Positions 1 to 64,000 of a stretch of 64,000 nucleotides of DNA are shown one piece after another. The stretch is from positions 1-64,000 of the forward strand of contig JADLFM010000223.1 of NCBI GenBank assembly GCA_020845495.1, written 5' to 3'. How positions within the stretch are numbered: position 1 is the stretch's first letter; every line of letters begins with the position of its first letter. The translations under genes were made by a program, and so were the position numbers. The notes under the pieces were generated by a model, which had not been told where the DNA came from, searched no databases, and saw nothing but the letters and a program-made list of their open reading frames with translations. The DNA comes from Chloroflexota bacterium. GTDB lineage: Bacteria; Chloroflexota; UBA6077; JACCZL01.

Positions 1-73
1 GCATCCCGCCCACCACGGCCTCGATCTGCTCCGCCCACCGTGCCTCTTCGGCGTCCCAATCCGTCCGACCCAT
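1..73 (-). CDS. 5' fragment of a CDS leaving the window (unknown product)
   Basis: Reading leftward from an ATG at 71-73 there are 24 open codons (MGRTDWDAEEARWAEQIEAV, then VGGM) up to the window edge. A purine-rich GGGAGG ribosome binding site lies about 7 nt upstream of the ATG, which is the main reason to call it. The peptide is acidic and helical-looking, and no family can be assigned from so few residues. It would be divergent from manC. It could also be a chance ORF. Confidence 0.4.
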   Translation of the reverse strand, partial: MGRTDWDAEEARWAEQIEAVVGGM

Positions 74-274
74 CGGCGCCCTCCCACGCCTCAGGGTACT
101 TGACGCAATATCCTGTGGGACACCCCTGCACGTAGGAGAGGGGGCTGGGGGTGAGGGCGGCTATGGTAGACTTGGCGTCGCACTTGTCGTCGGAGCCGCA
201 TGGGGCGGGCGGGGCACCGGCGAGGACGACGGCGTCGGGGCCAGTCACGCACCCCCGCCGGCTCGGGAGGGGTC

Positions 275-1363
275 GTGACTGTGTCGCAACGATATGTCGT
301 TATCCTGGCCGGCGGGAGCGGGAGCCGGCTCTGGCCGCTCAGCCGCTCGCACCGCCCCAAGCAATTGCTGGCGCTTGGGAGCGAGCGGTCGCTCCTTCAG
401 TCGACGTTCGACCGGGTGGAGCCGCTGGTTTCGGCTGAGCGGGTCGTGGTCATGACTGAGCGATCGCACGCCGATGGGATCCGCGAACAACTCCCATCCC
501 TGCCGGCCGCGAATGTCGTCGTCGAGCCGGCTCGTCGGGGAACGGCCGGGAGCCTGGCGCTAGCAGCGGCAGTCATCGCGAAGCGGGATCCAAGCGCGGT
601 GATGGCGTCAGTTCATGCTGACGCCTACATCGCCGATCCGGACGAGTTTCGCCGCACCCTCGCCGCCGCGTTCGAGGCTGCCCAGCGCTCGAGCCGGCTC
701 GTGTTGATGGGTATCGAGCCGACCTCCCCCTCGACCCAACTTGGCTACATCGAGGCAGACGGCGTGATTGCCGAAGTCGACGGCTACCCGGTTCGGAGGG
801 TCGCCCGGTTCATCGAGAAGCCCGACCTGGAGTGCGCGACCGAGTTCATCGCCTCGGGGCGACACTACTGGAATCCTGGCGTTTTCGTCTGGCGCGTCGA
901 CGTGATCCTTTCGGAGTTTGCCCGGTTGCAGCCAGAGATCTCTGAGATCGTCACTCGGATCGCGGCCGATGTCGGCACGAAGCGCCAGCAGGCGGCCCTC
1001 GAGTCGCTTTACCCCACCGTCCCGGTTGAGACCATCGACGTCGGGATCATGGAGCAGTCGGAGATCGTCGCGGTCATCCCGGCCCGCTTCCCCTGGAGCG
1101 ACATCGGCACCTGGGCCGAGATCTACAACGCCCTCCCGCGCGACGCCGACGGGAACGTGACGCGGGGCCAGCACCTGGCCCTCGACTCGAAGAACAGCCT
1201 GATCTTCGCGACCTCACGGCCGGTCGCTACCATCGGCGTATCCGACCTGGTGATCGTGGAAACGCCCGATGTGGTGCTCGTCTGTCCACGGGACCGGGTG
1301 CAGGACGTCAAGAAACTCGTGGAGCGGCTCGGCGAGGATCTAGCGTTCCGGGACCTGCTCTGA
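275..1363 (+). CDS. manC: Mannose-1-phosphate guanylyltransferase
   Basis: Makes GDP-mannose from mannose-1-phosphate and GTP in the cytoplasm, feeding mannosylated glycans. The nucleotidyltransferase signature GGSGSRLWPLSR sits at residues 13-24, with the downstream Lys (K29) expected in the active site. Further family motifs are FIEKP (about 179-183), WNPGVF (about 199) and PWSDIGTW near the C-terminus. At 362 aa it matches the short form that lacks the phosphomannose isomerase domain. I chose the GTG at 275 because GGAGGGG lies just upstream; GTG 281 is equally plausible, and the ORF is open back to 200 but with low-complexity Arg-rich sequence. It stands alone, facing away from the sec genes. 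Confidence 0.93.
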   Translation: MTVSQRYVVILAGGSGSRLWPLSRSHRPKQLLALGSERSLLQSTFDRVEPLVSAERVVVMTERSHADGIREQLPSLPAANVVVEPARRGTAGSLALAAAVIAKRDPSAVMASVHADAYIADPDEFRRTLAAAFEAAQRSSRLVLMGIEPTSPSTQLGYIEADGVIAEVDGYPVRRVARFIEKPDLECATEFIASGRHYWNPGVFVWRVDVILSEFARLQPEISEIVTRIAADVGTKRQQAALESLYPTVPVETIDVGIMEQSEIVAVIPARFPWSDIGTWAEIYNALPRDADGNVTRGQHLALDSKNSLIFATSRPVATIGVSDLVIVETPDVVLVCPRDRVQDVKKLVERLGEDLAFRDLL

Positions 1364-1475
1364 ACGCAGGTCCGCCGCGATCCTCGTCCAACCCTCATCC
1401 CAGCCCGCTCCCCGCGGGGTGCGTCAGGCACGTACCGCCAGGGAGTGGGGATGGGCCGGGGACCGTGGTAGCCAG

Positions 1476-2447
1476 TTAGTTCGCTGCCACCGGTGCCACG
1501 TGGCGCCGGCCACGCAGGCGGTCGAGCCAGCCGGTCAACTCGCCAATATGCCAGGAGTAGAGTAGCAGGCTGGCGTTGAAGATCGAGCTATACGTCCCAG
1601 AGGTGATGCCGATCAGCAGCGCGAGAACGAAGCTATGGGTCGTGGTACCGCCGAAGAACCGCAGCGCGACCAACGTCAGCAGCACCGTGATCGACGTGTT
1701 CACCGACCTCCCAAGCGTCTGGGTCAGGCTGTGGTTCATCACGTCCTCGAACGGCTCGCCGGCGTGCCGGACGATGTTCTCGCGAACGCGGTCGAACACC
1801 ACGATGGTGTCGTGCACCGAGAAGCCGATGATCGTCAGCACGGCCGTGATGAACATCGCGTCAAGCTCGATGTCGAACAGCCGGCCGAGGATCGAGAAGA
1901 TCCCGAGAATGAGCAGGGCGTCGTGCAGGAGCGCGATGACGGCGCAGGTGCCGTAACGGATCGGGTTCGGCACCCGCCGGAACGACCACCAGAGGTAGAG
2001 CAGGATACCTCCGCAGGCCGCTAAGATGGCAAAGAGGGCATAGCGCACGATCTCGTCGGCGACGACCGGCGACACGATATCCACCGACATCACCTCGACG
2101 TTGCCGAAGCGCTGCGTCAGATGGTTGACGACGACCTGGCGCTCGGTCTCGGTTTCCGTCTGTGCCGTCTCAGTCAGCGCCTGCTCGAAAGGCAGCGTGC
2201 GGACCACGAAGGTGTTGTTGTCGGATGCCTGGACGATCGCTTCGGGGTGGCCGATCTCGGCGAAGGCATCGCGCAGTTGCGCCTGGCTGACCGGATTATC
2301 GAAGCGCAGCGTCAAGATCGTGCCGCTGGTGAAATCGATGCCGGGCCGCAGGCCGCCGGGCAAGGCCAGAGAGATGACCCCCGGCATGATCAGGATGAAC
2401 GAGATCGCATAAAAGAGGTAGCGGAGGCGCACGAAGTTCAGGGTCAC
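1476..2447 (-). CDS. secF: Protein translocase subunit SecF
   Basis: Membrane subunit of SecDF, which uses the proton motive force to help pull preproteins out through SecYEG. The 323-aa protein has an N-terminal TM, an extracytoplasmic domain (about 35-135) and five more TM segments. These carry the RND-type stretch with DTIVVFDRVRENI and the SVNTSIT motif typical of SecF. Translation starts at GTG 2447, which overlaps the secD stop by 4 bp (GTGA), indicating translational coupling. Confidence 0.96.
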   Translation of the reverse strand: MTLNFVRLRYLFYAISFILIMPGVISLALPGGLRPGIDFTSGTILTLRFDNPVSQAQLRDAFAEIGHPEAIVQASDNNTFVVRTLPFEQALTETAQTETETERQVVVNHLTQRFGNVEVMSVDIVSPVVADEIVRYALFAILAACGGILLYLWWSFRRVPNPIRYGTCAVIALLHDALLILGIFSILGRLFDIELDAMFITAVLTIIGFSVHDTIVVFDRVRENIVRHAGEPFEDVMNHSLTQTLGRSVNTSITVLLTLVALRFFGGTTTHSFVLALLIGITSGTYSSIFNASLLLYSWHIGELTGWLDRLRGRRHVAPVAAN

Positions 2448-3817
2448 GAGCGAGCCCCCTCCTGTAGGGCACGGGAGGCAGCGGCCGTCGGGCGTGGCGC
2501 CGTCGGCACGGGGATGTGCATCCCGAACAACGTTTCGTTGTGAATGATCTTCGTGGCCATAACGGCAGTCAGCAGCCCCCGCGTGACGAAGATCGCGGTG
2601 AAGAGGCTGACGATCACGCCGATGGTCAACGTCAGGGCGAAGCCAGTAATCAGACTGGCCCCGAAGTTCTGGCCGAACCAGTAGAGGATGACCGCGGTAA
2701 TGAGCGTGGACGAATTCGAGTCGCGGATGCTCGTCCAGGCACGGTCGAAGCCGGCGTTGGTGGCAGCACCAAAGCTCTTCCCCCAGCGTAGCTCCTCACG
2801 CATACGTTCGAAGATCAGGATGTTCGCGTCCACCGCCATCCCGATCGACAGGATGAACCCCGCGATGCCCGATAGCGTCATCGTGACGGGGATCGCCTTG
2901 AAGATCGCCAGCGTGACGATGGTGTAGACCGCGAGCGCCAGCGTCGCCATCAAGCCCGGCAGGCGATAGTACATGATCATGAACAGAGCGACGACCATCA
3001 GCGCGATCTCGCCGGCGATGATGCTCCGATGCACCGAGTCCGAGCCGAGTGTCGCGTCGACGGTGCGCTCTTCGACGATCTTGATCGGGACCGGCACGGC
3101 GCCCGCGTTCAACTGAATCGCCAGCGTGCGGGCCTCGTTCAGGCGCAGCCCCGTAATGACCCCGTTGCGGCTAATGACCGCTTGCACCGTTGGCGCCGAG
3201 ATCAACTCGTTGTCGAGGAAGATCCCGAGCGGCTTGCCGATCAGGCGGCGAGTGATCTGCTCGAAGAGGTGCGCGCCCTCGTCGTCGAACTCGAAGGCCA
3301 CCTGGGGCTGATTCGAGCGCGGGTCGAACACGACCTGGGCGTTTGGCCGGAAGTACTTACCGGTGAGCTCTTTCTCCTGGCCGTCGAGGCCGGTGGCGGT
3401 CGCAATTTTCCACTCGCCGGTAGTAGGGTCGCGCTCGCGGAAGTCGAGCTGCGCGGTCTGCCCGATGAGCTTCTTCGCCTCTTCGACGTCCTTGAGGCCG
3501 GGCATCTCGACGATGACGCGGTCAGTACCCTGCGACTGGATGACCGGCTCGGCGACGCCATACGCGTTGACCCGTCGCTCGAGCACCTGCATAACGCCCT
3601 TCAAGACCTGCTGCGGATCCTGGCCCGGCGCCTTCGACATATCCGCTTGCAGGACGAGGTGCGTTCCACCCTGGAGGTCGAGGCCAAGGGTGAAGCCCTG
3701 GCGCTGGAAATGGAAGCTCCCGACCTGAATGTTGATCCCGTTCGGCCACGGCCAGACGAAGGCCAGGCCCGCGACGAAGACGATCGCGGTAATGATCAGG
3801 CGCCAGCGGTTTCGCAT
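2444..3817 (-). CDS. secD: Protein translocase subunit SecD
   Basis: Partner of SecF in the SecDF export motor. The 457-aa sequence has an N-terminal TM (about 5-25), the conserved GLDLQGGTHLVL motif near residue 45, a compact P1 head domain, and six C-terminal TM segments with SGIAGFILSIGMAVDANILI and FERMREE. It is shorter than enterobacterial SecD (about 615 aa) and similar in size to the compact forms of Gram-positives and deep-branching bacteria. It is first in the secD-secF pair. The 186 bp between it and the peptide-binding gene show no recognised element. Confidence 0.96.
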   Translation of the reverse strand: MRNRWRLIITAIVFVAGLAFVWPWPNGINIQVGSFHFQRQGFTLGLDLQGGTHLVLQADMSKAPGQDPQQVLKGVMQVLERRVNAYGVAEPVIQSQGTDRVIVEMPGLKDVEEAKKLIGQTAQLDFRERDPTTGEWKIATATGLDGQEKELTGKYFRPNAQVVFDPRSNQPQVAFEFDDEGAHLFEQITRRLIGKPLGIFLDNELISAPTVQAVISRNGVITGLRLNEARTLAIQLNAGAVPVPIKIVEERTVDATLGSDSVHRSIIAGEIALMVVALFMIMYYRLPGLMATLALAVYTIVTLAIFKAIPVTMTLSGIAGFILSIGMAVDANILIFERMREELRWGKSFGAATNAGFDRAWTSIRDSNSSTLITAVILYWFGQNFGASLITGFALTLTIGVIVSLFTAIFVTRGLLTAVMATKIIHNETLFGMHIPVPTAPRPTAAASRALQEGARS

Positions 3818-4003
3818 GCGTACCCCAGGGGTCAGTGGTCAGACGGCGGTCAAAGGCGTGTGCACAACGCCGCGTGGTCGGCGATGACGGGCCGGTCGAC
3901 AGAGAATTATGCCATTGGCGTCGCGGGCCGGCTCGCCTTCCGCACGACGGGTGAACGTCGAGCGTCACGAGCAGGGGATGGCATCAACAGGGTCCGGCGA
4001 GCG

Positions 4004-5725
4004 TCAAGGCCGGTCGCCGAGCGAGACGTTCTTGAGGCGCACGAGCGCGAGTACCCGCTCAGGCTCGAAGCCCTGGACGTACGGCCGCACCAGTGTCTGC
4101 ACGCCGTAGTGGAAGATCGGGATCGAGGGATACTCGGCGGCGAGGATACCGTCTGCCTCGTGATACAGGTCCGTCCTGGCCGCTCGGTCGAGCTGGCCGA
4201 GGGCATCGCGAACGGCCGAATCGTACTCGTCGTTCTGCCAGCCTGCGTTGAAGCTGGCTGGATCTTCGGCGCTGTCCCAGATCTGGTTGTACCAGTTGTA
4301 CGGATCTTCGTAATCTGAGAACCAGCCGCCGCGCGCGAGATCGCCGTCTTTGGCCCAGCCGTCGCCACGCCGCCATTTCAGGAATGCTGACCACTCCATC
4401 GGCTCCAGCTTGACCTCGATGCCGAGTGTGTCTCGGTAGCGATCCCGCAGGTACTCGCCAAGCTGCTTCCACTGAGTGCTGGTGTTGAAGGCGAAGCTGA
4501 GTGGCGGAAAGCCCTTGCCGCCTGGAAAGCCGGCGTCAGCCAGTTTCGCCCGCGCCTCGTCGAGGCTCTCAGCAGGCCACGCCGCCAGATCGCGGCCGTC
4601 GATGCCCTCCGGTACGAGTGCCAGGGCCGAGTCGCCCACCCGCTGGAGCACCTGCCGCAGCACGTGCTTCCGCTCGATCGCCTGCCCCAGCGCCATCCGC
4701 ACGCGGGGATCCTGCAAGTGCGGCTTCCGATGGTTGACGGCCAGGAATAAGGTCGCCGACTGCGGGTAGGTCCGCACCTCGGCCCGGGCGCGGGCGTCAG
4801 ATGCGATGCGCTCGACATAACCGGGCGGAATTTCGAAGGTTGCGCCGCCGCCGAGGGTGTCGAGATCGCCGCTCTCGTACGCGCTGAGCGCCTGATCGGC
4901 CGCGCCGGCAGGAAACGCCCGCAGGACGGCTCGCACGATCTGCGGCGGCGGGCCACCGTAGCTATCGTTGCGCTCCAGCACGATCTGGGTGTCCGGCCGC
5001 CACTCGGCGAGCCGGAACGGTCCGTTCGTAACGATCGCGACCGCGCGGGTCCAGCGATCCCCAAACTGCTCGACGACATCCTTCCGGACCGGCGCGAACG
5101 TCCACATGCTGACGAGCCGGAGAAACTGCGCGGCATGCTGCTCGAGGGTCACCACGAGCGTACGGTCGTCGCGGGCGACCACGCCGAGCAATTGCGGATC
5201 GAGCCCGTCATTGTGGACACGTACGGCATTCTTGAGCGGATAGAAGAGCGGCGCGTAGTCGGAGGCCGTCTGTGGATCGACTGCCCGCCGCCAGGCGTAC
5301 TCGTAGTCTCCGGCCACGACCGGCCGTCCGTCCGACCAGCGCCGCTCAAGCCGTAGCGTGAATGTATAGGTCAGGCCGTCGTCGCCGATTGCCCAGGATG
5401 CTGCACCCGCCGGGGTTGGCTCGCCGGACTGATCGAGTTCGACCAGCCCCTCAAACAATTGCGCGACGACCTGGACGGACGCGGCATCGGTGGCGAGGGC
5501 CGGATCGAGCGTGGGCGGCTCGGTCGTCGGCATCCGCAGGGTCAGGCGGCGCACGGTCGCCGTCGCCGTGGCGGCCGGGTCAGGCGTGCCTGTCGGTGCG
5601 AGCGTGGGTGTCGCAGGCGCCGGTGTCGGCGTGGCGGGGGCGCGGGCTTCACCGGCGCACGCTACCAGCAGCCCGAGCGGCGCGGCGCCGAGGACCGACA
5701 GTAGACGGCGGCGGTTCAGGCGCAC
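4004..5725 (-). CDS. Peptide ABC transporter substrate-binding lipoprotein (SBP_bac_5)
   Basis: Extracellular solute-binding component for oligopeptides or a related solute. The N-terminus has NRRRLL followed by a hydrophobic stretch and the lipobox LLVAC, predicting lipidation at Cys 23 and possibly Tat export. A Pro/Thr/Ala linker follows (about 25-58), then the SBP family 5 domain starting at TEPPTLDPALATDAA. Motifs FEGLVELD, YTFTLR and WSDGRPVVAGDYEYAWRR are typical of OppA/DppA. Length 573 aa. No permease or ATPase genes lie beside it, so it is an orphan binding protein. It starts with GTG 42 bp after the def stop. Confidence 0.92.
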   Translation of the reverse strand: MRLNRRRLLSVLGAAPLGLLVACAGEARAPATPTPAPATPTLAPTGTPDPAATATATVRRLTLRMPTTEPPTLDPALATDAASVQVVAQLFEGLVELDQSGEPTPAGAASWAIGDDGLTYTFTLRLERRWSDGRPVVAGDYEYAWRRAVDPQTASDYAPLFYPLKNAVRVHNDGLDPQLLGVVARDDRTLVVTLEQHAAQFLRLVSMWTFAPVRKDVVEQFGDRWTRAVAIVTNGPFRLAEWRPDTQIVLERNDSYGGPPPQIVRAVLRAFPAGAADQALSAYESGDLDTLGGGATFEIPPGYVERIASDARARAEVRTYPQSATLFLAVNHRKPHLQDPRVRMALGQAIERKHVLRQVLQRVGDSALALVPEGIDGRDLAAWPAESLDEARAKLADAGFPGGKGFPPLSFAFNTSTQWKQLGEYLRDRYRDTLGIEVKLEPMEWSAFLKWRRGDGWAKDGDLARGGWFSDYEDPYNWYNQIWDSAEDPASFNAGWQNDEYDSAVRDALGQLDRAARTDLYHEADGILAAEYPSIPIFHYGVQTLVRPYVQGFEPERVLALVRLKNVSLGDRP

Positions 5726-5767
5726 CGTCCACCGGCCCTGAGCGGTCGGAGGGCTATCACCGGCCGG

Positions 5768-6280
5768 TCACTCGGCTGCGACGGCCTCGTCAACCGAGGA
5801 GGCACGCTCCTCGCGACTCGATCGGCGCAGGTCGTCGAGTGAGTCGAGCCGGTCGACGTAAACCATGCCCTGCAAGTGGTCGATCTCGTGCTGAAGCGCC
5901 TGCCCGAACAAGCCTTCGCCAGTGAGGCGGATCTCCTTGCCCTTCAGGTCTTTCGCTTTGACGGTGACTCGCACGGCTCGCCGCACCTTCGCCCAGTAAC
6001 CGGGGACGGACAGACAGCCTTCGTCCAACAGGTGCTCGTCCTCGAGTTTGACGATCTCGGGGTTGATGAGTGTGTGGACCTCGCCCGGCTCCGTCTCCAC
6101 CACGGCCACCTGGAGCGGCACGCCGATCTGCGGAGCAGCCAGGCCGACGCCCGGCGCATCGCGCATCGTGTCGATCATGTCGTCCACCAGTCGTTGAATC
6201 GACTGGTCGATCTTCGACACCTTTCGCGCCTTCTTCCGGAGCACCGGATTGCCGAGCGCCACGATCGGTCGGACCGCCAT
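5768..6280 (-). CDS. def: Peptide deformylase
   Basis: Removes the N-formyl group from nascent proteins; a metal hydrolase. All three motifs are present in 170 aa: GVGLAAPQIG (44-53, catalytic Gln51), EGCLSVPG (87-94, metal ligand Cys89) and QHEIDHLQG (130-138, ligands His131 and His135, catalytic Glu132). I chose the ATG at 6280 because it follows the cobT stop by 17 bp and has GGAGG about 10 nt upstream. The longer open frame to 6406 would overlap cobT. The C-terminus is an acidic/Arg-rich tail after about residue 150. Confidence 0.96.
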   Translation of the reverse strand: MAVRPIVALGNPVLRKKARKVSKIDQSIQRLVDDMIDTMRDAPGVGLAAPQIGVPLQVAVVETEPGEVHTLINPEIVKLEDEHLLDEGCLSVPGYWAKVRRAVRVTVKAKDLKGKEIRLTGEGLFGQALQHEIDHLQGMVYVDRLDSLDDLRRSSREERASSVDEAVAAE

Positions 6281-6296
6281 TGCTGCTGCGCCTCCT

Positions 6297-7532
6297 TCAC
6301 CCGCGGGCATTGTACCAGCCAGAGGCCGTCGCTCCGCTGGCGACGCGGTCGAGGCCATAGATGTCTTCATAGACCCGTTCGACCTCACGCAGCAGTTGCG
6401 TCGCATCAGCGCCCATCACCAATGATGCCGCGATGGCAGCAGCACCCGCCCCAACCCCTTCCTTGACGAGGAAGTCCTCATAGCGACGCAGTGGGAGGTT
6501 CCGAGCCGTGCCGAAGTCGAGGTCGGAGGCGAGGACAGGGATGTCGCCGATCTGGGCGGCCAGGCCGCCCAGATCGGCGGTCGGGTCTCGCGCGACCCAG
6601 CCCGTCGTCGCAACCGCAAGCCGGTCCGCGGCGCCTGCGGCGTCTCCGCACTCCCGTGCGATGGCCAGCAGCAGGGCCGCTACCGCGAGCATCTGGCTGC
6701 CACCGGCGAGTAGCACTGGTCCACGCCGGAGCGCCGCCAGGGCCACGCCAGCCGCCACTGGCTGCATCGGGTCTCCGACCGCCGCTACGATCTCCAGCGC
6801 TGGGCGTGCCCGATACTCTGGACCCGCGAGCAGTCCAGCGGCCGTCAGCGCCCGCGTCACGACCGCGGCCTTGAGCGGGTGAGCGTTGTTCGGCATGCTG
6901 CTCGACACTTTGCCCCAGGCGTCGATCCCGAGGCCGCAGAGCAACGCTTGCGCCGTCGTGGTGCCGCCCGGCACGCTCTCCGCCACGAGCAGGTACTCGC
7001 CGCGTGCTGCCAGCGCTTCCCCGGCCTGTAACCCCTGCTCGAACAGGGCGGCAGCGTGGGGGACCGCTCGGCCCGTCTCGATGGACGCCCCCCACCGATC
7101 CGCCAGTACGGTGGTGGGCGCGTCGGGCTTGATCCGGAGTCCCGCGTCGAGAACGTCCACCTGCATCCCGGTCAGGCGCAGGCCGGCCAGGGTAATGAGG
7201 ACGGGACCGGGCGCGCCGAGCGGGTTCGAAGGCACGCCCTGCATACAGCGCGGGCGGCCGTGAAACAGTGCCTCGACGTCCGCTGTGGCCGTCAGGCGGC
7301 GAAGCTCGGCTGTGGTGCCGGCTGCCGAAAGCCCGTCGATCTCGGCGGTCTCGGTATGAGCCACGATGCAGGCGAAGTGTGGGCGCCGCCCCCGCAGGCA
7401 TTCCACGAGCGTCCGCCCGCGCTGCTCGGCGTGGACGAGCAGGATTGGAAGGTCGTCGATGTGTGGGAAGCAGCCGGTCTTCGCGATCACTCGTGCGGCT
7501 CCGTCAGCCTGGGTCGTTCGCGGTACGGTCAC
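6297..7532 (-). CDS. cobT: UPF0284-type nicotinate-nucleotide:DMB phosphoribosyltransferase family protein (CobT)
   Basis: Family that activates the lower ligand of cobalamin as alpha-ribazole phosphate; the UPF0284/TIGR00303 branch is found mostly in archaea and cyanobacteria. The signature AESVPGGTTTAQALL is near residue 205, followed by GKVSSSMPNNAHPLK and GDPMQP. Length 411 aa. It starts at GTG 7532 with GGGAG 5 nt upstream. Its neighbour cobD/cbiB acts in the same branch of B12 assembly, which supports the role. The exact substrate (NaMN with DMB or another base) cannot be read from sequence. Confidence 0.85.
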   Translation of the reverse strand: MTVPRTTQADGAARVIAKTGCFPHIDDLPILLVHAEQRGRTLVECLRGRRPHFACIVAHTETAEIDGLSAAGTTAELRRLTATADVEALFHGRPRCMQGVPSNPLGAPGPVLITLAGLRLTGMQVDVLDAGLRIKPDAPTTVLADRWGASIETGRAVPHAAALFEQGLQAGEALAARGEYLLVAESVPGGTTTAQALLCGLGIDAWGKVSSSMPNNAHPLKAAVVTRALTAAGLLAGPEYRARPALEIVAAVGDPMQPVAAGVALAALRRGPVLLAGGSQMLAVAALLLAIARECGDAAGAADRLAVATTGWVARDPTADLGGLAAQIGDIPVLASDLDFGTARNLPLRRYEDFLVKEGVGAGAAAIAASLVMGADATQLLREVERVYEDIYGLDRVASGATASGWYNARG

Positions 7533-7781
7533 GGCCGCTCCCTAAGGAGCAGCCAGGGATGGGGGTGTAGCGTGGAGTATCCGGGAGTGGCAGTCTACCC
7601 TCATCCGCGCTGCGCGCGACTCCTCCACAGGGTGAGCGATAGGCAGTTGCCCGCCTTTTCACGACGGTCCCGTATCCGGAGGGCTCTGACGGCGCGTTCG
7701 GCGTATCTTCCGTCTACCCGGTACCGCGCCACGTCTCGCTGGAATCGCGGCCGCGGTCACGACGAGCCGGCGGAGGGCGCG
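7533..7781. other. Intergenic region upstream of cobT
   Basis: 249 bp between cobD and cobT with no convincing ORF. I checked it for a cobalamin riboswitch because of its position; the B12-box (GCCACTG) and core motifs are not present in recognisable form. Apart from the cobT ribosome binding site I see nothing in it. Confidence 0.4.
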
Positions 7782-8813
7782 TCATGTCTGGGAAGCGATC
7801 CGCCTTCGGTAGATCAGGGCCGGCACCAGCCCGGCGACGAGGAGAATCGTCGCCGCCTTCACGATCTCGGCTGCATGGTCGATGGCCGCCGCATCCGCAC
7901 CGGGCAGCACGGCGCCCAGGCGATAGTGCCCGACCTTCTCGAGCCGTGCCACCACCGCCCCAGCCATTGCGCTCATCGGCCAGCCCGCATTGGGGCTCTC
8001 GGTGTTGCCGGCGTCGGTCCAGGTGACGCGCGCGGCCCCGCCGACGTCCCCACCCGCGAGCGCTGCCCCGGCGATGAGGAGCAGCGCGGTGAGCCGGGCT
8101 GGGACGAGGTTGAGCAGATCGTCGAGTCGAGCGGCAGCCTTGCCGACATGCTCGTACGTGCCATGGTAACCAATCATGGCGTCGAGCGTGTTGGCGGCCC
8201 GGTAGGCATACGCGGCCGGCAGCCCGCCAAGCGCGTAGTAGACGATCGGGGCGACGATGCTATCCGACGCATTTTCCGCGAGCGACTCGACGGCCGCACT
8301 GGCAAGCTGGTCGAACGACAGTCCGCCCGTCTCTCGGCTCACGAGCGCCCGCAGTTCCCGACACGCGCCGTCGACATCGCGTCGTTCGAGGCAGGCCCGA
8401 GTCTGTTCCCCGGCCTGGAGCAGAGCGCGCACGCTCAGGGTGCCCTTGAGCAGCCACCCCTCGGCCAGCAGGGCGAGTGGGGGCGGCAGTACTCGGAGTG
8501 CCTGCACCGCCGCCCGGCCTGCCACTATGGCGCCCCCCACGATCCAGGCGGTGATGAGCGCTCCGTACATCAGGCTGGGCAGACGACTCGCCGGCGCTCG
8601 TCGCTCGGCGAGCGCGATGGCCCGGCCGATCAGGACCACCGGGTGAACTGACGCCGGCGGCTCCCCGGCCAGCGCGTCGAGAACAAGTGCGACGACCAGG
8701 ACACCTGGCCCTCCGCCGACCGAGGCCGGGCGATCGGGCGACGCTCCAGGCCGAGGCGACGCCGGGCGGCTGCTGATACTGTCGCTCCAGTGAGGTGGCC
8801 AAGGTGAGAGCAA
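7782..8813 (-). CDS. cobD: Adenosylcobinamide-phosphate synthase (CobD/CbiB)
   Basis: Integral membrane enzyme that attaches the aminopropanol arm to adenosylcobyric acid. The core begins with LVVALVLDALAGEPP and HPVVLIGRAI. It continues with the family signatures SRETGGLSFDQL, VESLAENASDSIVAP and AANTLDAMIGYHGTYEHVG. Several TM helices are evident. The start is uncertain: no ATG or GTG lies between the terminator-like hairpin at 8821-8844 and the conserved core, so I used TTG 8813 (343 aa). The open frame runs up to 9041 but would then overlap the SWIM gene. It lies about 250 bp upstream of cobT on the same strand. Confidence 0.86.
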   Translation of the reverse strand: MLSPWPPHWSDSISSRPASPRPGASPDRPASVGGGPGVLVVALVLDALAGEPPASVHPVVLIGRAIALAERRAPASRLPSLMYGALITAWIVGGAIVAGRAAVQALRVLPPPLALLAEGWLLKGTLSVRALLQAGEQTRACLERRDVDGACRELRALVSRETGGLSFDQLASAAVESLAENASDSIVAPIVYYALGGLPAAYAYRAANTLDAMIGYHGTYEHVGKAAARLDDLLNLVPARLTALLLIAGAALAGGDVGGAARVTWTDAGNTESPNAGWPMSAMAGAVVARLEKVGHYRLGAVLPGADAAAIDHAAEIVKAATILLVAGLVPALIYRRRIASQT

Positions 8814-8820
8814 GGAGACG

Positions 8821-8844
8821 CCCTCGGCCGCTCGCGGCCGAGGG
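8821..8844. terminator. Hairpin between the SWIM gene and cobD
   Basis: Perfect 10-bp inverted repeat (CCCTCGGCCG, loop ctcg, CGGCCGAGGG) located 29 bp after the SWIM-gene stop. There is no T-run, so it is either a GC-rich weak terminator or an mRNA end-stabilising hairpin. It also fixes the upstream limit for the cobD start. Confidence 0.55.
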
Positions 8845-8872
8845 CGAATGCATGGAAGGGTGAACGAGCGGA

Positions 8873-9178
8873 CTAGTGCCGGCCGTTGCCGTTCGCGGAG
8901 ACCGTCTCTTCGCCGCTCTGGGGCTCGGTGACCGGCCAGTAACGGGCCTCCTCGGGGAGCATGTCCCCCATCAACTTCTGGATCGCCATGACGTGACTGC
9001 AAATACCGTTGGTTGAGAAGAAGTGGCAGTCGCACTTCCACTGCTGGTTGCGGAACGCCACGACGTGCGAAGCGTTTTCGCCACGGAACGTCGTGCTGAA
9101 CTCAGTAAACGTCACGCGATCAGGTTCGCGTGCATACAGGTTTGCCTTCTGAATCTTTCCGATCAGGCTGGAATTCAT
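8873..9178 (-). CDS. SWIM zinc-finger protein
   Basis: A 101-aa protein with a SWIM-type zinc site: Cys49-x-Cys51-x8-Cys60-x-His62 in KCDCHFFSTNGICSHVM. SWIM domains mediate DNA or protein contacts. The N-terminal half (YAREPDRVTFTEFSTTFRG) is the beta-rich lead-in usual for stand-alone bacterial SWIM proteins; the tail is acidic and polar. The ATG at 9178 has GGAGGAG upstream (GGAGGAGTCG-ATG). It has its own promoter at 9332-9360 and a hairpin in the leader, so it is a separately regulated single gene. The specific role is unknown. Confidence 0.85.
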   Translation of the reverse strand: MNSSLIGKIQKANLYAREPDRVTFTEFSTTFRGENASHVVAFRNQQWKCDCHFFSTNGICSHVMAIQKLMGDMLPEEARYWPVTEPQSGEETVSANGNGRH

Positions 9179-9217
9179 CGACTCCTCCGGGTCGCGACGC
9201 TACCCAACGAAAGCACG

Positions 9218-9247
9218 AACGCCAGTGCGCGTCTGCACACTGGCGTT
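9218..9247 (-). promoter_or_regulatory. Leader hairpin upstream of the SWIM gene
   Basis: Perfect 10-bp inverted repeat (AACGCCAGTG / CACTGGCGTT) with a 10-nt loop. It lies in the predicted 147-nt leader between the promoter at 9332-9360 and the start codon at 9178. It could be an attenuator, a regulator-binding RNA hairpin or a DNA operator. Confidence 0.45.
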
Positions 9248-9331
9248 TATGTCTTCGTCCTGCTATTCGCCGCAGATGTCGCAGCCAATACGCCCATCCC
9301 GACCAGCGTCGTCGGCGACACTGGTACCTAA

Positions 9332-9360
9332 AGGATACACGTCCCTCTGTGGGGTGTCAA
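9332..9360 (-). promoter_or_regulatory. Sigma-70 promoter of the SWIM gene
   Basis: Reading leftward: -35 TTGACA (9360-9355), 17-bp spacer, -10 TATCCT (9337-9332). The -35 is a perfect match and the spacer optimal. Predicted transcription start is about 9325. Confidence 0.7.
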
Positions 9361-9545
9361 CGACTGAGCCATCTCAGGGGCATCTCGGCGGAGCGGGCGT
9401 CAGGGCGCCCGTGTCGGTGCGCTACACCCTCGGCTGTGACGGAATTGTGCCTCGTGCGAGGCACCACGCCCGTACCGCCCGGGTCCTCTACTGACACTAT
9501 GTAACGGCGTCATCTTGGGGCCGTAAACCGCTCCCCCTGACCCGC

Positions 9546-9598
9546 TTGACAGGAGGGAGGACGGCGCGTAGACTCGTCACGACCCGAAGCTTCGGGTC
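9546..9598 (+). promoter_or_regulatory. Promoter and palindromic operator of the HlyD-type gene
   Basis: -35 TTGACA (9546-9551), 17-bp spacer, -10 TAGACT (9569-9574), expected start near 9582. A perfect 18-bp palindrome (GACCCGAAGCTTCGGGTC, 9581-9598) begins at the predicted start site, which is a typical place for a repressor operator or a 5' mRNA hairpin. The gene starts at 9626. Confidence 0.65.
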
Positions 9599-9625
9599 TA
9601 TCAAAGTGTTTTTGGTGTCATCCAC

Positions 9626-11782
9626 ATGCGTTTCGTCGGTCGCCTGGCCTCGTCGGGTCGTCGTCTGGCGGTTGGTCCCGTCGTAAAGGGATGGGACGAC
9701 CCGTTGGGCGGCCGACAGCTACGCCGGCGGTTTGGTGGCATTGCCCTCGTTCTCGTCGTGGCGCTGGTCAGTTGCACCCCATCCGCGCAACCGCCGCAGA
9801 AGCCGTCCGGCAAGGAGTTCCAGCCGGCTCCGATCCAGATCACGACGGCGCTGGTGACCCAGGGCAACATCGCCGCGACCCTGGTGTATAGCGGCAACGT
9901 GCAGGCTCGTGCCCAGGTCAACGTGACGCCGAAAATCACCGGACGCATCGAGCGATTGTTCGTCGACATCGGCGACACCCTTCAGAAGGGCGAGGTCATT
10001 GCTGAGTTGGATCGCGCCACACTCGATGCGCAGGTGCAGCAGGCTGAGGCAGCGCTGAGTGTGGCCCAGGCGCGCCTCGCCCAGACGCAGGCTGGAGCCA
10101 AGGAAGAGGATGTCGAGGCGGCAGCGGCCGCGGTGCGCGCCGCTCAGGTGCGCCTCGATCAGGCCCAGGCAGGAGCCCGGGCAGAGGATATCGCCGCTGC
10201 CCGCTCCCAGGTTGCGCAGGCCCAGACACGCCTCAGCGCCTTGATCGCCGGTCCGAAGCCCGAGGACGCTCAAAGCCTCGACTCGGCCGTCGATCAGGCG
10301 CGCGCCGTGGTCGAGCAGACCCGCGCCCAGTTGGCATCGTCCCAATCGACGATGGCGGAGGCCCGCTATAGGCTCGATCAGGCGCGCAGCGGTCTCGGTG
10401 GGCCGAACACCCGAGCCGAAGACATCGCCGCCGCACAGGCCGCCGTCAACGCGGCGCGCAGTCGTCTCGAGAGTCTCCGTGCAGGAGCGCGACCCGAAGA
10501 CCTTCGGGCCGCCGAGCTTGCCGCCTCGCGCTCCCAGCTCAACCTGAACGCCGCCAATGCTGCGCTCGATGCCTGTGGGCGAACGGTGAGCACGACCCGC
10601 TCGCGCTCGCGGAACGAGGCGACGGGCCAGACGACCGAGTCGACCAGCCGCCAGCAGTCTTCCTGTAACAGTAGCCAGCGCGAGCAGTTGGAGCAGCAGC
10701 GAGCCGCGGCGCAGATTGCCGTGCGCGAAGCCCAGAACCAGCTCGAGAAGACCAGGAATGGGGCGACGCCGTTCGATATCAGCCAGGGCGAAGAAGCGGT
10801 GAAACAGGCCGAGGCCACGCTCCAGCGGACCCGCTTCGGCGGCACGACCGACCTCGCCACCCTCGAACTGCGGTACGGGCAGGCGCAGGCCGACGTCGAG
10901 CGCCTCCAGGCGTCCCTCGAGCAGACGCAGGCATCACTGGAGCAGGCCCAGTCCCGCGCAGACTCCGCCCGCAACCCGTCCGAGTGGGACGTGAAGAACG
11001 CTCAAGAGGTCGTCAACCAGGCGGCAGCGAACCTGGCGCGATTGGTCAACCCGAACCCCTACGACGTGCGATCGGCTCAGGCGGCGGTCGAACAGGCGCA
11101 GGCGGCGCTCGCATCGCGACAACATCCAGCGCCCGAGGACGTCCAGATCGCCGCCGCACAAGTGGATCAAGCAGCGGCGGCACTCGACGCGGCGAAGGTC
11201 AATCAGGCCGAATCCGTGATTCGCGCACCCTTCGACTCGATCGTCGCGCAACGCTTCGTGAGCGCCGGGGCTACCGTCGGCACCAACTCGCCAATTGTCA
11301 GCCTTGTCTCACGCGACACCGAGATCGTGCTCCAGGTTGAAGAGGCACGCATCGGTCAAATCGAGCGAGACCAGCCGGCCCAGGTCACGGTCGCCGCGTA
11401 CCCTGGCGACGTGTTCTCAGGCTCGGTTGCCAGCATCTCGCCGACCGCTGACCCCCGCAGCCGCACATTCGCCGTCCGCGTCTACCCAATCGACCCGCAG
11501 GCACGGCTGCGCGATGGCATGTTCGCGCAGGTTGCGCTCCAGACGCCGCCGCATCAGGCACTACTGGTGCCTGTCCAGGCGGTCGTGAACCGCTCTGGCC
11601 GAAACATCGTGTTCGTGGTCGGATCGGATAGCCGAGTTCATGCGCGCGAGGTGAGCGTCGGCATCAACGACGGACGACAGGTCGAGATTGTGAGTGGCCT
11701 GAACCTCGGAGAAGAGGTCGCGACGTCCGCTCTCGACGTCCTGTCTGATGGGACACCGGTGGTCGCCAACCGTCAGGGGTGA
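9626..11782 (+). CDS. HlyD/RND-type periplasmic adaptor lipoprotein with a very long coiled coil
   Basis: Membrane-fusion adaptor of the kind that links an inner-membrane exporter to the outside. A lipoprotein-type signal (RRRFGGIALVLVVALVSC) is followed by the biotinyl-lipoyl motif (VTPKITGRIERLFVDIGDTLQKGEVIAEL). A hairpin of roughly 430 residues (about 110-540) follows, built from repeated Ala/Gln-rich blocks each ending in a GA(R/K)xEDI-like turn. Then come the beta-barrel part (IRAPFDSIVAQRFVSAGATV) and the membrane-proximal domain. At 718 aa it is nearly twice the usual length (350-400). Cys317 and Cys347 flank a Ser/Thr/Arg-rich insert. No pump gene is adjacent. The start at 9626 leaves an unusually long N-region before the signal. 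Confidence 0.85.
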   Translation: MRFVGRLASSGRRLAVGPVVKGWDDPLGGRQLRRRFGGIALVLVVALVSCTPSAQPPQKPSGKEFQPAPIQITTALVTQGNIAATLVYSGNVQARAQVNVTPKITGRIERLFVDIGDTLQKGEVIAELDRATLDAQVQQAEAALSVAQARLAQTQAGAKEEDVEAAAAAVRAAQVRLDQAQAGARAEDIAAARSQVAQAQTRLSALIAGPKPEDAQSLDSAVDQARAVVEQTRAQLASSQSTMAEARYRLDQARSGLGGPNTRAEDIAAAQAAVNAARSRLESLRAGARPEDLRAAELAASRSQLNLNAANAALDACGRTVSTTRSRSRNEATGQTTESTSRQQSSCNSSQREQLEQQRAAAQIAVREAQNQLEKTRNGATPFDISQGEEAVKQAEATLQRTRFGGTTDLATLELRYGQAQADVERLQASLEQTQASLEQAQSRADSARNPSEWDVKNAQEVVNQAAANLARLVNPNPYDVRSAQAAVEQAQAALASRQHPAPEDVQIAAAQVDQAAAALDAAKVNQAESVIRAPFDSIVAQRFVSAGATVGTNSPIVSLVSRDTEIVLQVEEARIGQIERDQPAQVTVAAYPGDVFSGSVASISPTADPRSRTFAVRVYPIDPQARLRDGMFAQVALQTPPHQALLVPVQAVVNRSGRNIVFVVGSDSRVHAREVSVGINDGRQVEIVSGLNLGEEVATSALDVLSDGTPVVANRQG

Positions 11783-11791
11783 CGATTGAGC

Positions 11792-11853
11792 CACCCGGAG
11801 AACCAGACGGGCCGCTGCTCTCAAGAGCGGCGGCCCGTCTGGTTCTCCGGGTG
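11792..11853. terminator. Strong bidirectional-type hairpin terminator
   Basis: Near-perfect 30-bp inverted repeat (11792-11821 against 11824-11853, with one G-T wobble) starting 9 bp after the stop of the HlyD-type gene. There is no long T-run, as is common in high-GC genomes. Confidence 0.75.
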
Positions 11854-11925
11854 CCGCTCGCCTAGAATGTCGGCGCAGCGCGCCGTCAACGCTTCGACGG
11901 CCGATGTTTAGAAAGGACCGGTGCT

Positions 11926-12912
11926 ATGTCCCCTGCCCATGCGGCTGCGCGGACGGCCGAGTACGTCTGGCTCAATGGCCAGCTCGAACCGTGGGACAGT
12001 GCAACGCTGCACGTCAGTGCCGTCGGCGCGAGCGGCCATTTCAACGTTTTCGAAGGCATCAAGGGGTACGCTACCCACGACGGCCGCGACCTGAACGTCT
12101 TCGGCCTCCGCGAGCATCTACGCCGTCTCGCTGAGTCGATGAAGATCACCCGGATGGCGCCTCCCTACAGCGTCGACGATCTAACGGCGGCGACGCTCAG
12201 CCTGCTGCGCCGCAACGACACGCGCGTCGACACCTACATCCGGCCGGTGGCCTTTTTCAGCGGGCTCGAACACGCCGACTTCAGTCTTCAACTCGATGCG
12301 GTGCCCGAGGTGCTCATCTGGACGCGACCGTTCAAGACCCGCCTCGGCACCGAGCGCCGTCTCTCGTGCCAGGTAAGCTCGTGGACGCGCATCACGGACA
12401 ATCAAATGCCACCGCGCGTCAAGACGATGTCGAATTACCAGAACAATCGGCTTGCGGCCCTTCAGGCGCGCGCTGATGGCTACGATACGGCGATCATGCT
12501 CGGGCCTGATGGCAAGGTGTCAGAAGGGCCGGGCGCCTGCCTGGTCATTCTGCGTGACGGTGTGGCGATCACACCGCCGGTGACCGCCGGCATTCTCGAA
12601 AGTGTGACCCGTGCGGTCATTCTTCGACTTCTTGGCGAGGAACTTGGCATTCGGGTCGTCGAGCGCCCCGTCGATCGCACTGAGCTGTACGTTGCCGACG
12701 AGGCATTCTTCTGCGGTACCGGCTGGGAGATCTTGCCGGTGACGAGTTTCGACCGGATGCCGGTCGGCGACGGTGCGATGGGGCCGATCACGGCCCAGGT
12801 TGACGCGTTGTACCTCGACATCGTCCGGGGCGGCCGGCCAGACTACAGCGATTGGCTCACCAACGTCCACGGCGCATCCGTAGGTGCGGCCGTCGGCCAG
12901 AATGGGCGGTAA
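11926..12912 (+). CDS. ilvE: Branched-chain amino acid aminotransferase (class IV)
   Basis: PLP-dependent transaminase of fold type IV for the last step of Val/Leu/Ile synthesis, or the related D-amino acid or aminodeoxychorismate activities. The PLP lysine is K166 in RVKTMSNYQNNRLA; Glu200 sits in SEGPGACLVIL, and GILESVTR supplies the phosphate-binding turn. HFNVFEGIKGY near the N-terminus matches BCAT (VFEGIR). Length 328 aa; AAAGGA lies upstream of the ATG. The C-terminal 25 residues run past the usual end. It is a single gene after a strong terminator. BCAT is the best assignment but side specificity is not provable. Confidence 0.87.
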   Translation: MSPAHAAARTAEYVWLNGQLEPWDSATLHVSAVGASGHFNVFEGIKGYATHDGRDLNVFGLREHLRRLAESMKITRMAPPYSVDDLTAATLSLLRRNDTRVDTYIRPVAFFSGLEHADFSLQLDAVPEVLIWTRPFKTRLGTERRLSCQVSSWTRITDNQMPPRVKTMSNYQNNRLAALQARADGYDTAIMLGPDGKVSEGPGACLVILRDGVAITPPVTAGILESVTRAVILRLLGEELGIRVVERPVDRTELYVADEAFFCGTGWEILPVTSFDRMPVGDGAMGPITAQVDALYLDIVRGGRPDYSDWLTNVHGASVGAAVGQNGR

Positions 12913-13162
12913 GCGTGCTCGCAGCCCGTCTGGGCAAGCCAACACTCGGACGGGAGCATCGGCATCGCAACTGGCTCGCGGGTGTCGATGGACGAAGCGG
13001 CCGTGACCGTCATCGTCCGGCCAATACGCCCGACGACGACAACCAGCACGGGCACATCGCGGCGATACTGGGAACGAACTCCTCTGGACTAGAGCTTCAG
13101 GTGGCGATGACACATGCCCGTGCGTGTCTGCGAGGACACCGCGGGCGCATCGGAGGGGATGC

Positions 13163-14404
13163 ATGCGTAGCGTGATCAGGGCAGGCCGGCTTGTCGACGG
13201 GACCGGCGCGCAACCCATCGAGTCCGCGACCGTCGTGGTCGAAGACGGGCGAATCCGTGAGGTCGGACCGTCGAGCCAGGTTCGGACGCCTCAGTCGGGC
13301 GACGTCGAGGAGATCGACTGCTCGGGGTACACGGTGCTGCCGGGCCTGATCGACTGCCACGTTCATCTCGTCTTCAGCGCCCGCTCGTCCGCGCTTGCCG
13401 ATATTCTGGGAGAGAGCAACCGCCGCATCCTGCTTCGCGCCGTTCACAATGCCCAACTCGCGCTCCGAGCCGGTGTCACTACCGTCCGGGACTGCGGCGG
13501 CCGGGCTGGCGTCACGCTCGAGCTTCGCGATGCGATCGCGGCCGGCATCCTGCCAGGAGCGCGCATCTTCGCCTCTGGGCCGGCCATCACGACGACAGGC
13601 GGTCACTGTTACTTCTTCGAGGGTGAGGCCGATACCGTCGACGAGCTCCGGAAACTCGCGCGCCGACTCGCCAAGGAGGGCGTCGACTTCTATAAGGTGA
13701 TGTCCACTGGCGGCCGGATGACGCCGGGCACCAATGTCACAGCGGCGCAGTTCAGCGTCGAGGAGTTGTCCACGCTCGTAGGTGAGGCTCGCCGCCTGGA
13801 TCGGACCGTCGCGGCGCACGGCCACGGTGCGGCTGGCATCCGCAACGCTGTGGCGGCCGGCGTCACCACCATCGAGCATTGCACCTGGGTCTCCGAGGAG
13901 GATAGCTCGGTCGTCGACTTCGATCCGGAGGCCGCGGCACAGATGGCGCGTCAGGGTACATTCATTGACGCAACCCTGACCCCCGGCATCGTGACCTCCC
14001 GGCTCCCCGAGAGCGAGCTCACGCCGACGCGCCGCGAGACACTGGCGATGCAGCCAAAGATTCGGGCCGTCCAACGCCAGATGCTCGAGATGGGTGTCGA
14101 GCCGATCGCCGGGACTGATGCCGGGGTCGCGAACGTCCCGCTCGACAGCATGCCGCTCGAGTTGGAAGGGCTGGTCGAGTCGCTCGGGCTGACACCGCTA
14201 GCGGCGATCACGGCTGCGACCCACACGGCTGCCCGTGCCTGCAAGCGGGAGGACGACTTCGGTTCGATCCAGCCTGGCCGGCGCGCGGACTTCCTCGTCG
14301 TCGAGGGTGACCCCACCCGTACCATCTCGGACGTCCGTAAGGTGCGCTGGGTCTTCAAGGACGGCGTGGCTGAAGTCGAGAACGGCCGTCTGATCCGAGC
14401 CTGA
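13163..14404 (+). CDS. Metal-dependent amidohydrolase (imidazolonepropionase/prolidase-like)
   Basis: TIM-barrel hydrolase of the amidohydrolase superfamily. The first metal-binding pair is His66 and His68 in DCHVHLVF. KVMSTGGRMTPGT supplies the lysine region, HGHGAAGI and EHCTW supply further His ligands, and GTDAGV the catalytic Asp. The C-terminus has the FGSIQPGRRADFLVVEGDP beta-sandwich return. The ATG at 13163 has GGAGGGG 6 nt upstream. It probably hydrolyses a cyclic amide or X-Pro dipeptide; the substrate is not determinable. The 250 bp before it hold nothing recognisable. Confidence 0.86.
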   Translation: MRSVIRAGRLVDGTGAQPIESATVVVEDGRIREVGPSSQVRTPQSGDVEEIDCSGYTVLPGLIDCHVHLVFSARSSALADILGESNRRILLRAVHNAQLALRAGVTTVRDCGGRAGVTLELRDAIAAGILPGARIFASGPAITTTGGHCYFFEGEADTVDELRKLARRLAKEGVDFYKVMSTGGRMTPGTNVTAAQFSVEELSTLVGEARRLDRTVAAHGHGAAGIRNAVAAGVTTIEHCTWVSEEDSSVVDFDPEAAAQMARQGTFIDATLTPGIVTSRLPESELTPTRRETLAMQPKIRAVQRQMLEMGVEPIAGTDAGVANVPLDSMPLELEGLVESLGLTPLAAITAATHTAARACKREDDFGSIQPGRRADFLVVEGDPTRTISDVRKVRWVFKDGVAEVENGRLIRA

Positions 14405-14467
14405 CGCTCACGAAGAGGGAGGCCAGGAACGGGCTGCGAGGGCAGAGGGCGGGGATGGAGGCGGGCG

Positions 14468-14788
14468 ATGCACGACCCTGACGACGACGATCCGGCCCAT
14501 CGAGGCCGCCTCTGGGAGCGCTTGCTGCTCCAGGCCCGACCCCTCGATCAGCATGAATGGCGGCTTGCCGTGCTCCTCATCGGGCTGGCGTTGGTCGGTG
14601 CGTGGTTGATCCTCTGGCCGCTCCTACCGACGTTGATCGCCACACTTGCGACGAATATCATCGATACGGTGAGCTCGCTTGGCTCGTCGCCCCCACCCAC
14701 GGTAACGCCGCAAACTGTCTTCCCATCCCCCTCGCCGTCCCCATCCCCGTCGCCGTCGCCGTCCCCATCTCCCATTCGGCTGCCATGA
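14468..14788 (+). CDS. Small membrane protein with a Ser-Pro repeat tail
   Basis: A 106-aa protein of unknown function. An acidic N-terminus (MHDPDDDD) is followed by one long or two short TM segments (about 36-65: LAVLLIGLALVGAWLILWPL). It ends in an (SP)n tail of nine or so dipeptides encoded by a near-perfect CCGTCC-type DNA repeat at 14724-14770. GGAGG lies upstream of the ATG. Its TGA overlaps the comF ATG by 4 bp, so the two are likely cotranslated. The repeat may vary in length between strains. Confidence 0.65.
   Translation: MHDPDDDDPAHRGRLWERLLLQARPLDQHEWRLAVLLIGLALVGAWLILWPLLPTLIATLATNIIDTVSSLGSSPPPTVTPQTVFPSPSPSPSPSPSPSPSPIRLP
14724..14770 (+). repeat. Ser-Pro coding microsatellite
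   Basis: Short C-rich hexanucleotide-like repeat (variants of TCCCCG/TCCCCA/GCCGTC) encoding alternating Ser-Pro at the C-terminus of the small membrane protein. It is a candidate length-variable tract. Confidence 0.6.
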
Positions 14789-15495
14789 TCGGGCAACCGG
14801 CCGAGCCGGCGTCAGTCCTCGGCCGGTTGCTGGCACTCCTGCTGCCCACACGTTGCCTCGGCTGCGGCGTGCGGGGGGCGCAGTTGTGCGATACCTGCGA
14901 GAGCACCATTCCCTGGCTTGGCGGAGCGGTGTGCCCCCGCTGCGCGGCAGCGAGTCGTCAGGGCTACCTGTGCGCTGACTGTCGCATCGATTCCGGGCCG
15001 CTCGACGCCGTGCGCGCCGCCTGTGTCTTTGAGGGTGTGGTCCGTCAGGCGGTACACGATCTGAAGTACCGACAGGCCAGGATGCACGCCGAATTGCTTG
15101 GGGAGATCGTGGCTCGGGCACTCGCGGCCCAGCCCCTCCGGATCGACGTGCTGGCGCCAGTGCCGCTGGCTCGTCGCCGGTGCCGTGAGCGCGGCTACAA
15201 CCAGTCGGCAGCGATCGCGCGAGCGGTCGGTCGGCGTACTGGCACGCCAGTCGAGGTCACGTGCCTGGAGCGCACGCGCGAGACGCCACCGCAAGTGGGG
15301 CGGACGGCAGCCGCTCGCCGCGTGAACGTCGACGGCGCGTTCACCTGCACCCAGCCTGAGGCCGTCGCTGGGCGCTGGGTGGCCGTCATTGACGACGTCA
15401 TGACGACGGGCTCGACACTCCGTGCCTGCGCGCTGCCACTGAAGGCGGCCGGCGCGGAGCGCGTCTTCGGCCTGGTGGTCGCGCGGGAGCGCTGA
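14785..15495 (+). CDS. comF: ComF family phosphoribosyltransferase-like protein
   Basis: Related to competence protein ComFC/GntX. Residues 24-66 hold four CxxC-type pairs (C24/C27, C35/C38, C50/C53, C63/C66), a probable zinc ribbon. The C-terminal half is a type I PRTase fold with CRERGYNQSAAIARAV and the PRPP loop VAVIDDVMTTGSTL. Length 236 aa, typical of the family. The ATG at 14785 overlaps the preceding stop as ATGA. No other competence genes are in the window, so a role in DNA uptake is inference from the family. Confidence 0.9.
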   Translation: MIGQPAEPASVLGRLLALLLPTRCLGCGVRGAQLCDTCESTIPWLGGAVCPRCAAASRQGYLCADCRIDSGPLDAVRAACVFEGVVRQAVHDLKYRQARMHAELLGEIVARALAAQPLRIDVLAPVPLARRRCRERGYNQSAAIARAVGRRTGTPVEVTCLERTRETPPQVGRTAAARRVNVDGAFTCTQPEAVAGRWVAVIDDVMTTGSTLRACALPLKAAGAERVFGLVVARER

Positions 15496-15557
15496 ATCAC
15501 CACTCGCGTGCAGCAGGGCGTGCCCGTACAACCACCGAACGGCTGGGATGACGGCCC

Positions 15558-16211
15558 CTACTTGGGTGGGCCTTCGCGCAGCACGGTAACCCGCCGAGAC
15601 TGGGTGCCGTAGCGGCGGGCCTCGGACGGATCGGGCAGCCAGATGTCGATCGCCGGACCTTTCAGGCCACCGCCGATATCCTCAGCCACGAACACTCCGT
15701 CGTACCCCTCGATCGAGAGGGACGAGCCCACGGAAATGAACTTTGGATCGACCGCGACGACACCGTAGCGGGTTCTCGTCCCCGACGCGGTTCGCGCGTT
15801 CACTGGTATCCCGTCCACGCCATCGCTGTAGGCCGTGACCTTCGCCACGAACGTTCGCTGTCCGTCGTCAGTGTCGTGGGTGCTAACCGTCGACACGAGG
15901 TACCGTCCGGGGCTCCAGCCGGTCGTCGAGCGGCCGGAACTGATCTGATACCAGTCATCACTGCCGTCGCTATCCGAGACCGGGCCGGCCACGATCTGCA
16001 AGATCGTTCCTTCGTTCAGCGTGGTCACGATCCGATGGCTCATGCCGGGGCCGGAGCGGACACGGAGCCCGCGCCCCTCAGTGCCGGTCACGACCGCCGA
16101 CTGTCCAACCTGAAGGTCGTCAGCGGACGCGGAGGCAACCGAAGCAAGCGGAGGAATGAGCCCGAGCGAGAGGACCAGTACGAGCAAGGCACGTCGCAAC
16201 AGTAACGTCAA
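15558..16211 (-). CDS. Secreted SH3-3D domain cell-wall protein
   Basis: Exported protein with a signal peptide (RRALLVLVLSLGLIPPLASVASASA). A bacterial SH3 domain follows (about 35-105: GRGLRVRSGPGMSHRIVTTL, GSDDWYQI, GWSPGRYL), then a C-terminal 3D domain named for its Asp residues: ASGTRTRYGVVAVDP, VFVAEDIGGGLKG, AIDIWLP. The 3D domain is the RpfB/YocH/MltA-type double-psi barrel tied to peptidoglycan cleavage. The start is uncertain: TTG 16211 directly precedes the signal peptide, with GGAG about 12 nt upstream. Expression is very probably controlled by the c-di-AMP riboswitch at 16472-16612. The final residues are LREGPPK. Confidence 0.83.
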   Translation of the reverse strand: MTLLLRRALLVLVLSLGLIPPLASVASASADDLQVGQSAVVTGTEGRGLRVRSGPGMSHRIVTTLNEGTILQIVAGPVSDSDGSDDWYQISSGRSTTGWSPGRYLVSTVSTHDTDDGQRTFVAKVTAYSDGVDGIPVNARTASGTRTRYGVVAVDPKFISVGSSLSIEGYDGVFVAEDIGGGLKGPAIDIWLPDPSEARRYGTQSRRVTVLREGPPK

Positions 16212-16471
16212 CGGAAGTGCATTCTCCGATTTCAGCAGAGTTTGGCCGAGGGCGGCGCAACGTGTGGCTCGTACACGATTGGCCCGTACACGATGAACTG
16301 CGAGACGGCAGGCGATCGGCCCGGATCTTCGCCAGGTTCGCACAACGTGCTGGCCGTCCCTGGGGGCACCGGGACTCGTGCCCAGTCGACCTGTCACGCG
16401 GACTGCCTCCTCTTCCCTGCTCCACCGCGCGCACGCCGACGTCGATCCGTCGCGCCGGCGCGTGATCGGCA

Positions 16472-16612
16472 GGGTCTGACCTACGGGGTTAGCTGACGGG
16501 TTCGGGCTGGAGCCTGCCCTACGGCACACCGGACTCGCAGACGCGAGGCAAGTCGCCGATTCACCCCATTCCTGGGTTCCCCGCTCCTCCCTCTCGGGAG
16601 GACTCGGCCGCA
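16472..16612 (-). ncRNA. c-di-AMP riboswitch (ydaO-yuaA class)
   Basis: Reading leftward, the region carries the conserved parts of this class in order: GGCCGAGTCC with the adjacent CTCCC/GGGAG stem, GGGGAACCCA, ATGGGGTGAATCGG, GTAGGG, CCCGAACCCGTCAGCT, then AACCCCGTAGGTC. GGCC and GGTC can close P1. Members of the class sense c-di-AMP and commonly control cell-wall hydrolases with SH3, 3D or NlpC domains, which fits the SH3-3D gene downstream. The 260 nt between its 3' end and the gene start include GC-rich palindromes around 16450-16465 that could form the expression platform. Confidence 0.9.
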
Positions 16613-16667
16613 CATGACGTCAAGGGGCGATCCTGATTGTCGCCCGAGTGCACCTGACGTCACGGCG

Positions 16668-16696
16668 AGTTTACGGGAAGGTCACGCGCGTGTCAA
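16668..16696 (-). promoter_or_regulatory. Sigma-70 promoter of the riboswitch-SH3-3D transcript
   Basis: Reading leftward: -35 TTGACA (16696-16691), 17-bp spacer, -10 TAAACT (16673-16668). Predicted start is near 16661, about 50 nt ahead of the riboswitch. The palindrome TGACGTCA at 16655-16662 covers the predicted start. Confidence 0.72.
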
Positions 16697-17045
16697 GCCT
16701 CGACGTATCGAAACACCCGCGAACGGGCTATCGAGGGCCTGGCACGAGCGCCCCTTCACTCAATGGAAACCTGATGACGTCGTACCACGAGTGAGTTGGA
16801 AGGTCGCGGGCCGCCGCCACGAGGGACTACACTGGCCAGGCGTGTGGTATTGCGCACGCTTCGTCCTGACAGCCCATCCAGGGCGCCGGAATAAGGAACA
16901 GAACGTCCCCTAACGTCGTTGTAACATGCGTACAGGCAGCATGGGGCCTCCTCATGATTCGCTCGGCCGATCTGGCCTTCAGGGAGTGGCACACGGTCTG
17001 CACTCCAGTTTGGCAGGATGAGCCCGTTCGAAAGAGTGACCTGAC
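16697..17045. other. Intergenic region upstream of the FtsH gene
   Basis: About 350 bp with no supported ORF. It contains a third TGACGTC site (16775-16782). A -10-like TACACT near 16825 has no good -35. No clear FtsH promoter can be named. Confidence 0.3.
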
Positions 17046-18875
17046 ATGAACAGCGAATCAAAACCGTCCCTCCGACCGCTCCTGTTTGTCATCCTCTTCG
17101 GCGCACTTGCTACCAGCGTTGTGACGGCCTTTCGATCGGGCCTGATCCAGGTTGCGTTCAAGTGGCCAGATGACCAGCCTGCACTGACGCTCCTCGTCGC
17201 GCTATTCGCCGTAACGCTCGTTTTCATGATCGTCTTTCTCGTCACGAGCGGCCGGCGAAGCGCAACCCGCTCGAACGATCAGCCGATGGGAGGCGGCACG
17301 CCGCGCATGCCTGCTCGGCCTGCTCGCATCGGCCTCGTCGCCGAGCGCCCGCCAACGCGCTTCTCCGATGTGGCGGGTGCTGAAGAAGCCAAGGAAGAGT
17401 TGCTCGAGGTCGTAGAATTCTTGCGAGAGCCTGAGAAGTTTCTCGCAGTAGGCGCGCGAATCCCACGTGGCGTGCTCCTCGTCGGTCCGCCCGGTAACGG
17501 GAAGACCTTGCTCGCGCGTGCCGTCGCGGGCGAGGCTGGCGTGCCGTTCCTTCGGGCGTCGGGCTCAGACTTCGTCGAGATGTATGTGGGCGTCGGCGCC
17601 TCACGGGTGCGTGAGCTCTTCAAGGCGGCGCGCGAGCACGGCCGTAGCATCGTCTTCATCGACGAGATCGACGCGGTCGGACGCAAGCGCGGCGGGCCGG
17701 CCGGGCATGCCCATGAGGAGCGCGAGCAGACGCTCAATCAGTTGCTCGTCGAGATGGACGGCTTCGATCTACGTTCACGTGTCATCGTCTTGGCCGCCAC
17801 CAATCGTCCGGACGTTCTCGATCCGGCGCTGCTTCGGCCGGGCCGCTTCGACCGTCAGGTGCGGCTAGATGCCCCGGACGCGGCGGCGCGGCGTCAGATT
17901 CTCGCGCTCCATGCGCGTGGCAAGCCCATGGCCGAAACCGCGGATCTGGAGGCGCTCGTACCGCTGACGAGCGGCCTCTCAGGTGCAGACCTGGAGAATC
18001 TTCTGAACGAGGCGGCCATCCTGACCGCCCGAGACGGCCGCACCCACCTGGAAATGCAAGACCTGGAAGAGGCGCTAGATCGCGTGACGGCCGGGCCACG
18101 GCGTAAGGGCCGTGCTCTCTCCGAGCATGAGCGGCAGGTAACCGCCATCCACGAGCTCGGGCACGCCCTCGTCGCGCATCTGCTCCCCGACGCCGACCAC
18201 GTCCAGAAGGTGACCATCGTGTCACGCGGACCGTTGGGCGGCTACACGCGCATGACACCCGAAGAAGACCGCCGGATGTGGTCGGTGCCGCAGTTCAAAG
18301 CGGCGATGGCCTCCGCACTTGGCGGCCACGTGGCCGAGGAGCTGGTGTTCGGGCAGGTGACGACTGGCGCCTCAAACGATCTCCGCAAGGCGTACGGGAT
18401 CGCACGGGCCATGGTCTGTGACTACGGCATGAGCCCGGTCCTCGGTGCGCTTGCCGTTGGCAGCGACGACGAGGGGCACTTCTTCCGGCCCTACGGTGAG
18501 GCCCTGGCCGAGACGATCGATGCGGAGTTGAACCGGTTGGTGGACGAGGCACGTACCCTGGCAACGGCCCTCCTGCGGGCACGCCTGGAGACGCTCAAGC
18601 GCGCCTCGGAACGTCTGCTCGAAGTCGAGACGTTGGATGCCAACGACGTCGCCCGACTGTTCGGGCCACGGTTGAAGACCACGCCGCAAGTGACGCCGAC
18701 ACCGGTTCGCCAGATCGTACCTCTGCCCGCCCTACAGCCGGCGGCGCAACCGCTGCCAACTCCTGCGCGTCGGCCGTGGCGCCCGGCCCTGGCGGTGCTG
18801 CCGTTCACGCTGAGCGTCCATTGGCGGCGACGGCGTCGGAAGGCGGCCGAATCGGCGCGGCTCGCCGAAGCGTGA
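17046..18875 (+). CDS. ftsH: ATP-dependent zinc metalloprotease FtsH (reduced extracytoplasmic domain)
   Basis: Membrane-anchored AAA+ protease that degrades misfolded and regulatory membrane proteins. TM1 is at about 11-29 and TM2 at 46-67. Only some 16 residues lie between them, instead of the usual 70-80-residue FtsH_ext domain. Walker A is GPPGNGKT (147-154), Walker [11 protein letters not shown], the second region of homology [20 protein letters not shown], and the zinc site HELGH (369-373) with the Asp ligand in ASNDLRKA. The C-terminus (about 550-609) is Pro-rich then strongly basic (HWRRRRRK), unlike typical acidic FtsH tails. It is probably one of several paralogues. Confidence 0.93.
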
Positions 18876-18897
18876 GCCCATCGGGGTATAAGCTCCT

Positions 18898-18939
18898 GGA
18901 AGGATGAAGGGCGGCCAGGTAGCCGCCCTTCATCCTTCC
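18898..18939. terminator. Terminator after ftsH
   Basis: Perfect 18-bp inverted repeat (18898-18915 and 18922-18939) with a 6-nt loop, 22 bp after the ftsH stop and about 60 bp beyond the convergent DUF971 stop. It may serve both genes. There is no T-run. Confidence 0.75.
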
Positions 18940-18999
18940 ACGACTGTTGCTCAGAATGAACGGCGCGTCCGTGCTGGCAGGCGGGCGCCTGGGCGAGCG

Positions 19000-19374
19000 T
19001 TACCAGTCGCCGCGTGCGCGTGGCGCGTCGCCGCCGCGCTCGGCCACACACGCGGAGCACGGGCAGATGGCCCGCAGCATCCGAAAGGTGTAGATCCCGA
19101 GCGTGTGGCCGTCGCCCCAGGTCGGCGTGAGCGCGTACCGCCCGGTCAACTCGACGTCGTCCATGGTTGCCTGTCCGGGGCGGAACATCGGCAGGCTCGA
19201 CAACGCCCCTGGCATCCCGCCTTCGCCGCTACATTCGGCACAGGGACAGCGCCAGCGGAGATACTCCCAGTCGAAGTCTGATTCGTGTTGGTCCGCCCAC
19301 CGGACCAACAGCCGGCGTCGCTCTCGATCGAGCTCGATATGAATCGGGACGGTAGTAGGCGGCGTAGCACTCAT
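19000..19374 (-). CDS. DUF971 (GBBH-like) domain protein with duplicated CPC motifs
   Basis: A 124-aa protein of the DUF971 family, whose members occur alone or as domains of gamma-butyrobetaine hydroxylase and Fe-S assembly or carrier proteins. The core reads WADQHESDFDWEYLRWRC then CPCAEC, and later TWGDGHTLGIYTFRMLR. A second Cys cluster, CPCSAC, follows. The first cluster is the family's zinc-like site; the second is extra. I used ATG 19374; the open frame extends to 19494 but that part lacks family similarity and runs into the divergent gene's leader. Function unknown. Confidence 0.82.
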   Translation of the reverse strand: MSATPPTTVPIHIELDRERRRLLVRWADQHESDFDWEYLRWRCPCAECSGEGGMPGALSSLPMFRPGQATMDDVELTGRYALTPTWGDGHTLGIYTFRMLRAICPCSACVAERGGDAPRARGDW

Positions 19375-19507
19375 GGTGTGGCACTCATCTCGCGGAATTG
19401 TACACGGCACCCCGTCGCCGCTCGCCGATCTGGCGAGGCTGCCGGAGTGGTGAAACGACCGATAGCGCTGAGGGCCGGCTCGCGCACCGGCCACGGAGGT
19501 GGTCTCG

Positions 19508-21550
19508 ATGGCGAACCGACTCGAGCACGAAACCAGCCCCTACCTGCTCCAGCACGCGCACAATCCAGTCGACTGGTACCCCTGGGGTGAGGAGGCGCTC
19601 GCGCGCGCCAGGAGCGAAGACCGCCCGATCCTTCTCTCGATCGGCTACTCGGCCTGTCACTGGTGTCACGTCATGGAGCGCGAGTCCTTCGAGAATCCGG
19701 AGATCGCGGCTCAGATGAACGCCCAGTTCGTCAATATCAAAGTCGACCGTGAGGAGCGGCCAGACCTCGACTCGATTTACATGAGCGCCGTTCAGGCGCT
19801 GACCGGGCAGGGCGGCTGGCCGATGACCGTCTTTCTGATGCCGGATGGCGTCCCCTTCTACGGCGGCACCTACTTCCCGCCCGAGGATCGCGGCCACATG
19901 CCGGGCTTTCCGCGCATTCTCGACGCCGTGGCCGAAGCGTACCGTACGCGCCGTGACGAGGTCGGTCGGAGCGCTGAGGGGCTCCGCTCGGTGCTTCAGC
20001 GCCAGATCGTTCCGCGAGAGGGTGGCGTGATCGAGCCAGACATGCTCGACCGTGCCGTACAGGGCATCCTCGAGAACGTCGACTGGGCTGAAGGCGGACT
20101 GCGAGGCGCCCCGAAGTTCCCGCAACCCATGACCTTCGAGTTTCTCCTTCGCGGCAGCGCCCGGACTGGCGACCGACAGGCGCTTGCGGCCGTCACACTG
20201 ACGCTCGACAAGATGGCGCTGGGCGGTATCTACGATCACCTGGGCGGCGGGTTCCATCGCTACTCGGTGGACGCCTACTGGCTCGTACCGCATTTCGAGA
20301 AGATGCTCTACGACAATGCCCAGCTCGTTCGCCTCTACCTGCACGCGTATCAAGCGACCGGCACACCGCTGTACCGCCGGATCGTCGAGGAGACGCTCGG
20401 CTACGTCTTACGCGAGATGACCGACCCGTCCGGCGGCTTCTACTCGACGCAGGACGCGGATAGCGAGGGTGAGGAAGGAAAGTTCTTCCTGTGGGATCCT
20501 GGCGAGGTCGAAGCACTGCTGGGGCACGAGGACGCTCGCCTGTTCGCCGCCTACTTCGACATAACGCCGCGCGGCAACTTCGAGGCCCGCAACATCCTCA
20601 ATGTGAAGGCGCCGCTCGACGACGTGGCCGTGCGGCTCGGCGTCAGCCCTGAGCGGCTCCAGCAGGTCATCGACCGTGGCCGACCGATCCTCCTGGCGGC
20701 TCGATCGCAGCGCATCCAGCCGCACCGCGACGACAAGGTGCTCACAGCCTGGAACGGCATGCTGCTGCGGGCGTTCGCCGAGGCGGGAGCGGCGCTGGAG
20801 AACGAGGAGTACGTTCAGGCGGCGATCCGTAACGCCGAGTTCGTGACATCGACGCTGATTCAGCAGGGGCGGGCGCTGCGGACCTGGAAAGACGGTCAGG
20901 CCAAATTGAGCGGCTACCTGGAAGACTACGCGAATTACGCCGATGGACTGGTCGCTCTGTACGAGGCGACGTTCGACGAGCGCTGGCTGCGAATCGCGCG
21001 AAGCCTCGCGGACGCGATCCTGGCATGGTTCCCCGACGAGCCAAACGCCGGCTTCTTCGACACGCCCTCCGACCACGAGGCGCTGCTCACTCGCCCGAAG
21101 GACGTCTTCGACAATGCGACGCCGTCTGGGAACGCGGTTGCGGCTGATATGCTGCTTCGGCTGGCGCTGCTGACCGGTGAGGATCGTTATCGTGTGGCCG
21201 CTGAGGGCGTCATGCGACTGCTGGGCCCGATTGCCGCGGAGCATCCGACCGGCTTCGGACGCCTGCTGTCGGCGCTCGACTTCGCGCTAGGCAACCCGCG
21301 TGAGGTGGCGGTCATCGGGCCGCGCGAGGCGCCGGCGACTCGTGCTTTGCTCCACGCCGTCTTCGGCCGCTATCTGCCGAACAAGGTGGTGGCCGGCACG
21401 CCACCCGGCGGCGGTGCGTCTGACCTTCCGCTGCTCGCCAGCCGCCCACTGCGCGGCGACCGTCCGACGGCCTACGTCTGCGAGCACTACACCTGTCAGG
21501 CGCCAGTGACCGAGCCGGCCGACCTGGCGGCGCAACTCTCCGCTTTCTAG
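19508..21550 (+). CDS. YyaL/DUF255 thioredoxin-fold protein with an alpha-toroid domain
   Basis: Member of the family named after B. subtilis YyaL and human SPATA20. The N-terminal thioredoxin-like domain (1-165) has [20 protein letters not shown] and the redox-type Cys50-H-W-Cys53 in [20 protein letters not shown] and FYGGTYFPP follow. The rest is an (alpha/alpha)6 barrel resembling N-acylglucosamine 2-epimerases ([35 protein letters not shown]). Length 680 aa, full length for the family. GGAGGT lies 7 nt before the ATG. The biochemical role is not established. It is divergent from DUF971. Confidence 0.93.
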
Positions 21551-21573
21551 CCTTCTAGCCTCGTTCAGGTGGC

Positions 21574-22794
21574 ATGTACGGTCCGGCCATGGTACCCTCA
21601 CGCGCCGTGTCGCCCACGCTCCCGCCACCGCCGATCCCACCAGTCAACCGCGCCGAGCATGCTCGGCGCGTCGCTGGTTGTGGCTGCGTCTGGTTCGTTG
21701 GGCTGTTCTTCTTCGTCGGGATGGCGTTCCTGCTGGTCGCGAATATCCCGAATCCGGTCGCGCTGGCGCTCGCGGCCGCGGCGGCCGTCCTGCCCGTCCC
21801 CACCCTCATCTTCCTGATCCTCCAGGTCGACCGGTACGAGCGCGAGCCGTGGCGGGCGTTGCTGGTTGCATTCCTCTGGGGCGCACTCGTCGCCACCTTC
21901 ATCTCGGCGATCTTCAACGACGTTCTCGGCGCGAGCGTCGAGTCGATGGTCGGCGCGAGCCTGGGCGACACCCTCTCCGCGGGCGCCGTCGCGCCGGTGG
22001 TCGAAGAGACTGCCAAGGGGTTCGTGCTCCTCCTGCTCTACTGGTTCATGCGGGACGAGTTCGACAACACGTTGGACGGCATCGTCTACGGTGCGCTCGT
22101 CGGCGTGGGATTCGCGATGACCGAGAACATCCTGTACTTCGGCCGGCAATACGCCGAGCACGGCATCATCGGACTGGGCCTCCTCTTCTACATCAGGGTG
22201 ATCCTCGGAGGCTTCGGTCACGCGCTCTACACCGCGACGACGGGTGCGGCGCTGGGGTACGCGCGCGAGACTTCCAACCGCCGCCTCGCCCTCTCGATCG
22301 TTCCCGTCGGCTACGCCGGCGCGATCCTCCAGCATGCTGCCTGGAACTTCGTCGGCGCCACGCTGATCCCGTCGCTGTTGCCGGAGGATCTGAACCCGCT
22401 CGTGCTGCTGTTCGTCGTCTGGCCGCTGGTCAGCGTACTGTTGACCGGGCCGGGCCTGTTGACGCTGTCGGTGGTCGTGTGGTGTGCGGGGCGTCGAGAG
22501 GCCCGCGTGATTCACGAACAGTTGGCCGATGAAGTCCCGGCCGGCGCACTCACCGAGGCTGAGTACGAGCGGCTCTCGTCACTGCGCAGCCGCTTTCGAG
22601 CCGAGGTCCAGGCGCTCCGCGAGCATGGGCTACGAGGCTACTTTGCGCAGCGCGATCTCCATCAGGCCGCCTCGAACCTTGCGTTCCGGAAATGGCACGT
22701 CGCCCGAGGCGAGAAGTCCCGAACCGGCCACCGCTTGAGCCCCGAGGAACTGTACCGCCGCCAGATCGCAGTGCTGCGGACGAGGCTGGCCTGA
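21574..22794 (+). CDS. PrsW-family intramembrane protease
   Basis: Polytopic membrane protein of the PrsW/CPBP-like glutamic protease clan; in Bacillus PrsW starts anti-sigma factor cleavage. Key motifs are EETAK (144-148), the following FAMTENILYF, GFGHALYTATTG and HAAWN, giving the Glu/Glu/His/His set inside TM helices. About eight TM segments are visible. The C-terminal 100 residues are cytoplasmic, with a coiled region (LSSLRSRFRAEVQALREHG). Length 406 aa. It lies 23 bp after the YyaL stop. An ECF sigma/anti-sigma candidate pair occurs at 56.5 kb, but a link is only speculation. Confidence 0.88.
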   Translation: MYGPAMVPSRAVSPTLPPPPIPPVNRAEHARRVAGCGCVWFVGLFFFVGMAFLLVANIPNPVALALAAAAAVLPVPTLIFLILQVDRYEREPWRALLVAFLWGALVATFISAIFNDVLGASVESMVGASLGDTLSAGAVAPVVEETAKGFVLLLLYWFMRDEFDNTLDGIVYGALVGVGFAMTENILYFGRQYAEHGIIGLGLLFYIRVILGGFGHALYTATTGAALGYARETSNRRLALSIVPVGYAGAILQHAAWNFVGATLIPSLLPEDLNPLVLLFVVWPLVSVLLTGPGLLTLSVVVWCAGRREARVIHEQLADEVPAGALTEAEYERLSSLRSRFRAEVQALREHGLRGYFAQRDLHQAASNLAFRKWHVARGEKSRTGHRLSPEELYRRQIAVLRTRLA

Positions 22795-22921
22795 CTCGGC
22801 GTGGCGGAGGGTGCCTGCTGCGCGCTACTTCCGGATCTGCAAGGGGGCCGAGCCAGCCTGTACCTCTGAGCCGCGGTCGCCCGTTTCGGCCGGAAACCAT
22901 CGCCGTCGTCGTGGCACCTCG

Positions 22922-23863
22922 TTATCCCTGGTGCGCTTGCTCCGCGCGCTGCCACGCAATCTGCGCCGCCAGCCCAGCTTCGAGCGACGTCCTCGGCGCC
23001 CAGCCAAGTTCGCGGCGAGCCTTGTCTGTGACCGCCAGTGCTTCGCGTTGCTCGCCGGGGCGAGCCGGCCCGTGCACCACCTCCACCTGCCGTCCGACGA
23101 GCCGCTGGACGGCCTCCACCACCCAGTTCGTCGAGCGTGACTCGCCGCCACCGACATTGTAGACCTCGCCTGGCCGCCCGTAGGTGGCGGCCCGGAGCGT
23201 CGCGTCGACTGCATCGGCCACGTAGGTATTGCCGCGCGTCTGCTCGCCGTCACCAAAGATGGTGATCGGCTCGCCGCGTAGCACCCGGTCCACGAAGATC
23301 GCGTATCCCATGTCCGGCCGCTGGCGAGGCCCGTAGACCGAGAAGTAGCGCACGGCGACGGTGGGCAGGCCGAACGTCGCCTGGTACGCGAAGGCGAGTT
23401 TCTCGGCACAGAGTTTGGTCGCGCCGTATGGAGAGGTCGGGCGGGGCAGCGCCTCCTCGTCGCACGACGAGATTCGGCCGTAGACTGACGACGTCGAGAC
23501 ATGCACGAAGGCGCGCGGCCCGGTTTCGCGTGCCGCGTCGAGCAGACGTTGGGTCGCCAGGACGTTGCAGGTCATGTACTCCTCGAACCAGTCCCAGCTT
23601 CGGAGCAGTCCGGCCATCGCGGCCTCGTGGAAGATCGTATCGATGCCATCGAGCGCAGGCCGAAGGTGGTCGGTCCGCAGGTCGAGTTCGAGGAGTTGAA
23701 AGCGCGGGTGCTGGCGCAAGGCTTCGAGGTGGCGCTCCTTGCGCGCACGTGAATAGTACGGGTGGAAGGTGTCGATGCCGACAACCTCGTGACCGTCCTC
23801 CAGCAGCCGTTCGGACAGGTGCGACCCGATGAACCCGGCGGCGCCGGTGACGAGACAACGCAT
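22922..23863 (-). CDS. NAD-dependent nucleotide-sugar epimerase/dehydratase
   Basis: Extended SDR enzyme acting on an NDP-sugar (UDP-glucose/glucuronate 4-epimerase-like). The Rossmann motif TGAAGFIGSH is at residues 6-15, the catalytic Tyr/Lys pair is in SPYGATKLCAEK, and STSSVYG supplies the Ser. VRYFSVYGPRQRPDMGYAIF and GDGEQTRGNTYVADAVDA are typical of the GalE/WbpP/GAE groups. Length 313 aa. GGAGG lies upstream of the ATG. It is divergent from the large glycosyltransferase at 24001 and probably supplies sugars to the same envelope-glycan region. The substrate is not certain. Confidence 0.92.
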   Translation of the reverse strand: MRCLVTGAAGFIGSHLSERLLEDGHEVVGIDTFHPYYSRARKERHLEALRQHPRFQLLELDLRTDHLRPALDGIDTIFHEAAMAGLLRSWDWFEEYMTCNVLATQRLLDAARETGPRAFVHVSTSSVYGRISSCDEEALPRPTSPYGATKLCAEKLAFAYQATFGLPTVAVRYFSVYGPRQRPDMGYAIFVDRVLRGEPITIFGDGEQTRGNTYVADAVDATLRAATYGRPGEVYNVGGGESRSTNWVVEAVQRLVGRQVEVVHGPARPGEQREALAVTDKARRELGWAPRTSLEAGLAAQIAWQRAEQAHQG

Positions 23864-23932
23864 GCTCTCCTCCGCCGCGAATTAGAGCAGACATCCAAGG
23901 GCCGGGCCAAGACCTCATGGGCGCCCGCCACG

Positions 23933-23938
23933 TATAAT
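23933..23938 (+). promoter_or_regulatory. Possible -10 box of the large glycosyltransferase gene
   Basis: Consensus TATAAT 63 bp before the start codon at 24001, in the 137-bp divergent region. No recognisable -35 lies at the right spacing, so this is tentative. Confidence 0.35.
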
Positions 23939-24000
23939 CCTGGGCCCCTGGCCCGGCCGCGTCCGGATGCTCGCGGGCACGAGGTGCGTTCGTCCTGGCT

Positions 24001-27000
24001 ATGCCCGTGCTCCGTTTGCTGGTCTTCGGCCTCGCTCTGGCCTTCGTCGCGCTGCCCGGTCATCCACTGTCGCCCGCGCCCGGCCTGCCGTTGGGGTTGT
24101 TGGGCATCGCACTCTGGATCGTTATCGCCGGCTGGAGTATGGCGCTGCCGGGCGTGCCGCCGCGCCCGCGCCTGGTGCTGGGGGCGCTCACCGTGCTCGC
24201 TGGAGTGCGCGTTGGCCTGAGCCTGCTTGCGCCAGGGTATGGCGCCCTGGCGGCGTACACGACACCCCCTGGCTCGGATGGACCAGCCGTCGAGCAGTCG
24301 ACCGACTTCAGGGGCGTAGCCGCGACCCGAGTGGATCGCGCGCTCGATCTCCAGGGGGATACGTTTCCGGTCCATTTCTTCAACGACATCCGCCGCTTCA
24401 ACTTCTACACCGCGAACGATCCAAAGCGGGATCTCCTGCCGTTTTCGGTACGCTGGACCGGCTCGATCGTGGTGCCGGCGGACGGCCGATATCAGCTTGA
24501 CCTCGAATCCAACGGCCCGGCAGCCCTCGATCTGGGTAATCCAGTCATCCAGCACCTGGAGATCGACCGGGCCGGTCGGCTCCGCGAGGCGAAGGCGGTC
24601 GCCGACGTGCCAGCCGGGCTCGTTCCGCTCGTCATAACCTATCAACGCCCGGACGAGGGGATGCCATCCCTCTCGGCTCGCTTCGGCCCCGAGGGCACGG
24701 AGCCAGGCCCAATCGCAGCGCCACGCATCGTACAGCCAGGGACCTCGCCGGAGTCGGTGGCACGCGATGCCTGGCTGGCGCCGCTCGCCCTCAGCGTGGA
24801 CAGTGCCTACCTGAGCGTGCTGCTGCTGGCGTTCCTGACGCACCTCTGGCGCGGCCAGGGAGTACGTCCGACCTCGAGCCGGGAGCGCAGCCGAACCCGT
24901 CTGGAGCGCTTCGCGAATCCGGGGCACTGGAGCGCCGCGCCGGCGAGCGCGACGAGACCAGTGCGTCGGCGGAGTGCCGCCACGGCTCCAGTTGGCACGG
25001 ACTCCGGCACGATAGGGGGCAGCACCGCACGGGCTACGGCCGTGGGGACCAACCGCAGGCGAGCCGACGTTGACGCAGCCACTGTGGAGGGGGCCAACGT
25101 CGATGGGGTCGCGGCGCCGCACCCGCAGACGGGCGGCCCCGCCGGTATCAACGTCGAACGCGTCCTCCTGGGACTCTTCGTCGTCGCGGCGCTCGGTCGA
25201 GAGTTGGTGGCGCATCTCAGCCTCGCCGGTCGGGCGGTGATCCTGTCGGGCGGGAACGACTGGTTGGCCTACGAGAGCTTCGCCCGCGACATCCTCCTCA
25301 ACGGCCCGTTGCTCACCGAAGGCCGGGCGCTGGGGCAGGGCCTTCCGTTTTACTACCAGCCCCTCTACATCTACGGGGTTGCGCTCAGCCATCTCGCGTT
25401 CGGCGAGGGGCTGTTTGCGCCACTGTTTGCGAACACCGTCCTGGGGGTGGCCGCATCGCTGCTGGTGTACCTGCTGACGCGCCGGCTCTACGGTTGCCCG
25501 GCCGCCGTGCTGGCACTCCTACTATTCGAGGGGTACCGGGTCACCGTCTTCGCTCAGACGGCCGGTCTGCTGCTCTCCGAAAACCTGCTCATCCCCCTGG
25601 TACCGCTCCTGCTGCTCGCGCTCGTTCGAGCACTACAGGGTGGGCTAGGCGCACTCGTCGCGGCCGGGGTCGTGCTCGGCCTGGCCGGCCTGACCCGCAC
25701 GACTCCGCTTGCGATCGTTCCGCCGGCCAGCCTGACGCTGTTCGTCGCGTACCGGCGCCTGCGGATCGACTGGCTGGGTGTCGCGGGGCGGTTGATGCTG
25801 CTCGTGCTCGCCTGCGGGCTGACTGTCTCGGTCGCCACGGCCCGGAACTACCTGGTCTCGGGCCGTCCGGTGCCGATAACGAGTAGCGCCGGCGCGAACC
25901 TCTGGGAGACGCACCGCCCGAGCGACAAGGTCGACCTCTCGCGGATCGATAAAGACCCGCTCTACGACCGCCTCGGCTTCGACCGCCCCACCCGTGAGGT
26001 GGCCGAGTTTCTTCGCCAGGATCCGGCCGGCTACGTCGGAACACTGGCCCCGATGTTCCTGTACGCCATCGGCGTCGTCGGCGCGATCGACGGCACACTG
26101 GCGGTGCATCCAGGTCTGTTCGGGCTGTGGTGCGCCTACCTGCTCGTGACGTTGCTCGTGCCACGCGCCCGGTCGCTGCCCTCCTGGTTCCTCCATGGCT
26201 TCATCTGGACCCATCTCGCTCAGATGACGGTCTTCTTCTCCCATCAGTACGGGTTCCGCCTGATCCTGCCGATGTACGTCGCAATGGTGCCCATTGTCGC
26301 GGTCGGGGTCGTGGCCCTGGCGTCGGCTCTCGGGCGGCTCGGACAACGGGTGGGTGCATCGGCGCGTGTGAGCACCTGGAGTCGACGAGCCCGGCCGCTC
26401 GCGGCCACGGCCGGCGGCGTGCTCGTGGTGCTGGTTGGGGCGGGCACGGCCGTCCCGTCGCCGCGCGAGGCGTTCTACGGACTCTCGGGGGATGCGGCAC
26501 TCGCGACTCGCCAGGCGCTCCGAGCAGACGTTCAGCGCACTGCCGACACGGTGTACTTCGTGGGCGACGACAGCCGCTCGACGGATGTGGCCTACCTGCG
26601 TGGACTGGCCTACCCGACCCTACGTTGGTTCGACGGGGCGCGCGGTGTCGTCTTCCCGCCAGCCGGCGAACAGGCGCTCTACGTGGTGCCCCAGCGGGCC
26701 GCCGCCGACGTGGCGGCCCGCTGCCTCGGCGACGGTGCCCGGATCGACCAGCAGATCGACCCTGCCTCAGGTGGTGTGGTAGATGTGTACCTGACGTCGG
26801 CTGAGCACGGCGAGTGCGCCGAGGCGCGACTGCCGATTGGCGCACTCTTCGCCGACACAGGGCTGCTCGACGGCCTGGACGCGCCAGCATCCATCGAGCC
26901 GGGCAAGTCAATGGAGGTCGCCGCGCACTGGACCGCGAGTGACCGGCCTACCAACCGCGCCCGCCCTTTCGTCCGGCTGGTGGATAGCCGAGGGCGACGC

Positions 27001-28065
27001 TGGGGCCAGACCGAGATCGCCGTCTACCCGAGCTCGGCCTGGCGGCCAGGTGAGACGGCGGTTGGGATGGCGAGGCTAGACCTCGATCCGACGCTGCCGC
27101 CTGGCGAGTACCGCCTGGAGGCCGGTTTCACGGCCGGTAGTGGCGTCGCGCGGCTGGCCGACGATGGCCCGTGGGGTCGGCAGGGCCAGACACAGGTGAG
27201 GGCTGGCAGCGTCCGGCTCGTGAGCCGATCTGCGCCGCTTGCCCCCGAGAGCCTGCCACTCAGTACCCGTCTGGACGAAACGTTCGAGGGCGTTCAACTC
27301 CTCGGCGTGGCCCGGGACCGCGAGACGCCTCGGCCTGGCGGCCGGCTACGTCTCGGGCTGTTCTGGCGGAACGCGGCCGGTCGGCTGACAGATCGTGACG
27401 TGGTGCTCCTGCTGCGCGGCCGAGATGGCGCAGTCGTACGTGAGTGGCGCGGCGTGCCCGTCGACGGCACGTACCCCACCTCGGCCTGGAAGCCGGCCGA
27501 AGTCGTGCGTGACACCTGGGATCTGGTGCTGCCGGCCGACCTCGCGGCCGGCGAGGTGGAGCTTGTGGCCGGACTGGCCGCGCCAGGTGAGCCGGTAGGC
27601 CGCGTTGCGCGGATCGCGTCGTTCGCGCTGGAGTCGATCGCCCGGCGGACGGATCTGCCAGAGGTGCGGACACCCCAGGACGTTCGCTTCGGCAATGCGC
27701 GGCTCGTCGGACTCACCCTGGGGAAGGGACGGATGCGGCCCGGCGACACTCTCGACGTCACGCTTTACTGGCAAGCGTCTGGCCCCATCGGGGACAACCT
27801 GTCGGTCGCGCTGATGCTGCTCGGGGCCGACGACCGCGTGCTCATTCAGGTGGACGGTGAGCCGGCGAGCGGCCGACGGCCGACGGCCGGCTGGCTACCG
27901 AGCGAATACATCGAAGACAGCTACCGTCTGCGGGTGCCTCGGGACGCCCCACGTGAGGGACTTCGCCTTGCCGTCGCGCTCACGAACGTCGTGGACGGCG
28001 CCCGCATCTCGACGAGTACCGGCGAGGACCGCGTTATCCTGAGCGTCGGGGACGGCTCCGAGTGA
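24001..28065 (+). CDS. PMT/ArnT-type membrane glycosyltransferase with PA14-like and beta-sandwich domains
   Basis: Very large (1354 aa) GT-C protein, probably using polyprenyl-phosphate sugars at the outer face of the membrane. Order: two or three TMs; a PA14-like beta domain (about 120-250: PVHFFNDIRRFNFYT, SVRWTGSIVVPADGRYQLDL); a Thr/Arg-rich linker; the GT-C core from about 380 with the candidate catalytic Asp420 in GGNDWLAYESFARDILLNGPL and many TMs to about 830; then roughly 520 residues with three Ig-like modules (LPPGEYRLEAGF, LPADLAAGEVELVAGL, VPRDAPREGLRL). It is a paralogue of the 30099 gene. The start is the first ATG. Confidence 0.85.
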   Translation: MPVLRLLVFGLALAFVALPGHPLSPAPGLPLGLLGIALWIVIAGWSMALPGVPPRPRLVLGALTVLAGVRVGLSLLAPGYGALAAYTTPPGSDGPAVEQSTDFRGVAATRVDRALDLQGDTFPVHFFNDIRRFNFYTANDPKRDLLPFSVRWTGSIVVPADGRYQLDLESNGPAALDLGNPVIQHLEIDRAGRLREAKAVADVPAGLVPLVITYQRPDEGMPSLSARFGPEGTEPGPIAAPRIVQPGTSPESVARDAWLAPLALSVDSAYLSVLLLAFLTHLWRGQGVRPTSSRERSRTRLERFANPGHWSAAPASATRPVRRRSAATAPVGTDSGTIGGSTARATAVGTNRRRADVDAATVEGANVDGVAAPHPQTGGPAGINVERVLLGLFVVAALGRELVAHLSLAGRAVILSGGNDWLAYESFARDILLNGPLLTEGRALGQGLPFYYQPLYIYGVALSHLAFGEGLFAPLFANTVLGVAASLLVYLLTRRLYGCPAAVLALLLFEGYRVTVFAQTAGLLLSENLLIPLVPLLLLALVRALQGGLGALVAAGVVLGLAGLTRTTPLAIVPPASLTLFVAYRRLRIDWLGVAGRLMLLVLACGLTVSVATARNYLVSGRPVPITSSAGANLWETHRPSDKVDLSRIDKDPLYDRLGFDRPTREVAEFLRQDPAGYVGTLAPMFLYAIGVVGAIDGTLAVHPGLFGLWCAYLLVTLLVPRARSLPSWFLHGFIWTHLAQMTVFFSHQYGFRLILPMYVAMVPIVAVGVVALASALGRLGQRVGASARVSTWSRRARPLAATAGGVLVVLVGAGTAVPSPREAFYGLSGDAALATRQALRADVQRTADTVYFVGDDSRSTDVAYLRGLAYPTLRWFDGARGVVFPPAGEQALYVVPQRAAADVAARCLGDGARIDQQIDPASGGVVDVYLTSAEHGECAEARLPIGALFADTGLLDGLDAPASIEPGKSMEVAAHWTASDRPTNRARPFVRLVDSRGRRWGQTEIAVYPSSAWRPGETAVGMARLDLDPTLPPGEYRLEAGFTAGSGVARLADDGPWGRQGQTQVRAGSVRLVSRSAPLAPESLPLSTRLDETFEGVQLLGVARDRETPRPGGRLRLGLFWRNAAGRLTDRDVVLLLRGRDGAVVREWRGVPVDGTYPTSAWKPAEVVRDTWDLVLPADLAAGEVELVAGLAAPGEPVGRVARIASFALESIARRTDLPEVRTPQDVRFGNARLVGLTLGKGRMRPGDTLDVTLYWQASGPIGDNLSVALMLLGADDRVLIQVDGEPASGRRPTAGWLPSEYIEDSYRLRVPRDAPREGLRLAVALTNVVDGARISTSTGEDRVILSVGDGSE

Positions 28066-28162
28066 GGATTGAGTGCACGCTGAGTGAGGACCGAGTCCAC
28101 ACCGCCCCGTTCGGTATACTCAGCCGATCCGACGCTCGGCTGGCGCTGGGTAGCCAGACCTG

Positions 28163-30019
28163 ATGGTATCTGATGTCGTCCGGGGCCACGACACCCCGCC
28201 TGCTCGTGCAATTGCAGCGCCCAACGGCGCACGGCGCGTCGTCGGCGCGCGAGCCGCGAGCGTGGTCGCCGTACTGCTCGGCGCCGCGTTTTTCGCGCTG
28301 ACCACCTGGATGGCGACGGCACGCCACGACACCTTCAACACCGGCCGCTTCGACCTGGAGATCTACACTCAGGTCGTCTGGAATACGGCCCAGGGCAACC
28401 CCTTCGCGACGACGCTCCTGAAGATGAACCTGAGCCACCTGGCCGAGCACGTCGCACTGATCCTCATCCCGATTGCCGGCCTGTATCGGCTCTTCCCGGA
28501 CCCGAAGCTGCTGTTGGCACTCCAGCAGGGAGCGCTGGCGCTGCTCGGTCTGCCGCTGTTCCTGTTCGCGCGGCGGGCACTTGGGTCGCCCTGGCAGGCC
28601 GTCCTGGTGTTGGCCTGCTTCTACCTCACGCCGGCCCTGGCTGGCGTCGCCCTCGACGACTTCCACGCCGTGCCGATGGCGACTCTGCCAATCGCGGCGG
28701 GCCTGTGGTTCGTGCTGACGGGCAGATCGCGGGTTGGGGCGGGGCTGTCGCTCCTGGCCTTGCCGCTGGAAGAAGAGACCGCGCTCGTCGTCATTGGCAT
28801 CGGTGCGTTGCTCTGGCTGCGGCAACAGCGGGGACTCGGGCTCCTGGTGGGCGCGCTGGCGGCGGCGTATCTGGCGGTGGTCGTCCTGGTCATCATGCCG
28901 ACGTTTCACGACCCCCGCACGCTCAGCGGGGTGGACGGCAACCGCACACTGAATCACTTTCAGGAGATCCGCGACGTCCCCGCCAAGATCCCCCAACGGC
29001 TCGTCGGCGAGCGCGGCCGTGACGCCCTCGTCTGGCTGGCCCTCCCCACCGCGAGCCTGGGCGTGCTGGCGCCGCAAGCGTTGCTGACAGGTCTGCCGTC
29101 ACTTGCAGCGCTGCTCCTGCAAGACCGCGACGACACCTTCGGGAGACATTGGGTGACGCCGCTGCTGGTCGCGATCTGGTTCGCGACCGTGTTAGGGCTT
29201 GCCTGGCTGCGGCCCGGCCTGATGCGGCGCCTCGGTCTGCTAGTGCTGGTCGTCGGGACGGTTATCTCGTACCGGCTGGTCAGTCCGCTGCCAGGTGGTG
29301 GGACGTTCAACGATGGCGCCCTCTGGCCCGACGACCACACGGCCCTGCTGCGCCGCGCCGTCGAGCTACCACCGCCGGATGCCGTCGTCGTCGCCAGCCC
29401 GAATCTCGTGGCGCACCTCGCCAATCGTCCCGAAGCATACGTCTTCCCGATCGACAGCCACTATGCGGAGGAGCTCGGCTGGCGCCGCAAGCGCCCGGAC
29501 TACTATGTCCTCGACCTTGTCGACGAGCTAACGAGCCGTGCGACCATCTCCGACCGCCTGAATCCGCTCAACGCGGACAAGCCGTTCACCGTCTGGTCGA
29601 ACGGCCACAAGGTACTCGCGCTCAGCGACGCCGAGCCGACCCCGACGCACACGCTCGACGTCCAGTACGATTCGCGGCTCCGACTGAGGGGGTACGACCT
29701 GGAGCGTGTGCCCGAAGGAATCCGGCTAGCACTGTACTGGGAGCGGTACGGCGACGTGCGCGGCCGCTACGACCGCGAGATGACCGTTCTCAACCCGGCT
29801 GGCGAGACGGTGTATTACGAGGGAGATATGGCCCTCTCGCTGGTCTACGGCTCGAACAAGTGGCGCCTGGGGCAGACCGTCGTCGACGAGGTCGTGATTC
29901 CACCGGCAGACGGACCGCTGCGAGTGCGGATCGGCTGGGTAGCCCAGGACAAGCGCAAGCCGTTCCGGCTCGACGACGGGTCGGACGCGTTCGAACTGAC
30001 GATTGACACCGGCGGCTGA
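28163..30019 (+). CDS. DUF2079 membrane protein
   Basis: Polytopic 618-aa protein of the DUF2079 family, which resembles GT-C glycosyltransferases in layout. The signature is FNTGRFDLEIYTQVVWNTAQGNPF then NLSHLAEHVALIL and LFPDPKLLLALQQ, followed by LDDFHAVPMATLP. About ten TMs reach to residue 375. The soluble C-terminus (about 380-618) ends in a beta-sandwich (LRLRGYDLERVPEGIRLALYW) resembling the last modules of the 24001 protein. It lies between the two PA14-GT paralogues on the same strand. Activity is inferred, not shown. Confidence 0.85.
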   Translation: MVSDVVRGHDTPPARAIAAPNGARRVVGARAASVVAVLLGAAFFALTTWMATARHDTFNTGRFDLEIYTQVVWNTAQGNPFATTLLKMNLSHLAEHVALILIPIAGLYRLFPDPKLLLALQQGALALLGLPLFLFARRALGSPWQAVLVLACFYLTPALAGVALDDFHAVPMATLPIAAGLWFVLTGRSRVGAGLSLLALPLEEETALVVIGIGALLWLRQQRGLGLLVGALAAAYLAVVVLVIMPTFHDPRTLSGVDGNRTLNHFQEIRDVPAKIPQRLVGERGRDALVWLALPTASLGVLAPQALLTGLPSLAALLLQDRDDTFGRHWVTPLLVAIWFATVLGLAWLRPGLMRRLGLLVLVVGTVISYRLVSPLPGGGTFNDGALWPDDHTALLRRAVELPPPDAVVVASPNLVAHLANRPEAYVFPIDSHYAEELGWRRKRPDYYVLDLVDELTSRATISDRLNPLNADKPFTVWSNGHKVLALSDAEPTPTHTLDVQYDSRLRLRGYDLERVPEGIRLALYWERYGDVRGRYDREMTVLNPAGETVYYEGDMALSLVYGSNKWRLGQTVVDEVVIPPADGPLRVRIGWVAQDKRKPFRLDDGSDAFELTIDTGG

Positions 30020-30098
30020 GGTGAGACGCACCCAGAGGGCCGAGCGCACCACCAGGACGGTGCGCCGCCGCGAGCAGTCCGGGGAGCGTGCCGATGCG

Positions 30099-32273
30099 AT
30101 GAGCGAACGCTCGAGCCGGCTGACGAGGTACGCCGTGCGTGCGCCGGAGCACCTATCGAGAATGGCCCCGCAACTGCTCGTCGTCCTGACGTTCGCCTAC
30201 GTCCTCGCCCCCGGGCATCCGCTCGGGCTGCTGACGGGGCTGCCGCTCGGGCCGGCGAGCCTCGCCGCCGTGGTTGGGTTGGGCGCCCTCTTGTTTGGGC
30301 TTGGTCCGCCACCACGCGGCCGGCTGGCGACGCTCGGCGTGCTCGCACTGTTCCTGCTCGTGACCGCGAAACTGCTGCTGGCCTGGAGCGCGCCCGCCTA
30401 CGGGCTGGCCGCCTCGTACTACAGCCGGGCGCGGGCAAGTGGCTCGATCGAGCGATCGACTGAGTACCTGAACGCCCCGTTCACCCGCGTCGAGCAGTAC
30501 CCGGGCGCGGACGGCTTCGCGCTCCACTTCTTCAACGATGTCGAACGCTTCAACTACTATGAGGCGCCAGATCCGGACCGGCGTACACTGCCGTTCGCCG
30601 TGCGCTGGCAGGGCTACCTCACGGTCCCTGTCGACGGCGACTACCCGTTTCGGGTGAGCGGGCGCGGCACAGCAGTGCTGTCGCTCGACGGTGCACCGCG
30701 CCTCACCATCGGCTCGCGCGGAGGTGTCGCGCATGATGCGGCGACGCTACCCCTAACCGCGGGTAGCCATCGTATCGAGGTCGAGTTTCAGCACGCCGGT
30801 GGCCCCGACCCCGCGCTCGGCCTGGACGCGGATGTGGGTGATGGGCTCCGTTCGCTCGGACCGCCCTGGCTGACGCGTGCTCCAACTGAGTCGTCCGTGC
30901 TGCTGCGCGACCGTCTGGCGGCGACCGTAGCACGCAGTCTCGACCTGCTCGTGTTGACAGCCATTGGCGTCGCTGGCATCGCTGGCCTGGTGTGCCGGCT
31001 TCGGGTCGGCCGCGCCCATCATCGTGGCGCTCTGTTGGAACGCCCGCTACTGGCGGCGTTCCTTCTCGCGGTGCTGGCCCACGCGCTCCTGACGACCCGC
31101 GACCTGTTCGGTCGGGCGGCGATCCTCGAAGGCGGCCAGGACTGGCTGACCTACGAATCGTACGCCCGTGAGATCCTGCTAAACGGCCCGCTGATGACAC
31201 TCGGCAAGCCGCTCGGCGAGGGCCGGCCCTTCTTCTTCCAGCCGTTCTACCCGTACTACCTGGCAGGGCTGCACTGGCTCACTGGCGAGGGTATCTGGGG
31301 GCCGCTCGCGCTGCAACTGATCGGCCTGGGCGTGAGCGGTGTGCTGATCTTCTACCTTACGAAGCGCCTGTTTGGGATCCGGGCAGCCGTCTTGGCGTTC
31401 GTGCTGTTCGTGGTCCTGCGCGAGTCGCAGCTCGATTGGATCGCTCGGAAGTTGCTGTCGGAGAACCTGTACGTAGTGGTGTTGCCCGCGGCGGTGCTGC
31501 TGCTGGTCCGGGCGTTCGACGAGCGCAGCGTGCGCGACACGGTGCCAGCCGGACTGCTGCTCGGGGTTGCCGCTATTACCCGCGCGCCGACGCTGCTCTA
31601 CGTGCCGCCCGCCGCGCTGATCGTCGCCTACGGCTGGCGCCGAGCCGGCGCCTCCTGGCGGCGGGCAATTCTGGCCATCGGCGTGCTAGGCCTCACCACG
31701 TCGGCCATCACAGCGCTCGTGCCGCTCCGGAACTACGTCGTGGCCGGCCGCCCGGCGCTCGTCGCAACCAACGGTGGGGCGACGCTGCTGCTCGCCCACC
31801 AGCCGCCGGAGCACATTCGTTTGAGCGGCGTCGACCGCGACCCCCTCTACGACCGCCTGGGGTTGGACCGTCAGACCCGTGAAGTGGCCGAGTTCGCACG
31901 GCAAGATCCGCTCGGGTATCTCGCCACGCTCATACCGCTCGGGCTGTACGCCATCGGCATTCCACACGGTATCGAGGGTCAGGGCACCGTCGCGCCAGAC
32001 ATCCTGGCCCTCACGCTGCTCTACCTGGCGGCGCTGGTCTGGCTACCCGGCGCCCGCACCGTGCGTGCGCTGCTGCTGCACGTCTTCATCGCCATCCATC
32101 TGGCGATCATGATGACGTTCTTGCCCTATGTCTACGGCTACCGCCAGGTGCTCCCGATGCAACTCCTGATGCTCGCCTTTGGCGGCGGCGTGCTCGCCCA
32201 CGCCTGGGGACTCGTCCAGGGCCGAGCTGAGGCTCGCCGGGGTGTACCGATAGTGGAGCAGGGCTCCGCCTAA
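30099..32273 (+). CDS. PMT/ArnT-type membrane glycosyltransferase with PA14-like domain
   Basis: Shorter paralogue (724 aa) of the 24001 gene without the long C-terminal modules. The N-terminal TMs, the PA14-like segment (ALHFFNDVERFNYYE, AVRWQGYLTVPVDGDYPF) and the GT-C core with the candidate Asp348 in GGQDWLTYESYAREILLNGPL all match it. So do RDPLYDRLGLDRQTREVAEF and the MTFLPYVYGYRQVLP end. I chose ATG 30099; GTG 30021, directly after the DUF2079 stop, is an alternative giving 26 more Arg-rich residues. Its 3' end overlaps the convergent VanZ-like gene by 231 bp. Confidence 0.85.
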   Translation: MSERSSRLTRYAVRAPEHLSRMAPQLLVVLTFAYVLAPGHPLGLLTGLPLGPASLAAVVGLGALLFGLGPPPRGRLATLGVLALFLLVTAKLLLAWSAPAYGLAASYYSRARASGSIERSTEYLNAPFTRVEQYPGADGFALHFFNDVERFNYYEAPDPDRRTLPFAVRWQGYLTVPVDGDYPFRVSGRGTAVLSLDGAPRLTIGSRGGVAHDAATLPLTAGSHRIEVEFQHAGGPDPALGLDADVGDGLRSLGPPWLTRAPTESSVLLRDRLAATVARSLDLLVLTAIGVAGIAGLVCRLRVGRAHHRGALLERPLLAAFLLAVLAHALLTTRDLFGRAAILEGGQDWLTYESYAREILLNGPLMTLGKPLGEGRPFFFQPFYPYYLAGLHWLTGEGIWGPLALQLIGLGVSGVLIFYLTKRLFGIRAAVLAFVLFVVLRESQLDWIARKLLSENLYVVVLPAAVLLLVRAFDERSVRDTVPAGLLLGVAAITRAPTLLYVPPAALIVAYGWRRAGASWRRAILAIGVLGLTTSAITALVPLRNYVVAGRPALVATNGGATLLLAHQPPEHIRLSGVDRDPLYDRLGLDRQTREVAEFARQDPLGYLATLIPLGLYAIGIPHGIEGQGTVAPDILALTLLYLAALVWLPGARTVRALLLHVFIAIHLAIMMTFLPYVYGYRQVLPMQLLMLAFGGGVLAHAWGLVQGRAEARRGVPIVEQGSA

Positions 32274-32597
32274 GAGACTGACGGTATCGAGCAAGACGTC
32301 GGCCGGCTGCCCGGTCCGTCCGTAGACGAACGATTGGCGGGTCTCGTCGAGCGATGCGAAGATCAGGCCGGTGACGACGGCAACTCCAAGCGCCACACGC
32401 CGCCCGAGGCCAATCGTTCCGCGCGGCGAGGTCAGGGCCTCATGAAGCAGCCAGCCGAGCGTACTGTAGACGACGACATGCCCGAACTTGGCCTTCAGGA
32501 AGCCGAGAATTGGCAAGCCTTGCTCGGGCGGGGAGGCGAGCGACGAGGTGTAGAGGATCGCCACCATCCACAGGCCAACGGCGAGCCAGCGTGTCAC
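32043..32597 (-). CDS. VanZ-like membrane protein (second copy)
   Basis: VanZ-like protein with four TMs and the motif ASLDETRQSFVYGRTGQPADVLLDTVS, in 184 aa. The recognisable domain ends near residue 118. The remaining 65 residues (DESPGVGEHAAAKGEHQ...) are read entirely antisense to the end of the 30099 glycosyltransferase, with no earlier stop in this frame. The start is GTG 32597, overlapping the stop of the other VanZ gene by 4 bp (GTGA). VanZ-like proteins are linked to teicoplanin resistance and envelope polymers; the role here is unknown. Confidence 0.78.
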   Translation of the reverse strand: MTRWLAVGLWMVAILYTSSLASPPEQGLPILGFLKAKFGHVVVYSTLGWLLHEALTSPRGTIGLGRRVALGVAVVTGLIFASLDETRQSFVYGRTGQPADVLLDTVSLLGGALLHYRYTPASLSSALDESPGVGEHAAAKGEHQELHREHLAVAVDIGQERHHDRQMDGDEDVQQQRTHGAGAG

Positions 32598-33043
32598 GAT
32601 CCGACCCGTTCTAGACTGGTCGGCACGCCCGCCGGCCGGCGCACCCGCCGCCAGCGGGCGAAGATGAGGGATGCCGCGAGTGCACTCAGGCCGTCGATCA
32701 GCACGTCAACGGCGCGCGGCTCGCGGGTCGGGGTAAACGCCTGACGATACTCGTCGAGCGCGCCGAAGCTAAAGGCGAGCATCACCGTCCAGCAGATAGC
32801 GAGCGCCGTCGACAGGCCGATGCCACCACCTGAGGCGGTGAGGGCTCGGAGGAGCACCAGCGCCAGGACGCTGTACTCGACCACGTGGGCCAGTTTCGCG
32901 ACGGTGTAGGTCGTCTTGATGACCTCACCAGTCTGCGGATTGTGGCGCACCGGTAACTCTGACTGCCCGGACAGCGACAGGATCATCGCCATCCAGAGCA
33001 GCACCGGGAGCCAGTGCCAGAGGAGCACCACCGACCGTTTCAT
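32594..33043 (-). CDS. VanZ-like membrane protein (first copy)
   Basis: A 149-aa four-TM protein with the VanZ motif GALDEYRQAFTPTREPRAVDVLIDGLSALA near residues 100-130 and an N-terminal HWLPVLLWMAMILSLSGQS. ATG 33043 is preferred to the open frame up to 33118, which adds only Pro/Gly-rich residues. Its stop overlaps the next VanZ start, making a translationally coupled tandem pair at the end of the leftward polysaccharide operon. Confidence 0.82.
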   Translation of the reverse strand: MKRSVVLLWHWLPVLLWMAMILSLSGQSELPVRHNPQTGEVIKTTYTVAKLAHVVEYSVLALVLLRALTASGGGIGLSTALAICWTVMLAFSFGALDEYRQAFTPTREPRAVDVLIDGLSALAASLIFARWRRVRRPAGVPTSLERVGS

Positions 33044-33126
33044 ACCGACCGTCTTATCGTGCCCGTGTTGTCGCGGTCCGGCGGCCCCAGCGCAGCCCGG
33101 CCAGGGGTCGCGGCTCAACCAGCGCG

Positions 33127-34100
<974 letters not shown>

Positions 34101-34104
<4 letters not shown>

Positions 34105-35954
34105 CGGAGGGCAGCCGGTGCCGGCTGCACTTCGCCTTCGAGTTGCGAGCGGAAGAACGCACCCACGTCTCGGAACGCCACACCCAGTGTACGGCACTCG
34201 GCCGCAAGATTGTCACAATGCCGCATCGTGGTCAGGACCACCTCGTCGACACCCTCCCGGGCGACGATCTCTCCGATTCGCGACGACGGGCCAAGCACCC
34301 GAACGCCGTGGATAGAACGGTTCTGCATCGCGTGGTCGTCGTCAATGAATCCAACCACACGGTAGGCGCGAGTCCGGCTTCGCGCCATCGAGCGAAGCAC
34401 CAGCTCACCAGTGTCGCCGGCTCCGACGATCAAGACACGGACCAGGTCGCGTCGCCGCAGTCGAGACAACAAATCCCGGATCAGCACGAACGACATCCGC
34501 GCCGCGATCAGCAGCGCGCTCACGACCAGCCAGTCGATGAGCAGCACGGCGCGGGGCGCGCCGCCCTCACTGTAGAACGCGATCTGGACGATCACCGCCG
34601 AGACCCCGGAGCCAGCCGTGCTGGCGACCGCGAGGCGCAGGAGGTCGCTCGACCCCATGTAGCGCCAGATGCTGCGGTAGACGCCCATCACGAACAGCAC
34701 TACTAGTTTGACGCTCACCACCCAGGGCAGCATCGCCGCGAACTGCTCCACGAAGCGGCGCTCCAGCACCCCCTCGAAGCGGATCAAGTAGGCTGCAAGC
34801 AGACCCAGGCTGATGAGCGCCAGGTCGAGTACCATTTCCCCGATCTGCCGCTTGTACAGCCACGAGCCGCCGAGCACGAGTTTGCCGACGAGCCCTGGCT
34901 CGGACTGGATACGCTGGTAGTCGACTTCGGTGTAGATCCTGACCTGACCGAGGTAGATGCCAAAGAAGGCGATCCCGAGCGCGAGCAGGGAGCCAAACAG
35001 GACCGTGAGCGGCCCGGTCATGAAGTTCGCGGCGATGGCGAGCGCGCCAAACGCGGCGCTTACCGCGTAGAGCACCAGCACCGCCGAGCGCTCGTTCAGA
35101 CCGAGGGCGACTAGCCGATGGGAGAGGTGATCGCGCCCGCCGAGCGAGATCGGGCGATAGTGCAGCGAGCGCACGATCGTGACCAGGGTCGTATCGAGAA
35201 TCGGCAGCGCCATCACTCCGACCGGGACGAGCAGGGTGAGCGCGAGCTCCGAGCCGCCTTTGGCCGCGCCGATGATGACCACACCGCTCAGCACGTAGCC
35301 GAGCAGGAGGCTACCCGAGTCGCCCATAAAGATGCGGGCTGGATTGAAGTTGAAGACCAGGAAGCCGCCGCAAGCGCCGGCCACCAGGACGCACAGGAGC
35401 GCCGTCTGTTGATCGCCCTGCACGAAGTTGAAGACGAACAGGGTGAGCGCCACGATGGCGGCGATGCCAGCAGCCAGACCGTCCATATTGTCGAGCAGAT
35501 TGAAGGCATTGGTCACCCCGACGACCCAGAAAATCATCAACGGGACGACCAGCACGGTCCAGGGCAGGTAGTGGCTCATCGGCAGGCCGGCGACGAGAAT
35601 ACAGGCCGCGACGATCTGACCGAGCAGTTTGGCGTAGGGCGGGAGCGTCTTCAGGTCGTCGACGAGCCCGAGCGCAAAGATCAAGGACGCGCCGAGCATC
35701 AGCAACCCGAAGCGCTCCAGCGTGTGCGCCGCGATCGCATCCGAGAGGATCACGAAGAGCGGCACGATGCCGAAGAAGATGGCGACGCCACCCATCAGGG
35801 GCGTCGGTGCGCGATGCCAGCGGTCCCGCTTCGGGTAGGCCACGAGCCCGATTCGCCCGGCGATGCGCCCGGCCAGCGGGGTCACGAGAATGGCGACGCC
35901 AAGCGCGACGAGGCCGGCCAGTACCTGGATTAGCGCGAGCGGCTGGCCGCTCAT
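34101..35954 (-). CDS. WecA/TagO-type polyprenyl-phosphate sugar-1-P transferase fused to a FlaA1/CapD N-terminal-like module
   Basis: Fusion of 617 aa. Residues 1-315 are an MraY/WecA-family transferase that puts GlcNAc-1-P-type sugars on undecaprenyl phosphate: WHRAPTPLMGGVAIF, LGLVDDLKTLPPY, the catalytic Asp region TNAFNLLDNMDGLAAG, FNFNPARIFMGDSGS and GGRDHLSHRL. After a linker with two TMs (about 330-380), residues 380-617 hold four TMs and a Rossmann CoA/NAD-binding domain (VLIVGAGDTGELVLRSM, VVGFIDDD, DEVVLTTM). This resembles the N-terminus of FlaA1/CapD but has no dehydratase catalytic half. ATG 35954 is the last of four ATGs in the 23-bp repeat ladder and the only one that opens this frame. 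Confidence 0.9.
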
Positions 35955-36043
35955 GCCGCACGCCCCTGGCCGCTCATGCCGCACGCCCCTGACCGCTCAT
36001 GCCGCACGCCCCTGGCTGCTCATGCCGCGAGCCCCTTTGCGCG
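35952..36043 (-). repeat. Four 23-bp tandem repeats carrying overlapping start codons
   Basis: Four head-to-tail units of 23 bp (ATGs on the minus strand at 36023, 36000, 35977 and 35954), the copy nearest the upstream gene being degenerate. Each unit holds a purine-rich GGGGC ribosome site and an ATG. ATG 36023 overlaps the glycosyltransferase TGA. Each of the first three ATGs opens MSxQGRAA and then stops at a TGA overlapping the next ATG. The fourth ATG starts the WecA-FlaA1 fusion. Confidence 0.85.
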
Positions 36044-37195
36044 CGCCAGATCGAGGTACAGGCGCTCCACGTCGTCCACAAGCCGGCCGGCCGAGTGTCG
36101 AGGATAGACCGATGCCCGTCCGGCTGCGCCGAAGGCGGCCGCCTCGTCTGGGTTGCGTAACAGACGCAGGATGCCATCAGCGAGGGCACGCGGATCGTGG
36201 GGTGGGACCAGCAGGCCAGTCCGCTCGTCGTCGACCACGCCGGTAACGCCGCCGACGTTCGTGGAGACGACTGGCCGCGCCGCTGCCAGCGCCTCGATCA
36301 GCGCCACTGGCGAGCCCTCGTTGTTTGAGGAGAGCGCCACGACGTCCAGATCGGCGTACACCGCCGCCATATCCTTTCGCCAGCCGAGAAAGTCCGTCGC
36401 GCCGTCGATCCCGAGCGTACGCGTCAGCCCCTGGAGCTCCGCGCGCCGCTCGCCATCGCCGACCACCACGAACCGCGTGTTCGGCCGCTCGTTGCGTACG
36501 AGCGCCGCCGCCTCGAAGAAGACCTCGTGAGCCTTGATCGGGACGAGCCGAGCGACGATGCCGATCAGCCGCTCACTCTCTTGAACGTGCAGGTCGGCGC
36601 GCAGTTGCCCGCGCTGTGCCTCCGCTTCCAGCATCTCCTCGATCGGCAGCCCGAGCGGGATGACGTCGATCTTGTCGGCCGGCGCCACCCCATACGAGAC
36701 GATATCCTGTCGCTGGGCCGCCCCAACCGCGACGATCCGGTCGGTGAGCCGCGCCAGAGCGGTCTCGATGGTGATGAACACGCGCGTCTTGATCGGCCCA
36801 AAGTAACTGTGGAAGGTGTGTCCGTGGAACGTGTGTACTACGATCGGGACGCCTGCCAGGCGCGCGGCAAGCCGCCCGGCGGTGCCGGCCTTGGCCATAT
36901 GGGTGTGCACGATGTGAGGCCGAGTGGTACGGATCAGCCGGTACATGGCCAGCGTCGCACGCAGATCGTTGAGCGGGCTGACTTCACGCCCGAGCTCGCG
37001 AAGGATGCGCGGACGGACCCCGTGACGTTCTGCCAGTTCTCGCATCGATCCTTCAGTCGGACCTTCGAGGCCGGTGACGAGGACGGAAGCGAAGCGGTCG
37101 TTCTGTAGGCCGCGCGTGAGCAGGATCGCGTGGATCGCGGGGCCTCCGATATTCAGGCGGGTGATCGCCCGGAGGACCCTGAGCTGTTCCGGCAT
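36020..37195 (-). CDS. Glycosyltransferase family 4
   Basis: A GT-B retaining glycosyltransferase of 391 aa, likely extending the lipid-linked sugar made by the downstream transferase. The N-terminus has RLNIGGPAIHAILLTRGL, then HTHMAKAGTAGRLAARLAG and HTFHGHTFHSYFG. The C-terminal domain carries VARLVPIKAHEVFFEAA, VVVGDGERRAEL and LSSNNEGSPVALIEALAAARPVVSTNVGG, the donor EX7E region. I chose ATG 37195, preceded by GAGG; the frame is open to 37309 but that part is Arg-rich and untypical. It is first in the operon running to the VanZ pair. Confidence 0.92.
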   Translation of the reverse strand: MPEQLRVLRAITRLNIGGPAIHAILLTRGLQNDRFASVLVTGLEGPTEGSMRELAERHGVRPRILRELGREVSPLNDLRATLAMYRLIRTTRPHIVHTHMAKAGTAGRLAARLAGVPIVVHTFHGHTFHSYFGPIKTRVFITIETALARLTDRIVAVGAAQRQDIVSYGVAPADKIDVIPLGLPIEEMLEAEAQRGQLRADLHVQESERLIGIVARLVPIKAHEVFFEAAALVRNERPNTRFVVVGDGERRAELQGLTRTLGIDGATDFLGWRKDMAAVYADLDVVALSSNNEGSPVALIEALAAARPVVSTNVGGVTGVVDDERTGLLVPPHDPRALADGILRLLRNPDEAAAFGAAGRASVYPRHSAGRLVDDVERLYLDLARAKGLAA

Positions 37196-37282
37196 AGTGC
37201 CTCGACGAGTGCAGATGCGTCGGGACGACCTCACCACGGCATCTGAGCCACGGCAAGTCCGGCAGGGCCGACGCGCCAGCAG

Positions 37283-37311
37283 AGTATATCGACGGCGTCG
37301 TCGTACCACAA
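37283..37311 (-). promoter_or_regulatory. Promoter of the polysaccharide operon
   Basis: Reading leftward: -35 TTGTGG (37311-37306), 17-bp spacer, -10 TATACT (37288-37283), start near 37276, leaving an 80-nt leader before the GT4 gene. The -35 is weak and the -10 good. Confidence 0.5.
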
Positions 37312-37366
37312 GGAGGGTTGAACCGCGTTGACGCGATTCGGCGTCTGGGCGGGTCGCACGGGTGCC

Positions 37367-37642
37367 CTACCCGCCCGTCGGCCGGTCGGCTCGCCTGAGC
37401 AGCGACTGAACCATGCCGGCGCGAATCGCCATCGTCCAGGTGAGGGTGGCCTCGATCTCGGCTTCGCTACAGCCGGCTTTCCTCGCACCCGCGAGGCGGC
37501 GCTCCGTTCAAGGCTGACAGTTGCCGGTCAGCACGACGGCCAACCCGATCAGCGCCTTGGTCTTTGGGTCCAGCGCGTCGTTGTCGCGGCTACCGGCGTA
37601 GAACTGCTCGAACTGGTCCAGGAGATCGGAACGGTCGGTCAC
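37367..37642 (-). CDS. Candidate selenoprotein, AhpD/CMD-like, with in-frame TGA at the CxxC position
   Basis: Small carboxymuconolactone-decarboxylase/AhpD-fold protein. From GTG 37642 (GGAGG 7 nt upstream) 44 codons run MTDRSDLLDQFEQFYAGSRD... to GLAVVLTGNCQP, then TGA at 37510-37508. The same frame continues TERRLAGARKAGCSEAEIEA... to TAG at 37369-37367. That second half is family-like (A-x3-AGxxxxEIE). The TGA lies exactly where the second Cys of CxxC belongs, so full reading gives a CQPU motif and 91 aa. A bSECIS-like hairpin follows directly. The usual His four residues after the second Cys is Arg. Without Sec insertion this would be a point-nonsense pseudogene. No sel genes are in the window. 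A TATACT box at 37877-37872 may be its promoter element. Confidence 0.65.
37472..37500 (-). promoter_or_regulatory. Bacterial SECIS-like hairpin
   Basis: In the mRNA, a 6-bp stem CCUCGC/GCGAGG closes a GGGU apical loop, extended by a lower GCCG/CGGC stem with a 3' AAAGC bulge. Exactly 17 nt separate the UGA from the loop, and a G occupies the first loop positions. Both features match bacterial SECIS rules (the E. coli fdhF distance is similar). Confidence 0.6.
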
Positions 37643-37908
37643 GCACAGCCCTCCATGCTTCCAGTAGGGTGTCAAAGCGGGCGAGGTGCCACAGCGAGTC
37701 TCCTGGCGTGCGGGCGCGGGGATCTGATCGCCGGCGCAGCGAACGCGTCGGCGGGCGAGTCCACTGGCGCGCGGGGGCGGGGCCTGTCCTTGCCCTGAGA
37801 TCCCAGCCGGAGCTCGCGTTGAGCGTCTGAGGCGAGCGCCGCCGGCCGCCCAGCGGTAACGGCGCCTGCCCAGTATAGCGTGCTCTGCCGCGGACGGTTG
37901 ACCTCGTT

Positions 37909-38823
37909 TCAGCGGAAGATAGGCTGGGTCCACAACTGGCGTCCGTCCGAGGCGCTCGCTCTGACGCGCGCATATGCCCCCACGGCGTCGGTCAGGGTGA
38001 AGTGGGCCGAGTCTCCCTCGATCGCGTCGAGCACATGCCCTCCTGGCCCAATCAGTTCGATGTGGGCCGGTCCGGTCGCAAGCTCCAGCCGGACCTCGCG
38101 CGGGGTGCCGCTGTAGGCCGACAGTTCCAACCCGCTTGAGCCATAGAAGCGCCCCTGGCGCAAGGCGTCGAGGCAGTCACTGAGCCGCTCGGAGTCGGCT
38201 TCGACCTGGAGCCAGCCTCGACCGGGGTTGGCCCAGTCGTCTCCCCAGCGGGTGAAGTGGTGGGCATCGTCGGAGGCCACGCCCCAGGTGCGCCGCCCGG
38301 CGGTCAGCATGGCATCCCAGATCGCCTCGGTTGATAGGTGGGTGTCGTCGCCGGGATTCGCGACGAGGTTGTGACCGTTGGCGACCTCGATCATCTCGAT
38401 GTCGCCGGCTTCCATCAGCACGTCGATGCCGAGGGCCCACAGGTAGTTCGGATGGTTGACGTGCGCGACGCCCTCCTGCGCGTGAATGCGATCGATCGCC
38501 CAGCGCACCCGCTCGGCGCGGCTCTCCGTGACAGTGTGCTCCTGGTTGCTCTTACCGGGCTGGCTGGGGCTGATCAGTTGGCGGAGGCCCAGGCCATTAA
38601 CGTGGACGGCCGCCATCGTCACTTCCTCGCCTTGCCAGACGGCCAGTTTGCCGCGCTGAAGACGGGCGAGGTGGTCCTCGGGGATCAGAATGTTGTGATC
38701 GGTCAAGAAGAGGAAGTCGTAGCCGTGCTCGGCGTACCAGTCGACGACGACTTCAGGCGGGCTGTCGCCGTCACTATAGGAGGTGTGGGTGTGGGTGTTC
38801 CCTTTGTACCAACGCTGAGGCAT
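37909..38823 (-). CDS. PHP-domain metal-dependent phosphoesterase
   Basis: A 304-aa PHP-superfamily hydrolase. Metal-ligand motifs are visible in order: NTHTHTSYSDGDSPPE (near residue 9), FLFLTDHN, GEEVT, HVNHPNY, IEVANGHN and GVASDDAHHF. The C-terminal 80 residues form a beta domain (LRQGRFYGSSGLELSAYS..., VRLELATGPAHIELIG) often appended to PHP proteins annotated with CehA/McbA-like function. ATG 38823 is used; the frame is open to 38898. The phosphoester substrate is unknown. The candidate selenoprotein lies 267 bp downstream on the same strand. Confidence 0.88.
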   Translation of the reverse strand: MPQRWYKGNTHTHTSYSDGDSPPEVVVDWYAEHGYDFLFLTDHNILIPEDHLARLQRGKLAVWQGEEVTMAAVHVNGLGLRQLISPSQPGKSNQEHTVTESRAERVRWAIDRIHAQEGVAHVNHPNYLWALGIDVLMEAGDIEMIEVANGHNLVANPGDDTHLSTEAIWDAMLTAGRRTWGVASDDAHHFTRWGDDWANPGRGWLQVEADSERLSDCLDALRQGRFYGSSGLELSAYSGTPREVRLELATGPAHIELIGPGGHVLDAIEGDSAHFTLTDAVGAYARVRASASDGRQLWTQPIFR

Positions 38824-39076
38824 CGCTCGATCCCGCGACCGAAGTCGGCGCCACGGCCGGGTAGACGCCGCGAGGTGAGCGTACCCGAAGCACGCCATGC
38901 GTGTCCGTTCGTGGCCGTTCGAGACCGCGCCCGACGCCTGAACTCCAGCCCCGGCAGGGTCGACCGGGCCGCACGCCGAGCGTACGTAGGTTTCACGTTG
39001 AACGTAGTTGAATCGGGGCGCGCAGTGGTCGGCGAGGGACGGCTCTGGCGCCGGCTCTGAGGTCGTCCGTCGTCGC

Positions 39077-39661
39077 CTACCGTGCGGTCGCGCCCTGGGA
39101 CTCCATCCCGGCCTCCGCCCCGGCCTCCGCCAGGGCTTGCCCGAGGTCTGGCGGAAACAGGTCGAGCACCCAGGCAGGTGTCAGGTGCTGGCGTCGATAG
39201 TCGCCGCCGTTCCAGCCGACGTAATCGCGCGTCCGGATGTCCATCGGCAGGTTGGCCTCGGTCGGAAAGTGGCGATTGTGCCGATCGATCAGGTCGTTGA
39301 TGCGTGCAAAATCGACACTGTCGGCACGACGTCGCCACTCCTGCGCGAAACGGTCCGGGTGGCGCTGATGCCGTCGAGCAAGAGCACGCCACTCCTGCTC
39401 TAGCTGAGCCGTGGCCGCGACGGTCAGATCGTGGATCTGCTTGAGCCGGCGGGACCAGGCGGGCGCCCCGCCGACGATCATTGCCCGCACCCGTTCGTCG
39501 GTCGGGATGAGCGAGCTTGGGACGTACGCGGACAGGCCGGGCTCGACGTCAGGCTGGCACACAGCGTCGACGATCTCGCGCTCGGCCTTAGGCGGCGTGA
39601 GCCGTCCGCCGCGCCGCCGGCCGAGCGACAACGATCCGAACAGGGAGCCCAGGTGTTCCAT
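39077..39661 (-). CDS. Hypothetical protein, helical
   Basis: A 194-aa protein I do not recognise. It begins MEHLGSLFGSLSLGRRRGG. A helical middle follows (KQIHDLTVAATAQLEQEWRALARRH), with INDLIDRHNRHFPTEANLPMD and a WNGGDYRRQHLTPAWVLDLFPPD stretch rich in aromatic and His residues. There is no signal peptide or TM segment. Codon use resembles its neighbours and the frame is clean, which supports a real gene. Upstream sequence to 39703 is less likely coding. Single gene, divergent from MarR. Confidence 0.6.
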   Translation of the reverse strand: MEHLGSLFGSLSLGRRRGGRLTPPKAEREIVDAVCQPDVEPGLSAYVPSSLIPTDERVRAMIVGGAPAWSRRLKQIHDLTVAATAQLEQEWRALARRHQRHPDRFAQEWRRRADSVDFARINDLIDRHNRHFPTEANLPMDIRTRDYVGWNGGDYRRQHLTPAWVLDLFPPDLGQALAEAGAEAGMESQGATAR

Positions 39662-39936
39662 ACGCTCAGGATACCGGGTCGACGGACCAGTTCGCCTACT
39701 CATCGATCGCCCGGGCAGCGGGCAATTCGGGCATCAGGCAGGTCGGTCATCAGGCAGTTCGAGCAGCCAGGACTCACCGCAGAGGACTAACCGTCACTGA
39801 CGGCGACAGTGATGGGCGGTGGCGACAGCGGGCTGTGACGCTGAGCGACGGCACCGAGTGACGACCCTGGGAAACGGCAGCCAGTGATGTCGAACGACGG
39901 CGGGCCGAATCCCCGAACGCCGGGCGTCTGGAATAG

Positions 39937-39958
39937 GTATATCGCGTTGCGATACAAT
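39937..39958 (+). promoter_or_regulatory. -10 box and MarR-type operator of the marR-clc operon
   Basis: The inverted repeat TATCGC-gtt-GCGATA (39940-39954) overlaps a -10 box TACAAT (39953-39958). The start expected 7 nt further on coincides with the GTG at 39965, so the transcript may be leaderless. An operator overlapping the -10 fits autorepression by the encoded MarR protein. The -35 is poor. The remaining 270 bp up to the hypothetical gene at 39661 show only short CATCAGGCAG repeats. Confidence 0.6.
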
Positions 39959-39964
39959 CCAGTC

Positions 39965-40456
39965 GTGGCAGCAGAGCGGGAGGCGCTGACTGAGCCCGAG
40001 TATCGGGCACTCGCACAGTTTCGCTTCCAGCTTCGCCAGTTCCTCCACTTTAGCGAGCAGGCCGCTCGCGCCGCTGGCCTCGAGCCCCACCAGCATCAGT
40101 TTCTGCTGGCCTTGAAGGGCCTCGGCACGGACGGCGCGGCGTCCATCGGCGACCTGGCCCGCTGGCTCCAGGTTCGGCATCACAGCGCCGTAGAGCTGGC
40201 CGACCGTGTGGAAGGGCGAGGACTGGTCGAGCGCACACCCGATCGGGCAGATCGTCGGCGCGTGCTGGTACGGCTGACACCGGCGGGCCAGGAGGTGCTT
40301 CATCGGCTGTCGATCGAGCACCAGCGTGAGCTTCGGTCGGCGGCGCCGGCTCTGCTCGCGAGCCTTGGCCTGCTGCTCGCAGAACACGCGATCCCAGCGC
40401 CGGCCCCGGACGATCGACGGGCGCCGGCGGCAGTGTCACACGAGGAGGCACTATGA
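39965..40456 (+). CDS. MarR-family transcriptional regulator
   Basis: Winged-helix repressor of 163 aa. The dimerisation helices RALAQFRFQLRQFLHFSEQAARAAGL come first. The wHTH follows (GAASIGDLARWLQVRHHSAVELADRVEGRGLVERTPDRADRRRVLVRLT), with the conserved DxRR wing. I chose GTG 39965 because the promoter and operator sit just upstream, inside the longer frame that opens at 39884. Its stop overlaps the chloride channel start (ATGA), so it probably regulates that gene and itself. The effector is unknown. Confidence 0.87.
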   Translation: MAAEREALTEPEYRALAQFRFQLRQFLHFSEQAARAAGLEPHQHQFLLALKGLGTDGAASIGDLARWLQVRHHSAVELADRVEGRGLVERTPDRADRRRVLVRLTPAGQEVLHRLSIEHQRELRSAAPALLASLGLLLAEHAIPAPAPDDRRAPAAVSHEEAL

Positions 40457-42390
40457 CGAACGAGCCGATAGCCAAGGGGGCAGCGGCCCCGTTTTCCGCT
40501 GCCCCGAGCCGCGAGGTGGAGCGCGCCGGCGTCGCCGCGCCCGTAGAGCCCGTGCATGGGCTCGGAGATTTCGTGGCGAGCCCCCGCCTTATCCCGCTTG
40601 CCCTCCTCGCCACCGCTATCGGCGTCGTGAGTGCGTTCATTGCCCTGGCTCTCCTCCGGCTGATTGGCCTGTTCACCAACCTCTTCTTCTTCCAGCGTTG
40701 GGATACCACCCTGGTGTCGCCGGCAGGCAATGCCCTCGGCATCTTTGAGGTCGTGGTCCCCGTCGCCGGGTCGATCGCCATTGGCTTGATGGCGCGCTAC
40801 GGCTCGGAGAAGATTCGCGGCCACGGTATCCCCGAGGCAATCGAGGCTATTCTGATCAACGGCAGCCGGGTTCAGCCGAAGGTTGCGGTGCTCAAGCCGC
40901 TCTCGTCCGCCATTTCGATCGGCTCGGGCGGCCCGTTCGGCGCGGAAGGCCCGATCATCATGACGGGCGGCGCGGTCGGCTCGACGATCGCCCAGTTCCT
41001 GCACATGTCCGGCGCCGAGCGGAAGACGCTGCTCGTGGCCGGTGCGGCCGGCGGTATGTCGGCCACGTTCGGCACGCCGGTCGCGGCAGTGCTGCTGGCC
41101 GTCGAGTTGCTGCTGTTCGAGTGGCGGCCGCGCAGCCTGATCCCGGTAGCCCTGGCCAGCGCCGCGGCGGCAGCGGTCAAACCGGCCCTGCTCGGACCGG
41201 GGCCGCTGTTCCCCACTCCGTTCCACAATCCCGACCTGGGGATGGAAGCGCTCCTGGCCTGCGTGCTGGTGGGCATCCTGGCGGGCGGTCTGTCGACGCT
41301 GCTGACCCAGGCGGTCTACGCGGCCGAGGACGCCTTCGGCCGCTTGCCGATCCATTGGATGTGGTGGCCGGCCATCGGCGGCCTGGTCGTCGGGATCGGC
41401 GGCCTCGCCTTCCCCGAAGCGCTGGGCGTCGGCTATGACGTGCTGGGCTCGATGCTGCAAGGGGATGTGTCGAGCCAGACGATCCTGGGCATCCTGCTCG
41501 TCAAGTCCACCATCTGGGCCGTCGCACTCGGCTCGGGGACGTCGGGCGGGGTGCTCGCGCCGCTGCTGATGATGGGCGGGGCGCTCGGCGGCCTTGAAGC
41601 GCTGGTGCTCCCGGCTGAGGGGGTCGGCTTCTGGCCGCTCATCAGCATGGGCGCGATCCTGGGCGGCACCATGCGCTCCCCGTTCACGGGCATCGTCTTC
41701 GCGCTCGAGCTGACCCACGATGTCAACAGCCTGCTGCCGTTGCTGATCGCGGTCCCGACCGCGTATCTGTGCACCGTCTTGACCATGAAGCGGTCGATAC
41801 TGACCGAGAAGATCAGCCGGCGTGGCCTGCACCTGAGCCGCGAGTACGCCGTGGACCCACTCGAAACAACGTTCGTGCGCGACGTAATGAACACGAATCT
41901 CGTGGTGCTGCCGGCGAGTGTCACGGTTGCCAGCCTGTCACCCTCGCTCGGGGACCGCCCGCACGCCCGTCGCCAGGGGTTGTACCCGGTGCTCGAAGCC
42001 GACGATTCGCTGGCTGGCGTCGTGACCGCCCAGCAACTCGATCGGGCGGTACGGGCGGCCGGCGGTGCCGGCGGTGCCGGTGGCAGCGGGGGTAGCGGTG
42101 CGGGCATCGGCATGACGGTGGCCGAGATCGTGCGGCCTGATCCGGTGGTCGCGCACCCGGACGAGACGCTGCGGGCGATCGTGTACCGGATGGCTGAGAC
42201 GGAGTTGACGCGCTTCCCGGTCGTCGAGCGCAACGATCCGAACCAACTGGTCGGCATGATCTCGATCCAAGATCTGCTGCACGCGCGTGCCAGGAGTCTT
42301 CAGGAGGAGACTCAACGTGAGCGGGTGCTGCGGTTGCGGCGGCTCTGGCCGCGCCGTGAGGAGGCGCCCTTGAGCGCGGGCATGGCCTGA
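40453..42390 (+). CDS. CLC-type chloride channel/antiporter with CBS pair
   Basis: CLC transporter moving chloride, fluoride or another anion. TM core about 40-460: GHGIPEAIEAI, the selectivity/gating motif GSGGPFGAEGP with gating Glu165, GMSATFGTPVAAVLLAVELLL, GSGTSGGVLAP and GAILGGTMRSPFTGIVFALELT. The C-terminal two CBS domains (about 475-625: VRDVMNTNLVVLPA, VAEIVRPDPVVAHPDE) are separated by a Gly/Ala/Ser tract of about 15 residues. Length 645 aa. It is translationally coupled to MarR. Confidence 0.93.
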   Translation: MTNEPIAKGAAAPFSAAPSREVERAGVAAPVEPVHGLGDFVASPRLIPLALLATAIGVVSAFIALALLRLIGLFTNLFFFQRWDTTLVSPAGNALGIFEVVVPVAGSIAIGLMARYGSEKIRGHGIPEAIEAILINGSRVQPKVAVLKPLSSAISIGSGGPFGAEGPIIMTGGAVGSTIAQFLHMSGAERKTLLVAGAAGGMSATFGTPVAAVLLAVELLLFEWRPRSLIPVALASAAAAAVKPALLGPGPLFPTPFHNPDLGMEALLACVLVGILAGGLSTLLTQAVYAAEDAFGRLPIHWMWWPAIGGLVVGIGGLAFPEALGVGYDVLGSMLQGDVSSQTILGILLVKSTIWAVALGSGTSGGVLAPLLMMGGALGGLEALVLPAEGVGFWPLISMGAILGGTMRSPFTGIVFALELTHDVNSLLPLLIAVPTAYLCTVLTMKRSILTEKISRRGLHLSREYAVDPLETTFVRDVMNTNLVVLPASVTVASLSPSLGDRPHARRQGLYPVLEADDSLAGVVTAQQLDRAVRAAGGAGGAGGSGGSGAGIGMTVAEIVRPDPVVAHPDETLRAIVYRMAETELTRFPVVERNDPNQLVGMISIQDLLHARARSLQEETQRERVLRLRRLWPRREEAPLSAGMA

Positions 42391-42450
42391 TGCTGGTGAC
42401 GTGATGCTGGTGACGTGATGCGGGCACTGGGAACCACAGGCAGTATGGGA

Positions 42451-42494
42451 GCGGTTCGGCCGGCCTGGAGGTCTTCCAGGGCCGGCCGAACCGC
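42451..42494. terminator. Terminator between clc and the convergent aldolase gene
   Basis: Perfect 15-bp arms (42451-42465 and 42480-42494) extended by an inner TGGA/TCCA pairing. Located 60 bp after the clc stop. It probably ends the clc transcript and perhaps also the opposing one. Confidence 0.75.
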
Positions 42495-42628
42495 CGGTCA
42501 GTTCAGGGCGAGGTCAGACTGGCGCGAGCGCCGGTCCCGCCCTGACTGCACGGGTCGATGCTGGCGGAGTGGTGGGCGATCCAGGCCGAGCATGGCTCCT
42601 CGCAACGCCCCATCAGCCAGGCGCCGCC

Positions 42629-43591
42629 TTACGCGGGCATCGTCCGTTTCGAGTGCGCCCGCCCGGCCCTGGCATTCTCCTCGCTGTGCCCTGAGAAGAC
42701 CCGCACGCCCTCGTCGATCTTCTGGCGCACGGCCTCCGGGCTGGCCGCGCCTTCCAGAAAGTTGACGCCGTACTTTCGGCAGGCAGCGAAGACCTTGTTG
42801 CGCGCCTCCATCATCTCTGGTGGGTAGGGGAAGCGTGGCATCGTCTTGTAGCCGAGCGAGAAGCTCAGGTCGCCGGGGCCAAGCTCGGCAAAACCCAGGC
42901 CGGGCACGGCCAGGATCTCCTCGCAGCGGGCGATTCCCTCAGGGCTCTCCAACTTGATGCCGAGCAAGAGCTCACCGTCCGGATTGAGCGGCCAGGGATC
43001 AGCCTTCTGGAGATAATCCGCCACTGGGACGTCCCAAATTGGCATGGCGGTCGCCTCAGAGCCTCGACCCCGGGTTCCCAGTCCCACGTACGGCCGGCCA
43101 TCGGGGGCGGCCCCCGGCTCGCCTCGTGCCGCGCCTCGCATGCGGTCGAGTGGCGAGGCGAACGCTGGATCGGTGCCCTGGAGCCCCTGTGGGTAGCGGC
43201 ATGACTCGACGAAGGCGCGGGCGGCACCCGCTGTCTCTACCTGACAGAGCAGGATACCGTGGACGCCGCGCCCAAGGATCTGGCGGAACTGCCAGGCGTT
43301 GTAGCGGACGTACGCTTCGTCGATGCCGTTCACGGGTGCCTCGACGATGATGGCAGGCGTCCGATGCCCGGACCTGGTCGGACCGGCCTCGACGAGGCCG
43401 GCCATGTACTCGCCCAGGCCGGTCATGTCGAACGCACCGTGCTCCATGCCGACGTTGATGTAGTCGGCCCAGGTATGGGCGTCCTTGCGGCCCTGCTCGC
43501 GGTTCAGGACGTGCCCGCTGTGCGCCCCCATGTAGTAGACGGGCTGATCCTGGGCGAGTAGCTCGATCGCCCGATTGATGCGGGTTGCCAT
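42629..43591 (-). CDS. HpcH/HpaI-type class II aldolase/citrate lyase family protein
   Basis: TIM-barrel aldolase of the 2-keto-3-deoxy-L-rhamnonate/HpaI group, usually cleaving 4-hydroxy-2-oxo acids to pyruvate and an aldehyde. The motifs IIVEAPVNGIDEAYVRYNAWQF, GRGVHGILLCQVETAGAARAFV, LLLGIKLESPEGIARCEEI and FAELGPGDLSFSLG give the metal ligand Glu and Asp positions. At 320 aa it is about 60 residues longer than HpaI, with an insert around 165-215 that includes MPIWDVPVADYLQKADPWPL. ATG 43591 has GGGAG 7 nt upstream. It stands alone. Confidence 0.88.
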   Translation of the reverse strand: MATRINRAIELLAQDQPVYYMGAHSGHVLNREQGRKDAHTWADYINVGMEHGAFDMTGLGEYMAGLVEAGPTRSGHRTPAIIVEAPVNGIDEAYVRYNAWQFRQILGRGVHGILLCQVETAGAARAFVESCRYPQGLQGTDPAFASPLDRMRGAARGEPGAAPDGRPYVGLGTRGRGSEATAMPIWDVPVADYLQKADPWPLNPDGELLLGIKLESPEGIARCEEILAVPGLGFAELGPGDLSFSLGYKTMPRFPYPPEMMEARNKVFAACRKYGVNFLEGAASPEAVRQKIDEGVRVFSGHSEENARAGRAHSKRTMPA

Positions 43592-43777
43592 ATCGCGCTC
43601 CCACTCGACTGGTATGCCTGACTGTGGTACCCGAGCGGACGGTGCCGCTTCCAGCCCCACGCCCGCCCTCACGGGACTCCCGGGAGTAACGGGTCTTCGA
43701 GGGCAGGCTGTCCGAGCCGGCCGAGTGACAACACTCCGGGTAGCTCTGTGGCCTTACGCCGACGTCAGCACCGTCTA

Positions 43778-44104
43778 TTAGTCCGGCTCGATGGTCACGC
43801 GCAGGCCGCGGGCGGCAAGCTGCTCTTGATACAGTTCGGCGCGCTCCCTGGGGACGCGGGCCACGACTGAGGCGCCGGTCGTATGGATCTCCCAGGCGTG
43901 CTGGTGCGCCTTGGGGCGGGTCATGCCGGGGATCACCCGACAGAGCGCGATCTCTACGTCGTCGAACGTGTGGCAGTTACAGTCGAGCACGACGACCTTG
44001 TACGGCCGAAGCGCCTTCGGCGCGACGCCCCGGACCTCGTCGAGGTCTGGCCTGGTGATGGTCGGCGCTGGTCCAGGTTGCCCGGCGCAGGTCGCGTCCG
44101 TCAC
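43778..44104 (-). CDS. clpS: ClpS-like Clp protease adaptor, divergent
   Basis: Adaptor that delivers N-degron substrates to ClpAP/ClpCP. The fold is clear over residues 33-108: RPYKVVVLDCNCHTFDDVEI, RPKAHQHAWEIHTTGASVVARV and RERAELYQEQLAARGLRVTIEPD. The expected NDDxT/F pocket motif reads D41-C42-N43-C44-H45-T-F, while the IHxxG histidine (His74) is kept. The start is GTG 44104, 7 bp after the stop of the small gene upstream. Length 108 aa, normal for ClpS. No clpA/C nearby. The altered pocket makes substrate specificity uncertain. Confidence 0.82.
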   Translation of the reverse strand: MTDATCAGQPGPAPTITRPDLDEVRGVAPKALRPYKVVVLDCNCHTFDDVEIALCRVIPGMTRPKAHQHAWEIHTTGASVVARVPRERAELYQEQLAARGLRVTIEPD

Positions 44105-44111
44105 GGCTCGG

Positions 44112-44333
44112 TCATCCTCGCCTGGCCAGGTCACGCACGACGCGTACCTGACGTCCAGGTAGGGTGACGACGACCGTACGTGCCGTCTGGTCGTACTGCA
44201 CCGCCATCCCGTCGTCACTGTTGATCGTGACGGCCGCTCGAGGCGTCATCGCCGACAGATCCAGGACATCGGCGTCCGCAGAGGACGTTCTCGTGACGGG
44301 GACACCGCCGTCAGGTACGTTCAGCGCTTCCAT
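44112..44333 (-). CDS. Small hypothetical protein upstream of clpS
   Basis: A 73-aa protein of unknown function, mostly beta-strand by appearance (AAVTINSDDGMAVQYDQTARTVVVTLPGRQVRVVRDLARRG). AGGAAGG lies upstream of the ATG, and the stop is 7 bp before clpS, suggesting a two-gene operon. No TM or signal. Confidence 0.6.
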   Translation of the reverse strand: MEALNVPDGGVPVTRTSSADADVLDLSAMTPRAAVTINSDDGMAVQYDQTARTVVVTLPGRQVRVVRDLARRG

Positions 44334-44561
44334 CGCACCTTCCTGGATTGTGAGAGACGCCGCGTCTCGTTCGTGGGCGGGACGAACCCGTGCGTGCCAT
44401 CGAGCTCACGATAGGCTACCACGACGAACGCGCGGCCACACGCGGCAGTGGGTCAGTGGCGGATCACACGCGGCGCTGTGACGTCGTCCAGGTCCAGCGT
44501 CACGATCGCTAGTGTTGCGCCGAGGCGCGTGGCGCGGATCGGGAAGGGCGGGGGCGCGCCA

Positions 44562-44585
44562 GGGTATAATACCCAGGGGGGGAAT
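44562..44585 (+). promoter_or_regulatory. -10 box and CsoR-like operator upstream of DUF302
   Basis: A perfect TATAAT (44565-44570) is embedded in the palindrome GGGTATAATACCC (44562-44574). The next bases give AATACCC-AG-GGGGGGG, close to the CsoR/RcnR operator pattern (TACCC then a G-run). This suggests control by a copper- or nickel-type repressor encoded elsewhere. There is no good -35. The rest of 44334-44561 shows nothing definite. Confidence 0.5.
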
Positions 44586-44599
44586 GAAGGAGGGGATCG

Positions 44600-45013
44600 A
44601 TGGCTGCGACAGTTCCGCAACGAACGTATGGATTTGGGCGCGTACTCGAGGTCGGGTACGGCCAGGCGGTCGAGCAGACAGTGGCTGCCTTGAAGGATCA
44701 GGGCTTCGGCATCCTGACCACGATCGACGTTCAGAGGACGCTGAAAGAAAAGCTCGGCGCCGACATGCGGCCGTACGTCATCCTGGGCGCCTGTAACCCG
44801 CCACTGGCCCATCGTGCCCTTCAGGCTGATCCTGGCGTTGGGTTGCTGCTGCCCTGCAACGTCATCGTGTACGACAACGGCGATGGGACGAGTACGGTTG
44901 AGATGATGGACCCAAAAGCGGCGCTGGGAATCGTCGGCGACAATCCGGCCGTCGCTGAGGTGGCGCGCGAGGCCAGAGTGCGCCTGGAAAACGCGCTGAA
45001 CGGGCTACAGTAG
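44600..45013 (+). CDS. DUF302 family protein
   Basis: A 137-aa DUF302 domain protein: the VLEVGYGQAVEQTVAALKDQGFGILTTIDVQRTLKEKLG start is followed by YVILGACNPPLAHRALQADPGVGLLLPCNVIVYD, with the conserved Cys pair in GACNPP and LLPCN. The domain often accompanies metal-stress and oxidoreductase genes; its activity is unknown. AGGAGGGG precedes the ATG. The promoter carries a CsoR-like operator, and a SHOCT membrane protein follows 75 bp later. Confidence 0.92.
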   Translation: MAATVPQRTYGFGRVLEVGYGQAVEQTVAALKDQGFGILTTIDVQRTLKEKLGADMRPYVILGACNPPLAHRALQADPGVGLLLPCNVIVYDNGDGTSTVEMMDPKAALGIVGDNPAVAEVAREARVRLENALNGLQ

Positions 45014-45088
45014 CCGCTCGATGGAACGCACTTCGTCGACCCTCGATGCCCTCCAACGGCCACGAAGGGTCGATGTGGGGACGCAACC

Positions 45089-45487
45089 TTGAAACGGGAC
45101 AGTCGCGGACTGTGGATTGTGTTTGGAGTGCTGGTGGCAATTGCCGTGCTGGGGCCATTGCTCGGCGGCGGCATCGCGATGATGGGGCGGGGACCCGGCA
45201 TGATGTGGGGATACGGCCTGGCACGCGGAGCCGGCTGGGGCGCCTGGATGGCGTTCGGCTGGCTGTTCATGGTGGCGTTCTGGGGCGCGGTGATCGTCGG
45301 CATCATCCTGCTCGCGCGGGCGTTCGCCGGCAGGAGCGGCCGAGCTGAGGACTCGGCCAGGAGCGGCCGGACAGAGGACTCGGCCATCGAAATTCTCCGT
45401 CGTCGATATGCGGCCGGCGAGATTTCGCGCGAGCAGTACGAGGCGATGCGCGCCGACCTCGAAGACGCGAGCAAGACCCGCAGATAG
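45089..45487 (+). CDS. SHOCT-domain small membrane protein
   Basis: A 132-aa protein: TM helix at about 8-30, a Met/Gly-rich segment (GGGIAMMGRGPGMMWGYGLARGAGWG) that could bind metal, a second TM at about 55-78, a duplicated RSGRxEDSA linker, and a C-terminal SHOCT motif (IEILRRRYAAGEISREQYEAMRADL). It starts with TTG 45089 after GGGGA. Such proteins commonly sit in copper or metal-stress loci, consistent with the operator upstream of DUF302; the role is inferred. Confidence 0.83.
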   Translation: MKRDSRGLWIVFGVLVAIAVLGPLLGGGIAMMGRGPGMMWGYGLARGAGWGAWMAFGWLFMVAFWGAVIVGIILLARAFAGRSGRAEDSARSGRTEDSAIEILRRRYAAGEISREQYEAMRADLEDASKTRR

Positions 45488-45525
45488 CGATCCTCACAGG
45501 CGCAGTTTGCCGTGGTAGACAGGGG

Positions 45526-45546
45526 TGGCGCCCCGGGGTGGCGCCA
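45526..45546. terminator. Possible terminator between SHOCT and the BNR gene
   Basis: 7-bp inverted repeat (TGGCGCC / GGCGCCA, loop of 7) between convergent genes. The rest of the 166-bp gap shows nothing else. Confidence 0.45.
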
Positions 45547-45653
45547 TCAACGCCGCCTGCGCGATCATGATCGCCCGTGGGCAGCCCGCACCTTCGCCCT
45601 CGCCAATTTCGCCTGAGGGTCGGGTGCCGAATCGAGTCGAGCCACAGCACTGG

Positions 45654-46775
45654 TCAGGGTAGAGAAAAACTGGAACCCATAATGTAGGTCACGCCATCAT
45701 CGTCGTCCCCGTAGTACGCCGTGAATATTCGACCATCCGCCAATCGGGCGGCCGTCGGATATCCGAGGTTGCTACTTCGCATGCCATCTCGGACGATCAA
45801 CTCATGGTCGGTGTCCCAAGACTCACCGTCATTGTCACTGAGGCAGGCACGTATGCCATAGGGTGGGCGACGGACCCCGTAGATGGTCAGCAATCTCCCA
45901 TCTGAAAGGCGGAGCAAATGGGCCGGGTAGCCCCAGATGGTGGTTAGTGCTGGTGCTCCCCAAGTGTACCCACCATCCAGCGAGACGTGTTGATGGATCA
46001 GGCCGGTTGTCGAAGATCGCGAGTGAATGATCACCTTCCCACTGGGAAGAGCAAGGATCGTCGGTTCGCCCAGCGGTCGATCGTCTGACACGCGGGTGGG
46101 CGGGGATTCCCAGGTTCGTCCGTGGTCAGTGGAGCGGAGCACGTAGAGGATGCCACGCTCGTCGTGGCTGTCGAGCGCCAGTAGGATAGTGCCGTCTGCC
46201 AACTCCGTGGGCGGGCGCGGGCTGTACCCTCGCCGGTACGGTGCAGTGGCCGCCTTGACTGTCGAGTCCCAGGTTAAGCCGCCGTCGCCGCTCAACGAGA
46301 TGAAGACGCCGCTGTCGCCGCGAGCCCATGGGTACGGTGACTCATCCCAGTCTGCCTCACTGACCGGGCGTTTGCCCCGCCAGCCGCGCTGCTCGATGAG
46401 ATGAAGGTCGAGACCGTTGTTGGGCTGCTGCCAGAGCTTGTGGGCTGTTTCCAGTGGATACCAGGCAAATCGCCACTGGACCAACATGACCTGACCTGTG
46501 GACAGTTGCGCCACGCTGGGACATTCCACACCAGTCATATCGTAGCTCGGAACGACTCGCGGTGTGATCCAGGTTTGACCGCCATCACGTGAGCGTGCCA
46601 TCAAGTTGATATAGCGCGGATCGCTCGGTGGGTGCATCCAGGGATGGCGCGGCAGGCTCTCATTGAACGCGACGAGCAGATCGCCGTTCGAGAGCTGTGC
46701 CACACATGGATGGGCGAGGTACGCCCCCGGATCGCGATAGATCGTCACATCGACGCGGTCGCGGACGTGGATCAA
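45654..46775 (-). CDS. BNR/Asp-box sialidase-fold protein (cytoplasmic)
   Basis: Six-bladed beta-propeller of the sialidase superfamily, 373 aa. Asp-box repeats are plain: SRDGGQTW, SGDGGLTW, STDHGRTW, SLDGGYTW and a degenerate SDNDGESW. There is no signal peptide or TM, so it should act inside the cell, perhaps on glycosides taken up by the adjacent ABC importer. A true sialidase Arg triad cannot be confirmed by eye. The start is TTG 46775 with GGAGG 7 nt upstream. Lower GC than the surrounding chromosome. Last in the island operon; paralogue of the 47284 gene. Confidence 0.85.
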   Translation of the reverse strand: MIHVRDRVDVTIYRDPGAYLAHPCVAQLSNGDLLVAFNESLPRHPWMHPPSDPRYINLMARSRDGGQTWITPRVVPSYDMTGVECPSVAQLSTGQVMLVQWRFAWYPLETAHKLWQQPNNGLDLHLIEQRGWRGKRPVSEADWDESPYPWARGDSGVFISLSGDGGLTWDSTVKAATAPYRRGYSPRPPTELADGTILLALDSHDERGILYVLRSTDHGRTWESPPTRVSDDRPLGEPTILALPSGKVIIHSRSSTTGLIHQHVSLDGGYTWGAPALTTIWGYPAHLLRLSDGRLLTIYGVRRPPYGIRACLSDNDGESWDTDHELIVRDGMRSSNLGYPTAARLADGRIFTAYYGDDDDGVTYIMGSSFSLP

Positions 46776-46829
46776 GGGAGCCCCTCCGTTTAGCGGCGTT
46801 TCCTTGCTGGGTGCCGAGGTGGGTGCGCG

Positions 46830-47276
46830 TCAGGCAAGTAGCGCCTGGTCGGGGGCGTACCGCCAAACATTTGTCTCGAACTTCTTGAAGCCGACGCGCT
46901 GGTAGAGCCTGATGGCCGCCTGTCGATGATTGCCAGAGTGCAGTTCGACACGCTCGGCTCCCCGCTCGGCGGAGAGTCGCAAACATTCCCGTACCAGGGC
47001 CTCACCGATACCCTGTCCGCGTGCTTGCACGTCTACGACCACATCCTCGACGAATCCGAAGGTGGACCCCGGCGTCAGCAAGATCATCAGCGTGAGGGTT
47101 CCCACGATGGCGCCCCGTTCGTCTCGGGCGACGAGCAGAGTGTTGGTGGGCGTTTCGATGACGGCGGTAAGTTGCTCTACTGTGGGATGGCGCACGCCCG
47201 GACTCTGCTGCGGCAGCAACCGGGCGAACGCCTCCACTACCTCTGGGGTGATCGACTGAACGATCTCGATCGGCAT
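46830..47276 (-). CDS. GNAT-family N-acetyltransferase
   Basis: A 148-aa acetyl-CoA-dependent acetyltransferase. The acetyl-CoA motif is VEDVVVDVQARGQGIGEALVREC (V-x5-RGxGIG), followed by GAERVELHSGNHRQAAIRLYQRVGFKKFETNVWRY, where the YxxxGF motif B is clear. ATG 47276 lies 7 bp after the stop of the 47284 gene; longer open sequence to 47351 would overlap it. Between two BNR genes it may acetylate a sugar or amino-sugar substrate, but it could equally be protein-directed. Confidence 0.88.
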   Translation of the reverse strand: MPIEIVQSITPEVVEAFARLLPQQSPGVRHPTVEQLTAVIETPTNTLLVARDERGAIVGTLTLMILLTPGSTFGFVEDVVVDVQARGQGIGEALVRECLRLSAERGAERVELHSGNHRQAAIRLYQRVGFKKFETNVWRYAPDQALLA

Positions 47277-47283
47277 CGCGGGG

Positions 47284-48399
47284 TCAATCCTCGAGCCTCC
47301 AGCGCAGCGACTCGACGTACTGACGGGGTCGCTCCTCCTCGCTGTAGGCATGGTAAACCGTCAGCAGCGTGCCGTCTGGAAGCTGGGTAGTGCACGGGTA
47401 ACCGGTATGCCACCATTGCCGCTCAGTCTCACGGGGACCCGTACCGCCTTCATGCAGCGTGAATTGCTGCGAGACGTCCCAGGTCACGCCGTCCTCTGAA
47501 ACGAGCGCCTTTACTCCAAATTCGCCACGACGGTAGCCGTAGGTCATCAGTACTCGGCCGTCCTGGAGGTTGATAAGCTGTGACGGATAGCCCCAGACGT
47601 TGAGGCGCTTGACCGGCGAGAAGGAATGGCCATCGTCATCCGAGACGGCCATGTGAATGTTGTCCGGCCGCCGTGTGGGCATGACATGGGAGCGCATCAT
47701 GCACACGAGCCGCCCGTCTCGAAGTCGTAGACAGGAGGCTTCGGAGAAGGAGTGGATGAACGCAGGGTCAAACGCAATGGTAGAGTAGTACTCCCAGTTG
47801 TCGCCGCCGTCGTCAGACCGCACGAGGAAGGCCCGCGTTGTCTCGCCCGGCCCAAAGAAGTGGAAGTCCTGGATTCGGCCGTACATCGGCAGGAGCAATC
47901 CACCATCTGGCAACTCGATCACGCCGACACGCGTACCTCCGTGCTTGACGGGGCGGATGTTGATCGGTGTCGAACGGTCCCAGGTGTAGCCATCATCATT
48001 CGAGCGGATGATGTAGGTGCCCAGGTAGGCTTTGAGGGAACTGTACATGCCGGCGTCGTACTGCGGACCATCCCAGTCCATGCCGCGCTTAAAAAAGGCG
48101 GTCAGGCAATAGTCCACGATGAGCGTGCCGTCAGACAACTGGGAAATTCCTGGGTCCCAGTTCCCTTCCGTTTCGGTAGCCGGCACGATCACCTGACGGG
48201 TGGCCGGGTTCCAGGTACGGCCACCGTCCTTGGAACGGATGATCGAGGTGTAACCGTTGTCGGCATGGTCGAAGGTACGCTCTTCGTTGAAGACCGCGAC
48301 GACCTCGCCGCTCTGGAGCGTGGTGACAATCGCTTGATTGCAAGAATGATCGTCCGCTCGATACACGAGAGAACGCTCGGGGTGGCTCATCCGAGACAC
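47284..48399 (-). CDS. BNR/Asp-box sialidase-fold protein (cytoplasmic)
   Basis: Second sialidase-fold propeller, 371 aa, with Asp-boxes SKDGGRTW, SNDDGYTW, SDDGGDNW, SDDDGHSF and SEDGVTW. It shares NVWGYPSQLINLQDGRVLMTYG with the equivalent region of its paralogue at 45654. No signal peptide. I chose GTG 48399, 8 nt after GGAG, over ATG 48390 (17 nt away). The open frame to 48747 is not credible protein. It lies 119 bp downstream of the permease gene, in the same orientation. Confidence 0.84.
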   Translation of the reverse strand: MSRMSHPERSLVYRADDHSCNQAIVTTLQSGEVVAVFNEERTFDHADNGYTSIIRSKDGGRTWNPATRQVIVPATETEGNWDPGISQLSDGTLIVDYCLTAFFKRGMDWDGPQYDAGMYSSLKAYLGTYIIRSNDDGYTWDRSTPINIRPVKHGGTRVGVIELPDGGLLLPMYGRIQDFHFFGPGETTRAFLVRSDDGGDNWEYYSTIAFDPAFIHSFSEASCLRLRDGRLVCMMRSHVMPTRRPDNIHMAVSDDDGHSFSPVKRLNVWGYPSQLINLQDGRVLMTYGYRRGEFGVKALVSEDGVTWDVSQQFTLHEGGTGPRETERQWWHTGYPCTTQLPDGTLLTVYHAYSEEERPRQYVESLRWRLED

Positions 48400-48518
48400 A
48401 GTGCACACTCCTCTAGCCAGGCCCGTACTACGCTCGTTCTCCTTGTGCGTCTGAGTGGAGGGGCAGAAGGTGGGGGTATCTCCCTGCGCACAGGAGAATG
48501 AGGGGGGATGATGGGCTA

Positions 48519-49382
48519 TCACCCCCGGATACCGATGCGTGTGGCTCCCTCCATGAAATGCCGCTGAAGGATCAGGAACGCCACGATGCTCGGTACTGAG
48601 AGGATGGTCATCGCAGCCATCGCTGGTGCGAACCCTTCGATCTGGGTGTAGCTGCCGATGTTCGGCGCATAGGCTGCCATTCCGACAGGCAAGGTCTTCA
48701 TCTCGTCTTTGAATGCAATGAGCAAGGGCCAGAGGAATGCATTCCAATACGCGGTAAAGAGCAGGATGGTCGCCGCGATTAGCGCGGGCTTGGAGAGCGG
48801 CAGCGCAATCGCCCAGAAGATGCGGAAACGGCTGGCGCCGTCGATCGCGGCAGCATCCTCGAGTTCCCGCGGTAGCGTCAGAAAGAACTGACGGAACAAG
48901 TAGACCGAGAAGACATTGGCGAGCGACGGCAGGATCATGGCTAGTAGATTGTTTGCTAATCCTGCTTTGAGGAAGCCAATGAATAGCGGAACGATGGTCA
49001 TCTCAGTAGGGATCATCAGGGCGGCAAGGACACCAATGAACAGGACGTTCCGCCCTGGAAAATGCAAGCGCGCCAGTGCGTACCCGGCCATCGAGCCGGT
49101 CAGTACACTGGTGACTGTAGCTGACACGGCGACGATAACACTATTTATCAACCAGCGCAGGACAGGCTTCTCCAGCACCTTTCGATAGTTGTCGAGAGTG
49201 ACTGTTCGAGGTAACCACTCGATATTCTTCGTCATCACTTCACCAGGCGGCTTGACCGAGGTAGAAACCATCCAGACCAGCGGTGCAGCCCAGGCGACAG
49301 CCACAACCAGCCCGACTGCCCAGATGAGAATTGCAATGGGGTTGGTGCGGCGGCCGAAGGCGGAAGTCAATGGTACCTGCAT
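48519..49382 (-). CDS. Carbohydrate ABC transporter permease (MalG type)
   Basis: Inner-membrane permease subunit of a CUT1 sugar importer, 287 aa with six TMs. The ATPase-contact EAA loop reads ELEDAAAIDGASRFRIFWAIALP. The N-terminal TM is WAVGLVVAVAWAAPLVWMVSTS, followed by SVKPPGEV and LDNYRKVL typical of MalG/UgpE. GGAG lies 7 nt before the ATG. It pairs with the permease at 49446. No ATPase gene is present here, so a shared MsmX-like ATPase elsewhere is likely. Confidence 0.94.
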   Translation of the reverse strand: MQVPLTSAFGRRTNPIAILIWAVGLVVAVAWAAPLVWMVSTSVKPPGEVMTKNIEWLPRTVTLDNYRKVLEKPVLRWLINSVIVAVSATVTSVLTGSMAGYALARLHFPGRNVLFIGVLAALMIPTEMTIVPLFIGFLKAGLANNLLAMILPSLANVFSVYLFRQFFLTLPRELEDAAAIDGASRFRIFWAIALPLSKPALIAATILLFTAYWNAFLWPLLIAFKDEMKTLPVGMAAYAPNIGSYTQIEGFAPAMAAMTILSVPSIVAFLILQRHFMEGATRIGIRG

Positions 49383-49445
49383 GATCTGGCTCCGACTGGC
49401 GTCTTGATGTCATGGGTAAGACGACGTATACGACCCATGATCATG

Positions 49446-50453
49446 CTAGTAATCCTGTGAGTCGCGAACGAGCTTCAATTCGATGAGCGTGACCACGATG
49501 ATGGTGGCGAAGAGCATCATCGAGAGCGCGGCAGCGTAACCAAGCTGATACTTGGTCCATCCGATCTCGAAGACGTACGAGATCACGGAGGCCGATGCGC
49601 CGGCTGGGCCACCGTTGGTCATGACGTAAATCAAGCTGAAAACGCGGAGTGTGGCGATCACTTCGATCGTGAGTACCAGGCTCAGGGCAGGGCGTAGCAG
49701 GGGCAGAACAATCCGCCAGAACGCGGTCCAGGCGGTTGCGCCGTCCACGGCAGCGGCCTCGCGGAGTTCACGCGGAACTTCCTGCAGGCCGGCTAACAGC
49801 ACCACCATACAGAAGCCGACTTCCCACCAGATGGCGGCGACCCCGACGCCGAACAATACCCAGGATGGATTGGTCAGCCACGGCACATTAGGCACACCGA
49901 ATCCGCCGAGATACTGGTTGACGAGGCCGAACTGGGTGTCCAGCATCCAGACCCACACCAACCCGATCACGGTCACCGAGACCACGTGTGGAGCGTAGAA
50001 CGCCGTCCGGGCGAAGGTGTGCCCCGGCCGCCGTTGATTGACGTAGAGTGCGAACAGCAGCCCGGTGACGGTCACACCTGGCACGACGATCAAACCGTAC
50101 TTGAGGGTGTTGACCCAGATCTTTGGAACCCAGGGATCGGAAAATGCACGCGCGAAGTTGGCGAGTCCAACCCATTTGGGTTCGCCAACAATTCCCCATT
50201 CGGTCAGACTTACGTACCCGCCAAAGAAGATCGGGATGACCAGAAAGACGACCGAGGAGACGACGAACGGCAGAATGAAGACATACGCAGACCAATCGAT
50301 CCGCTGCCCCTTCCAGGTCGCTCGACGGAGTCGGCCGATGATGCCCGCCGGGGGCGTGGCCGGCAGCCGCGCAGTGAGGCCGCTCGCCACCACTCGTACT
50401 CCCTTCTCGTCAGGCTGAATACCAATCGTGGATTCGCTGTCAGGATCACGCAC
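49446..50453 (-). CDS. Carbohydrate ABC transporter permease (MalF type)
   Basis: First permease of the CUT1 importer, 335 aa. A cytoplasmic N-terminus of about 50 residues precedes six TMs (YVFILPFVVSSVVFLVIPIFFGGY, then LIVVPGVTVTGLLFAL). The EAA loop is ELREAAAVDGATAWTAFWRIVLP. VMTNGGPAGASASVISYVFEIGW is typical of MalF/UgpA. It starts at GTG 50453, 2 bp after the binding-protein stop. Expected to form a heterodimer with the MalG-type subunit. Confidence 0.94.
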   Translation of the reverse strand: MRDPDSESTIGIQPDEKGVRVVASGLTARLPATPPAGIIGRLRRATWKGQRIDWSAYVFILPFVVSSVVFLVIPIFFGGYVSLTEWGIVGEPKWVGLANFARAFSDPWVPKIWVNTLKYGLIVVPGVTVTGLLFALYVNQRRPGHTFARTAFYAPHVVSVTVIGLVWVWMLDTQFGLVNQYLGGFGVPNVPWLTNPSWVLFGVGVAAIWWEVGFCMVVLLAGLQEVPRELREAAAVDGATAWTAFWRIVLPLLRPALSLVLTIEVIATLRVFSLIYVMTNGGPAGASASVISYVFEIGWTKYQLGYAAALSMMLFATIIVVTLIELKLVRDSQDY

Positions 50454-50455
50454 GA

Positions 50456-51901
50456 TCAGCCAGCATCGAGCACCTTTTGCCAGGCGTCGGCCAATTGAGC
50501 GAGTGCATCGTCGATGCTGACCTTTTTCGCCCAGACCGGGTCCATGATCTTGGCCACCAGTCCGGATGTGGTGTACACCGTGAACTCATTGGTGCCGACA
50601 ATCGGCGGACGAACGAACGTGGCGATCTTTCCACCCTCGACGAACGCTCCCGAGATCTCCTTGGGGTAGGCCGCCGTCATGTAGTCCGGGCGAGCCAGGA
50701 CCGACTTTCGGACGGTTGGTCCGCGGCCCTTAGTTGACCAGGTGAAGGTATTGTCGGAGAGCCACTTAATTGCCTTGATACTGGATTCATATCGCGACTT
50801 ATCCTTCTGAACGTACATCTCCAGGTTCCAGAGCTCACCGCGAGTCGAGTTGTCCTTTCCAACAGCTGGCATGAGTGCGCTCATGAAGTTCAGCTTCTGC
50901 TGGACGTAGCCACTGAGGGTCCACGGACCGGTCCAGAAGATGGAGGCCTCGCCGGTGCCGAATGCTTTGTAGCGGTCAGCGACGTCACGCGTTCCGACCT
51001 TGTGCTTGTCGAACAGGTCAAGGGTCCACTGGGCTGCCTCTTTGGCGGCGTCAATGTTGATCGCGGCCTTCTTGAGGTCTTCGCTGTATTGACGGAACCC
51101 CATCTGATGCGCCACGACGCCCCAGACCAGGTTGACATGCAGACCTGATCCCGTCATCAGGAAGCCAGAGCGGGTCACGGTGTCGCCGTTTCGCTTCGTC
51201 ATCTTATCGGCCCAGGAGAGGAGATCCTGGTTGTTGGTAGGCGGTTTACTGACGTCCAGGCCAGCTTCCTTGGCGTGGTCTGTATTGATCAGCATTTGGA
51301 AGCTCAGCGCGTCCATCGGTACGCCGTAGAGCCTGCCATCATAGGTAGCGCCCCGAAGGCTCTGGTCAGTGAAATCCGTCATGTCGAGGCCGGCTTGCTT
51401 CACCAGGTCATCGAGCGACACGACGATCCCCTTGTTGATGAAGTCTCGTCGGCCTCCTCCTTCACCCCAGGCGAAATCTGGAGCATCACCCGTGGTCGAG
51501 GAGGCCAGGATCTTTGCCCCGTACTGATCCGAAGGCACCACCTGTGCGGTGACATGGATCTTCTGATCCTTCATGGCCTCGTTGAGTGTCCCAATCTGCG
51601 CAGTCCAGACCTCGCCATCCGAAGCGGTCAGGGTGTGCCAATGATTCAGTTCGACGACACTCCCCGCAGCCGCCGGAGCAGTCTGCGCGGCTGGTTTGGC
51701 CTCTGCTGGTTTCGCATCTGCCGGCTTGGTGACAGCAGTTGGAGCACTGGTCGCGTTCGTAGCCGAGGTGGGCGCGCCCGGCTTGGATTCAGCCGGCTTG
51801 CTGCTGACTGGTGCGGATGATGAGCACGCCGTGAGAATCCCAAGCCCAACTGATCCGCCCAGCATCTTCAATACCTCTCGACGCATCGGGTGTGCAGTCA
51901 T
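50456..51901 (-). CDS. Sugar ABC transporter substrate-binding lipoprotein (family 1)
   Basis: Extracellular binding protein, 481 aa. The N-terminus MRREVLKMLGGSVGLGILTAC shows RR followed by a lipobox (LTAC), then an Ala/Pro/Lys linker (about 25-65) and a COG1653-type fold beginning VVELNHWHTLTASDGEVW. GTGEASIFWTGPWTLSGYV and KAIKWLSDNTFTWSTKGRGPTV are typical. GGAGG precedes the ATG by 5 nt. First gene of the importer operon, downstream of the divergently lower-GC gntR. The ligand is unknown; sialidase-fold partners hint at a glycoside. Confidence 0.92.
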   Translation of the reverse strand: MTAHPMRREVLKMLGGSVGLGILTACSSSAPVSSKPAESKPGAPTSATNATSAPTAVTKPADAKPAEAKPAAQTAPAAAGSVVELNHWHTLTASDGEVWTAQIGTLNEAMKDQKIHVTAQVVPSDQYGAKILASSTTGDAPDFAWGEGGGRRDFINKGIVVSLDDLVKQAGLDMTDFTDQSLRGATYDGRLYGVPMDALSFQMLINTDHAKEAGLDVSKPPTNNQDLLSWADKMTKRNGDTVTRSGFLMTGSGLHVNLVWGVVAHQMGFRQYSEDLKKAAINIDAAKEAAQWTLDLFDKHKVGTRDVADRYKAFGTGEASIFWTGPWTLSGYVQQKLNFMSALMPAVGKDNSTRGELWNLEMYVQKDKSRYESSIKAIKWLSDNTFTWSTKGRGPTVRKSVLARPDYMTAAYPKEISGAFVEGGKIATFVRPPIVGTNEFTVYTTSGLVAKIMDPVWAKKVSIDDALAQLADAWQKVLDAG

Positions 51902-51987
51902 TGCAACCTCCCTCACCGCTCAACTACTTGGAACGGCTCTCTATCGTCGCTAATAAGTCAGTCCTGTGTCTGCCATTTTGCCGGCCA

Positions 51988-51998
51988 CCGGTTCGACC
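51988..51998 (-). promoter_or_regulatory. Possible GntR operator upstream of the importer operon
   Basis: Palindrome GGTTCGACC, sharing the GTTCGAC core with the stronger FadR-type site at 52806-52816. It lies about 90 bp before the binding-protein start, in the gap after gntR. A tentative second site for the same regulator. Confidence 0.35.
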
Positions 51999-52023
51999 AT
52001 TGCTCGGGACGACGACCGCGACC

Positions 52024-52791
52024 CTATTTGGCATGGTGGGTGCTCTCCCCTGCCGGGCTTCGCCGCACCGGCGCCAGGGTGATCGTCGGTTCGACAACGC
52101 CATTCATCGGTGGGGTGCCACTATCATATGTAGCCTCATCCAGTAGCAGCTTTCGCATCAGCAGTTGTCCGGCTTCGAGAATGTGACCCTTGACTGCCGC
52201 AGCCGCTGTTGCGGCATCTCCAGCTTCAACCGTTTCCAGCAGGCGACGATGCGTCACGTACTCCGGCTCCTCGTCAGAGCCCATCAACTTGGTGTAGACG
52301 ATAAACTGCCGCATTTGCAGACGGAGGCTGCCGAGCGTGTCGAGTAGCACCTGGTGCTCGGATCCGCAACTCAGAAGCTCGTGCAGATGCATGTCGGCAT
52401 CGGCCAACTCAAACTGATCGGCGCCAGTTGAATCGACATGGAGCCGCTCGAGCGCGACACGCAGGGCATCCAACTCAGACCGAGCATAGCCGCCACGCTC
52501 CATCGCCAGGCGAACCGCATACGACTCGAGCTCAGCCCGTAAGGTGTAGATCTCATATGCCTTGCGCGAGTTTAGCTTGGCGACGAAGGTCCCTCGGTGT
52601 GGAATTGTCTCGACGAGCCCTTGATCGGCGAGCACGCGGAAGGCTTCCCGGATGGTCCCTCGTGACGTCTGGAGTTGCTCGGCTAGCCACACTTCTGGCA
52701 GCGAGCGACCAGGAGCGTACTCACCACGCATGATGGCATCACGCACGAACCGGGCAACCGCGCTCGTCAGGGTTTCTGGTCGTTGGAGCAC
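52024..52791 (-). CDS. GntR-family regulator with FCD domain (FadR subfamily)
   Basis: Transcription factor of 255 aa. The N-terminal winged helix (1-70: VARFVRDAIMRGEYAPGRSLPEVWLAEQLQTSRGTIREAFRVLADQGLVETIPHRGTFV) precedes an all-helical FCD ligand domain. That domain has the metal/effector residues in FELADADMHLHELL, VTHRRLLETVEAGD and AVKGHILEAGQLL. Members respond to sugar acids, lactate or amino acids. It starts with GTG 52791. Its own promoter carries a TNGT-N3-ACNA operator, so it is probably autoregulated and controls the downstream ABC/BNR operon. Confidence 0.92.
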   Translation of the reverse strand: MLQRPETLTSAVARFVRDAIMRGEYAPGRSLPEVWLAEQLQTSRGTIREAFRVLADQGLVETIPHRGTFVAKLNSRKAYEIYTLRAELESYAVRLAMERGGYARSELDALRVALERLHVDSTGADQFELADADMHLHELLSCGSEHQVLLDTLGSLRLQMRQFIVYTKLMGSDEEPEYVTHRRLLETVEAGDAATAAAAVKGHILEAGQLLMRKLLLDEATYDSGTPPMNGVVEPTITLAPVRRSPAGESTHHAK

Positions 52792-52805
52792 CTTATCTCG
52801 TCCAA

Positions 52806-52816
52806 TTGTTCGACAA
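52806..52816 (-). promoter_or_regulatory. FadR-type operator in the gntR leader
   Basis: TTGTTCGACAA, a perfect fit to the FadR-subfamily consensus TNGT-N3-ACNA, within ATTGT-tcg-ACAAT. About 30 bp downstream of the predicted gntR start site, as expected for autorepression. Confidence 0.6.
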
Positions 52817-52847
52817 TCAGCACATGGACAACAACCGAGTGGTGGCT

Positions 52848-52876
52848 ATAATAGCTGGGCTGCCAAGTACTGTCAA
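52848..52876 (-). promoter_or_regulatory. Near-consensus promoter of gntR
   Basis: Reading leftward: TTGACA (52876-52871), 17-bp spacer, TATTAT (52853-52848). Predicted start near 52841. Confidence 0.75.
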
Positions 52877-53171
52877 GGTTCTCGAGCCAGGCTAATGGGC
52901 TAGCCCAACAAGCAGGCTCGACAGGCGAATGCCGGCGTTATGAAGCGCCTCGTCAGTGCGGGACCAGTCCCGCTACGCCTCGCCTGAGCAATGGAGGCAG
53001 GTAAGCTGGCTCACACCTTGTCGGAGGGTGTTTCTGATCCGGTGATCCGCCATTCAAACGAGACCTGCCCGCCGATGGACGTGGAGAGCCAACCGTCGCT
53101 TCTGCCCCTGTCTCCGTGGCCGGGCTAGTATAGACGAGCGCAGGTCACCACACTGCCCGCCGGAGGTCCAG
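52877..53171. other. Intergenic region at the island edge
   Basis: About 295 bp without a supported gene. It contains a small perfect inverted repeat GCGGGAC-ca-GTCCCGC (52958-52973) and the return to high GC. I see no tRNA or att-like direct repeat. Confidence 0.35.
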
Positions 53172-54344
53172 ATGACCGTCACGCCGGAGACTCGTTCCCC
53201 CCTGCCCCTGGCCGATCCCGCGTCCGCGGGCCTCGATCCCGAGCGGATCGGACGGCTCTACGAGATCGTTGCGGCACACGTCGCCGAGGGACGCTATCCC
53301 GGCGCTCAGGTCGCCTTCGCCCGCCACGGCAAGCTGCTCGCGACGCGGACCTTCGGACAGGCCAGCATCGGGCCAACGGCGCGCCAGGCGACCGACGACA
53401 CGCTCTGGTTGCTCTACTCGCAGACGAAGGTCGTCACGGCGGCCGCGATCTGGATACTGGTAGATCGGGGTGCGCTGAGCTTCTCCGACCGTATCGCCGA
53501 CCACGTCCCGGAGTTCGCCGCGCGAAGCAAGGGCGAGATCACCCTGTTCCAGGTGCTCACTCATCAGGCCGGCTACCCGAGCGCCAACGTCGACGTGGAT
53601 GCCTGGGCCGACCACGAATTGCTCCGACGCCGCGTCTCCGAGTTCGAACTGGAATGGTGGCCCGGCTCCAGGGTGCAGTACCACGGCGCGGCAGCCCACT
53701 GGACGGCGGCGGTGCTCATCGAGGCGGTGACCGGCCGGGATTATCGGACGTTCATCCGTCGGGAGCTCCTCGATCCGCTCGGTCTCTCGGACATCCAGGT
53801 CGGGGTACCGGTGGCGCTTCAGACGCGCTGTGTGGACATGCACGGCGTGATCGATGGACGCCTCACGCCGCTCGGGGCCGGGCCGGCTGCTGCGCCGCGT
53901 GAGCGGGTGAACGAGGCCAACTTCCGCGCGGCCGGCGTGCCGGGCGGCGGCGGCTACGCGACGGCCGCCTCGATGGCTGCCTTCTACCAGTTGCTGCTCG
54001 GCGACGGGACGCTTGGCGGCACCCGAGTGCTCAGCCCGCGTATGGTCCAGTTCGTCACCCGCAATCACACTGGCGACCGCCTCGACGACGCCTTCGGTAT
54101 CCCGATGCATCGAGGGCTTGGCCCGCACGTGCGTGGGGCGTCGCCGGTCATCCGTGGCCTCGGCGCCATCGCCTCGCCTCGGACGTTCGGCCACGGCGGC
54201 GCAGGCAGTTCCTATTCCTGGGGCGATCCGGATTCTGGGCTGTCGTTCAGCTACCTGACGAACTGCCGCTCCGAGGAGCCGTGGCATAGCCAGCGTCTCG
54301 ACCGAATCAGCAACCTCGCGCACGCGGCCCTGGTCGAACCGTGA
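53172..54344 (+). CDS. Beta-lactamase-fold serine hydrolase (class C-like/EstB type)
   Basis: A 390-aa hydrolase of the beta-lactamase/D-Ala-D-Ala carboxypeptidase/esterase group. The nucleophile motif is S83-Q-T-K86 (LYSQTKV); the second motif reads YHGAA, Tyr-based, instead of YxN; the third is GHGGAGSS. There is no signal peptide, so it is probably a cytoplasmic esterase rather than a true beta-lactamase. GGAGGTCCAG precedes the ATG. Its stop overlaps the next gene's GTG by 4 bp. Confidence 0.9.
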   Translation: MTVTPETRSPLPLADPASAGLDPERIGRLYEIVAAHVAEGRYPGAQVAFARHGKLLATRTFGQASIGPTARQATDDTLWLLYSQTKVVTAAAIWILVDRGALSFSDRIADHVPEFAARSKGEITLFQVLTHQAGYPSANVDVDAWADHELLRRRVSEFELEWWPGSRVQYHGAAAHWTAAVLIEAVTGRDYRTFIRRELLDPLGLSDIQVGVPVALQTRCVDMHGVIDGRLTPLGAGPAAAPRERVNEANFRAAGVPGGGGYATAASMAAFYQLLLGDGTLGGTRVLSPRMVQFVTRNHTGDRLDDAFGIPMHRGLGPHVRGASPVIRGLGAIASPRTFGHGGAGSSYSWGDPDSGLSFSYLTNCRSEEPWHSQRLDRISNLAHAALVEP

Positions 54345-54988
54345 GGGCAGGTCCGCCGAGCGAGTCGACGCGGCCGCCAAACCCGCCGACTACCGTCTCG
54401 AGCACGAACGGCTGCGCCGAGGCAGCGGCCAGGGCTGAGCGCCGGACAGGTCGATCGGTGACCGATCCAGCCTACGCCACCCACCCAGCCCGCGGCGCCG
54501 ACACCTGTGGCGTGCCCAGCATCGCCGTGGGGACGGTCGTCGCACTGATCGGCGGGCTGGCGCTGCTGGCTGCGTTCTCTATGCCCTGGTTCTCGACGCA
54601 GGGGTTGCTGCTCTCCGGCGACTTCCTGGCCCGGTTCCTCGGCAACCCCAACGACGTCCGCCGCTTTGCGCCGGGGCTGGCGGCCGATCCGTCCGAGCTT
54701 CGGCTGCTGCGCGGACTGGTGTACCTGTTCCCGGCGAGCGGTGCGCTCGCGTGCCTGCTCGCCGTGGTCACGGCGCTGTGGCGGGCGGCTCCTGGGTGGC
54801 TGGGGATGCTGCTCGCGGCGAGTGGGTTGGTGCCGCTCGTCGCGCTGCTTGGTGGGATTACCCGTTTACCGCCCGGCGCTCACCTGGAAGTCGGCCTCTG
54901 GGTCATCGGCGCGGGCGCACTGGCGACTTTACTCGGCCCGCAACTGAACCGTCTGCTCCGGCGGCAGCGGGATCTGTCATCGCTCTGA
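54341..54988 (+). CDS. Membrane protein of unknown function
   Basis: A 215-aa protein with about four TMs (about 61-83, 121-145, 149-170, 180-200). It has a Pro/Arg-rich N-terminus, an extracytoplasmic loop containing DFLARFLGNPNDVRRFAPGL, and a basic C-terminal end (NRLLRRQRDLSSL). GTG 54341 overlaps the hydrolase stop (GTGA); GTG 54458 is an alternative start that removes the low-complexity N-terminus. No family recognised. Confidence 0.6.
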   Translation: MRAGPPSESTRPPNPPTTVSSTNGCAEAAARAERRTGRSVTDPAYATHPARGADTCGVPSIAVGTVVALIGGLALLAAFSMPWFSTQGLLLSGDFLARFLGNPNDVRRFAPGLAADPSELRLLRGLVYLFPASGALACLLAVVTALWRAAPGWLGMLLAASGLVPLVALLGGITRLPPGAHLEVGLWVIGAGALATLLGPQLNRLLRRQRDLSSL

Positions 54989-55116
54989 GGGGCCTGCGGC
55001 CAGTCTGAGCGTTCGAACGACCGTCGATGGAGAGGGCGGACCGCCAATGCGCTGACGCCCTTCTCAGTGGAGACGACCACCCGCAGTACCGGGCGATCAG
55101 TCAAAGGAGTTTCGTA

Positions 55117-55650
55117 GTGACCGCTACACCCGAGGGAGCCGCCCCGCCGCGCGGCGCCTCACAAGATGAGATCGACGCGCTGGCGGGTATTGCGTCAGGC
55201 TCGCCGCTGGCTGAGCTACGGGCTCGCCGTCCGGAGGTCGTGCGGCATGCGCAGGCGAGCCACGCGGTGCTGCTCGCGCCGGATGACCCGGGAACGGTGT
55301 CGCTGCGCGAGCGCGAGATCGTCGCCGTACGTGTGGCCGCGCTCTCGGAGAGCGCCCCGCTCGTGGACGCACACAGCGAGAACCTGCGTCTGCTTGGCGT
55401 GGACGAGGAGACCGTCGCGGCGGCGACGCTCGGGGCCGGTGAGCGGCTGTCCAGGCGCGAGGCCGCTATGCTCCAGCACGCCGAACGCCTGACCCTCGAT
55501 CCCGGTTCAGCCCAATTGAAGCACGTGCAGGCGCTCGGCTCGGCGGGCCTCAGCCCCCGCGACGTCGTGACAGTCTCACAGTTGATCGCGCTGCTCAGCT
55601 TCCAGGTACGAGCGGTAGCCGCCCTGCGCGCGCTCTCGGAGGACGCATGA
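55117..55650 (+). CDS. CMD-domain protein (Avi_7170-like), lacking CxxC
   Basis: A 177-aa carboxymuconolactone-decarboxylase-fold protein. LREREIVAVRVAALSESAPLVDAHSENLRLLGVDEETV shows the AhpD helix pair, but the CxxC cysteines are replaced (SAPLVDAH), so it is probably not a peroxidase on its own. GTG 55117 has GGAG 7 nt upstream. Its stop overlaps the next CMD gene (ATGA). The pair matches the co-occurring TIGR04029/TIGR04030 families; assignment is by recall of motif and context. Confidence 0.78.
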   Translation: MTATPEGAAPPRGASQDEIDALAGIASGSPLAELRARRPEVVRHAQASHAVLLAPDDPGTVSLREREIVAVRVAALSESAPLVDAHSENLRLLGVDEETVAAATLGAGERLSRREAAMLQHAERLTLDPGSAQLKHVQALGSAGLSPRDVVTVSQLIALLSFQVRAVAALRALSEDA

Positions 55651-56237
55651 CAACCGGGCACCGACATTTCACCAGCGACGTTCTGGACTGGCGACCGTGG
55701 GTCGAGACAGTCGACGGTCCCGGCGGCACCCCTGAGCAACGGGCGCTCGTCGACGAGGTCACGCCCTCGCCGAATGGCCGATCCTATTATGCTGTCCTGG
55801 CACACGATCCCCCGGCCTTGCGCGAACGGACCGCACTCTACAACGCGATCATGTACGGCGGCGGCGGCGTGCGGCGCTCTGACCGCGAGCTTGCCGCTAT
55901 TGCCACATCGTTGACGAACGGCTGCGTCTACTGCACGTCGGTCCATGCGCGGCGCTACGCTCAGTTGACGAAAGACGACGAGACGGTCCAGCGACTCCTG
56001 GTCGAAGGTGTCGGCACCGAGCTGCCGTCTCGCGAGCGGGCCGTCGTCGATTTCGCCGTGAAGCTGACCCGGACACCCGGTCGTCTCACCGCCGCCGACA
56101 CCGGGCCACTCCGCGAGGCCGGCCTCTCGGACGCGGAGATTCTGGACGTCGCCAATGCGACCGCAATGTTCGCCTGGGCCAACCGTCTGATGCAGACACT
56201 TGGGGAGCCAGCCGAGGCGGCGGCAGAGCCTGCCTGA
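55647..56237 (+). CDS. Alkylhydroperoxidase-domain protein (Avi_7169-like), CxxC present
   Basis: AhpD-like protein of 196 aa with the full redox motif C93-V-Y-C96-T-S-V-H100 (NGCVYCTSVHARRYAQL). The preceding SDRELAAIATSLT helix and the later AGLSDAEILDVANATAMFAWANRLMQTLGEP are typical. It could reduce hydroperoxides or act as a thiol-disulfide carrier. Coupled by ATGA to the Cys-less CMD protein, suggesting a complex of the two. Confidence 0.85.
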   Translation: MTTGHRHFTSDVLDWRPWVETVDGPGGTPEQRALVDEVTPSPNGRSYYAVLAHDPPALRERTALYNAIMYGGGGVRRSDRELAAIATSLTNGCVYCTSVHARRYAQLTKDDETVQRLLVEGVGTELPSRERAVVDFAVKLTRTPGRLTAADTGPLREAGLSDAEILDVANATAMFAWANRLMQTLGEPAEAAAEPA

Positions 56238-56252
56238 GACGCCGCACGCGGG

Positions 56253-56328
56253 CCGGCCGGCGCTCGACTCACCGGCCGGCGCTCGACTCACCGGCCGGGC
56301 TTCGATTCACTGGCCGGCGCTCGACTCA
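56253..56328. repeat. Four 19-bp tandem repeats
   Basis: Four head-to-tail copies of CCGGCCGGCGCTCGACTCA (units at 56253, 56272, 56291 and 56310; units 1 and 2 identical, unit 3 with four changes) directly after the CMD gene. Non-coding minisatellite, or a stack of GC-rich inverted elements that may act as a terminator. Nothing else is seen up to 56490 except short GTATAC motifs. Confidence 0.8.
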
Positions 56329-56490
56329 CCGCATCCGGTCCCATGAGGTATACCCAGGGGCGCGGTGGGTGCTCCTCCCGATGGAGCGGTGTATACGGCT
56401 GCCTTCCATCATCCAGCAGCACCCACACCGTCTCGTGCAACAATCCTGATGTCGGGCGCGTCTCACTGGTAGGAGCGAGCGACGACCGGG

Positions 56491-57075
56491 ATGACCGACC
56501 CACAACTCGAGCTCGTGCGGCGAGCCCAGGCAGGCGATCGGGCGGCCGTCGCTGCACTGGTCGAGCAGCATCAACGCTACGTCTACAGCATCGCCATGAC
56601 GATCCTCCGAGACCCGAACGAGGCGGCGGACCTGACGCAGGATGCGTTCATCCGCGTCATGCGCTCGCTCGGGTCGTATCGGGGTGAGACGAAGTTCACG
56701 ACCTGGCTTTATCGGCTCGTCGTCAACCTCGGTATCGACCGTCTTCGGCGACGCGGCATGCACGTGGCCAGCCTGGACGACGCTGCGGCCATCATCGACG
56801 TGGCGAGCGAAAACCCGGCCGACGACGCGCCGGCCCTCATCGAGCGGGGCGAACAGGCCGAAGCGATCCGCCGGGCACTCGATCGATTGCCGGACGCTCA
56901 ACGGTTGGCGCTAACGCTACACTACTTCGAGGATCTCCGCTACGAGGATATAGCTGAGGTGATGGGGTTGCCCGTGAACACGGTGAAGAGCCACATTCGG
57001 CGCGGCAAGGAGCGGCTGGCTCGCTCCCTGCGGCCGGTGCTCGAGGGCGATCCGGTGATGGGAGGCTGCGCGTGA
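56491..57075 (+). CDS. ECF-type RNA polymerase sigma factor
   Basis: Sigma-70 family, 194 aa. Region 2 is at about 20-95: LVEQHQRYVYSIAMTILRDPNEAADLTQDAFIRVMRSLGSYRGETKFTTWLYRLVVNLGIDRLRRR. Region 4 is at about 125-180: LPDAQRLALTLHYFEDLRYEDIAEVMGLPVNTVKSHIRRGKERL. A variable linker separates them. The start has only a weak ribosome site. Its stop overlaps the following membrane-protein start (GTGA), the usual sigma/anti-sigma layout. Confidence 0.94.
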   Translation: MTDPQLELVRRAQAGDRAAVAALVEQHQRYVYSIAMTILRDPNEAADLTQDAFIRVMRSLGSYRGETKFTTWLYRLVVNLGIDRLRRRGMHVASLDDAAAIIDVASENPADDAPALIERGEQAEAIRRALDRLPDAQRLALTLHYFEDLRYEDIAEVMGLPVNTVKSHIRRGKERLARSLRPVLEGDPVMGGCA

Positions 57076-57563
57076 GCGGCTGGGAGATGCGTGAGGACCG
57101 GCTTGACGATCTTCTGCGGGATGCGCTCGTCGTCGATCCACCGCCTGCCGTTCGGGCCAGCCTGCTCGCGGCCGTGCTCGACGCCTCGGCCATGCCGGCC
57201 GCCATGCCTCTGCCCGTTCCGCTCGCCGCACCGCTGGCGCACTCGCTGGCACAGCCGAACGTCGCCCGAACACCTGATGCTCCAGGCCCGTCGCCGCTGG
57301 TCTACGCGCTGCTGGGCGCGCTCCTGGCGCTCTACCTCGGGCTGCTGACCTCGTTCGGGGGCCTGTTGGGTGATGGAAACTGGCTGGTCGTGCTGGCACA
57401 GCAGAGCGTGCTGGCAGTGGGCCTGATTGGCGGGGTGGGCAACGTACTCCTGACCGGCCTGCCTGGGATCGATCCGGAGTCGCTGGCGCCGTGGCTCGCG
57501 CTGGTGCCGGTCGTCTGGTTCTTGTTCGAACGTGACCGGGCCGAGAGCCGTTTGCGCTCATGA
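57072..57563 (+). CDS. Membrane protein, candidate anti-sigma factor
   Basis: A 163-aa protein: cytoplasmic N-terminus (MREDRLDDLLRDALVVDPPPAVRASLLAAVLDAS) followed by about three TMs (about 78-100, 108-130, 139-153). The zinc-type ZAS motif (Hx3Cx2C) is absent, but the N-terminal helices and the coupling to the sigma gene suggest an anti-sigma role. Translationally coupled on both sides (GTGA to sigma, ATGA to queuosine salvage). Confidence 0.62.
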   Translation: MSGWEMREDRLDDLLRDALVVDPPPAVRASLLAAVLDASAMPAAMPLPVPLAAPLAHSLAQPNVARTPDAPGPSPLVYALLGALLALYLGLLTSFGGLLGDGNWLVVLAQQSVLAVGLIGGVGNVLLTGLPGIDPESLAPWLALVPVVWFLFERDRAESRLRS

Positions 57564-58525
57564 CGCTCGGCGTGCTCGAATCGACCCGCACCGTCGTCGC
57601 GGGGGCGCGGCACGTCCGCATCGACGCAGACGCCGTTCGCACGGTCGCCAGCCGGCTCGTGCAGGCCGAGCTTGGAGCGCCGGCGTGGCGAGTCTGGCCG
57701 CACTGGTGGGACGACACCGAGCGCGGAGCCGACTACGTGCTCGTGCTCGACGCGCTCAACTTCTGCTTCTGGGGCGACCCCAAGTGGCGGGTCGAGTACC
57801 AGGGCAAGACGCTCGACGGCTACTGGGCGCTCGTAGCGTGCTTGCGGCGCGCCATCGACCGTGGCGTCCCACTCCTCGATCCCGACTATCTGGTGACCAT
57901 CGACGACGGGGCCGTGCGCGATCTCTTCGCCGGCGAGGGTGAGATCCCGCTGCTCGCAGCGCGTGCCGCCAACCTGCGCGAGGCCGGGCGGGGAATGCGG
58001 GCAGTCGGCGGCAGCTTCGCACCCGTGGTTGAAGCGGCTGGCGGCGACGTGGTCCGGCTTGTCGACGAGGTCGTTCGGCGCTTCCCGTCGTTCGACGACG
58101 TGGTGCCGTATGACGGCGCGGTCGTTCGCTTCTACAAGCGGGCGCAAATCCTGGTGAGCGATCTGCACGGCATCTTCGAGGGGCGAGGTCTCGGCCAGTT
58201 CGGGAACCTCGACGCGCTGACCGCCTTCGCCGACTACAAGATCCCCCAGATCCTCCGCGCCGAGGGCATCCTCGTCTACGAGCCGGCCCTGGCGACACAG
58301 GTGGATAGCTACCTTCCGATCCCGGCCGGCCACCCTGACGAGGTCGAGATCCGGGCTGCGACGATCTGGGCCTGCGAGCGGCTTCGTCAGGCGCTTGCGG
58401 AGGCGCGGGCGTCACACGGCGAGCCGCCCCTTCGAGCGTTCGAGGTCGACTGGCTGCTCTGGACGCTGGCTCAGGACCGCACGTTCAGTCGGCCGTACCA
58501 CCGGACTCGCACCGCCTTCTACTGA
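57560..58525 (+). CDS. Queuosine salvage protein (DUF2419/Qng1 family)
   Basis: Queuosine 5'-phosphate N-glycosidase family that frees queuine for reuse in tRNA. The signatures are LVLDALNFCFWGDPKWRVEYQG, GYWALVACLRRAIDRG, FPSFDDVV, FYKRAQILVSDLHG, FADYKIPQILRAEGILVY and the C-terminal FEVDWLLWTLAQD, in 321 aa, full length. The ATG overlaps the preceding stop, so the sigma operon includes it. Its 3' end overlaps the convergent cca gene by 41 bp. Whether queuine is really its substrate here is inferred from the family. Confidence 0.92.
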   Translation: MTLGVLESTRTVVAGARHVRIDADAVRTVASRLVQAELGAPAWRVWPHWWDDTERGADYVLVLDALNFCFWGDPKWRVEYQGKTLDGYWALVACLRRAIDRGVPLLDPDYLVTIDDGAVRDLFAGEGEIPLLAARAANLREAGRGMRAVGGSFAPVVEAAGGDVVRLVDEVVRRFPSFDDVVPYDGAVVRFYKRAQILVSDLHGIFEGRGLGQFGNLDALTAFADYKIPQILRAEGILVYEPALATQVDSYLPIPAGHPDEVEIRAATIWACERLRQALAEARASHGEPPLRAFEVDWLLWTLAQDRTFSRPYHRTRTAFY

Positions 58526-59927
58526 CGATAGGGGTGCTCACGGGCGCCCCATCCACCTCGGCCAACACCGTACGAGCCAGCACCTCGGCGCCGGCCTTGT
58601 CGCCGGCAGTAAGCGCCCCATCGAGCACAGCGGCGAGCAGCCGGTCCTTGACCGGCTTGATCCACGGTCCTGGCCCGCGTCCGAACAATGCCATCAACTC
58701 ATTGCCGTCGAGCGGGCTGGACAGCTTCTCGACCTCTTCACGTGCGCGGATCTCGGCGATCCGCGCACGAAGCGCCTCGACGCGGGCAGCGGCGGTTCGC
58801 TGGCGCTCGGGGCGGCGGCTCGTGACGTCGGCCGCGGAGAGCGCCAACAGGTCGTCGAGGACGTCGCCCGCCTCGCGGATGAAGCGGCGCACGGCTCCGT
58901 CAGTCCAATCGTCCTCGTAGGCGTTGGCCCGCTGATGGAGCGCGACCAGCGCCGCGACGTGCTCGATGGTGTGCTTGTCCTGCCGCAAGTCGGCCAGGAT
59001 GCGGCGCGCCATCTGTGCGCCGACGGCCTCATGTCCGTAGAAGTGGACCACGCCGTCGTCGATGCTGCGCGTGCGAGGCTTGGCGATATCGTGGAGCAGC
59101 GCGGCCCAGCGCAGGGTCAGTTCGGGCGCCGTTTTGTCGAGCACCTGGATGGTGTGGTCGTACACGTCCTTGTGGTGGTAGCTGGCGTCTTGGGTCATGC
59201 CGCGCATCGCCAGAACCTCCGGGATGATGTAGGGCATCAGACCAAGGTCGGTGAGAAGACGAATGCCCAGGCCCGGCAGCCGGCTCACCAGGATCTTGTC
59301 TATTTCCTGTGCAATCCGCTCCCGGCTGATTGTTCCGAGCATCTCGGCGTGGGCGACGATGGCGCGGCGAGTCGGCCGATCGATCTCGAACGCGAGCTGC
59401 GCGGCCAGCCGTACGCCGCGCAGCAGCCGAAGCGGATCTTCCGAGAACCGGTCCTCGGCTTTGCCGACTGTCGCGATCCGGCGTGCCCTCAGGGTGGTCT
59501 GGCCATCGAACGGGTCGACGATCGCGCCTGTACGTGGATCGAGGGCCATCGCGTTGATAGTGAAGTCGCGGCGGCTCAAGTCGCCGTCCAGCGAGTCGCC
59601 GAACTCGACCCTGGGCTTGCGCGAGCCGGGCTCATATTCCTCCGAGCGATAGGTCGTGATCTCGACCACGATCTCGCCGAAGACCCCGCCGATGGTCCCG
59701 AACTTCTCGCCGATAGTGAAGATGGAGTCGGCGCCAGCAAGACGCACCAGGCTCTTGATCTGAGGCGGGCGGGCATCGGTCGTGAAGTCAAGGTCGGACA
59801 GCGGGCGCCCGAGCAGGAGATCGCGCACCGGACCGCCCACGAGGTACAAGGAGCGGCCGGCCTGCGCAAAGGTGTCGGTGAGCGCGGAGACGGGCGGGGC
59901 ATCAAGCAATGGGTGCGAGGTCAGCAT
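58485..59927 (-). CDS. cca: CCA tRNA nucleotidyltransferase / poly(A) polymerase family protein with HD domain
   Basis: Class II nucleotidyltransferase that adds or repairs the CCA end of tRNA, 480 aa. The N-terminal head has LVGGPVRDLLLGRPLSDLDFTTDA (catalytic Asp45/Asp47), RRDFTINAMALDPRTGAIVDPFDG and DPLRLLRGVRLAAQLAFEID. A middle HD domain shows HHKDVYDHTIQVLD and AALLHDIAKPRTR. The C-terminal helical domain is followed by a basic tail. I chose ATG 59927; the frame is open to 59990 (TTG). It lies immediately downstream of tRNA-Val and converges on queuosine salvage. Confidence 0.92.
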   Translation of the reverse strand: MLTSHPLLDAPPVSALTDTFAQAGRSLYLVGGPVRDLLLGRPLSDLDFTTDARPPQIKSLVRLAGADSIFTIGEKFGTIGGVFGEIVVEITTYRSEEYEPGSRKPRVEFGDSLDGDLSRRDFTINAMALDPRTGAIVDPFDGQTTLRARRIATVGKAEDRFSEDPLRLLRGVRLAAQLAFEIDRPTRRAIVAHAEMLGTISRERIAQEIDKILVSRLPGLGIRLLTDLGLMPYIIPEVLAMRGMTQDASYHHKDVYDHTIQVLDKTAPELTLRWAALLHDIAKPRTRSIDDGVVHFYGHEAVGAQMARRILADLRQDKHTIEHVAALVALHQRANAYEDDWTDGAVRRFIREAGDVLDDLLALSAADVTSRRPERQRTAAARVEALRARIAEIRAREEVEKLSSPLDGNELMALFGRGPGPWIKPVKDRLLAAVLDGALTAGDKAGAEVLARTVLAEVDGAPVSTPIVSRRRCESGGTAD

Positions 59928-60039
59928 GGCGGCGCCATCCATCGACGGCGTGGCATGATCGGCCAACGCCAGAACGTCAAAAGCGCGCAACCGACCCCGA
60001 CGTGTCAGGAGCCGTCGCGCGCCGTCCGGTGGATTGGGG

Positions 60040-60113
60040 TGGGCAAGAGAGGACTCGAACCTCCGACCCCCACGATGTCAACGTGGTGCTCTAACCAACT
60101 GAGCTACCTGCCC
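60040..60113 (-). tRNA. tRNA-Val (GAC)
   Basis: A 74-nt cloverleaf on the minus strand. The acceptor stem is GGGCAGG/CTTGCCC with one G-T pair, D arm GCTC-AGTTGGTTA-GAGC, anticodon stem CCACG/CGTGG, loop TTGACAT with anticodon GAC at 60079-60077, and T arm with GTTCGAGT-type loop (TTCGAGT). CCA is not encoded, so the adjacent cca product would be needed to add it. Confidence 0.95.
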
Positions 60114-60124
60114 GTGTGGGGTCC

Positions 60125-60130
60125 AGTATA
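60125..60130 (-). promoter_or_regulatory. -10 box of the tRNA-Val gene
   Basis: TATACT reading leftward, 12 bp before the tRNA 5' end, a normal distance for tRNA transcription. The -35 region is weak. The rest of 60131-60411 shows no supported gene. Confidence 0.5.
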
Positions 60131-60411
60131 CTCCAGCCCGAACCGATGCGCCAGCCCAAGAGCGCCGCCGGAGCCACCTGCTTTCCATAGGCCAGTGAAC
60201 GGATCGACGCGTGATCGGTCCGAAGGTGGCGCACTCGCGATGGCTCGGGCAGGCCAGGCCGCCGGCTCCACTGGCGATGCCCTCGGCCGACCTTTCGGTG
60301 CGGGGCGGCGTCCCGATACACTAGCGCGCACACGCCCGCCGGTACCGCTGGCGGGGAGGTCAGGCGTCGTGCCCGCGAGTGTGAGGCGCCGTCTCGTGAA
60401 CAGGTGAGGGC

Positions 60412-61359
60412 ATGCTGTCGACGATCAAGCGCCGAGCCATGCGATACGCGCGTGCTGCCGGGGTGCCGGGCACGCTGAACGCCAAAGCCATCTTTCAGGA
60501 CGGTTCGGAGAAGGAACGCACCGCCTTCTACCGCGCTGGCATTGCTCGGAACCATGAAGGGTATCGCGCACGGGTCGCCTTCAAGGATACCCTCGAGGGC
60601 GACAAGGGGCAGCATGGCGTCGTGCTGCCCGAGATATCACACGACAACGGCATCATGCTGGTCCGCCCAGAGGGGCTCGCCGTTCTCGATGAAGCGCTCG
60701 TGGAGGCGCGGGAGGCGTTCAAAGGCTACGTGCCGGGCACGAACAAGCGCGACCGCGACAGCCTTCAGGGCGTGCCGCGCGCCAACCGTACCCACACCTC
60801 GGCCATCAATCGACTGGCGACGCATCCCGAAGTGCTCCGGGTGGTTTCGAATTACATGGGGATGCTGCCGGTCCTCTACCGGATCAACGTGCTGTACTCC
60901 CCGAACGACGAGGTCGTCGAAGCATCCTCGCAGTTCTTCCACCTCGATCCGGAAGACGTCATCATGACCAAGATCTTCGTCTTCGTCGAGGACGTCGATG
61001 TGGATACTGGCCCCACAACCGCCCTGCCGGCCGATAAGTCCGCGCTGGTGCGGCGCGCGATTGACTACCGCAAGGGCCGGGTCGAAGACAGCGTTGTCGA
61101 GAAGTATGGCGGGAAAGAGAACCTGGTCCAGGCGACCGGGCCGTCCGGAACGCTGGCCTTCCTCGATACCTGCCGCTGCTTCCATATGGGCAGCCGGATC
61201 GCCAGCAAGCCCCGCTACGCCATCATGATCCAATACCAGACGCCCTACGCGGCGTCCTTCGAGTTGGACGGCCCGCTGCCGACGACACCCCTTGGCCCGA
61301 TCGCGGTGCCGCCCGCCCCAACGCCCCTCGACGAGTACCTGCACGGCCTGAAGCGCTAG
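60412..61359 (+). CDS. Phytanoyl-CoA dioxygenase (PhyH)-like protein
   Basis: Probable Fe(II)/2-oxoglutarate oxygenase, 315 aa. The candidate facial triad is H-x-D in ASSQFFHLDPEDVIM with a distal His in DTCRCFHMGSRI. The following KPRYAIMIQYQTP supplies the strand with the 2-OG-binding Arg. The insert between them contains TTALPADKSALVRRAIDYRKGRV. GAGGG lies upstream of the ATG. The substrate is unknown. Single gene followed by a terminator. Confidence 0.78.
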   Translation: MLSTIKRRAMRYARAAGVPGTLNAKAIFQDGSEKERTAFYRAGIARNHEGYRARVAFKDTLEGDKGQHGVVLPEISHDNGIMLVRPEGLAVLDEALVEAREAFKGYVPGTNKRDRDSLQGVPRANRTHTSAINRLATHPEVLRVVSNYMGMLPVLYRINVLYSPNDEVVEASSQFFHLDPEDVIMTKIFVFVEDVDVDTGPTTALPADKSALVRRAIDYRKGRVEDSVVEKYGGKENLVQATGPSGTLAFLDTCRCFHMGSRIASKPRYAIMIQYQTPYAASFELDGPLPTTPLGPIAVPPAPTPLDEYLHGLKR

Positions 61360-61392
61360 CCGGCGTCCCGCCGCCGATCTGCCACGACAAGA

Positions 61393-61440
61393 CGCGCGGC
61401 CGCTGCTTCAGGGTACCGGTCCTGGAGCGGTGGCCGCGCG
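61393..61440. terminator. Terminator after the PhyH-like gene
   Basis: Inverted repeat with 9-bp perfect outer arms (CGCGCGGCC, GGCCGCGCG) and an inner partly G-U paired stem ending in CAGG/CCTG, 34 bp past the stop. Confidence 0.65.
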
Positions 61441-61863
61441 CCATTCGCGGCTCGCTCGCTCCGGCACCATCCCGCGCTTCGCGGATTCCAGAGGCGCGCT
61501 CGAAAGGGTGCGGACACCCGCCTCGCCACGCCGTGAGCCCGCGCCCGTGAGCCCGCGCCATGAGCCCGCGCCATGAGCCCGCCCGCATCGGCCGACCCGA
61601 TGTAGTCCACACGTCCTATCTTGTCTGCCTTCCCTCGCTCCCGTTGCTGGCAGTGCCTCATGTCGTCCTGCTACTGTGCCGACTGTTGACGCTCGCCGCT
61701 GACCGCCGCCACCGCCCGCCGGCGATGCGCGGCGTCAGGTATGGAGGGATGCCGAGAAGACCGACACCTGAAGACACACGCTGACACGGCTCGGACAGTG
61801 GACGGTGATCGTCGCCCGCCATGGTGACGCGGGTGACGCAGCTCCAGGGAAGGGGTGGATCGC
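61441..61863 (+). other. Leader region of the peptide ABC operon with short direct repeats
   Basis: About 420 bp without a supported gene. It contains four 13-14-bp direct repeats (GTGAGCCCGCGCC-like) at 61532-61585. I see no convincing promoter; TTGACG near 61685 has no matching -10. Confidence 0.4.
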
Positions 61864-63630
61864 ATGGCCACGTGGGAGACGCGTAAGACCTGGGGGCAGC
61901 CACGCCTGACCCGCCGGGGATTTCTACTGAAGGCGGCCGGCGCGTCGGCCGCGCTCGTGCTGACCCAGGCCTGCCAGAGCAGCGGACCTCCGCCGTCGTA
62001 TGGCGGCTCGGGCAGTGTGCAGCAGACAGCGCCCGCCTCCGGCAGTGCACCGACCCAGGCGCCGGCCGCGGCACCTGCGACCCAGGCGCCGGCTGGCGTG
62101 GCGGCGAGCAAGCCAGCGGCCAACCCGGCGGCTAACCCGACCCCGGCGGCCCAGGCATCCAGCGGCGGTCAGCCGAAGCGCGGCGGCACGCTGATCACCG
62201 CGGTAACCGCCGAGCCGCCGACCCTTGACCCCCATCTTGGCTTCCCCCAGAACTGGACGTCGTTGCTGTACGACTACCTGGTCTACTTCGACAAGGACAA
62301 CAAGGTCCAGCCGAACCTCGCCGAGTCCTGGGACGTCCGCAACGACGGCGCGGAACTGGTCTTCCATCTACGGAAAGGCGTCAAATTCCACAACGGCCGT
62401 GAGGTCGTCGCCGATGACGTCAAGTACAGCATCGAGCGGCTTCAGCAGAAAACGTCCGTATTCTCAGGTGACTACGCGGCCATCCAGGCAGTCGAGGTGG
62501 TCGATCCCCACACGGCCCGGATGAGCTTCGCCAGGCCCTTCCCTGGCATCTTCCGGATGCTCGCTCAGTTCAAGGGCGGCGAGATCGTCGCGAAGGAGGC
62601 GGTCGAGAAGAACGGCGACCTCGCCCGCACGGCCATGGGCACTGGCCCGTTCATGTTCGACCACTGGACGCCCGGCAACGAGATCGTCCTGAAGCGCAAT
62701 CCGAACTACTGGCGGCAGGGGCTTCCGTACCTGGATGGCGTCACCTTCAAAATCATTCCGGACGAGGCCGGTATCGTCGCGGGCCTGCGTACGGGCGCGG
62801 TCCACCATATGCAGATTCTGGATTTCACCAACGTCGCGGCACTCAAGGCCGAGCCGAACGTGACGGTGTACCGGATCCCGCGTGTGCAGGACGGCGTCGT
62901 CGCGATGTACGTCAACGCGCGGATCGGATCGCTGGCCGATCCAAAGGTGCGCGAGGCGCTTTACTGGGCCTTCGACCGAGACGCAACGGTGAAGATCGCG
63001 ACCGGCGGTCTGGGGATCGCGACCGGGCCGATCAGCCCGACCGTGACGCCCTGGGCGCTACCCGACGATGTGGTGAAGCAGTGGTGGCGGCGCGATCTCG
63101 ACAAGGCGAAGCAGGCCGTCGCCGAGGCGAAGGCGAGCGGGAAGTACCCGGACGGCATCAAGACCGAGGTCTGGGCCGACGCGACCACCCGCTGGCGCGT
63201 CGACACTGCCCAGATTCTGTCATCCAACGCCAAGGAGGCCGGGATCGACTGCGAGGTCGTGATGATGGAGTCTGGGACGATCACCAAGCGCTTCCTGGCG
63301 CGCGAGGCGCCGATCTATCCCAACACCTGGGGCGCCTCGGCCATCGACCCGGATGCCATGTATCGCTTCCTGAACACCAAGGGCCAGGACTACCCGTACG
63401 TCAACGACCCCGACGTCGATCAGATGCTCGAGACGGGGCGGTACACCTGGGATCCTTCGACCCGGAAGCAAGTCTACGACAAGATCCAAAACATCCTGCT
63501 CGAACGCTACCACGGCATCTGGATGTACCACGTCGACTACTACGACGCGGCCCGCAAGAACGTCCATTACACTCGCGACAAGTACCCCCCAATGGGGCTG
63601 CGGGGTCTCGAAGAGACCTGGATCGAGTAG
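61864..63630 (+). CDS. Peptide ABC transporter substrate-binding lipoprotein (SBP_bac_5)
   Basis: A 588-aa solute-binding protein for a DppABCDF/OppA-type importer. The N-terminus carries a Tat-like RLTRRGFLLKAAGASAALVLTQAC with a lipobox at Cys, then a 60-residue Ala/Pro linker. The domain starts GGTLITAVTAEPPTLDPH. NLAESWDVRNDGAELVFHLRKGVKFHNG and MGTGPFMFDHWTPGNEIVLKRNPNYW are diagnostic. ATG 61864 (GGAAGGGG upstream) is preferred to GTG 61855. The permease gene follows 11 bp later. Different from the orphan binding protein at 4004. Confidence 0.94.
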   Translation: MATWETRKTWGQPRLTRRGFLLKAAGASAALVLTQACQSSGPPPSYGGSGSVQQTAPASGSAPTQAPAAAPATQAPAGVAASKPAANPAANPTPAAQASSGGQPKRGGTLITAVTAEPPTLDPHLGFPQNWTSLLYDYLVYFDKDNKVQPNLAESWDVRNDGAELVFHLRKGVKFHNGREVVADDVKYSIERLQQKTSVFSGDYAAIQAVEVVDPHTARMSFARPFPGIFRMLAQFKGGEIVAKEAVEKNGDLARTAMGTGPFMFDHWTPGNEIVLKRNPNYWRQGLPYLDGVTFKIIPDEAGIVAGLRTGAVHHMQILDFTNVAALKAEPNVTVYRIPRVQDGVVAMYVNARIGSLADPKVREALYWAFDRDATVKIATGGLGIATGPISPTVTPWALPDDVVKQWWRRDLDKAKQAVAEAKASGKYPDGIKTEVWADATTRWRVDTAQILSSNAKEAGIDCEVVMMESGTITKRFLAREAPIYPNTWGASAIDPDAMYRFLNTKGQDYPYVNDPDVDQMLETGRYTWDPSTRKQVYDKIQNILLERYHGIWMYHVDYYDAARKNVHYTRDKYPPMGLRGLEETWIE

Positions 63631-63641
63631 GAGCGGGGCCG

Positions 63642-64000
63642 GTGCGACGCTACATCGCGGGTCGGCTGCTCTCGACGATCCCGACGCTCTTTGGCGTCAT
63701 TACGCTCGTCTTCATCGTCATGCGGCTGGTGCCGGGCACCATAGTCGACCAGATCCTGGCGAATGGTGACTCGAGTGAGGAGGTGCAACGCTCGCTCCGA
63801 GCGTTCTTTGGACTCGATCGACCGCTCTACGTGCAATACCTCAACTATGTCGGCAGCCTCTTGACCGGCGACCTGGGGGTCAGTTGGCGAGCACGCTTCC
63901 CGGCCCTCGACATGATCCTCTATGCGCTGCCGGTCACCCTCGAGCTTGCGCTGCTTGCCGCGCTCGTCTCGATGGTCGTGGGCATCGGCTTTGGGGTGCT
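63642..64000 (+). CDS. Peptide ABC transporter permease (DppB type), 3'-truncated by the window
   Basis: The first 119 codons of a DppB/OppB permease. It reads MRRYIAGRLLSTIPTLFGVI, then TLVFIVMRLVPGT, FFGLDRPLYVQYLNYV and GSLLTGDLGVSWR, with a second TM starting near the edge. Starts at GTG 63642, 12 nt past GGAG. It continues beyond the window. Confidence 0.93.
   Translation, partial: MRRYIAGRLLSTIPTLFGVITLVFIVMRLVPGTIVDQILANGDSSEEVQRSLRAFFGLDRPLYVQYLNYVGSLLTGDLGVSWRARFPALDMILYALPVTLELALLAALVSMVVGIGFGV

Follow-up and report, generated by a model that had tools for sequence, protein, structure and literature searches.

A 91-residue protein encoded on the minus strand of the 64,000-nucleotide stretch of DNA analysed here (hereafter, the window) is very probably a selenoprotein, its gene containing an in-frame UGA (37510-37508) that would be read as selenocysteine (Sec) and would not mark a pseudogene. 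By sequence comparison, the protein belongs to a new, distinct Chloroflexota subfamily within the known AhpD-like CxxU selenoproteins. The gene and its signals are the following:

37367-37642, minus strand: predicted AhpD/CMD-fold selenoprotein gene, GTG to TAG, 91 residues, Sec at residue 45
37649-37654, minus strand: Shine-Dalgarno-like sequence GGAGGG
37508-37510, minus strand: in-frame UGA, residue 45, at the second position of the CxxC motif; TGA in the orthologues L001 and L002, TGC in the orthologue L015 (see below)

The GTG start codon (37642-37640, minus strand) is preceded by GGAGG (37654-37650), which ends 7 nt ahead of it, the distance given in an earlier note on this DNA. The N-terminal 44 codons, with the peptide ending in LTGNCQP, lead up to the TGA at 37510-37508, and 3' of the TGA the same frame resumes as TERRLAGARKAGCSEAEIEATLTWTMAIRAGMVQSLLRRADRPTGG, continuing for 46 codons up to the TAG at 37369-37367. 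The interrupted frame that the earlier note described without naming a strand is thus present, on the minus strand; the 141-aa product expected there from conventional annotation also has a counterpart, a frame at 37508-37933. In the read-through protein, NCQPU stands where CxxC would be. The Pfam CMD profile (PF02627) gives this protein 52.5 bits, well over its cut-off (23), and the match spans residues 6-75, that is, both sides of the TGA.

Truncated and cysteine-bearing relatives

The search with the read-through protein as the query yielded two full-length relatives with Cys and three proteins ending at CQP. When the N-terminal 44 residues were used as the query, 62 short proteins were retrieved, including the window's own (P0016), and all 62 stop directly after NCxx (61 at NCxP and one at NCET); these relatives are known as protein entries alone, so their stop codon is deduced from the end point, not from DNA. 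The length filter of this query shuts out proteins over about 77 residues but imposes no shared end point on the rest, and because longer proteins are excluded, this search cannot count the Cys forms. The three protein searches pooled gave 75 proteins (P0002-P0076), among which 66 end in NCxP, five contain NCxPC, and four have other ends (P0012, P0014, P0015, and P0065, the last with NCET). Four of the NCxPC proteins belong to the subfamily (P0002, P0003, P0007, and P0008), and P0013 is more distant. The source name of P0068 is that of a Chloroflexota MAG.

The TGA codon itself was read in DNA for three subfamily genes only, namely, that of the window and those of two Chloroflexota MAGs, L001 (JACCZL010000530.1) and L002 (JAUJPG010000001.1). 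Both were found in a contig search with an N-terminal alignment, A5, which comprises 37 of the 67 rows of alignment A4, the long, chimeric or similar rows having been left out by hand. In both, TGA occupies the same codon, the frame continues, and the proteins are 82% identical when read through. The A5 search also gave two short matches, L003 from Rhodobacter (E 3e-4) and L004 from Streptococcus (E 6e-4). No relative was found in the contig search with the full-length alignment A2 or in a scan of viral contigs, and a search of 61 genomes together with the 29-genome class that includes G002 detected subfamily members in G001, G002, and G003 only.

The G003 member (L015) is a syntenic orthologue, 68% identical, with TGC (Cys) at the Sec codon. 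The TGA accordingly falls on the second Cys of the AhpD CxxC motif, where the earlier note had placed it. Aligned homologues have either Cys (L015) or TGA (L001 and L002) at this position, and two of the three findings that the earlier note named as capable of overturning the reading, relatives devoid of the frame and unrelated stops in homologues, did not emerge: L001, L002, and L015 all retain the frame past this position, which is taken in the relatives by either a stop or TGC.

Compared with the window gene, the downstream codons 46-84 (39 codons) show 4/5/11 substitutions at codon positions 1/2/3 in L001 and 2/1/16 in L002, and the upstream 44 codons show 8/8/21 and 8/7/22, respectively. 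Amino-acid-changing codons number 5 of 39 downstream versus 10 of 44 upstream in the comparison with L001, and 1 of 39 versus 13 of 44 in that with L002. By this measure, coding conservation extends beyond the TGA, with purifying selection evident downstream as it is upstream. R48 and R49 are invariant in all seven subfamily rows, four of which have Cys, and so is WTMAIRAGMVQSL (residues 69-81). The Arg found instead of His after CxxU, which had been taken as a warning sign, is therefore a fixed trait of the subfamily (7 of 7 rows) and not decay.

These comparisons bear on three other explanations. The window alone would permit a nonsense pseudogene, with the TGA as an ordinary inactivating mutation and the downstream part untranslated, and in G001, whose gene shares the TGA, no Sec machinery exceeds the cut-off; however, the fact that all 62 short relatives end at the same place, the recurrence of the TGA in two genomes, the third-position-weighted change after the stop, and the invariance of the downstream segment across all rows make such decay highly improbable. 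Nor is it at all plausible that the truncated 44-residue peptide is what functions and that readthrough is minor or regulatory: ordinary termination would yield this peptide, and its codons are also under purifying selection, but codons with amino-acid changes are not more frequent after the stop than before it, and the Cys orthologue L015 has the full frame. Reassignment of TGA in the lineage, for example to Trp, without any Sec, would also fit a frame open through the TGA but can practically be dismissed, given that homologues have Cys rather than Trp at this residue, that TGA seems to end ordinary genes (the peptide deformylase gene of the window, at 5770-5768, and the L002 gene itself), and that most genomes of the class have tRNA-Sec (23 of 29). 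Sec insertion at the UGA itself is very likely, judging from the common TGA, the coding sequence downstream, the Cys orthologue, and the machinery of G002 described below.

The hairpin and the selenocysteine machinery

Downstream of the UGA lies a candidate recoding signal:

37481-37496, minus strand: bSECIS-like hairpin CCUCGC-GGGU-GCGAGG, apical loop at 37490-37487

The hairpin consists of 6 Watson-Crick pairs, with a UGA-to-loop spacing of 17 nt, and the folding energy of the 43 nt from the UGA is -16.2 kcal/mol. The published bSECIS model specifies a loop of 3-9 nt with G in its first two positions, a stem of 4-16 bp, a spacing of 16-37 nt, and an MFE <= -7.5 (PMC13188914). The window hairpin fits this model, and the earlier description of this element, with its loop 17 nt after the UGA, holds.

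As evidence for a selenoprotein by itself, the hairpin is weak, because comparable stems follow 71 of the 1590 TGA trinucleotides counted over the two strands of the window (4.5%; UGA 37510-37508 included) and its energy is ordinary. To count as comparable, a stem needed at least 6 Watson-Crick bp, a loop of 3-9 nt with G in its first two positions, and a spacing of 16-37 nt; at 17-18 nt spacing, 4 of the 1590 TGAs have such a stem, and with G-U pairs allowed, 322 of 1590 qualify. Among synonymous recodings of the downstream peptide, a qualifying stem appeared in 1162 of 20000 at 16-37 nt and in 291 of 20000 at 17-18 nt, and folding energies equally low were reached by 961 of 2000. Chance could account for the hairpin but does not explain the common stop position in the relatives, and the case therefore rests on the comparison. 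Another frame with an internal TGA, at 5768-5770 on the minus strand of the window, was rejected as a recoding candidate: the peptide deformylase gene and a family 5 solute-binding protein gene abut there in one frame.

The subfamily profile was also run against 400 genomes sampled from the phylum, with no more than 13 candidates per genome scored, and 58 of these genomes had a match. Internal stops occur in five of the 64 match rows listed, each of them a single TGA; one of the five comes from G197, and two more are L036 and L016. A divergent AhpD-like gene in G100 (L036:1462-1782) encodes CEPU, keeps the His at +4, and has the hairpin CUUCGC-AGGU-GCGAAG; another AhpD-like gene, in G024 (L016:1419-1739), encodes CEAUTYHH, with the His kept and a 7-bp hairpin. 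L036 and L016 each have a stem-loop 17-18 nt after the TGA. G024 has tRNA-Sec, SelA, and SelD. In the 110-genome class around G100, matches at E <= 1e-7 were detected in G100 and G054 only.

L001, L002, and L036, the last of them more distant, have a hairpin at the codons that form it in the window; that of L036 differs from the window hairpin by one compensatory pair. No significant covariation was seen among these four sequences (146 of 500 shuffles); L016 was omitted from this count because its hairpin pairs one base out of register. The six hairpin codons show no changes relative to L001 and one relative to L002, in the loop. Compared with the Cys orthologue L015, there are seven base changes in these codons, four of them at third positions, and a 6-bp hairpin was not found at the corresponding site of L015.

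That the genome of the window also encodes Sec machinery is inferred from relatives; the window itself has no match to the SelA, SelB or SelD pieces of G002. In G002, which holds the syntenic TGA orthologue L002, all four components are over the cut-off: SelA (547.1 bits), SelB (331.8 bits, with a match that covers only positions 2-357 of the 581-position model), SelD (393.9 bits, itself with an early TGA), and tRNA-Sec (69.6 bits, anticodon TCA). In G001, which holds the other TGA orthologue, L001, none of tRNA-Sec, SelA, SelB, and SelD is over the cut-off; this MAG is fragmented, and because its contigs examined here are 3-11 kb, loss and incompleteness are indistinguishable. tRNA-Sec is over the cut-off in 23 of the 29 genomes of the G002 class, including G003 and G024, and also in G100 and G197, at a threshold at which 3 of 14 named control genomes are positive as well. 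The SelD genes of G002, G024, and G003 (L029, L030, and L031) have an in-frame TGA near the N-terminus (GAGU), so that SelD in these genomes looks like a selenoprotein itself. G003 retains SelA, SelD, and tRNA-Sec despite the Cys in its AhpD-like orthologue.

Gene neighbourhood, fold and predicted function

The genes flanking the candidate selenoprotein gene are the following:

36020-37309, minus strand: group 1 glycosyltransferase (Pfam PF00534, PF13439), downstream neighbour, syntenic with L001, L002, and L015
34101-35984, minus strand: glycosyl transferase (Pfam PF00953) with a CoA-binding domain, second downstream syntenic neighbour
37909-38898, minus strand: PHP-domain-like protein, upstream neighbour (Pfam 23.0 bits, below the cut-off of 26.4)

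The first downstream glycosyltransferase is syntenic in the window and in L001, L002, and L015, at 68-75% identity. The second is about 72% identical in L001 and L002, and the L015 stretch ends before it. A homologue of the PHP-like gene lies upstream in L002 and L015, and no match to it was found in the 836 bases upstream in L001. Such synteny, together with the sequence identity, suggests that the window itself derives from Chloroflexota. Elsewhere in the window, a c-di-AMP riboswitch (RF00379, 73.9 bits; 16463-16619, minus strand) overlaps the start of a 351-aa frame (15558-16613) that, by eye, encodes a putative secreted cell-wall protein.

The AlphaFold model of the protein (pLDDT 90.3), built from a 28-row alignment in which many rows are N-terminal only, contains four helices, with residues 42-45 opening the third. 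The best Foldseek matches in the PDB are RclX (7y4r), which is matched by sequence also, and 3bey, with TM scores (by query) of about 0.70-0.74; the match to Mycobacterium tuberculosis AhpD (1gu9) is weak (E 3.3). The model shows a single-domain, all-helical AhpD/CMD-like fold.

In AhpD, the second Cys of CxxC attacks the peroxide, and a relay His lies four residues further on. The position of this His is occupied by Arg49 in the window protein and by Arg in the Cys orthologues as well. We propose that the hairpin 17 nt downstream directs SelB with Sec-tRNA to insert selenocysteine at UGA 37510-37508, which would place a CQPU redox pair in the AhpD active-site helix. Sec would take the role of the second Cys of AhpD, with Arg49 in place of the relay His; the selenol would attack a peroxide or disulfide, and Cys42 would resolve the product. 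Such an arrangement suggests a selenol-thiol oxidoreductase, most likely a peroxidase. A thiol peroxidase or disulfide-reductase reaction of this kind appears reasonably probable, judging by the AhpD fold together with the CxxU motif, with the peroxidase activity uncertain because Arg replaces the relay His. It seems unlikely, if conceivable, that the Arg-bearing Chloroflexota subfamily, located beside putative surface-polymer glycosyltransferases, catalyses a redox reaction that is not alkyl hydroperoxide reduction, such as one in which an Arg-activated selenol reduces a specific disulfide or a specific oxidant at that locus.

Dozens of subfamily entries are stored in databases as stubs of 43-87 residues, lacking the catalytic residue along with the C-terminal half of the protein, and recognition of the Sec codon restores the whole family. 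This would add one selenoprotein for a phylum with three listed in the accessible part of the 2006 survey (PMC1794560). The syntenic Sec and Cys orthologues provide a handle on what Sec buys.

Comparison with known systems

AhpD-like selenoproteins are, as the earlier note stated, a known prokaryotic class. In the available parts of the respective sources, AhpD- or CMD-like CxxU families are listed since 2005-2008 (PMC1088965, PMC1794560, PMC2398784) and again in a 2026 review (PMC13188914). As described in the portions of these papers at hand, AhpD-like 2 (pfam02627, PMC2398784) and the CMD domain-containing protein (PMC1088965) share the Pfam domain and the CxxU placement with the window protein, which differs by the Arg-Arg after the motif; the likeness is one of descriptions. 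No description of the present subfamily was found in the accessible portions of the literature consulted, PMC1242214 included. The accessible part of another source lists COG0599 YurZ with CxxU (PMC9312934), and JGI gives the YurZ family name to eight of the truncated relatives.

The window protein, L001, L002, L015, and P0002 all score below the cut-off of every NCBIfam model. The distant AhpD homolog family GSU3128 (NF041047) likewise consists of small proteins with CxxU or CxxC, and the window protein scores 31.5 bits against its cut-off of 110; for the AhpD core domain (TIGR00778), the score is 20.6 bits against 27.8. The best NCBIfam scores, again below the cut-offs, are to the C-terminal part of the models for MduS (NF045649; 54.6 bits against 380) and ArsM_AhpD_UU (NF041537; 51.5 against 510), which are methyltransferase fusions by name, whereas the domain of the window protein stands alone. 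The predicted fold is common to the window protein, RclX (7y4r), and M. tuberculosis AhpD (1gu9), but where AhpD has Cys and a relay His, the window protein would have Sec and Arg.
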